Virus record (IMG/VR): IMGVR_UViG_3300032213_000902 | Location: 1-29,407 of that record | Reading direction: 5' to 3' (one strand) | Origin: a virus | Length of the DNA stretch: 29,407 bases | Part shown: positions 1 to 29,407 of the stretch, piece by piece | How the letters are laid out: each line of letters begins with the position of its first letter | Position numbering within the stretch: position 1 is the stretch's first letter | The notes under the pieces: generated by a model | Told to the model about the DNA's origin: nothing | Databases searched by the model: none | The model's input: the letters and a program-made list of their open reading frames with translations, nothing else | Translations under genes and position numbers: made by a program

Positions 1-345
1 TCTGCAGCAGAAGCAACTGCTTCAGCAGACGCTACTTCAAAGGCTAATGCTGCACAGTCTGCAGCAGCAACTGATGCAACTAGTAAGGCAAATGCTGCAC
101 AATCTGCAGCAATCTCAGCAGCAGCAACTGATGCCACAACTAAGGCAGCAACTGCCAAGTCAGAGGCTATCTCAGCAGCAGCAACAGATGCTACTACAAA
201 GGCTGACGCAGCAAAGTCATTTGCTACAGCAGCAGATACAACTTTGCGGACAGCAGTTACAACTGATATTGCAACAGCAAAGTCAGAAGCAATTTCTGCA
301 GCAGCAACAGATGCATCAACTAAGCGTGATGCAGCAAAGACTTAT
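1..345 (+). repeat. Degenerate in-frame repeats coding the Ala-rich fibre shaft
   Basis: Successive in-frame units centre on gcaactgatgc/gcaacagatgc followed by act-aag-gca type codons, and the phrase tctgcagcag or tcagcagcag recurs. Spacing is roughly 14-20 codons and imperfect. The pattern is protein-coding (A-A-T-D-A-T-x-K-A), not a DNA-level regulatory array. Confidence 0.7.
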
Positions 346-975
346 GCTGATGGACTTATTACAACTGAAATCTCAGCACGTAACTCAGCAATTACTACAG
401 CCGTAGATGCTCTTTCAACTTCAGATATTGAAGAAGGAACAAACAAGTACTTTACAGATGCAAGAGCAGTAGCAGCAACTTCTGGAGCAATCACTGCAGC
501 AGTTAATGCAATTAATACAGACGCTATTGAAGAAGGAACTTCAAACCTCTACTTCACAAATGCTCGTGCACTTACAGCAGTTGGCGGATCTGTAACAACA
601 GCAATCGCAAATGGAGATGGAACAGCATCACCAACATACCTAGCAGTCAAGTTGGGTACAATTGCAAAGGAATTCGCAGCAACAGTTGCAGTTCCAACAG
701 CATCAACAGCAACAGCATTCTCTTGGGCACATGCAGATTTCAGATCTGCTAAAGTCCTTGTAAAAATCAAGAATGGAACACACACTGAAATCTCAGAGTT
801 ACTTCTAACACTTGATACTTCAAATAATATTGCTATCACAGAATACGCACTTGTTGGAACAAATGGCACACTTGCCACAGTTACAGCAGACGTAGATGGT
901 GCTAACGCAAGAATTCGGGTAACAACAATTAACGCATCATCAGATGTATTCGTTGCTGGAACTCTTATTGCTTAA
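1..975 (+). CDS. Tail fibre protein, Ala-rich coiled-coil repeats (5' end missing)
   Basis: The frame is open from base 1 to the TAA at 973-975, so the true start lies outside the window and at least 324 residues are present. The first ~110 residues are Ala/Thr/Ser-rich degenerate repeats of the type A-A-T-D-A-T-T-K-A-x-A-A-K-S, expected to form a trimeric coiled-coil shaft. Residues ~140-190 carry two copies of the phage fibre motif I-E-E-G-T-x-x-Y-F-T-(D/N)-A-R-A, which is common in tail-fibre shafts. The C-terminal ~120 residues look like a compact beta-rich head domain. It is probably a long tail or side fibre that binds the host surface; the receptor is unknown. It is followed at short distance by two more fibre-type genes, which supports the role. 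An alternative is a structural whisker or collar fibre. Confidence 0.8.
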   Translation, partial: SAAEATASADATSKANAAQSAAATDATSKANAAQSAAISAAATDATTKAATAKSEAISAAATDATTKADAAKSFATAADTTLRTAVTTDIATAKSEAISAAATDASTKRDAAKTYADGLITTEISARNSAITTAVDALSTSDIEEGTNKYFTDARAVAATSGAITAAVNAINTDAIEEGTSNLYFTNARALTAVGGSVTTAIANGDGTASPTYLAVKLGTIAKEFAATVAVPTASTATAFSWAHADFRSAKVLVKIKNGTHTEISELLLTLDTSNNIAITEYALVGTNGTLATVTADVDGANARIRVTTINASSDVFVAGTLIA

Positions 976-1006
976 AAAATTAAAATAATAAAGGGGCGTG
1001 ATCACT

Positions 1007-1462
1007 TTGGCTACAGTCAATAAAGACTTCAAAGTAAAAAATGGACTACAGGTCGCAGGAACTGCAGTTTTCGGGGGAACAGTACAGGTAGCAACACCAG
1101 TATCTGCTTCTGATGCAGCAACAAAGGCGTATGTAGATTCAAAGTCAAGTCAGATGGCTTCAGGTGCAACCGCTCCTTCTAACCCAACAGAGGGTGCACT
1201 TTGGCTAGACTCTCTAACTAATAGAGTTAATGTTTATTCTTCAGCAGGATGGGTAACACTTGCTGCAATAGATGACACATTAAATCTACCAGAGCATATC
1301 CACGATACAGCAATCGATGGAACAGGATTTATTGTTACAACATTCCGTGAGGGTGGAAGTTTCAATAGTCCGCAAGGAACAGGTCTCGATGGAGGATCTC
1401 CAAGTTCAAATACTTGGGAATATTCATTCGATGGTGGTTCAGCAGTAGATAACTTCAATTAA
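1007..1462 (+). CDS. Small tail fibre / baseplate-associated protein
   Basis: A 151-residue protein. A TTG start at 1007 is preferred because AAGGGG (991-996) lies 10 nt upstream and the product then begins M-A-T-V-N-K-D-F-K-V-K-N-G-L, a familiar N-terminus of phage structural proteins. A GTG at 998 is only one base from the Shine-Dalgarno. Residues ~35-47 carry the fibre motif A-S-D-A-A-T-K-A-Y-V-D. Residues ~53-80 have the P-x-x-P-x-E-G-x-L-W-x-D...W-V-T-L pattern seen in many fibre and baseplate proteins. The Gly/Ser-rich end, with G-G-S-F and D-G-G-S turns, resembles short collagen-like or beta-solenoid tips. It sits between two fibre genes and is probably a fibre connector or tip; exact role unknown. 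Confidence 0.7.
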   Translation: MATVNKDFKVKNGLQVAGTAVFGGTVQVATPVSASDAATKAYVDSKSSQMASGATAPSNPTEGALWLDSLTNRVNVYSSAGWVTLAAIDDTLNLPEHIHDTAIDGTGFIVTTFREGGSFNSPQGTGLDGGSPSSNTWEYSFDGGSAVDNFN

Positions 1463-1469
1463 AAATTGA

Positions 1470-1478
1470 TGTTATAAT
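1470..1478 (+). promoter_or_regulatory. Extended -10 promoter TGTTATAAT
   Basis: TG-T-TATAAT lies 44 bases before the start of the next fibre gene. There is no recognisable -35 at 17 bases. Predicted transcription start is near 1485. The same 9-mer occurs upstream of the major tail protein at 20774. Confidence 0.55.
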
Positions 1479-1491
1479 AGTACAGAAAGAC

Positions 1492-1506
1492 ATCCGCAGA
1501 ACGGAT
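1492..1506 (+). promoter_or_regulatory. 5' leader hairpin ATCCG/CGGAT before RBS
   Basis: A perfect 5-bp stem (1492-1496 with 1502-1506) and a CAGAA loop sit in the predicted leader, one base before the Shine-Dalgarno AAAGGAG (1508-1514). It may stabilise the mRNA or shape RBS access. The stem is short, so chance is possible. Confidence 0.3.
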
Positions 1507-1521
1507 AAAAGGAGAATATAA

Positions 1522-2934
1522 ATGGCAACTAGAATGCAACAGCGCAGAGGAACTGCAGCCCAATGGACGGCAGCAGATCCAATTTTGGCAGCAGGAGAAA
1601 TTGGATACGAGACAGACACCAACCAGTTCAAAATTGGTGATGGCGTTAATGCATGGTCAGATCTCTCCTACTTTAAGAACTTAGAAGACTTGGGCGGTAC
1701 TCTTGATGACTACGTCCCACTAACACAAAAGGGTGCAACCAATGGTGTAGCACCACTTGATGGATCAGGAAAGATTCCTCTTGGATATCTTACAAACCTT
1801 ATCGCATCAGCACCAGAAGCACTTGATACACTTAAGGAACTTGCAGATGCAGTTACTTATGTTACAAATCAAGTTTCAGCACACAATTCAGATACAACTG
1901 ATGTCCATGGTATTGCAAATACAGGACTTCTTGCTACAACAGCAAGCGTCAACACATTAATTGGAACTCACTCATCAGACACAACAGATGTACACGGAAT
2001 TCCAAATACAGCAGTTCTAGAAACAACATCTGGAGCACAATCTAAGGCAGATGCAGCAGCACTTGCTGAAGTTAATACTCACAATGCAGATACAACTGCA
2101 GTACACGGAATTGCTGACACAGCACTTCTTGCTACAAAGGCTTATGCTGATGCAGTAGGAACAACTGAAGCCACAAGCCGTGGAACAGCAATCTCAACAC
2201 ATAATTCAGCAACAGCAAACGTACACGGAATCTCCGATACATCTGCTCTTGCTACAAAGACTTATGCTGACAATGCCGTGTCAACACACGAAGCAGATAC
2301 TACAAATATACACGGAATTGCAGATACTTCACTTCTTGCAACTAAGTCATACGTAGATACAGCAGACGCTCTTAAGGCAGCACTTGCATCACCAGCATTT
2401 ACTGGTACACCAACTGCTCCAACAGCAACAGCAGGAACAAACACTACACAGGTAGCAACAACAGCGTTCGTAGGAACAGCAGTTTCAAACCTTGTAGCAT
2501 CTGCTCCAGCAGCACTTGACACACTTAATGAGTTGGCAGCAGCGCTTGGTAGCGATGCAAACTTCTCAACAACAATGACAAATGCTCTTGCTCTAAAGGC
2601 AAGCATTGCTCAACTAGATGCAGCATCACTTGCATCATTCAATAACAAGACAACTTCTTACACAGCAGTTCTTTCAGATGAAGGAAATGTAATTGAAATG
2701 GATTCTGCTTCAGCAAACTCTGTTACAATTCCACCAAACTCATCAGTAGCGTTTCGGATTGGCTCATCTATCGATGTATTCCAAAAGGGTACAGGACAGA
2801 CTTCAATCGTTGCAGGCGCAGGCGTTACAGTTCTCAACACACCAGGACTCAAGTTCCGTGATCGTTACTCAATGGCAACATTGATCAAGCGTGATACAAA
2901 TACTTGGATCGTATCTGGCGACTTGACAGCGTAA
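1522..2934 (+). CDS. Tail fibre protein with phage-fibre N-domain and VHGI repeats
   Basis: A 470-residue fibre with its own promoter and AAAGGAG at good spacing. Residues 1-50 form the fibre N-terminal domain (Q-R-R-G-T...G-E-I-G-Y-E-T-D...K-I-G-D-G) shared with many tail fibres and with the major tropism determinant family. Residues ~110-280 hold five degenerate repeats of H-(N/S/E)-x-(D/A)-T-x-x-(V/I)-H-G-I followed by L-(A/E)-T-(T/K). Residues ~288-320 have the S-P-x-F-T-G-T-P-T-A-P...T-T-A-F-V lambda-Stf-type element, followed by an A-A-L-D-T-L-N-E-L-A-A-A-L-G helix. The C-terminal ~90 residues match the widespread tip domain with L-S-D-E-G-N-V-I-E-M, T-I-P-P-N-S-S-V and T-L-I-K-R...W-I-V-S-G-D-L. 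It is likely a trimeric receptor-binding fibre. The His pairs could bind metal, as in T4 gp37, but this is unproven. Confidence 0.85.
   Translation: MATRMQQRRGTAAQWTAADPILAAGEIGYETDTNQFKIGDGVNAWSDLSYFKNLEDLGGTLDDYVPLTQKGATNGVAPLDGSGKIPLGYLTNLIASAPEALDTLKELADAVTYVTNQVSAHNSDTTDVHGIANTGLLATTASVNTLIGTHSSDTTDVHGIPNTAVLETTSGAQSKADAAALAEVNTHNADTTAVHGIADTALLATKAYADAVGTTEATSRGTAISTHNSATANVHGISDTSALATKTYADNAVSTHEADTTNIHGIADTSLLATKSYVDTADALKAALASPAFTGTPTAPTATAGTNTTQVATTAFVGTAVSNLVASAPAALDTLNELAAALGSDANFSTTMTNALALKASIAQLDAASLASFNNKTTSYTAVLSDEGNVIEMDSASANSVTIPPNSSVAFRIGSSIDVFQKGTGQTSIVAGAGVTVLNTPGLKFRDRYSMATLIKRDTNTWIVSGDLTA
1874..2365 (+). repeat. Five imperfect repeats coding H...VHGI...LAT fibre segments
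   Basis: In-frame units centred on gt(c/a)-ca(t/c)-gg(t/a)-att/atc codons (V-H-G-I) occur near 1912, 1992, 2101, 2221 and a V-to-I variant near 2311. Each is preceded by a D-T-T-like stretch, and most are followed by L-A-T-K-x-Y. Third positions vary, so the repetition is kept at protein level. Confidence 0.65.
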
Positions 2935-2967
2935 TACAAATTTAATAGGAAAAAAAGGGAGAAACAT

Positions 2968-4320
2968 ATGGCAATTCGTAAAGGTGGTAAAGCAGGTAAA
3001 TCTGCTAAGGCTGCAGTAAGTTTTTGGGGTGTAGCCCCAGGGCAACCTTACATCGTAAGCGTAGTCCCAGGTTTTGGTGGAGCATACTTCTCATCAACAG
3101 CCGTGATTACATTCAATAAGAACATTATGGGTGCTACTCCTTCTTCTTATACAATTTTCGCTAACTCAATTTATGGAACTAGTACGTTTACAGCAACGTC
3201 TTCACCATTTACAGTTACAGGTCTAAGAGCAGGTACAGCCTACGCATTCACAATTCTTGCAAATGCTCCAATTGGTCAAACAGCAACAGAGACAACATCA
3301 ATATCGTCTTCACAGACTAACGCAGATGTAAAGTCTGTTCCTGATGCTCCAACAGGCGTTACAGCATCTTCACCATCTGGTGCAACATATGATACAGTAT
3401 CATGGTCAGCACCAGCAGATAACGGTGGAGAAGCAATTACTAACTATCAGATTGAATCTTCTGACGGAAAGTCTGCTACAGTAAATGCTCTTACAACAAA
3501 TATTGCACAAGAAGCAGGAACAGCACAGACATATCGTGTTAGAGCCTACAATGCTCAAGGTTGGTCAGAATGGTCTGCATGGTCAGCATCTGTTACAACA
3601 TTCTCATTTGTACCGTTCTCAGTATTCGGCTTCTCCCCATTTGGAGTATTTGGCTTCTCACCATTCGGTGTATTCGGCTTCTCACCATTCGGATTCTCTC
3701 CGTTCGGGGTATTCGGATTCTCTCCGTTCGGGGTATTCGGATTCTCACCATTTGGGTTCTCTCCATTCGGAGTGTTTGGATTTTCACCATTCGGCGTATT
3801 TGGTTTCTCTCCAGGAGGAGGATGTATTGCCCCTGATACTCTAGTATCAGTTGTTGGTCCAGAAGACACATACATTCAAATTCCTGCAAAGGATGTTGTT
3901 ACTGGACAAGAAGTCTGGGCGCACTCATTTAATGAAATGGATGACGAGTCTGTATCAGATCCAATGACATTGGCTTTCAATCAACTAACAGATCAGGCAA
4001 TTGTTAAAACAAATGTTGCATCTGTTGTTGAAAAAGAAATGCCAGCAACAATGACAATCAACGGAGACTCAACAAAGAAGTATTCTACAGTACAGGGAAT
4101 TCTCTACAAGAGAAACGGTATTTATGGATATATTAACACAGGACTTCTAGAAGTTGGAGACTATGTAGTGGAATACGATTACAACCTTCACTCTTTCAAT
4201 GAAATTGCAGTTACATCACTTGAAATTGATGAGACACCTTCAACAGTTTACAAGTTTGATATGGAGCCAGTCGATACATTCATCGCTGGTAACATGGTAG
4301 TACACAATCGTAAGACATGA
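2968..4320 (+). CDS. FN3-like adhesin with Phe/Gly repeat and C-terminal Hint domain
   Basis: A 450-residue protein with a start after AAAGGGAG. The N-terminus is basic (K-G-G-K-A-G-K-S). Residues ~25-118 and ~125-212 look like two fibronectin type III folds; the second has the classic P-D-A-P-T-G-V...W-S-A-P...Y-R-V-R-A-Y-N pattern. Residues 221-283 are three copies of a 21-residue aromatic repeat built from G-F-S-P-F-G-V-F. At G-G-G-C286 a Hint (hedgehog/intein) domain begins (C-I-A-P-D-T-L-V) and runs to V-V-H446-N447, ~162 residues, too small for a homing endonuclease. Only R-K-T follows, so there is no Cys/Ser/Thr at +1 and normal splicing is unlikely. The block-B His appears replaced by Gln376 (S-T-V-Q-G-I-L). 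The likely role is a surface or tail protein with autoproteolytic or crosslinking potential, like bacterial intein-like domains. It is followed 5 bases later by a sulfotransferase gene. Confidence 0.8.
   Translation: MAIRKGGKAGKSAKAAVSFWGVAPGQPYIVSVVPGFGGAYFSSTAVITFNKNIMGATPSSYTIFANSIYGTSTFTATSSPFTVTGLRAGTAYAFTILANAPIGQTATETTSISSSQTNADVKSVPDAPTGVTASSPSGATYDTVSWSAPADNGGEAITNYQIESSDGKSATVNALTTNIAQEAGTAQTYRVRAYNAQGWSEWSAWSASVTTFSFVPFSVFGFSPFGVFGFSPFGVFGFSPFGFSPFGVFGFSPFGVFGFSPFGFSPFGVFGFSPFGVFGFSPGGGCIAPDTLVSVVGPEDTYIQIPAKDVVTGQEVWAHSFNEMDDESVSDPMTLAFNQLTDQAIVKTNVASVVEKEMPATMTINGDSTKKYSTVQGILYKRNGIYGYINTGLLEVGDYVVEYDYNLHSFNEIAVTSLEIDETPSTVYKFDMEPVDTFIAGNMVVHNRKT
3628..3816 (+). repeat. Three 63-bp repeats coding a 21-residue Phe/Gly unit
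   Basis: Copies lie at 3628-3690, 3691-3753 and 3754-3816. Each encodes 8+8+5 residues: G-F-S-P-F-G-V-F twice, then G-F-S-P-F. In the third copy the last residue is Gly, leading into G-G-Cys of the Hint domain. Synonymous third bases differ among most units, although 3691-3714 and 3715-3738 are identical 24-mers. Confidence 0.9.
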
Positions 4321-4325
4321 TATAA

Positions 4326-5042
4326 GTGCTTTATCACCATCATGTGCCAAGGACTTCAGGCCTATTCATTAGATCTGGGGTCCATTTGGCTTTCCAGACA
4401 AACAAATTAAAGTCATCAATTATTTATCATGACAGGATAATTAGTCCAGAAATGTTTAAAGATGTTGAGTTTATTTCTGGGCACCTAGGAAACTATCCGA
4501 ATTTATTTATTAAAGACTTAAAATCTTTTACAATATTAAGAGATCCAGTTGAGAGGTTTGTTAGTTGGTTCTTTTTTATGTATGAAAACTCCAGAAGTTT
4601 TGAGGAACTTGAAAAGATATTTGATGAATGGCTTTATAACCCAGAGATATATCCATACCTTTCTGATATGCAAACAAAATTTTTGACGGGAACTGTAGAT
4701 GAAGCAGGATTTAACAGTACTAAAAGCATAATGGATAAGACCATGAATGAGTGGTTTCTCAAAGACTATTCATTTGATGAGTCAGTTATGCAGGCAAAGG
4801 TTGACGCTATTAGTTGCTATACAATAGAGACCAGAGGCATATTGTTGGATGACATAATTAGGTATATGAGCAAGACATATGGGTTTGTTCCAAACTTTCA
4901 ACATAGAAATATGATGTTTAACTCAAGTACATCTAAAAGGTTTAACATAACTGACAAAATGATTAATAGGATTAAAGAACTAAATCAGCATGATATACTT
5001 TTGTATGAGATGGCAAAAAGATCCAATCCAAAGCCACTTTAG
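4326..5042 (+). CDS. Sulfotransferase family protein (PAPS-dependent)
   Basis: A 238-residue protein that probably transfers sulfate from PAPS to a hydroxyl of a glycan, or possibly to a tyrosine. The 5'-phosphosulfate loop is right at the N-terminus (H-V-P-R-T-S-G, residues 6-12), in place of the usual H-I-P-K-T-G-G. The 3'-phosphate motif is at residues ~69-80 (T-I-L-R72-D-P-V-E-R-F-V-S), matching Sulfotransfer_2-type families. The only start is GTG at 4326, because the codon before it is a stop. It lies 5 bases after the Hint gene with no clear Shine-Dalgarno, so it is probably translationally coupled. The region is visibly more A/T-rich than the fibre genes, as expected for an acquired accessory gene. 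The acceptor is unknown. Confidence 0.8.
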   Translation: MLYHHHVPRTSGLFIRSGVHLAFQTNKLKSSIIYHDRIISPEMFKDVEFISGHLGNYPNLFIKDLKSFTILRDPVERFVSWFFFMYENSRSFEELEKIFDEWLYNPEIYPYLSDMQTKFLTGTVDEAGFNSTKSIMDKTMNEWFLKDYSFDESVMQAKVDAISCYTIETRGILLDDIIRYMSKTYGFVPNFQHRNMMFNSSTSKRFNITDKMINRIKELNQHDILLYEMAKRSNPKPL

Positions 5043-5048
5043 CCAATA

Positions 5049-5057
5049 TGGTATACT
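5049..5057 (+). promoter_or_regulatory. Extended -10 promoter TGGTATACT
   Basis: TGG-TATACT just after the sulfotransferase stop predicts initiation near 5064. That leaves a ~19-nt leader containing AAAGGGAG (5070-5077) before ATG 5083. No -35 match is seen. The identical 9-mer occurs at 12896 and 21541. Confidence 0.6.
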
Positions 5058-5082
5058 AGTATAAATAGCAAAGGGAGTAATA

Positions 5083-5742
5083 ATGAACAACTATCCAACG
5101 GATATTCAGAGTGTGAGCAAGTCCACTCAACCACATAAGTTTTTTGAAAGATACCTTGATAATAATCTATCAGTCCTAGCATCAGAACTACAGGACAGAT
5201 ACGAAAAGATTGAAAAAGCAAAGGTTGTAGGTGTAACTCCAGTAGGGGCTAACGAAGCATGGAAGCAATCTAATAGTGTTTCAACAATGAAGTGGAGACA
5301 GTATAATGTTTTCCAATTCCACTCAACTGGTATTTATAATTTATACAAGGCTGTTAAAGACATGACTATTGAGGCTTGTGATTACTATGGAGTTGACTTT
5401 GAAAAAGAAAAGTTTATGCTTCAGGGTTGGTTTAATATTACTCATGCTGGCAAGGGTAAACTTGATTGGCATGATCATGGTCCAACTGGTGCTCCAAATT
5501 TCCATGGTTATTATTCTGTAAGTGCAGAACCTTCAATTACATACTATAAGGTTTTTGATAAAGAGATTGAAAACCATAACAAAAATGATCGTGCAATCCT
5601 TTCTGAAATGGGACACCCACACTCAATGGCAGATTGGGACTGGGAAGGTCCAAGAATTACAGTTGCATATGATGTTATTCCATTAAGAGATATTCAAAAG
5701 TTTGGAATGGATCAAGAGCAGCATTGGATTCCTTTAGCATGA
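5083..5742 (+). CDS. 2OG-Fe(II) oxygenase-like protein, paralogue 1
   Basis: A 219-residue protein with a good Shine-Dalgarno AAAGGGAG. A double-stranded beta-helix oxygenase is suggested by H130-D-H132 after a W-F-N-I strand, the following G-Y-Y-S-V strand, a distal H180 and R191 eleven residues later in P-R-I-T-V-A-Y-D. This is the order metal ligand H-x-(H/D), metal ligand H, 2-oxoglutarate-binding R. The proximal motif reads H-x-H, not H-x-D, as in some phage-borne putative 2OG oxygenases. The N-terminal P-H-K-F-F-E-R-Y-L-D helix is shared with the next gene, its tandem paralogue. The substrate is unknown. Context next to a sulfotransferase and fibre genes suggests modification of a structural protein or a surface glycan. 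Confidence 0.65.
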   Translation: MNNYPTDIQSVSKSTQPHKFFERYLDNNLSVLASELQDRYEKIEKAKVVGVTPVGANEAWKQSNSVSTMKWRQYNVFQFHSTGIYNLYKAVKDMTIEACDYYGVDFEKEKFMLQGWFNITHAGKGKLDWHDHGPTGAPNFHGYYSVSAEPSITYYKVFDKEIENHNKNDRAILSEMGHPHSMADWDWEGPRITVAYDVIPLRDIQKFGMDQEQHWIPLA

Positions 5743-6374
5743 TAGCAATGATAAAACCAAATCATAAGTTTTTTGAAAGACACCTAGACCTAGATCTTCC
5801 AAAATTTGAGACTTCTCTTTTAAGTCTTAAAGAAAGACTTTCTTCTGAAAATGTTCCAGGGGTAAAAAATAATGATTATGAGTCAGTAGATAGAGCATCA
5901 TTTACTACTCAACTAGGAGAAAAGTATAATATTTTCCAGTTCCATGACGAGAATATTAGAGCGCTATATTCCTCAATTAGCGACATGGTTTTAGAAGCCT
6001 GCGAATATTATGGCATCGATGCTAAAAGTCAAAACTATATGATTCAGGGATGGTTTAATGCTGACAAGAATAGCAAGCCAGAGCCACTACCAAATACATA
6101 TCTTCATGATCATTTAAATGGGCAAGGCGCTCCAGATTTCCATGGATATTACTGTGTCAATGCAGAACCTTCATATACAAAATATATGATTTCAGGAGAA
6201 ACAGAGTTTTTAAATGTTAATGTTAATAACCGTGCAATCCTTTCTGAAACTGGACATGCTCATGGCATTAGCAACTGGCCTTTTGAAAAAGATAGAATTA
6301 CAATTGCCTATGATGTATCCCCATTGCAAAATATGAAAGGCTCCCCAGAGCAACATTGGGTTCCAATTCTATGA
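5739..6374 (+). CDS. 2OG-Fe(II) oxygenase-like protein, paralogue 2
   Basis: A 211-residue paralogue of the preceding protein. The start is ATG 5739, which overlaps the upstream TGA as ATGA; a longer in-frame start at 5724 would only extend into the upstream gene. Shared signatures are N-H-K-F-F-E-R-H-L-D at the N-terminus, Y-N-I-F-Q-F-H, the M-I-Q-G-W-F-N strand, H123-D-H125, D-F-H-G-Y-Y-C-V-N-A-E-P-S, N-R-A-I-L-S-E-T-G-H, distal H175 and R186 in D-R-I-T-I-A-Y-D. Both copies keep all putative metal and 2-oxoglutarate ligands, so both are probably active. Overlap implies co-translation and perhaps a heterodimer. The substrate is unknown. Confidence 0.65.
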   Translation: MIAMIKPNHKFFERHLDLDLPKFETSLLSLKERLSSENVPGVKNNDYESVDRASFTTQLGEKYNIFQFHDENIRALYSSISDMVLEACEYYGIDAKSQNYMIQGWFNADKNSKPEPLPNTYLHDHLNGQGAPDFHGYYCVNAEPSYTKYMISGETEFLNVNVNNRAILSETGHAHGISNWPFEKDRITIAYDVSPLQNMKGSPEQHWVPIL

Positions 6375-6514
6375 TTAAAAACTTCATTCGTCACCTATTG
6401 GGATACAGATCAATAGTACAGAAATGTCCTGTAACTGGAATAGAACAAACTATAACATTTAATAAACTTACTAAAAAAACAAAAGATGCACACAGAGGTA
6501 TGAGTTTTAACTAA
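6371..6514 (+). CDS. Small 47-aa basic ORF, unknown function
   Basis: The ATG at 6371 overlaps the preceding stop as ATGA, the same junction used between the two oxygenase genes, so translational coupling is likely. The 47-residue product is basic and Lys/Arg-rich, with one Cys in C-P-V-T-G-I. It starts with an amphipathic M-I-K-N-F-I-R-H-L-L and ends at TAA 6512-6514 on the edge of the terminator stem. I do not recognise it. It could be a small regulator or partner of the oxygenases, or a decayed gene remnant. Confidence 0.45.
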   Translation: MIKNFIRHLLGYRSIVQKCPVTGIEQTITFNKLTKKTKDAHRGMSFN

Positions 6515-6551
6515 CTCTCAATAACACCTTTAGGTAGAGTTTTGTTTTTTT
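6513..6551 (+). terminator. Probable Rho-independent terminator before nrdJ
   Basis: AACTCT (6513-6518) pairs with AGAGTT (6536-6541) around an inner ACC/GGT pairing, followed by a T-rich run (TTTTGTTTTTTT). It closes the sulfotransferase/oxygenase unit. The right arm can instead pair with AAAACTCT at 6553-6560. Confidence 0.6.
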
Positions 6552-6559
6552 GAAAACTC

Positions 6560-6568
6560 TGCTATACT
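6560..6568 (+). promoter_or_regulatory. Extended -10 promoter TGCTATACT for nrdJ
   Basis: TGC-TATACT lies immediately after the terminator and predicts initiation near 6575. The leader is about 29 nt with AAAGGA (6589-6594) before ATG 6604. It is too short to hold a cobalamin riboswitch. Confidence 0.55.
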
Positions 6569-6603
6569 TAACACTTAATCCGTTTTTGAAAGGACGATAA
6601 TAC

Positions 6604-8634
6604 ATGTCAGATTTCTTTAGTTTTAGGCTTCCAGAAGACTTTGTTGAAAAGTATAAGAATATTGAAAGCCCTTTTGGCTTTAAAGATGCAGCAGAGAATT
6701 CACTTGGAGAAATCACCTTCATTAGAACATACTCTAGAATGAAAGAAGATGGAACTAAAGAGCGTTGGCATGAAGTTTGTCGTCGAGTAATTGAGGGAAT
6801 GTATTCAGTTCAAAAGAACCACGCCAAAGAGAATCGCCTACCTTGGAATGACTACAAGGCTCAGAAATCAGCACAAGAGGCTTTTGATAGAATGTTTAAT
6901 TTAAAGTGGACTCCCCCAGGACGTGGCATGTGGGCTTTTGGTACTCCAATGGTTATGGAAAAGAAGAACTCTGCAGCACTTCAAAATTGTGCGATGGTGT
7001 CTACAAAAGACCTTGATAAGAATGATCCAGGAGCCTTATTTGCTTGGGTTATGGATGCCCTTATGCTTGGAATTGGCGTAGGGTTTGATACAGTTGGACA
7101 GGATAAGAATTTTTCAATCTATGCCCCAACAGAACCTGACCAGGTATTTGAAATTCCAGACACCCGTGAAGGCTGGGTCGAATCTGTTAGACTTTTAATT
7201 AACTCCTATTTAAGAGCAAATCAAAGCATTCAGAAATTTAATTACGATCTTATTAGACCCCTTGGTTCGGCCATTAAGGGCTTTGGGGGCGTAGCATCAG
7301 GTCCAGCACCTCTTATTAAGTTGCATGACCAGATAGACCGTGTAATAGGCTCTAGAGCAGGGGAAACGCTAGATTCTCGTGCCATTGTAGATTTAGTAAA
7401 TCTTATTGGTACTTGCGTAGTATCAGGCAACGTTCGCAGGTCTGCAACTCTTGCCTTGGGGAGTGAGGGGGATGAAACATTCATGAACTTAAAGAATTCA
7501 GAAATGTTCCCAGAGCGTAACTCATTTGATTCAGATAATCCAGGGTGGGCTTGGATGTCTAATAACTCTATCTCAGCAGAGGTAGGAACAAAGTATGAAG
7601 ACTATGTAGATTTAATTACAGAAAATGGAGAGCCAGGGTTTATCTGGCTTGATGTTGCTCGTAATTATGGCAGACTAAAGGATGCGCCAGATGGAAAAGA
7701 CTATCGTGTGATGGGATTTAATCCATGTGCGGAGCAGCCATTGGAATCTTACGAATTATGTACACTTGTAGAAGTGCACTTAAACCGTCATGAATCCAAG
7801 GAGGACTTCCTGCGTACCCTGAAGTTTGCATACCTATATGGAAAGACCGTAACTCTTGTTCCAACACATTGGCAACAAACAAATGGAATTATGCAACGTA
7901 ATCGTCGTATTGGAACATCTCTTACTGGCATTGCATCTTTTGCAGACTTAAAGGGTTTGCCAACAGTTCGTGAGTGGATGGATGAAGGATACAACAAGAT
8001 TCGTCATTACGATAATCAGTATTCTGAATGGTTATGTGTTCGTGAATCTATTCGTGTAACAACTGTTAAACCATCAGGATCTGTTTCAATTCTTTCTGGT
8101 GCAACTCCTGGAGTTCACTGGGGTCCTGGAGGAAACTTCTTCCTTCGTGCAATTCGTTTTGGAAATACAGACCCAATGGTTCATTTATTCAAGGCAGCAG
8201 GATATAAGATTGAAGATGATGTTGTTTCAGCAAATACTTCAGTAGTATATTTCCCAATTAAATCAGGTCATCCAAGATCTGAAAAAGATGTCACATTATT
8301 TGAAAAGATTGCACTTGCTGCAACTGCTCAGAAGTACTGGTCTGACAATGGGGTTTCTGTAACACTTTCATTTGATAAGGAAACAGAATCAAAGCATGTT
8401 GTTCCAGCACTGCATATGTACGAGGGACAATTAAAGGCAGTCTCATTCCTTCCAATGGGAAATCACACATATCCACAACAGCCATATACTCAGATCTCTG
8501 AAGAGGAGTATAATGGTTATGTAGGTAAGTTGAAGCATATTGACTTTGGAGCAATTTACGATGGAGTAGATAATCTAGAAGCAATGGGCGAGGCATACTG
8601 TACAACAGACTACTGCGAAATAAAGGTGAAATAA
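6604..8634 (+). CDS. nrdJ: Adenosylcobalamin-dependent ribonucleoside-triphosphate reductase (class II)
   Basis: A 676-residue enzyme that reduces ribonucleoside triphosphates to 2'-deoxyribonucleotides, using B12 coenzyme to make a thiyl radical. It resembles the monomeric Lactobacillus leichmannii RTPR. The active-site motif N-P-C375-A-E377-Q-P-L-E-S-Y-E-L-C386 keeps the family spacing (C408, E410, C419 in L. leichmannii). C129 in Q-N-C-A-M-V is the redox partner. C666 and C671 near the C-terminus form the swinging dithiol (C731/C736 equivalent) re-reduced by thioredoxin-type proteins. It appears complete, with no intein. It has its own promoter and Shine-Dalgarno and overlaps the next gene by TAATG. 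It would raise dNTP supply during replication without an oxygen or radical-activase requirement. Its place inside a structural gene block is unusual. Confidence 0.95.
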   Translation: MSDFFSFRLPEDFVEKYKNIESPFGFKDAAENSLGEITFIRTYSRMKEDGTKERWHEVCRRVIEGMYSVQKNHAKENRLPWNDYKAQKSAQEAFDRMFNLKWTPPGRGMWAFGTPMVMEKKNSAALQNCAMVSTKDLDKNDPGALFAWVMDALMLGIGVGFDTVGQDKNFSIYAPTEPDQVFEIPDTREGWVESVRLLINSYLRANQSIQKFNYDLIRPLGSAIKGFGGVASGPAPLIKLHDQIDRVIGSRAGETLDSRAIVDLVNLIGTCVVSGNVRRSATLALGSEGDETFMNLKNSEMFPERNSFDSDNPGWAWMSNNSISAEVGTKYEDYVDLITENGEPGFIWLDVARNYGRLKDAPDGKDYRVMGFNPCAEQPLESYELCTLVEVHLNRHESKEDFLRTLKFAYLYGKTVTLVPTHWQQTNGIMQRNRRIGTSLTGIASFADLKGLPTVREWMDEGYNKIRHYDNQYSEWLCVRESIRVTTVKPSGSVSILSGATPGVHWGPGGNFFLRAIRFGNTDPMVHLFKAAGYKIEDDVVSANTSVVYFPIKSGHPRSEKDVTLFEKIALAATAQKYWSDNGVSVTLSFDKETESKHVVPALHMYEGQLKAVSFLPMGNHTYPQQPYTQISEEEYNGYVGKLKHIDFGAIYDGVDNLEAMGEAYCTTDYCEIKVK

Positions 8635-9164
8635 TGGAGGACTACGTGTCACAGATACATCACATTAAAGGTTTTATGAATGCAGACGATGCTGCAAAAA
8701 TTTATAACCATGCAAAGAATTTCCCTAATGGGTTTACTATGCACGGTAATAATGAAAAAGAATTTAAGGTTTACACATATCATGAGATTGAGGCAAATGA
8801 TCCTTCTATCCTAGAACTAATGCAAGAGTATGCACTTAAGGTTTATAACCACGTGTTAAACACTTATGGAGAATCTTTTGAACCATTTAATCCACATAAG
8901 ACTCATATTGCAAAATTTGAAGAAGGCCATGGAATGCATGAGCATTTTGATTCTTCAAGGCCAAACGATATTGCAACTCTTGTGTATTTGAATGATGACT
9001 ATGAAGGCGGAGAAATTTATTTCCCAGACTATCAAATTTCAATTAAGCCAGAGCCAGGAGACTTGTTGTGTTTCCCAGATCAGCCTAGATATGTTCATGG
9101 GGTCAAAGAGATAATTGCGGGTACAAGATTTACAACACCACGCTGGTTTACTCGCATTGTGTGA
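8634..9164 (+). CDS. Prolyl 4-hydroxylase-like 2OG-Fe(II) oxygenase
   Basis: A 176-residue single-domain oxygenase starting at ATG 8634, overlapping the nrdJ stop as TAATG, with AAAGGTG (8623-8629) upstream. Metal ligands are H104-F-D106 and H155. R165, ten residues later in G-T-R-F-T-T-P-R-W-F, should bind the 2-oxoglutarate carboxylate. The strand pattern L-V-Y-L-N-D-D-Y-E-G-G-E-I-Y-F-P and K-P-E-P-G-D-L-L-C-F-P is the classic P4H/2OG-FeII_Oxy core. It is more canonical than the two oxygenase-like genes at 5083-6374 and is not closely similar to them. Possible substrates are prolines or lysines in virion proteins, or a host protein; unknown. Co-transcription with nrdJ is likely. Confidence 0.88.
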   Translation: MEDYVSQIHHIKGFMNADDAAKIYNHAKNFPNGFTMHGNNEKEFKVYTYHEIEANDPSILELMQEYALKVYNHVLNTYGESFEPFNPHKTHIAKFEEGHGMHEHFDSSRPNDIATLVYLNDDYEGGEIYFPDYQISIKPEPGDLLCFPDQPRYVHGVKEIIAGTRFTTPRWFTRIV

Positions 9165-9185
9165 TAAAATAGACTAGGAGAACCT

Positions 9186-12100
9186 ATGTCTAACCCATCA
9201 AATATCTATGCAGAAAAGATTTATTCTGAGCAACCAACAGCCATGTGGTCGCTTGATGATACAGCAGACTACATTTCTTTTGTTAGTTCAGAGTTAAAAA
9301 GATCTGTATATCTTTGGGATATTGAAAACGGATCTGGAGCAATTGGAACATCTGAAAATGAACCATTCTCAGATAGCGTAGTTTCAAGTTTAAATGGTGA
9401 AATAAATAAAACATACGTTAAAGCAACAAGCCCAGATTTTGGTAAGTTTACAGACTTTGACCAAAATTTAAAAGTATTTTCTATTGGAGGATATGTCTAC
9501 TCCCCCAGCACATATTTGAGTAGTATTGAAATTGGGTATGAATATTACGATTCAACATCTGCAACAACTGAGATTATTTCTAAAGTTTTTAATATAAACA
9601 TAGGTAAAAAATGGCTTAACGTTTCTGACACATTCATAATTCCAAGACAAGATGTTTACTTTAGACCATTCTTAAAGATATCTTATATTCCTGGAGGAGT
9701 TCTAGATGACTATAAGTTTTTAGTTAATGGCATAACTGTTGGTCAATGGAATGAAGAGTTCAGTGCAAAATCTCTGGGCGTTAATAAAATTCAAGTTCCT
9801 TCAACTGTTAGATCCTTGGCAGGGCACGATGCCATTCCAGCACCATCATATGGGTTGCAGAATTCTCCAGGGTATTATCTTGTAAATAATAATAGACTTC
9901 TTGCACAGAACTCTGGAATTCCACTAGTATTCGGATCATCAAATGTAACGCACATAATTCCAAATAGCGATGGCAAGCCATCTTTTATATTTCCAGGATG
10001 TGGCTTTTTAAATGAGTCTGGAAAATATGAAGAAAAAACTTTAGAATTTTGGCTAAGAATTTTTGCAGATTGTTCGACCCCAAAGAGACTTGTTGGTCCA
10101 GTAGCATCAGAAGATGGTCTATATGCATACAAAAATAATTTAATTTTAAAAGTTGGGGAATATACCAAATCATATGGAATAGACGAGTGGTATAGGCCAA
10201 TGCTTGTTGACTTAAGAATGGGGATAAATAATACAAGTTTATTGATTAATGGGGATGAGGTTATTTCAATTTCTATTGATATTGACAGTATATCTCTACC
10301 AGATAAAATTACAAAAATAGGAAACACTTACTTTAACAATGACTGGATTGGCTTTTATTCATACGAAGAAGTAACCCAGTTTGATATTGATGCAATTGCA
10401 ATATACCCATACAAGGTTCCATCCTTGGTTGCAAAAAGAAGATTTGTCTACGGTCAGGGCGTTGAATATCCAGAAATTCTCAACTCTTCATATGGTGGTA
10501 CATCTACTGTAATTGATTATCCATTTTCTAAATACACCAACAACTATTCCTACCCAGACCAAGGATCTTGGGCAAGTGGATATTTCACAAACTTATCAGT
10601 AACAAATAATACTCTGTCAACTCCAAACTACAAATTACCTGATTTTGTTTTTTCTAACAAAAGTTACGATAATTTTTATCTTGATAATTCTACAATTCAA
10701 AACGATAGCGATGGCAATTTTTTAACGTTGAGGCCTTCAGCAGGTTGGTCATCAACAAATGGATATATTCATTTTGATAAGTTAAATATTCTAACAGATA
10801 GAACAGAAGCAGTCTATGGAGTATTTAAGATTGCAGAGCATAAAAGTTACGCTCAGGTTTTAATTCGAATTGAAGACTCCTCTAATGGAAATTATTTTTC
10901 TTTAGAGTTAGTTGGAGAAACTTTAAGGTATAAATTTAAAAATGGAGATAGTGTTTCAACAGTGTACTCTGCAGAAGGGGTTCTTGCAGGATCTCCTTTT
11001 ATTGCTGGAATTAGTATTGATAAATTTATAGATGCTTTTGGAAGTAGTGCTGCTTCACTTTTCGGCAATAGGGCTGCTCTTTCAGTTTATGTTGCTGGAA
11101 CAAAAGAGTTTGCAAGCACTTTTAGTGGAAAGATATTTGGAATTCATTTTGCAAATAAAGACACTCTTGACTTAGTATCATATGGCTTTTCAGATAGGGG
11201 AGTTCCATTAGATTATGAAAACGTATTTAATGACTATTCCACTGGCTCCGAAGTTGGAGAATTTGATTATGATGCACGGTTTTATAATACAAGTTTTTGG
11301 TCAAGTTTGGCAGACGGGGGAAGTGTATCCTCTTACGTATCTTCAAGAATTGGTTCAGTAGTAAGTTCATACTCTTTACTTCCTCAATATTTTATGGGGT
11401 CATTTAAAATTGATATTGGATGCCACGGATACTGGAAGACAACCCTGCCGTTAACCTATTTTGGTAAATATGTAAATGATTCATACGGGGATTCATATTA
11501 CGATCTTGACTTTTTACAATTTAATATTTCTGTTCCATCTCCAAGCAAGTTCGTTACAGTTGAAAGCACTGGCTCTTGGAAATATGAAGACTTAAAACAA
11601 GCATACACTAATGAAGAGTTTAATAGTTATGCCTATTTAAATAATCAACTTTATACTAACTATAATGACTATTTAGACTTAAAAAACAAATCTGAAAAAA
11701 CATATTCCTATGATACATCAGAAAATCCAATAAGAACTAGAATAACCTTTGAATACACTGAGGCATCTGGTCAAACTCCAGACTCAGCATATGTTCGCCA
11801 AATTGCACCAGATAAAAATGGAACAGTAAGAGTAGGCTCAGAGTGGATAAATACAGCCTATGAGGTTGTTGATGGAATGATTATTTATCCACCATTTGAC
11901 GTAAATTTTGAAGATGTGTCAATCTCTGTTTCAGTAGATATGGTCACAAGATCAATGCTATCTTTGCCAATGTCAATAAAACAGTTACAGTTATCATCTC
12001 AGTCATTTAGCGAAGATGGCTTCAATCCTATTGGAACAAAGTTTGGAACAGATATTTATCCATATACAAAGTCTGGACTTTACTATGATTACAAAACTCC

Positions 12101-12893
12101 AAACCCATATAGCATTTATAAGAAAAGTACTCCATATCTATATCTAACAAGAGATAGTGGCATTTCTATTAAGGGTGATTTTAAAGATGGCTCTGATAGA
12201 GGTATAGCAATTCCTATTAATTCCTCTAAATCATCTTCATATAATTTAATGGCAGCACAATTCTCATTAAGATATGATTATGAGTTTTTCCCATTTTCTC
12301 CAATTAAAATTTTAAGTTTTGACAATGGAACTAGGTTTATAGATATCTTCTTAGTTGCAAATACAACAGATGGAAAACGTGCAAAACTTTATGCAGTAAA
12401 TGCTGCAACAGGAATTGTAGAAAGTGGTATTGCTTTTTATGTTAATGGAATTGTTAGCCGTGAGCCAGTTATTCAGGCTGGACACTGGGATATGCTGGGT
12501 ATCTATTTTTCAGATCTTTTAAATTTAAAAAGTATTAATGGAAAGATGTCGGTATCAGGACCAGTAACAATTAATAACATATCTTTGTATGATGCAAGCA
12601 GGCTTTCAGAAGTTAGAGACTTACAGACTAGACCTTGGTTTAGGGTTAAGGTTACAAATGACCCAGAGGATCTTTATGAATGGACCTTCTGGGATCTAGA
12701 CTTCAACTGGGATGAAGTATTAGTTGTTGCAACAACAAGCCTTTATGGGGTAGACCCAGAAACACTATATAAAACATTTATAGGTACAAATAGGTTCATC
12801 ATTGATGACTCTTTGCCATTAATAGTTGGAAAATATCAATATTCTGTAAATTCGGATGTTAGATGGCAACAGGGAGTACAGACTTCTACGTAA
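9186..12893 (+). CDS. Large minor tail protein with lectin-like (LamG/ConA) domains
   Basis: A 1235-residue structural protein with AGGAG before ATG 9186. The N-terminus has Y-S-E-Q-P-T-A-M-W-S-L-D-D, a motif typical of actinophage minor tail proteins. Residues ~265-405 resemble a concanavalin-like jellyroll (T-L-E-F-W-L-R-I-F, L-L-I-N-G-D, I-D-A-I-A-I-Y). Residues ~520-660 appear to be a second jellyroll with Y-A-Q-V-L-I-R-I and an S-V-Y-V-A-G-T-K strand. Composition is rich in Tyr, Ser, Asn and Asp, with no transmembrane segment or signal peptide. It probably forms part of the tail tip or a carbohydrate-binding side structure. A weak TGATAAAAT at 9162-9170 might be a promoter but is not convincing. 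Specific ligand unknown. Confidence 0.75.
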   Translation: MSNPSNIYAEKIYSEQPTAMWSLDDTADYISFVSSELKRSVYLWDIENGSGAIGTSENEPFSDSVVSSLNGEINKTYVKATSPDFGKFTDFDQNLKVFSIGGYVYSPSTYLSSIEIGYEYYDSTSATTEIISKVFNINIGKKWLNVSDTFIIPRQDVYFRPFLKISYIPGGVLDDYKFLVNGITVGQWNEEFSAKSLGVNKIQVPSTVRSLAGHDAIPAPSYGLQNSPGYYLVNNNRLLAQNSGIPLVFGSSNVTHIIPNSDGKPSFIFPGCGFLNESGKYEEKTLEFWLRIFADCSTPKRLVGPVASEDGLYAYKNNLILKVGEYTKSYGIDEWYRPMLVDLRMGINNTSLLINGDEVISISIDIDSISLPDKITKIGNTYFNNDWIGFYSYEEVTQFDIDAIAIYPYKVPSLVAKRRFVYGQGVEYPEILNSSYGGTSTVIDYPFSKYTNNYSYPDQGSWASGYFTNLSVTNNTLSTPNYKLPDFVFSNKSYDNFYLDNSTIQNDSDGNFLTLRPSAGWSSTNGYIHFDKLNILTDRTEAVYGVFKIAEHKSYAQVLIRIEDSSNGNYFSLELVGETLRYKFKNGDSVSTVYSAEGVLAGSPFIAGISIDKFIDAFGSSAASLFGNRAALSVYVAGTKEFASTFSGKIFGIHFANKDTLDLVSYGFSDRGVPLDYENVFNDYSTGSEVGEFDYDARFYNTSFWSSLADGGSVSSYVSSRIGSVVSSYSLLPQYFMGSFKIDIGCHGYWKTTLPLTYFGKYVNDSYGDSYYDLDFLQFNISVPSPSKFVTVESTGSWKYEDLKQAYTNEEFNSYAYLNNQLYTNYNDYLDLKNKSEKTYSYDTSENPIRTRITFEYTEASGQTPDSAYVRQIAPDKNGTVRVGSEWINTAYEVVDGMIIYPPFDVNFEDVSISVSVDMVTRSMLSLPMSIKQLQLSSQSFSEDGFNPIGTKFGTDIYPYTKSGLYYDYKTPNPYSIYKKSTPYLYLTRDSGISIKGDFKDGSDRGIAIPINSSKSSSYNLMAAQFSLRYDYEFFPFSPIKILSFDNGTRFIDIFLVANTTDGKRAKLYAVNAATGIVESGIAFYVNGIVSREPVIQAGHWDMLGIYFSDLLNLKSINGKMSVSGPVTINNISLYDASRLSEVRDLQTRPWFRVKVTNDPEDLYEWTFWDLDFNWDEVLVVATTSLYGVDPETLYKTFIGTNRFIIDDSLPLIVGKYQYSVNSDVRWQQGVQTST

Positions 12894-12895
12894 TA

Positions 12896-12904
12896 TGGTA
12901 TACT
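12896..12904 (+). promoter_or_regulatory. Extended -10 promoter TGGTATACT, leaderless-type
   Basis: TGG-TATACT begins three bases after the upstream TAA. Seven bases separate the box from ATG 12912, so the transcript should begin at or next to the start codon. No Shine-Dalgarno lies near either ATG (12906 or 12912). Confidence 0.6.
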
Positions 12905-12911
12905 AATGGTT

Positions 12912-13298
12912 ATGGATTCATTAATTAACCCCGAAACTGGCGAGCCAATAGTAAAGAATGTAAGACGACAAGTCATCGATAAGATGTATGACTGGGGTCT
13001 ATACGTATATAAGAAGTCTGATGGTAAATGGTTTACAGACGGCACGGGCTCTGTTCTAAATATACCAGCAATGAAAAATGACATAGGCAGAATCTCCGAG
13101 TTAAAGAAAGCAGCAATGCACTATGGAGATGACGGACAAGGAACAGCAGTATTTGTTCCAGGTCTGACAAGAGTTTCAGAAGAAGAGTATTCAGAACAAG
13201 TTGATCGCTTTAAGTCTGGACTTATTCCATCAATGAATGACCTTGGCGCAGTCCAGGCAGCAAAAGACACAATCGCTCTTTATGGAGATGAGGAATAA
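12912..13298 (+). CDS. Unknown protein encoded just before the portal
   Basis: A 128-residue protein. ATG 12912 is preferred to ATG 12906 because it coincides with the predicted transcription start from the -10 box at 12899-12904; 12906 would give 130 residues. The sequence begins M-D-S-L-I-N-P-E-T-G-E-P-I and has a middle W-x-x-Y-V-Y-K-K-S-D-G-K-W-F segment plus an acidic end. There are no transmembrane segments. The gene abuts the portal gene by a TAATG overlap, so it probably serves head assembly or DNA packaging. Function not recognised; a small terminase-associated or portal-associated protein is one guess. Confidence 0.7.
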   Translation: MDSLINPETGEPIVKNVRRQVIDKMYDWGLYVYKKSDGKWFTDGTGSVLNIPAMKNDIGRISELKKAAMHYGDDGQGTAVFVPGLTRVSEEEYSEQVDRFKSGLIPSMNDLGAVQAAKDTIALYGDEE

Positions 13299-14914
13299 TG
13301 GACAACGATGATATTCTAGTTGGTGCAAGAATTGATCAAATTCAAGATGAACGAAATGCCTTTGTTTCAAGTGACCCATTTAATAAATCATGGGATGATC
13401 TTAAAAATTTGTCGGGGCTATCAAATAATTTTAAACGAAGAGCAGCAAGACTATCTAAAACAGAAGTAACAGATTCATACCTAGAGGCTTCAGGGTCTGG
13501 CAAAGTTGGTCTTGATGGGGCAAAGTCAAAAGAGATAAATCCTGGATCAGTATTTAGAAATGCCTACGGTCTTTTTGATGTAATTACTCCTCCGTGGAAT
13601 GTTTATGAATTGGCAAACTATTATGATACATCTTTTGCAAATCATGCAGCAATTGATGCAAAGGTTGAAAACATTGTAGGGCTTGGATATGATTTTGAGG
13701 TTTCTCCAAGAACAATGCTAAAACTTGAAGCATCAACTGATAGTGCTGCAACTGATCGTGCAAGAAAAAGAATTGAACGAGCAAAGATTGAAATGAGAGA
13801 CTGGCTAGAATCTCTTAATGATGATGACTCATTGACAAGTACCATGGAAAAGGTTTATACAGATGTCCAGGCAATTGGTAATGGGTATCTTGAAATTGGA
13901 AGAACTACACGTGGAGAAATTGGCTATGTTGGTCATATTCCAGCAACCACAATTAGAGTAAGAAGATTGAAAGATGGCTATATACAAATCATTGGTAATA
14001 AAACTGTTTACTTCAAAAATTTTGGTGCATCAAACCAGAACATGGTAACTGATGATCCAAGACCAAATGAGATTATACATTTCAAGCAGTACTCTCCACT
14101 CAATACATTTTATGGCGTACCAGACATTATGTCAGCAATATCATCACTTATTGGTGACCAGTTAGCCTCACAGTACAATATTGATTATTTTTCAAATAAG
14201 GCTGTTCCTAGATATGTTGTAACATTAAAGGGTGCAAAATTATCTGCAGATGCAGAAGATAAGATGTTTAGATTCTTGCAGACAGGTCTTAAGGGTCAGT
14301 CTCATAGAACTCTTTATATTCCACTTCCTCCAGATTCTGATACAAATAAAGTTGAGTTTAAGATGGAGCCTATTGAGGCTGGAATTCAGGAAGGGTCATT
14401 TAAAGAATATCGTAAGCAAAACCGTGATGATATTCTTGTTGCTCACCAAGTTCCACTATCGAAGTTGGGTGGATCTGATTCATCAGCCATCGCTGCTGCA
14501 TTAGCACAAGATAGAACATTTAAAGAGCAGGTTGCAAGACCAGCGCAGGCACAACTTGAAAAAATGATCAACAAAGTTATTAAAGAAAAGACAGATATTC
14601 TTGAGTTTAAGTTTAATGAGTTGACGCTTACTGATGAGATTACTCAGTCTCAAATTCTTGAAAGATATGTCAAAAATCAAGTTATGACACCAAACGAAGC
14701 ACGTTCTATTTTGGGTATGCCACAAAGAGAAGGTGGAGATGAGCCACTAGATCTGAAGCCACAGCAAGCAGCAGATGCCACTGCTAATAGGGCTAGAGAT
14801 GGCGAAAGAGTAAGTAACAATTCTGACAGCACTACTACAGTTACTGGCCGAAATCCTAAAGGACAAGGAAGAAAATCAGACGATTTATTTGATGTGTCTG
14901 AATTGTCCGAATAA
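13298..14914 (+). CDS. Portal protein (HK97/PBSX type)
   Basis: A 538-residue portal that forms the dodecameric ring at the capsid vertex through which DNA is packaged. The start overlaps the upstream stop as TAATG. Core portal features include D-V-I-T-P-P-W-N-V-Y-E-L, the wing and stem segment A-I-G-N-G-Y-L-E-I-G-R (residues ~190-200), and I-I-H-F-K-Q-Y-S-P-L-N-T-F-Y-G-V-P-D-I (residues ~260-280) followed by the long helix S-Q-Y-N-I-D-Y-F-S-N-K. The C-terminal L-T-L-T-D-E and M-T-P-N-E-A-R-S-I-L-G-M-P motifs are typical of phage portals. A low-complexity polar tail (Asn/Ser/Thr/Gly-rich) follows. The protease and capsid genes are directly downstream, as expected. Confidence 0.9.
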   Translation: MDNDDILVGARIDQIQDERNAFVSSDPFNKSWDDLKNLSGLSNNFKRRAARLSKTEVTDSYLEASGSGKVGLDGAKSKEINPGSVFRNAYGLFDVITPPWNVYELANYYDTSFANHAAIDAKVENIVGLGYDFEVSPRTMLKLEASTDSAATDRARKRIERAKIEMRDWLESLNDDDSLTSTMEKVYTDVQAIGNGYLEIGRTTRGEIGYVGHIPATTIRVRRLKDGYIQIIGNKTVYFKNFGASNQNMVTDDPRPNEIIHFKQYSPLNTFYGVPDIMSAISSLIGDQLASQYNIDYFSNKAVPRYVVTLKGAKLSADAEDKMFRFLQTGLKGQSHRTLYIPLPPDSDTNKVEFKMEPIEAGIQEGSFKEYRKQNRDDILVAHQVPLSKLGGSDSSAIAAALAQDRTFKEQVARPAQAQLEKMINKVIKEKTDILEFKFNELTLTDEITQSQILERYVKNQVMTPNEARSILGMPQREGGDEPLDLKPQQAADATANRARDGERVSNNSDSTTTVTGRNPKGQGRKSDDLFDVSELSE

Positions 14915-14936
14915 TGAGATATGTATAAAAGGGGTT

Positions 14937-14942
14937 TATAAT
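14937..14942 (+). promoter_or_regulatory. Possible -10 box TATAAT before the protease
   Basis: TATAAT lies 6 bases before GTG 14949 and 3 before ATG 14946. The distance would fit leaderless initiation at the GTG, but AAAAGGGG (14927-14934) could serve ATG 14946 as a Shine-Dalgarno. Ambiguous. Confidence 0.3.
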
Positions 14943-14945
14943 ATA

Positions 14946-16286
14946 ATGGTGAACAGTCTATCTAAAGCCCATTGGAATTCGGATGGGGAAAATCTGCGTC
15001 TCTCGATGCCATTCTCAAAAATTGATGAGAATAGAAGAACCGTTTCTGGGTTTGCATCACTTGATAACATTGACAAGCAAGATGACATTGTAACGGCAGA
15101 AGCATCAATGGAGGCTTTCGCTAAATTTCGTGGGAATATTAGAGAAATGCATCAACCATTAGCAGTAGGCAAAATGGTTTCATTTAAAGCAGACAAATAT
15201 TTTGATCCAGAGACAAAAAAGTTTTATAACGGAGTTTATGTATCTGCATACGTTTCAAAGGGTGCACAGGATACTTGGGAAAAAGTACTTGATGGAACAC
15301 TTCAAGGTTTTTCTATTGGTGGAAGAATGAATAAGTGGGATGACGGCTATGATGAAAAGTCAGATAAAGCAATTAGAATTATTAAGCAGTATGATTTGGT
15401 AGAGTTGAGTCTTGTTGATTCACCAGCAAATCAGTTTGCAAATATTATGTCTGTAGAAAAGGTCGATGGACTAGATGTTATTAAAGCAGATGAAACAGTA
15501 TTAGAAAATGTTTTTTATGATAAAGAGTCGGGTATTGTTATGGTTTCTGAGAATGAAAATGAATTAAGCCCAACAACAGGAAGCCAAATGGAAAACATAG
15601 GATTCGTTGAAAAAACGGATAACGAAAAAGTAACAATGATAAAATTCTTAGTTGATAGTGCTAAAGGCATTAATACTTCTAAGATTAACAAGGAGGTAGA
15701 ACCTATGACAAAAAAGACAGAAACAGTTGCAGAAGTTATTGAAACAGAAGCAATAGTAGAGGTAGCAAAGTCAGAGGTCGCTCCAGAGGCAGATGCTAAT
15801 ATCCAAGAAGTTGAAAAGGCTGCACCATGTGCAGACTGCGGAAAATCAATGGACGCATGCGAGTGCGAACCAAAGGCTGACGCAGCGGAGGAAGAAGCAG
15901 AAGACAAGAAGCCAATGGCTCCTAAGTCAGATGATGTAGTCGCAGAAGCAATTGCAGAAGCAGTTACAGAAACTAATGACGGTCTTGAAAAAGCCTTTAG
16001 CGATCTAGTAGAAATAGTTAAGTCATTGCAATCAGAAGTAGAACTTTTAAAGTCTACTAAAGTTGACATTGAAGTAGCACAAAGTTCATTTGAAGCAGTT
16101 GCAAAAGATCTTGCATCAGCAACAAATGTATTTAATGAATTTGGTAAGCGTGTAGAACTTGTAGAGCAAGATACTGCTTTCCGAAAGTCTGGCGATCTCG
16201 GAGAGATTGTACAGGATCAGCCTGAAATGGTTGAAAAATCCCTATGGGGCGGGAGTTTCCTCAAAACAACCGATCTATTTAAGTAA
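14946..16286 (+). CDS. Prohead protease-scaffold fusion (HK97 U35-type)
   Basis: 446 residues. ATG 14946 is preferred; an upstream ATG at 14889 would overlap the portal end and lacks a Shine-Dalgarno. Residues ~15-160 are the HK97-type prohead serine protease: F-S-K-I-D...T-V-S-G-F-A-S, catalytic His69 in R-E-M-H-Q-P-L-A-V-G, catalytic Ser123 in L-Q-G-F-S-I-G-G, then L-V-E-L-S-L-V-D-S-P-A-N. It would cleave scaffold and capsid precursors during maturation. The C-terminal ~190 residues are acidic and helical, as expected of a scaffold, with a Cys cluster near residues 295-307. An internal in-frame start at 15705 with a perfect Shine-Dalgarno would make this half separately. It is followed by the capsid gene. 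Confidence 0.88.
   Translation: MVNSLSKAHWNSDGENLRLSMPFSKIDENRRTVSGFASLDNIDKQDDIVTAEASMEAFAKFRGNIREMHQPLAVGKMVSFKADKYFDPETKKFYNGVYVSAYVSKGAQDTWEKVLDGTLQGFSIGGRMNKWDDGYDEKSDKAIRIIKQYDLVELSLVDSPANQFANIMSVEKVDGLDVIKADETVLENVFYDKESGIVMVSENENELSPTTGSQMENIGFVEKTDNEKVTMIKFLVDSAKGINTSKINKEVEPMTKKTETVAEVIETEAIVEVAKSEVAPEADANIQEVEKAAPCADCGKSMDACECEPKADAAEEEAEDKKPMAPKSDDVVAEAIAEAVTETNDGLEKAFSDLVEIVKSLQSEVELLKSTKVDIEVAQSSFEAVAKDLASATNVFNEFGKRVELVEQDTAFRKSGDLGEIVQDQPEMVEKSLWGGSFLKTTDLFK
15705..16286 (+). CDS. Scaffolding protein from an internal in-frame start
   Basis: ATG 15705 is in the protease reading frame and stands 8 bases after AAGGAGG (15690-15696), one of the strongest Shine-Dalgarno sequences in the window. 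The 193-residue product would be the scaffold alone. It has a highly acidic, Ala/Glu-rich N-terminal part, a C-x2-C-x6-C-x-C cluster (15828-15866), a predicted coiled coil (L-V-E-I-V-K-S-L-Q-S-E-V-E-L-L-K) and a C-terminal K-S-L-W-G-G-S-F-L that may contact the capsid protein. The arrangement matches lambda C/Nu3. Separate synthesis is inferred from the ribosome site. Confidence 0.7.
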   Translation: MTKKTETVAEVIETEAIVEVAKSEVAPEADANIQEVEKAAPCADCGKSMDACECEPKADAAEEEAEDKKPMAPKSDDVVAEAIAEAVTETNDGLEKAFSDLVEIVKSLQSEVELLKSTKVDIEVAQSSFEAVAKDLASATNVFNEFGKRVELVEQDTAFRKSGDLGEIVQDQPEMVEKSLWGGSFLKTTDLFK

Positions 16287-16310
16287 GAAAGTCACTTGGA
16301 GGTGAAATAT

Positions 16311-17450
16311 ATGTCGGAACAAAATATAGAAAAGAATCAACCAGGTACATCTGGTAACGTGGGCGGAACAGCCCCAGGACTTTATCAGGGCCAAGGCGCA
16401 TTCGTGTCAGGTGGTATTGGTGGAGTTTCTAACCCAGGCGCAAGCACATTGGGTAACGCACCAGTAGCAACTATTGGTTCATCATCTGGTTCCAATGCCG
16501 TAAACCCTTCTGGGACTACTGCAGCATCTGGAATTCTGCGCCCTGAACAGGCACGTCGTTTTATCGATTATGTTTGGGATGCAACTGTACTTGCAAATGA
16601 TGGCCGTAAGGTCACAATGCGAGCAAATACTATGGAACTTGAAAAGGTAAACGTAGGAGAGCGTGTAATTCGTTCAGCAGCACAAGCAGACGGTACATAC
16701 ACAAACACAGGAGCAACATTCTCAAAGGTTGAATTGACTACAAAGAAGATTCGTCTTGACTGGGAAGTTTCTGCTGAAGCACTTGAAGATGGCGTAGAAG
16801 GAGATGCTCTTGAGGATCACCTAGTACGTTTGATGACAAATGCGTTTGCAAATGATATCGAAGACTTGGCAATTAATGGTGATGGTTCAACATCCCCATT
16901 CCTTAACATCATGACTGGTTTCGTAAAGAAGACCAAGACTAATGGATTCGCACATGAATCAGTTGTAACCGTAGCAGATAATGCTTGGACACCTGAAGTT
17001 ATGCAGGGAATCATCAATGCAATGCCACGTAAGTACCGTGCACTTAAGAACAATCTTAAGTTCTACGCAGGTACAGATGCATTCGGAGGAATCGTTAAGA
17101 ATAACGGTACCCTTGCTGATGCAGTTGCAGAAGCATTCTCTGGTCGTATGCCAGGAAGCACACAAGCAAACCGTCAGAACTATCTAGACGGACTTGGACA
17201 GACATTCGGTGGAGCACGTACAACTCGTGTTCTTGGAATTGAAGTTCAGGAAGTCCCTTACTACCCAGCAGGATATATCGATTTGACATTCCCTGCTAAC
17301 CGTGTATGGGGTATGCAACGTGACATCACTGTAAACCGTGAATACGTAGCAAAGAAGGACACAATTGAATACACAGTATTCGTCCGCTTTGGTATTCAGT
17401 GGGAAGAAGAGGATGCAATTGCATTCGCTGACGCTGCTGCAGATGCATAA
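16311..17450 (+). CDS. Major capsid protein (HK97 fold)
   Basis: A 379-residue capsid protein. ATG 16311 is chosen because GGAGG (16298-16302) stands 8 bases upstream; the longer TTG start at 16296 would place the Shine-Dalgarno inside the gene. The first ~75 residues are Gly/Ser/Thr-rich and flexible, possibly an N-arm or delta domain removed by the protease. From R-P-E-Q-A-R-R-F-I-D-Y-V-W-D the HK97-like core starts. Typical elements are the E-loop region (R-A-N-T-M-E-L-E), L-D-W-E-V-S-A-E-A-L-E-D (spine approach), and F-A-N-D-I-E-D-L-A-I-N-G-D-G with downstream A-domain strands. Codon choice is more uniform (gca, cgt, aag, gga) than in the accessory genes, as expected for high expression. 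It is followed by a strong terminator. Confidence 0.92.
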   Translation: MSEQNIEKNQPGTSGNVGGTAPGLYQGQGAFVSGGIGGVSNPGASTLGNAPVATIGSSSGSNAVNPSGTTAASGILRPEQARRFIDYVWDATVLANDGRKVTMRANTMELEKVNVGERVIRSAAQADGTYTNTGATFSKVELTTKKIRLDWEVSAEALEDGVEGDALEDHLVRLMTNAFANDIEDLAINGDGSTSPFLNIMTGFVKKTKTNGFAHESVVTVADNAWTPEVMQGIINAMPRKYRALKNNLKFYAGTDAFGGIVKNNGTLADAVAEAFSGRMPGSTQANRQNYLDGLGQTFGGARTTRVLGIEVQEVPYYPAGYIDLTFPANRVWGMQRDITVNREYVAKKDTIEYTVFVRFGIQWEEEDAIAFADAAADA

Positions 17451-17472
17451 TCTGTAAACAGTACCTTTAATG

Positions 17473-17508
17473 GGGGGCGGGAGTTCACTCTCCTGCCCCC
17501 TTATTAAC
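17473..17508 (+). terminator. Strong terminator after the capsid gene
   Basis: An 11-bp G/C-rich stem (17473-17483 with 17490-17500; one G-T pair) with loop TTCACT is followed by TTATTAAC, a weak T tract. In this A/T-rich DNA the stem is striking. It ends the head operon and is followed at once by promoter boxes. Confidence 0.8.
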
Positions 17509-17515
17509 TTTATAA

Positions 17516-17524
17516 TGATATAAT
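17516..17524 (+). promoter_or_regulatory. Extended -10 promoter TGATATAAT (with a second TATAAT at 17511)
   Basis: TGA-TATAAT and an adjacent upstream TATAAT lie just after the terminator. Predicted initiation near 17531 gives a ~23-nt leader with AAGGAGGG (17539-17546) before ATG 17554. No -35 is apparent. Confidence 0.55.
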
Positions 17525-17553
17525 ACAATTAACACTACAAGGAGGGCATACTT

Positions 17554-18108
17554 ATGTCAGAAGAACTAAATAACGAAATTGCTGGGACATTTTCAGAAGA
17601 AGAACTATCTTCTATTGTTGAAGAAAACCCAGAAGTTTTAGAAACACCAGAACCACCTGCACCAGCAATGAGTGAAGAAGATCAAGCAATGATTGATGAG
17701 GTTAATGATGTAGAACTACTTGAACTTGAAGATGCACCACAATGGAAAGACCCAGAGCCTTTCCTTTACGTTCATCCAGGAGAGCCAGAATCAGACAACG
17801 ATGTTATCGGTTCACCAGAGGCACCAGAAGTTGCACCACAGCCATCACTAGGCTATGACAATAACGGAGTCTTGGGATCGAATGCACCAGTTCAACAAGA
17901 AGTTCATGCAGCACCTGCTGCACCATCTGCACCACTTACATCAGATAAGGTTGCAGTATTTTCTACAAGAAACGCATCATGGGGAGAATTTGGCAAGGTC
18001 TATAACGGATACAACATTCTTTCTCCAAAGGCAGCCGAGGCTTGGTTGACAAGAGATCACTGCAGAATTGCTACACCAGAAGAAGTTGCGAAGGAATTCG
18101 GTAACTAA
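17554..18108 (+). CDS. Acidic Pro/Ala-rich protein with conserved C-terminal domain (head-associated?)
   Basis: 184 residues after a strong AAGGAGGG site. The first ~125 residues are acidic, Glu/Pro/Ala-rich and probably disordered, with short recurring P-x-A-P and E-x-P segments. The last ~50 residues are compact: V-A-V-F-S-T-R-N-A-S-W, G-K-V-Y-N-G-Y-N-I-L-S, A-W-L-T-R-D-H-C-R-I-A-T-P-E-E. This short domain looks like those in proteins encoded next to actinophage capsid genes, but I cannot assign a proven role. It may be a capsid decoration or head fibre anchored by its C-terminus, or an assembly partner. It sits between the capsid and connector genes and has its own promoter. Confidence 0.65.
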   Translation: MSEELNNEIAGTFSEEELSSIVEENPEVLETPEPPAPAMSEEDQAMIDEVNDVELLELEDAPQWKDPEPFLYVHPGEPESDNDVIGSPEAPEVAPQPSLGYDNNGVLGSNAPVQQEVHAAPAAPSAPLTSDKVAVFSTRNASWGEFGKVYNGYNILSPKAAEAWLTRDHCRIATPEEVAKEFGN

Positions 18109-18111
18109 TTC

Positions 18112-19020
18112 ATGGAGGTAATGAGAGTTCCACCTTATCCTATTACAACTACTTGGACACTACCTATAGCCAACTATAACTATGTTCAAGTTGTTGAGGA
18201 TTTGGTGGATCACTCAGTAGTAGAGACTACAGCACATTCAGATGCTCATGGTGTTGTTACATATGTGCTACCCCTAGACAAAGTAAGTTTTGATAGAAAG
18301 TTTTACATTAAGTTTTATGACACAGCAAAAGTTAATGTTTTGTATGAAGAAAACCTAGATATTATTAGACCATATGTGAATGCAAACAAGATTGGCGATA
18401 CCGCTTCAGAAGTTGCAGAGTATAGAATGCATGAACTTTTTGCTAGAGCAATTATTGATACTATTATTCCAAATGGATTCTATAACCATAAACAAATTAT
18501 TCAGACAGTTGGACAAGGAACAGATTACTTCCCACTTTGGGCCGACACAAATAAAATTTTAAAAGTATATGAAAATAACGTTTTAGTTTATAATGTAGAA
18601 ACACCACAAACAAATATACATAACTATATGATTACTCTTGATAACTCTGCAGTTCAAAGAGTTGTAAATGAAATGTGGAATCGTGCAGAATATCAAATGC
18701 CTAACCTACCGATCTCAAGAGGAGACCTTGGATACTTTGGATATGAAACAGTAGGATTCCCATCAGGGTGGGACTATACATTTATTGTTGACAGCGGATA
18801 CAAGACTATCCCATCAGATGTAGAAATTGCTACTAGAGCACTTATTGAAGATATCAAGTGTGGAAAATTAGATTATTATAAGAGATATGTAACATCATAC
18901 AATACAGATCAGTTTACAATTGAATTTGATAAAGCAGTGTTTAGTGGAACAGGAAATATGCTAGTAGATAAGATCTTGGATAAGTATTCAAATACTATTC
19001 TCAAGCCAGGGATAATCTAA
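18112..19020 (+). CDS. Probable head-tail connector / adaptor protein
   Basis: 302 residues starting 3 bases after the upstream stop. ATG 18112 has no close Shine-Dalgarno and is probably coupled; a second ATG at 18121 lies too close to the GGAGG at 18114-18118. The first ~90 residues look like a small beta domain (W-T-L-P-I-A-N-Y-N-Y, V-V-T-Y-V-L-P, F-Y-I-K-F-Y-D). A helical region follows with S-E-V-A-E-Y-R-M-H-E-L-F-A-R-A-I-I-D, as in gp6-like adaptors. Near residues 235-250 a second helix resembles adaptor helices (V-E-I-A-T-R-A-L-I-E-D-I-K-C-G). Position between capsid and tail genes supports an adaptor ring role. Assignment is by position and general shape, not by a strong family motif. 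Confidence 0.55.
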   Translation: MEVMRVPPYPITTTWTLPIANYNYVQVVEDLVDHSVVETTAHSDAHGVVTYVLPLDKVSFDRKFYIKFYDTAKVNVLYEENLDIIRPYVNANKIGDTASEVAEYRMHELFARAIIDTIIPNGFYNHKQIIQTVGQGTDYFPLWADTNKILKVYENNVLVYNVETPQTNIHNYMITLDNSAVQRVVNEMWNRAEYQMPNLPISRGDLGYFGYETVGFPSGWDYTFIVDSGYKTIPSDVEIATRALIEDIKCGKLDYYKRYVTSYNTDQFTIEFDKAVFSGTGNMLVDKILDKYSNTILKPGII

Positions 19021-19466
19021 TGCTATGCGAAGTTGCAGATTTCACCTTCCCGTTATTGGCTGATGTTTATTACCCAATCGTTACACAGGGTGATCTTGGA
19101 GAAGTTAAAAAGCAGTGGCTAATAGACAAGACAATCGCTTGTAGCCTATCCTATGCGGGACTTAAAGCAAAAGAAGAAGTAACCCCCAACGTAAACATAA
19201 CACACAGTTCAGTACTATACGGAAGAACTAAAAATGACATTCGAATATCAGAAAGACAAGAAGCCACCTCCATTACTAACATTATCATTACTAATATTAG
19301 AGACTCATCTGGAAACCCAATTTATGTAGAAACAGCAGGGGTTCGAGCAGGAAAATCAAGCATATTTGAGATTGCAACAACTGAGCCATTTGTTGGACCA
19401 TTTGGTGGAATCGAATACTACAAACTAGTCGTTAGAAGATCTGAAAATCAGGTGTCAACAATATGA
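19020..19466 (+). CDS. Probable head closure (stopper) protein
   Basis: 148 residues, overlapping the previous stop as TAATG. It is beta-rich (F-T-F-P-L-L-A-D-V-Y-Y-P-I-V, T-N-I-I-I-T-N-I-R-D, F-E-I-A-T-T-E-P-F) with no membrane segments. Size, fold impression and place directly after the adaptor fit the small beta-barrel stopper that plugs the connector. It ends by ATGA overlap with the next gene. Family cannot be confirmed from sequence alone. Confidence 0.45.
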   Translation: MLCEVADFTFPLLADVYYPIVTQGDLGEVKKQWLIDKTIACSLSYAGLKAKEEVTPNVNITHSSVLYGRTKNDIRISERQEATSITNIIITNIRDSSGNPIYVETAGVRAGKSSIFEIATTEPFVGPFGGIEYYKLVVRRSENQVSTI

Positions 19467-20143
19467 TAAGCCTTAAGTTTAATACAGCAGCATTTAATAA
19501 AGAAATGAAAAACATAATGGACTACTCGTTTGGATTTATTGAAGGACTAGAATACGGCAAAGCAGAGATGTACAGAAATTTAGGACCAGAGATTACAGAA
19601 ATTGTATATGGATATATAGACTCAAATGCAAGGGTAAGCCCACAAACACTTCATCACATATATGAGTGGTATCAGATAGGATCACCAGAGTCACGACTGT
19701 ACGATATAAATTATTCAATAACATCAACAGGTTTAAAATTCTCTAGCAGTTTTAAACAATCAACTACTATAAAAGATGGATCTAAAGTACCCTTCTACAG
19801 CAAGGCGCAGATTATGGAAAGCGGAACACCCGTTACCATAGCACCTAGGAAAGCAAAGGTCTTAGCATTCGATATTGATGGACAGACAATATTTACTCCA
19901 AATTCAGTTACTATTGATAACCCTGGAGGTCAGTCACAAGGTCAATTTGCAAAAGTTTTAGATTCATTTTTTAGTGTTTATTTTAAACAATCATTTTTAC
20001 AGGCAAGCGGTTTGTCAGGACATTTTAAGAATGCAAAAGTATTTAAAGAAAATATTGCAGCAGGAGCACGAGGCGGAAGATCTGTTGGAGTCTCAACTGG
20101 ATCTCGCTGGGTAGCAACTGCTTCACTTGGGAAGGTATCATAA
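19463..20143 (+). CDS. Probable neck / tail completion protein
   Basis: 226 residues starting by ATGA overlap. The N-terminal ~80 residues are helical with aromatic residues (F-N-K-E-M-K-N-I-M-D-Y-S-F-G-F-I-E-G-L-E); the middle has V-P-F-Y-S-K-A-Q-I-M-E-S-G-T-P-V-T-I. Such an ordered E-S-G-T-P-V-x-I/A-P-x-K element and the Gly/Arg-rich tail occur in HK97 gp10-like tail-component proteins. It is basic overall at the C-terminus. Position suggests joining of head and tail. Moderate to low confidence in exact role. Confidence 0.5.
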   Translation: MISLKFNTAAFNKEMKNIMDYSFGFIEGLEYGKAEMYRNLGPEITEIVYGYIDSNARVSPQTLHHIYEWYQIGSPESRLYDINYSITSTGLKFSSSFKQSTTIKDGSKVPFYSKAQIMESGTPVTIAPRKAKVLAFDIDGQTIFTPNSVTIDNPGGQSQGQFAKVLDSFFSVYFKQSFLQASGLSGHFKNAKVFKENIAAGARGGRSVGVSTGSRWVATASLGKVS

Positions 20144-20760
20144 TGGAAGAACTTGATGATCCAATATCAAAGAGAGTAAACTCTCCATTTCATAAGGTAG
20201 ATGGAAAAGATTATATCCATATGCCACCAGCAATTATTAATGCATACATTAAAGATGTAGTAGTTCCAGATGAGATGTTTATGGAATTCGTTCCAACAAT
20301 GCCAACAGATATTGACGCCTTTACTGAACAATTTCCAGGAGGACCCCTAGGTGCACTTGGAGTCTATGATCGAATGTTCAGAATGAGAAGGTTGCCACTT
20401 CCATCAATCAAATGTGAACAACTTCTTTATTATTTTTATGCAAGAGAAATAACAGATTTATATGCTATACAAGAGTCATTCCTTGAGCACTTTGATGAGG
20501 GCGTTGACTCAGCAGAAAACATAAATAGATGGTATGCAGCAAATGCTAATAAGGTGCCAGCAAAATATAGAACAAATCTTTCCTTTCATAGTTTTAAAGT
20601 ATATCAACTTAATGAAAGCCGAGATATCATAGACTTTGGAACAGCAAGAACTTGGTCTGGAAATAAGATAATTATAGAGTATGATTACCATCACAAGAAG
20701 TCCGATGACCCCACATACGATCCAACCCGCCCCAATTACCTTGCTAATCGCCTCAACTAA
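20143..20760 (+). CDS. Probable tail terminator or connector protein
   Basis: 205 residues overlapping the previous stop as TAATG. It combines helix and beta: A-I-I-N-A-Y-I-K-D-V-V-V-P-D-E-M-F, then L-P-S-I-K-C-E-Q-L-L-Y-Y-F-Y-A, and late strands F-H-S-F-K-V-Y-Q-L and K-I-I-I-E-Y-D-Y-H. It is the last gene before the major tail protein, the usual place of the tail terminator. No catalytic motif is seen. A role as terminator is inferred from gene order. Confidence 0.45.
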   Translation: MEELDDPISKRVNSPFHKVDGKDYIHMPPAIINAYIKDVVVPDEMFMEFVPTMPTDIDAFTEQFPGGPLGALGVYDRMFRMRRLPLPSIKCEQLLYYFYAREITDLYAIQESFLEHFDEGVDSAENINRWYAANANKVPAKYRTNLSFHSFKVYQLNESRDIIDFGTARTWSGNKIIIEYDYHHKKSDDPTYDPTRPNYLANRLN

Positions 20761-20773
20761 TCAGTAAAAACAC

Positions 20774-20782
20774 TGTTATAAT
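20774..20782 (+). promoter_or_regulatory. Extended -10 promoter TGTTATAAT for the major tail protein
   Basis: TGT-TATAAT predicts initiation near 20789. The ~46-nt leader holds a hairpin (20801-20819) and an A/G-rich Shine-Dalgarno (AAAGGTG, 20821-20827). No -35 is visible. Confidence 0.6.
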
Positions 20783-20800
20783 TAATATGAGGAAACAAGC

Positions 20801-20819
20801 CCTTTATTTCATATAAAGG
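20801..20819 (+). promoter_or_regulatory. 5' leader hairpin CCTTTAT/ATAAAGG before the major tail gene
   Basis: A perfect 7-bp stem with a TTCAT loop lies close to the predicted mRNA 5' end and just before the RBS. There is no T tract and it is too close to the start for termination. It may protect the abundant tail mRNA. Confidence 0.45.
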
Positions 20820-20834
20820 AAAAGGTGAAAAAAT

Positions 20835-21479
20835 ATGGCATATTCAAGAGGAAGTAACGCTAACATCATCGTTGGCGCAGCAGCGCTCTTCACATACGAA
20901 GACGGTGCCCTTACACCATCTACTTCAGTTCCAGCATTCGTGTCTGGTACAAAGTACACAGAGACCCTTTCATCATCAGCCAACACTGCAAAGTGGCGTA
21001 ACGTAGGCTATACCAGCAATGGTCTAGAACTACAGTTCCAGCCAGATTTCGGTGAAGTTGCTGTTGATCAGGTTCTTGACGTAGCAAAGTTGTTCAAGCA
21101 AGGGATGAAGGTCAATCTAAAGACATCATTCGCTGAAGCAACAATGGAAAACCTTCTAGTTGCATTAGCAGCAAAGGATTCTAACTTGTCTACAGTTGCG
21201 GGAAACCCAACACTTAACCTATCTGCAGGAGACTTGGGCGACGTCCCAGTTGAAGCAGGTCTAATTGCTGTTGGTCCAGGATCTGGCGACGCAGCAGTTG
21301 CAAAGGAGCGTATCTACACAGCATACCGTGCACTTTCAATTGAGAGCGTAACAGTATCTGCAAAGCGTGATGCTGCTTCTATGTTTGAAGTTTCATTCCG
21401 TCTACTTCCAGATGACTCATCTGGTTCATACGGAAAGATCGTTGACCGTACCGTCGGCTCTGCTGGCGCTGGTGCATAA
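20835..21479 (+). CDS. Major tail protein (tail tube)
   Basis: 214 residues with dedicated promoter, hairpin leader and terminator, the pattern of a highly expressed single gene. Composition is Ala/Ser/Gly/Val-rich with many beta strands (A-N-I-I-V-G-A-A-A-L-F-T-Y, W-R-N-V-G-Y-T-S-N-G-L-E-L-Q-F-Q-P, I-E-S-V-T-V-S-A-K-R, F-E-V-S-F-R-L-L-P). The phrase N-V-G-Y-T-S-N-G-L-E and D-Q-V-L-D-V-A-K-L-F-K are typical of siphovirus tube proteins of the gpV-like fold. It precedes the chaperones and tape measure as usual. Codons are like those of the capsid gene. Confidence 0.85.
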   Translation: MAYSRGSNANIIVGAAALFTYEDGALTPSTSVPAFVSGTKYTETLSSSANTAKWRNVGYTSNGLELQFQPDFGEVAVDQVLDVAKLFKQGMKVNLKTSFAEATMENLLVALAAKDSNLSTVAGNPTLNLSAGDLGDVPVEAGLIAVGPGSGDAAVAKERIYTAYRALSIESVTVSAKRDAASMFEVSFRLLPDDSSGSYGKIVDRTVGSAGAGA

Positions 21480-21509
21480 TCTTCAAAATATAACTTAATA
21501 ATAGAATTG

Positions 21510-21540
21510 GCCCTATCTTAACGGATAGGGCTTTTTCTTT
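21510..21540 (+). terminator. Rho-independent terminator after the major tail gene
   Basis: GCCCTATC (21510-21517) pairs perfectly with GATAGGGC (21524-21531), loop TTAACG, followed by TTTTTCTTTT. A textbook terminator, with the next promoter starting one base after it. Confidence 0.92.
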
Positions 21541-21549
21541 TGGTATACT
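21541..21549 (+). promoter_or_regulatory. Extended -10 promoter TGGTATACT, leaderless-type
   Basis: TGG-TATACT is followed by six bases and then ATG 21556, so the first transcribed base should be at or next to the start codon. Upstream of the ATG there is only the terminator T tract and this box, with no Shine-Dalgarno. Confidence 0.7.
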
Positions 21550-21555
21550 TATATA

Positions 21556-22233
21556 ATGGCAACAAAAATATATGAATCAGGACAAGTGGAATTACTAAAT
21601 GGAGTTATAGTTGAAGCAGTGCCATTAAAGATAAAATATTTAAGAGAATTAATGGATGCGTTTGAACTTGTTAAAAATTCTGACGGGGATGATGAGGCAA
21701 TGACTAATCTTGCTTTATGTGCCTCTATAACATTAAAGCAATACTGTCCTGAGTTTTATCCAGAGGCAGAAGATATATGTAATATGCCCATAGTCTACAA
21801 ACTTCTTAATTATGCTGCAGGTATCAAAGTAAATAAAGATTCAGATGAATCAATAAAAAAGCAGGCAGTTGATAGCGGATCTTCATGGGAAGAGTTAGAT
21901 TTAGCAAAGATAGAATCAGAAGTATTTCTGCTGGGAATCTGGAAAGATTATCTAGAACTAGAAAAATCAATGTCTATGCCAGAGATACTTGCAACCCTTA
22001 GTGTTAAAAGAGAATTAGATCATAACGAAAAGAAATTTATTGCAGCAATGCAGGGTGTAGATCTAGATGCTGGATCTGGTAGCCAGAAAGAATGGGAAGA
22101 TATGAAGGCTAGGGTATTTAGTAAAGGCCAGGCAACTGATGGAAATGACATTCTTGCATATCAGGGTGCAACTGCATCAAAAGCAGGGTTTGGTGTTGGA
22201 ATGGGTATAGACTACGAAGTTGTAGAGGGCTAA
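21556..22233 (+). CDS. Tail assembly chaperone, long form (GT-like)
   Basis: 225 residues. It lies between the major tail and tape measure genes, the standard chaperone locus. Residues ~10-100 share clear similarity with the next protein: V-P-L-K-I-K-Y-L-R-E-L-M, I-T-L-K-Q-Y-C-P-E-F, M-P-I-V-Y-K-L-L-N-Y-A-A-G-I. The C-terminal ~110 residues are unique: S-S-W-E-E-L-D-L-A-K-I-E, M-S-M-P-E-I-L-A-T-L-S, then an acidic and Gly-rich tail. In lambda such an extension is the T part reached only by frameshift; here it is in the same frame. The start has no Shine-Dalgarno and lies 6 bases after a -10 box, implying a leaderless and perhaps weakly translated mRNA. Confidence 0.75.
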   Translation: MATKIYESGQVELLNGVIVEAVPLKIKYLRELMDAFELVKNSDGDDEAMTNLALCASITLKQYCPEFYPEAEDICNMPIVYKLLNYAAGIKVNKDSDESIKKQAVDSGSSWEELDLAKIESEVFLLGIWKDYLELEKSMSMPEILATLSVKRELDHNEKKFIAAMQGVDLDAGSGSQKEWEDMKARVFSKGQATDGNDILAYQGATASKAGFGVGMGIDYEVVEG

Positions 22234-22249
22234 AAAAACACGCTTGCTA

Positions 22250-22258
22250 TGGTATAAT
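22250..22258 (+). promoter_or_regulatory. Extended -10 promoter TGGTATAAT for the short chaperone and tape measure
   Basis: TGG-TATAAT is the closest match to the extended -10 consensus in the window. Initiation is predicted near 22265; the leader carries AGGAGG (22275-22280) before ATG 22288. Confidence 0.65.
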
Positions 22259-22287
22259 TAATTTAACAATCCACAGGAGGAAATACT

Positions 22288-22617
22288 ATGGCAGACAAAG
22301 CCACAACAGATAAAAAGCACGTAGTTTTAATCGACGGTACAAAGGTAACAGTACAACCACTAAAGATTTCACTACTAAAGCCATTCATGCAGAAGTTCCA
22401 GGAACTAAGCACAGTGGCTGATAACAATGAAAAGTCTATGGACATTCTTCTAGATTGCGTACAGATCGCATTCAAGCAGTACAGTCCAGAACTCGCAGAC
22501 GATAGAGCAGCACTAGAAGAAAACATCGACCTACCTACAGTATACGAAGTAGTAGATGCAGCCTCTGGAATCCAACTTGCTGATCCAACTGCATTAGTTA
22601 ATTCTTTAACTAAGTAA
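22288..22617 (+). CDS. Tail assembly chaperone, short form (G-like)
   Basis: 109 residues, paralogous to the N-terminal half of the preceding protein (Q-P-L-K-I-S-L-L-K-P-F-M, I-A-F-K-Q-Y-S-P-E-L, L-P-T-V-Y-E-V-V-D-A-A-S-G-I). It lacks the C-terminal extension. With AGGAGG at ideal spacing and the strongest -10, it should be made in larger amounts than the long form. Only 27 bases separate it from the tape measure start, and no second-frame extension exists, so no programmed frameshift product is expected. It probably coats the tape measure during tail assembly. Confidence 0.75.
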   Translation: MADKATTDKKHVVLIDGTKVTVQPLKISLLKPFMQKFQELSTVADNNEKSMDILLDCVQIAFKQYSPELADDRAALEENIDLPTVYEVVDAASGIQLADPTALVNSLTK

Positions 22618-22644
22618 AAATAATGTAAAGAGGTGGAATGAAAC

Positions 22645-25600
22645 GTGTCTGATGTAAATGCTAATATAGGCATACATTTTGATACGGCCACGGCTCTTTC
22701 AGAATTAAGAAGGCTTCAGGCTGGTCTAAGCAAGTTTAACCAATCCTTAACACAAGGAAATATTGCTGCTGAAAATGCACAAAAGGGTTTAAACAGCCAA
22801 CTCATACAGTCAATTAACCAGACTGGAAAGTTCATTGCTAGCCAAAAGGATGTCCACACATCTACTGCAGCCTTCACCTCTGCGCTGGAAAAGAACCAGT
22901 TAAGCCTTAAGCAATATTTTAGATACACCGCAGCAGCCACCTCATTAAATAGCAATGTCTTAAAAAACTTCTTTGCTCAAGAAAAAGAAATTCTTCAACG
23001 TGCAAGCAAGGACAGAGTAAAGACATTACAAAGTCAGTATGTTCAACTAACAAATGCCAATGGCCAACTTGTAAAAACTCTTCAGGTAATGCCAAAGCAT
23101 CTACAGATGACAAGTGGCGCCTATACAGACTATGCAACACGTGTTCAAATGGCTGCACAGAGACAGCAGTTCCTTAACCAACTACTTAAGCAAGGCTCAA
23201 CACAACTTCTAAACTTTGGTAAGAATACGCAGTGGGCAGGCCGTCAGTTGATGGTTGGTTTAACAATTCCTCTAACAATGCTTGGATCATTTGCTGCCAA
23301 AACATTTAAAGAGATGGAAGAAGCGACTGTAAAGTTCCAGCGTGTGTATGGAGATATGGCAACAAGCGTTGCTGAAACAGACAAGGCTGTTGCTGGAATT
23401 AAAAGACTTGCTGGTGAGTTTACTAAGTATGGTGTTGCAGTAAAAGATACAATGAACATGGCTGCAGATGCAGCAGCAGCAGGCTATGCTGGCGCAGCAC
23501 TTACCGCTCAAGTAACGCAGGCAACTAGACTTGCCGTTCTTGGTCAAGTGGATCAGCAACAGGCATTAGAAACCACTATATCTTTGCAAAATGCTTTTGG
23601 AATATCTTCTGAACAATTAGCAACCAAGATTAACTTCCTCAACGCTGTAGAAAACCAAACAGTTTTGTCTATTGAAGATTTAACTATTGCAATTCCAAAA
23701 GCAGCCCCCGTTGTAAAACAACTTGGAGGATCTGTTGAAGATCTTGCATTCTTTCTTACAGCAATGAAGGAAGGTGGAATCAATGCATCAGAAGGTGCTA
23801 ACGCACTTAAGTCTGGACTTGCATCAATGATCAATCCTTCTAAGAAAGCATCAGATATGCTTGCTGGTCTTGGAATTAATATTAAGGGAATTGTTAATAA
23901 TAATGCGGGGGATTTAAAAGGCACCGTAGTAGGATTTGCAAGAGCACTAGATACACTAGATCCTCTTAACCGTGCTAAAGCAATTGAACAGATGTTTGGT
24001 AAGTTCCAGTTTGCCCGTCTATCAACATTATTCCAGAACATAACAAAGGATGGCAGTCAGGCTTCTAGAGCACTAGGTTTGGCAGGCGCCTCTATGGAAG
24101 AGTTAGCAATCCTGGCAGAGCGAGAAACAGCAAAGATTGAAAATGCAACTGGAAAGAAATTCCAAAAGGCAATTGAAGATATGAAGGTTCAATTGATGCC
24201 TTTGGGTAAGGCATTCCTTGAGGCTGCAACACCTATTGTAAAATTTGTTGGAGATATATTAGCAAAGTTTAACAACCTAAGTGATGGAACAAAGAAAATC
24301 ATAACAACTATTGTTGGAGTGATTGGAGGGCTAGCCCCAGTTGCTCTTATGGCATTTGGTTTGCTTGCTAACGGAACTGCAAACGTAATTAAGTTCTTTG
24401 CAATGCTTCGTGGTGGAATGGCTAAACTTAATGGACAAAGTAATGTCCTTGGTGCAGGCTTTGACTATATGACTCAGCAACAGATTGAAAGTCTTGCACA
24501 GTCTAACGCACTTCACACATCACATCAAAAATTAATTGAGACATTTAATGTTGAAGCAGGAGCAGCAAATGCATTGGCAGCAGCATATGGAAATGCAGCA
24601 TCGCAGGCAAGAGCACTTGCAATGTCATCCCCAGGGTTATTTAATGCAGCACCAGGGGCTATGGGTGCAACTACAGGACTTGCTCCAAGAAAATATGCAG
24701 AAGGTGTATTTAGTGTTCCAGGTTCAGGAACTGGAGATACTGTTCCAGCAATGCTTACTCCAGGAGAAACTGTTGTATCAAAAAAGAATACAGACAAGTA
24801 TGGACCACTTCTTAAAGCAATTGGAAATGATTCTGTTCCAGGATACGCAACTGCAGGGACAGTTGGTGCAGATGGATCAAGTATTTCATTTAATGGAAAA
24901 AGTTATGCAATTCCAAATAGATCAACACCACAAAGCGCTAACCTTGCATTAATTTCAGAGTTATCAAAATTTAGTAAAGATGTTGAAGGAGTATCTCGTG
25001 TATTACAAATGCTTGAAGATCAAGCCAAAGCAGCAGGAGAAGGATTTAAGAAATTATCTGGGGAAACAATAAAGAACATCCTTGAACAAGAAGGTGTGGC
25101 AAGAAATAGACCAAAGGGAACTGCTGCAACAACCTATAATGGAGAAAATTATGTTTTTGCACATGGTCAGGCACCAGGTGCACCAGTAAGAGATCCTCAA
25201 GAGTTACAGCGCCTTGCGGATATGGCAACATCAAAAACATCTGGAGTTGGAAAACACTTGCAGTCTTCTGCAGATGCAGCAAGAGCAGGAGACCCAAATG
25301 GATACGTAAGAGAGTTTAGTAACTTTGGATTTATGCTTCCAGAAAAAGCAAACAAAGGACAGATGTCTCCAACTGATCTTGCATCTAAGTTTGGTGGCAA
25401 AGATATGGCAATCACCATGGCCCCAATGTATGATCAGTATGCAAGGTCAATGGGTATGTCACTTGAAGAAGCACTTAATAATCCAGCAGTTGCTGCACAG
25501 ATGCATGCAGATATGCAAACATTTGCAAGCAGAATTTCAGATGAGGTTTCAAAGATTCCAACAGAGTTTGTTAATGATCCAGAATTTTATGCAGCAGTAG

Positions 25601-28600
25601 AGCAAGCACAATCACAACTTGGAGATTCTGTTAGTGGAATGATGAAGCAGGCAATTGCAGATGCAAAGTCAACATCTGTTGTTGGAACATTTGGTGGCGA
25701 AGCAAACCGTGGCTCAGAAGGTCAAAGAATATCTTTAGCAGCAAAAGAAACAGCATTAAGATCAGAACTTGGTGCATCATCAAGTGCAAAGCCTTATAGA
25801 AAGAGAAACCCAGAATTTGTAAAAGCATCAACAGAGATTAGCGATGCATTGGATAAAGATTTAACAAGAGCAGAAAAAGAAATTGCTAAAACAGCATCTC
25901 CGTCAAAGAGAACCAAGAAACTTGGGCAAGATATTGGAGATGGTCTTTCACAAGGTCTTGCATCAAAGGCTAAAGAAGTTTCTACTCAGTCAGATAAGTT
26001 AAAGAGTGCTGCAAAAGTTGATGTCGACAACAAGACTTTTTATGATGATATAAATACTCCAGATATGAGAGACCAGAGACAAGTTCTTAAGGCTCTTGAT
26101 AGAAGAAGAAGAGATGGCAAGGGATCGATGTCTGCTGGATCAAGTTCTGGGGGAGTTGACAAATCATCTGCAACATTAACACTAGAGGTAGATAAACTAT
26201 CTAAGGCAACTGGGGATTCACTAGAGGCACAGAGAAGACATCAAGATAACATAGTCACAGCGTCAGATCTTGCTGAAGCAACAGCAAATAGTTCACAACA
26301 AATTGCTAATGCAGCAGATCAAACAGCAAATGCACAGCAAGACTCTTCTATGCTTGCAAGTCAGATCTCAAAGAAAGACCGTGAAATTCTTGCAGAGAAA
26401 GAAAGAGAACTTGGCTTGCTTCGTGCAAAGATAAATTCTTCTGCATCACAGTCTCAAAATCTTGATAGCAGAATGACAAAAGAACAAGCGCTCAAAGAGG
26501 CTTCTGGATATGCTCGTGAAGATGGCAAAGTATTTATTGATCCAGGTACAGGCGACCCAATGGACAAGAAAACATATAACAAGATGAAGCGTGGTATGCG
26601 TAGAGAGAAGGTTGGAAAGTTCTCTGGTAAGGCTGCAGGAGGCCTAGGAATGGCCACTATGGTTGCAGGAGCAGTAGGAGCCCCACCAGTAGTAACAGGA
26701 GCACTTGGAGCAGCATCTACAGTAGCATCAATTGCACCAGCCCTTGCAGGTATGGGGCCAGTAGGTTGGACTGTTGCAGGAATTGCTGCACTTGGAGCAG
26801 GCGCTTACATGCTTAATAAACATTTTGAAAATGCAGCAAAAGAAACTGCAAAGTTTGTAACTGCAACATCTGCTACATCTGATTTAATGAAAAAGATTGG
26901 CCAAGAAACTGGTCTTGTTGGTGCATCTGAAATTATGAATAAGAGAAGAGGCGATGGCCTTCTTTCTGGATATAATGAAGCAGCACGTAAGGGAACTATG
27001 GAAGGCGAGAAGTTTATGGGGTCCGCAACTGGTAAAGAGTTGACAGCCACATATACAAAGAACGCAAATCAAAATGGTTCAGAAGTAGCAGCACAACAGT
27101 TTGCAATGCAGTTAGCAGCAGCAGTTTCTGATGGAACAATGAGTGCAGATCTTGCAAGTCAAACAGCATACCAACTTGGAATTAATCTTAAGGATTCAAG
27201 TATATCCATGAAGGTTGATGGACAACTAAGAAATCTTATCGGGGCAAATGGAGAAGACCTAATAAGAGATCCATTAACAGTAAGAACACGTCTTGCAGTT
27301 GTAGCAGGGGCAAGATCAGAAGGAATAATTGATGGACTAGACAAGGCCGTAGCCCTAGGGAAAAGTGGTAGAACTGAAGCAGCAGCCCTTGCAGCAGCAG
27401 GAACCAATGCAGTTGAGATGGCACAAATGCAAGCAGACGGGATGTCAAGATACTATGAAGATCAGTTAAAATCTTTGACAGCACAACGTGCTGCAACAAC
27501 AAATAAAGAAAGACAGATAGAGTTAGATACACAGATTAAAACATTGCAGGACCAGCAAATTGTAGGCATGGAAAAAATGAATAGACTTGTTGCTGGACAA
27601 ATAGCAATGCAAGAAGCAAATGTATCAAATAAGATCCTTGGTCCGTATCTTGGAACTGATAAAGAAGATGCGTACTTTGACGCCAATAAGGCTGATGTAA
27701 AAGCAAAGTATAAAGGAACTGCTTATGAAGCATCCGCTCAAAGAGTTCTTAATGCTGGAGCACGTGCAGATGAAGATAAATCATTTAAGGGTAAAAAAGA
27801 AGGAAGAGTCTTTGAAGCAAAAATTCAAATGCTTATGGCTTCTGGTCAGTTAAATCCTAATCAAATGGAAGCAATGATGAAAATATTTGCAGGAAATCTT
27901 GCAGGTATGGATGTTGCTTTAAATGTTGGAATTAGGAAACAAGGTGCTACAAAAGTAGCAGAACTTACATCACTTCTTTCTGGAATGAGTAACAAAGGAA
28001 AAGCACAAAATATTGTTTTGAATATGGTCAGAAAGAGTCCAGCAGAATTTGATAAAATTGGAAAAGCATTAGCATTGCTTCAAGCATCTGATGGTTTAGA
28101 GGTAGACATGAGTGCCTACATTGATACAGTTGGTTTGCCAGGACTTGAAAAACTTGCAAAAAATCTTGATTTAATTGAAAAGATGGAAACACCAATTAAA
28201 AAAGAAGCAATTATTGAGTTTGGTAAAGATACTGGAATTAATATGCAAGGCATTATTGATAACTGGACATACTTTGGTGCACTTAAGGATCCAGTTCAAA
28301 AAGAAGCAATTCAAACATATACAACACTTTTCGATACAATGATGCATTTTGAAAATGAAGAAGCAAGACGTGCATGGGCCATGAAGATTGCAGAACAAGA
28401 AGCAGGGCTTGCAGGAGCATTCAGTACAGATAAAAATAGCGTATATCAAACAACATATGAAACAAAATTTAAGGCTCTTACAGAGGGTACCTTAAATGAT
28501 CCAACTCAAGCAGCAAAAACTGCTTTTGAAATGTCTCAAGCAAAATATGGAAAAGATCCTGTAGTTGCTTCTAAAGCAGCAGGTCCAGCAACCGACACTG

Positions 28601-29407
28601 GCTCAGGCAATAAGCCAGCAGACCCATATGCAGATCTACTTAAGAGACTTAAAGAAGTTCGCCTTGCATCTATAAATGCAGAGGGTGGAATTAAGGCTTT
28701 AAATAAAGCACTTCTAGCAGCAAAGAAGGGCGGTATTGGAGATGCATATAAGGGCATTAAAGAACAAATGCTTGACCTTGGCAAGAACTCTCAGTATATG
28801 GACTTTATCATGGGTCTTGATCCAAAAGAGCAAGCAAAGTTTATGCGTACAGCCAAAGCAGGAACTGGAAAAAATAAAGGCAAAGTTATTGATCCATTTA
28901 CAAATAAGGTTGCAGCAAAAGGTACAAAAGTTGGAGATGTTGTATTTAGCAAGAATTCAGATCAAGTAGAGGCTGGACTTAATAAAGCAATTACTGGAGA
29001 CTTTCTTGTTGCACAAAAATCAGTTCTTAAAAATCTAAATGAACAGGAAATTGTAACAAAGAAGTTGGCTGCACTAGGAATGTCTAATTCTGAAATTCAG
29101 CAGGTACTTTCAGATGAAGCAATGACAACAGTTATCGCCACTGGTAAGATTACAGACAAAGAGTTAGCAACAAACATTGCACTAGAAAAACAAAGAGTTG
29201 CACGAGAGAAGATTAATGAATTAATTAATGTTGGAAAGACTGCTATTGAAGAACAAAGTAATAATACAAAAATTCCAGCAGTACTAGAGTTCTTTGCTAA
29301 GAATGGCCCAGCCATGTCTCCAAAGGCATTAAACTCATTAATCTCAGATCCAAAATCTCTTGCAGGCGCCATCGCAGCAATGGAAACTTATGGAACAGAT
29401 GCAGAAA
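22645..29407 (+). CDS. Tail tape measure protein (3' end missing)
   Basis: Open from GTG 22645 to the end of the window, at least 2254 residues. The start has AGAGGTGG (22629-22636) upstream; the ATG at 22638 is in another frame and stops after four codons. The N-terminal ~190 residues are helical. Then comes the core tape measure motif W-A-G-R-Q-L-M-V-G-L-T-I-P-L-T-M, followed by M-E-E-A-T-V-K-F-Q-R-V-Y-G. Residues ~550-577 are hydrophobic. G-x-G-x-G-D-T-V-P-A-M-L-T-P-G-E (~693-708), S-P-S-K-R (1085-1089) and a second hydrophobic stretch (~1333-1392) also fit this family. It sets tail length: at about 1.5 angstrom per residue, this implies more than 300 nm. The rest is Ala/Lys/Glu-rich helix. 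Confidence 0.93.
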   Translation, partial: MSDVNANIGIHFDTATALSELRRLQAGLSKFNQSLTQGNIAAENAQKGLNSQLIQSINQTGKFIASQKDVHTSTAAFTSALEKNQLSLKQYFRYTAAATSLNSNVLKNFFAQEKEILQRASKDRVKTLQSQYVQLTNANGQLVKTLQVMPKHLQMTSGAYTDYATRVQMAAQRQQFLNQLLKQGSTQLLNFGKNTQWAGRQLMVGLTIPLTMLGSFAAKTFKEMEEATVKFQRVYGDMATSVAETDKAVAGIKRLAGEFTKYGVAVKDTMNMAADAAAAGYAGAALTAQVTQATRLAVLGQVDQQQALETTISLQNAFGISSEQLATKINFLNAVENQTVLSIEDLTIAIPKAAPVVKQLGGSVEDLAFFLTAMKEGGINASEGANALKSGLASMINPSKKASDMLAGLGINIKGIVNNNAGDLKGTVVGFARALDTLDPLNRAKAIEQMFGKFQFARLSTLFQNITKDGSQASRALGLAGASMEELAILAERETAKIENATGKKFQKAIEDMKVQLMPLGKAFLEAATPIVKFVGDILAKFNNLSDGTKKIITTIVGVIGGLAPVALMAFGLLANGTANVIKFFAMLRGGMAKLNGQSNVLGAGFDYMTQQQIESLAQSNALHTSHQKLIETFNVEAGAANALAAAYGNAASQARALAMSSPGLFNAAPGAMGATTGLAPRKYAEGVFSVPGSGTGDTVPAMLTPGETVVSKKNTDKYGPLLKAIGNDSVPGYATAGTVGADGSSISFNGKSYAIPNRSTPQSANLALISELSKFSKDVEGVSRVLQMLEDQAKAAGEGFKKLSGETIKNILEQEGVARNRPKGTAATTYNGENYVFAHGQAPGAPVRDPQELQRLADMATSKTSGVGKHLQSSADAARAGDPNGYVREFSNFGFMLPEKANKGQMSPTDLASKFGGKDMAITMAPMYDQYARSMGMSLEEALNNPAVAAQMHADMQTFASRISDEVSKIPTEFVNDPEFYAAVEQAQSQLGDSVSGMMKQAIADAKSTSVVGTFGGEANRGSEGQRISLAAKETALRSELGASSSAKPYRKRNPEFVKASTEISDALDKDLTRAEKEIAKTASPSKRTKKLGQDIGDGLSQGLASKAKEVSTQSDKLKSAAKVDVDNKTFYDDINTPDMRDQRQVLKALDRRRRDGKGSMSAGSSSGGVDKSSATLTLEVDKLSKATGDSLEAQRRHQDNIVTASDLAEATANSSQQIANAADQTANAQQDSSMLASQISKKDREILAEKERELGLLRAKINSSASQSQNLDSRMTKEQALKEASGYAREDGKVFIDPGTGDPMDKKTYNKMKRGMRREKVGKFSGKAAGGLGMATMVAGAVGAPPVVTGALGAASTVASIAPALAGMGPVGWTVAGIAALGAGAYMLNKHFENAAKETAKFVTATSATSDLMKKIGQETGLVGASEIMNKRRGDGLLSGYNEAARKGTMEGEKFMGSATGKELTATYTKNANQNGSEVAAQQFAMQLAAAVSDGTMSADLASQTAYQLGINLKDSSISMKVDGQLRNLIGANGEDLIRDPLTVRTRLAVVAGARSEGIIDGLDKAVALGKSGRTEAAALAAAGTNAVEMAQMQADGMSRYYEDQLKSLTAQRAATTNKERQIELDTQIKTLQDQQIVGMEKMNRLVAGQIAMQEANVSNKILGPYLGTDKEDAYFDANKADVKAKYKGTAYEASAQRVLNAGARADEDKSFKGKKEGRVFEAKIQMLMASGQLNPNQMEAMMKIFAGNLAGMDVALNVGIRKQGATKVAELTSLLSGMSNKGKAQNIVLNMVRKSPAEFDKIGKALALLQASDGLEVDMSAYIDTVGLPGLEKLAKNLDLIEKMETPIKKEAIIEFGKDTGINMQGIIDNWTYFGALKDPVQKEAIQTYTTLFDTMMHFENEEARRAWAMKIAEQEAGLAGAFSTDKNSVYQTTYETKFKALTEGTLNDPTQAAKTAFEMSQAKYGKDPVVASKAAGPATDTGSGNKPADPYADLLKRLKEVRLASINAEGGIKALNKALLAAKKGGIGDAYKGIKEQMLDLGKNSQYMDFIMGLDPKEQAKFMRTAKAGTGKNKGKVIDPFTNKVAAKGTKVGDVVFSKNSDQVEAGLNKAITGDFLVAQKSVLKNLNEQEIVTKKLAALGMSNSEIQQVLSDEAMTTVIATGKITDKELATNIALEKQRVAREKINELINVGKTAIEEQSNNTKIPAVLEFFAKNGPAMSPKALNSLISDPKSLAGAIAAMETYGTDAE

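Follow-up and report, generated by a model that had tools for sequence, protein, structure and literature searches.

A phage FN3-repeat protein ends in a predicted Hint domain related to self-cutting inteins

The protein encoded at positions 2968-4320 of IMG/VR virus record IMGVR_UViG_3300032213_000902 ends in a Hint domain related to self-cutting inteins, a fold that is well supported by profile comparison and structure models. The window, i.e., the whole stretch of DNA analysed, is the complete virus record of 29407 bases, and the genes and parts mapped between 1522 and 5042 lie on its plus strand. From sequence and model we lean slightly towards reading the domain as an autoprocessing cap similar to type A bacterial intein-like (BIL) domains, in which a thioester at C286 would lead to release or transfer of the adhesin chain. 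Catalysis, its product and the presence of the protein in virions are the parts of this reading that we infer.

The gene (2968-4320) is an open frame with an ATG start, encodes 450 amino acids and exhibits dN/dS values well under 1 against relatives. A basic N-terminal start precedes two FN3-like domains, in agreement with a sequence-only reading of this DNA. The second (residues 126-206, positions 3343-3585) is recognized by PF00041 in the whole protein with an E value of 2.6e-12. The first (residues 44-108, positions 3097-3291) is beta-rich in the model and matches the same family more weakly (E 5e-5); its 23.9 bits, obtained when residues 1-130 were scanned alone, lie just below the 25-bit cut-off, which makes it borderline by Pfam. 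The aromatic repeat announced in the same reading is an FGFSPFG(V) linker comprising residues 217-282, detected by TRF as a tandem repeat at 3616-3813. Compared with each of six relatives it carries zero amino-acid changes despite silent changes. In the whole-protein model, which is weak overall (pTM 0.40), pLDDT stays below 50 across residues 215-283, and the repeat is thus predicted to be a flexible linker that probably has no fixed structure. G-G-G then leads directly into Cys286 (3823-3825), candidate thioester nucleophile and residue 1 of a Hint domain of 162 residues that extends to N447 (3823-4308) and ends with the block G pair His446-Asn447 (4303-4308). Only the three residues R-K-T (4309-4317) follow, exactly as had been proposed; the tails of close relatives read RKT, RKS, LKT and YKAV. 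For the Hint domain, dN/dS is 0.075-0.17 against six relatives. The earlier designation as an adhesin is backed by the FN3 domains, by the adjoining tail fibre gene and by a match of residues 54-211 to PHROG 6977, a minor tail protein family (E 2.1e-10), and the gene sits among tail genes; binding and location on the virion are putative.

Neither Pfam nor NCBIfam alone calls a Hint in the window protein (Intein_splicing only with E 0.053), and phmmer against a BIL structure yielded E 0.029. A profile of 25 family members, in turn, matched inteins in the PDB, best of all the Pho RadA intein (E 1.9e-7). The AlphaFold2 model of the domain has a mean pLDDT of 92.1 and led Foldseek to inteins and BIL domains, with a RadA intein in first place (E 4.5e-8). 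VIA-align gave Z scores of 18.6 for the Mtu RecA mini-intein 5i0a (137 residues aligned, 1.9 A), 18.2 for T. thermophila BIL2, 17.6 for Hedgehog and 16.9 for the C. thermocellum BIL. With 2in0 (Z 18.4), model residues 4-165, corresponding to C286-N447, superpose on chain residues 1-440, and several Mtu RecA structures show the same correspondence, with C286-N447 matched to intein positions 1-440. A Hint fold with its nucleophile position at C286, its terminal Asn at N447 and kinship with BIL domains, all expected from the letters of the sequence, are therefore matched by profile and model, with Z values of about 18 to inteins and BIL domains.

Several established classes can be set aside. Standard splicing had already been considered improbable, and indeed position +1 is Arg448 rather than Cys, Ser or Thr. 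A class 1 intein is rejected on the same residue and on the three remaining residues, which provide no C-extein to ligate. Class 3 inteins combine Cys at F:4 with the absence of an N-terminal nucleophile, whereas the window Hint has Lys429 at F:4 and Cys at residue 1. Neither does it belong to the pretoxin Hints (PT-HINT), as a toxin domain has no place in three residues. The Hedgehog autoprocessing domain is likewise a C-terminal Hint, one that works on the domain in front of it, and in Hedgehog a sterol-recognition region follows the Hint. The window protein, in contrast, ends with His-Asn and stops three residues past N447, leaving no room for such a region, so that assignment as a Hog domain fails. 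With type A BIL domains it has in common the Hint fold, Cys1, the terminal His-Asn and the absence of Cys/Ser/Thr at +1, and the structural likeness is to two BIL domains that may or may not be of type A. It differs from type A in carrying Gln instead of the block B histidine and in its very C-terminal position. Because block B reads S-T-V-Q in the alignments (residues 373-376, positions 4084-4095; Gln376 at B:10) and not T-x-x-H, we call the domain BIL-like and not BIL; T-x-x-H is the usual Hint motif, and the accessible part of PMC4031507 does not list it as BIL-defining.

The assembled phage family comprises 54 distinct Hints in 26 clusters at 60% identity, all C-terminal on FN3-, PASTA- or collagen-type proteins. 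This number was reached by reducing 84 rows according to their last 120 residues; L011 and L066 were omitted as non-fibre-like, the close relative L003 and the fragment L010 stand outside the 54 rows, and nine second Hints found later were counted apart. A scan for the repeat DNA, i.e., a search without selection on the Hint, yielded 60 distinct ORFs. Sorted by a tail-length rule of our own, 30 have a long C-terminal domain, 16 a short one, 6 are cut by the locus end and 8 are non-fibre-like, although one of these eight (L017) does bear a Hint. Removal of duplicates (42 to 30 rows) gave the repeat-found set used below as the unbiased sample. The 16 Hint-less repeat ORFs stop 5-22 residues past the repeat; they include L016, a frameshifted copy of a Hint gene, and L012, L022 and L058, which were assigned by repeat and tail. 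L016 and L099 reside on one contig (IMGVR_UViG_3300021247_000478), where the FN3 frame exits the repeat out of the Hint frame. Either the repeat is truly frameshifted or the assembly is wrong; the shift would switch the Hint off. Most other Hint-less ends among the short-tail repeat ORFs have no Cys among their last residues, and the Hint-less PASTA proteins L161-L164, like the Hint-less FN3 proteins L014 and L021, have short Cys-containing ends.

FN3- and PASTA-type members with different linkers came from additional scans. When members other than the window Hint served as tblastn queries, the matches were tail proteins from jumbo phages of Erwinia, Dickeya and Yersinia, from two smaller phage records and from phage NCTB. 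These phages include Erwinia Y3, Yoloswag, pEa_SNUABM_5 and others, Dickeya AD1, Yersinia fHe-Yen9-02 and Alcaligenes Afa-NA1. As in the window, a C-terminal Hint with Cys1 and a short tail is found on a tail- or fibre-type protein; in contrast to the window, these Hints have the canonical T-x-x-H and tails of 7-12 residues, with Thr at +1 in six. The head is of the collagen type in pEa_SNUABM_5, the only member reached by tblastn that was scanned with Pfam, as opposed to FN3 in the window. In pEa_SNUABM_5 (L096, 2975-5536) two more collagen-like fibre genes come after the Hint gene, and relatives have a similar gene order by annotation; a mixed trimer with a single Hint-bearing chain is imaginable there. 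The nearest viral model in BFVD is A0A6J5MFV5 from an uncultured Caudovirales phage, named 'Fibronectin type III' (TMq 0.94, E 3.5e-19); it was compared by structure and name and differs in having 34% identity over the aligned part. Linkers vary widely across the family (GFSPFG, VTP, TP, APTSP, FFAPP, INT, QNT), while the Hint stays C-terminal. Given these varied linkers and heads, the constant position and the Hint-less forms, the Hint is, as read from the sequences, an optional cap placed on several kinds of head and sometimes absent.

The catalytic positions of this cap are strongly retained. Block and position names follow PMC4031507 except F:13, which is our own label. Residue 1 is Cys in 47 and Ser in 7 of the 54 distinct Hints; rows from one added scan, whose pattern required a first Cys and the Gly before it, are no independent evidence on residue 1 or on that Gly. 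In the unbiased 30 rows, Cys or Ser occupies residue 1 in 30/30, and the C-terminal pair is H-N in 20 and H-D in 6. Over all 54, B:7 is Thr (28) or Ser (26), B:10 is His (35), Gln (16) or Glu (3), and F:13, which is Asp436 in the window (4273-4275), is Asp (50), Gly (3) or His (1). This Asp is a family signature in the alignments, in which the Pho RadA intein and the C. thermocellum BIL sequences have His. The penultimate residue is His in 50, Tyr in 3 and Leu in 1, and the last one Asn in 45, Asp in 6, Gly in 2 and Glu in 1, so that His-Asn occur together in 44/54. Position +1 is occupied by a residue other than Cys, Ser or Thr in 39/45 Asn-ending rows; Thr is found in the other six, all from Erwinia/Dickeya jumbo phages. 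On a tree built without the catalytic columns, residue 1 changed once, against a median of 13 for the 137 columns, and was joint first with two others. F:13 ranked 7th, G7 8th, B7 10th, B10 13th and G8 15th, the order among columns of equal change count being arbitrary, and F:4 proved to be a freely changing column (rank 85 of 137). The seven Ser1 rows group together with good support (98/94); six end in H-D and one in L-E. Even members with a changed C-terminal pair (L035, L048, L077, L079) keep residue 1, and hence the N-side step is the constant one. At the sequence level, this conservation is the pattern of a retained N-side reaction, and the near-invariance of the key residue suggests that the Hint still does chemistry.

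Eight of the nine second-Hint rows also have Cys or Ser at residue 1. The ninth, L159, is the one free-standing Hint ORF found (176 aa) and has lost residue 1, B:10, F:13 and H-N altogether; judged from sequence, such joint loss is what lost function should look like. Together with L164 it lies in the record behind L051, where a Hint-less PASTA protein with NTV/QNT repeats ends about 0.2 kb before it and a single short ORF separates the two.

The window protein deviates at the position where inteins are most constant, a point that the sequence-only reading passed over. According to the accessible part of the review PMC4031507, no intein residue is more conserved than the block B His; the review knew of two inteins lacking it, one a pseudogene and the other activated by a Lys. 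The same source describes the Tko CDC21-1 intein, whose N-terminal junction is activated despite a missing block B His; it is an ordinary intein that uses Lys58, and no matching Lys was identified in the window Hint. As far as PMC6333167 was available, steric rescue of a missing His needs a bulky residue before Cys1. Such a rescue is ruled out for the Gln-type clade, where this residue is Gly in 15/16 rows (L072 included) and Arg in one; Gly was also found in 12/13 Gln-type rows of the unbiased set. The close relative L003, with C1, Gln and H-N, has Ala. Lys429 (4252-4254), assigned to F:4 by profile alignment to the Pho RadA intein, takes a place where many inteins have Asp, and Lys or Arg is present at F:4 in 13/16 Gln-type rows versus 1/38 others. 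As these alignments go, the basic residue might compensate for the missing His; the co-change of B:10 and F:4 was rejected as an argument, since strong raw counts reduce to one independent pair on well-supported branches. Because of Gln376 at B:10 and Lys429 at F:4, a fast thioester at C286 is less certain than first assumed. Plain decay, on the other hand, is argued against by the Hint dN/dS and by C1 and H-N, which are invariant within the clade (H-N in 16/16 rows). From the sequences, three readings of the Gln-type clade stand side by side: a substitute residue, a first step that is slow or needs a trigger, and a non-catalytic use.

Our preferred reading is thus of a modular phage surface protein in which two FN3 domains, followed by the flexible GFSPFG linker, would carry a cis-acting Hint of the type A BIL kind at the end. 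On folding, the Hint would move the G285-C286 peptide bond onto the thiol of Cys286. A nucleophile would then take the chain: most likely water, which would release the FN3-repeat part, or, less likely, another group, to which that part would become attached. Asn447 could cyclise, but this would remove R-K-T alone, so that a meaningful product would come from the N-side reaction only; splicing would have little meaning with a tail of three residues. As Gln376 replaces the usual catalytic His, the first step in the Gln-type clade is probably slow, aided by another residue or triggered. There is a precedent in BIL domains, for which the accessible part of PMC4031507 reports thioester formation and Asn cyclisation with cleavage products dominating. 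The Hint-less proteins resemble by sequence the chain that C286 cleavage would leave, and loss or gain of the domain explains them equally well.

Instead of meeting water, the thioester could be resolved by an amine or another nucleophile, whether on the virion, on a partner Hint protein or on a surface, so that the adhesin would be covalently anchored by its C-terminus. The model is Hedgehog, which is joined to cholesterol. By this analogy anchoring is possible, and we give it a distinctly minor weight. It would agree with a residue 1 that is constant while the C-terminal pair can vary and with the frequency of Lys in the short tails; hydrolysis is, however, the simpler outcome, and the acceptor is hypothetical. 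In L097-L115, the end is T-H-N-K with a single Lys after Asn in 19/19 loci of one scan. The tail Lys, often seen, may be a hidden acceptor or may reflect a constraint on the peptide or on a ribosome site; the latter is conceivable because its codon sits at the gene end near the start of the next gene.

Anchoring also gains from the genomes, as 13 of 22 Hint-bearing records contain two Hint-capped proteins with unlike heads. These counts come from 34 records behind 35 loci, chosen not at random, several being near copies whose kinship was ignored. A profile search found Hints in 22 of them, with two matches in 14, and none in 12, one of which stemmed from a chance pattern match in a non-fibre ORF. 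In the fourteenth record with two matches, G020, the second is the decayed L159. The other eight Hint-bearing records have one Hint only, in some cases owing to a record end close by. The second Hint of G001-G004 and G011 is located 7.8-9.0 kb upstream and caps a PASTA protein with an INT, TP or QNT linker; its block is the canonical T-x-E-H and its end H-N. An equivalent Hint would fall past the left end of the window record. Where PASTA scores above the cut-off (16 records), both proteins have a Hint in 11 and neither in 5. Among four records with a weaker PASTA match, both have it in two and only the FN3 protein in two (G012, G020). Strict pairing is contradicted by these two, in which the PASTA protein has no Hint; with a Hint on just one of the proteins, at least these two records also speak against anchoring in general. 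We consider it improbable that the Gln-type FN3 and canonical PASTA Hint proteins work as a pair, processed or joined via their C-termini, in which the weak thioester is activated by the canonical Hint or by what it produces.

Rather than catalysing anything, the Hint could be a folded cap or a tip for trimerization or receptor binding, which we regard as unlikely. The replacement of the catalytic His by Gln376 would fit such a role, as would members with H-D, Y-G, L-E or H-P in place of H-N and the interchange of caps with short non-Hint ends; C286 itself may have a structural role. A mere cap is, however, harder to square with a residue 1 that is joint slowest of 137 columns, with B7, B10, F13, G7 and G8 in the top 15, and with the joint loss of residue 1, B10, F13, G7 and G8 in the decayed free-standing copy.

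It is very improbable that only Asn447 cyclisation is retained, with the Hint trimming its own short tail while the adhesin stays attached: the uniform H-N of the Gln-type rows and an effect of block B His loss on the N-side step would suit it, but just 1-6 residues would be removed in these rows and residue 1 is kept in members with changed H-N. The view of the Hint as a degenerating leftover of an ordinary mobile intein, for which the missing +1 nucleophile and a Hint of 162 residues too small for an endonuclease domain could be cited, is scarcely tenable, as the architecture already makes it unlikely (C-terminal in every fibre-linked member read, with FN3, PASTA and collagen heads and unlike linkers) and the low Hint dN/dS opposes it.

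The Hint gene is preceded by a tail fibre gene (1522-2934; Mtd_N E 1.9e-14, tail-fibre PHROGs), which ends 33 bases before it, and followed after 5 bases by a sulfotransferase-family gene (4326-5042, start as called by the ORF tool; PF03567 with 25.8 bits, cut-off 22). A sulfotransferase homologue lies directly downstream in 11/30 Hint-bearing repeat loci and 0/16 Hint-less ones, some loci having little downstream room. All 11 are Gln-type and make up 11/12 Gln-type loci there, L039 being the one without it. Outside the repeat set it follows the Gln-type L133-L138 and L140 as well as L139, which has His at B:10, and is absent after L126, a PASTA-type Gln member. The sulfotransferase thus tracks the FN3-Hint group and not strictly the Gln. 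Further downstream (5083-6374), two adjacent genes encode proteins of 219 and 216 aa that are alike by eye; Pfam gave no match for the 219-aa protein, and from their histidines both may be of an oxygenase type.

Named phages yielded no match in tblastn with the window Hint (E up to 0.1) or with the Hints of L015 and L039 (E up to 0.01), nor in megablast with window positions 1-25000. In bacterial and archaeal genomes, 0 relatives were encoded among 130 and 109 pattern matches, so there is no host or prophage link from these. The capsid protein is nearest to those of Streptomyces phages at about 41%, too weak for naming a host.

The claim that such domains are poorly described on phage fibre-type proteins stands for the open-licence PMC literature and falls for sequence records. 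Y3 and NCTB already carry the annotation 'putative phage tail protein, contains intein domain', and BFVD names similar proteins 'Fibronectin type III', 'PASTA_pknB domain containing protein' and 'Hint domain containing protein'. In their accessible parts, PMC3556154, PMC5259590, PMC7412058, PMC13282480, PMC7468147 and PMC5526547 cover inteins that sit in other phage genes or are treated as mobile elements, and searches of open-licence PMC full text yielded no account of these domains capping fibres, of the Gln-type clade or of the pairing. The kind of protein is hence already known from GenBank annotation, while for the Gln-type clade and the pairing the searched open-licence PMC papers offered no description.

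If the preferred reading is true, Hint domains gain a use on virus particles, in self-processing or self-attaching adhesins, and if the pair reading were true, a phage would build a covalent two-headed fibre without an enzyme. A compact C-terminal cap could serve protein ligation. The Gln-type clade would test how an enzyme of the intein fold works without its most conserved residue, and, as His- and Gln-type members occur naturally on proteins of one kind, the two can be compared directly.
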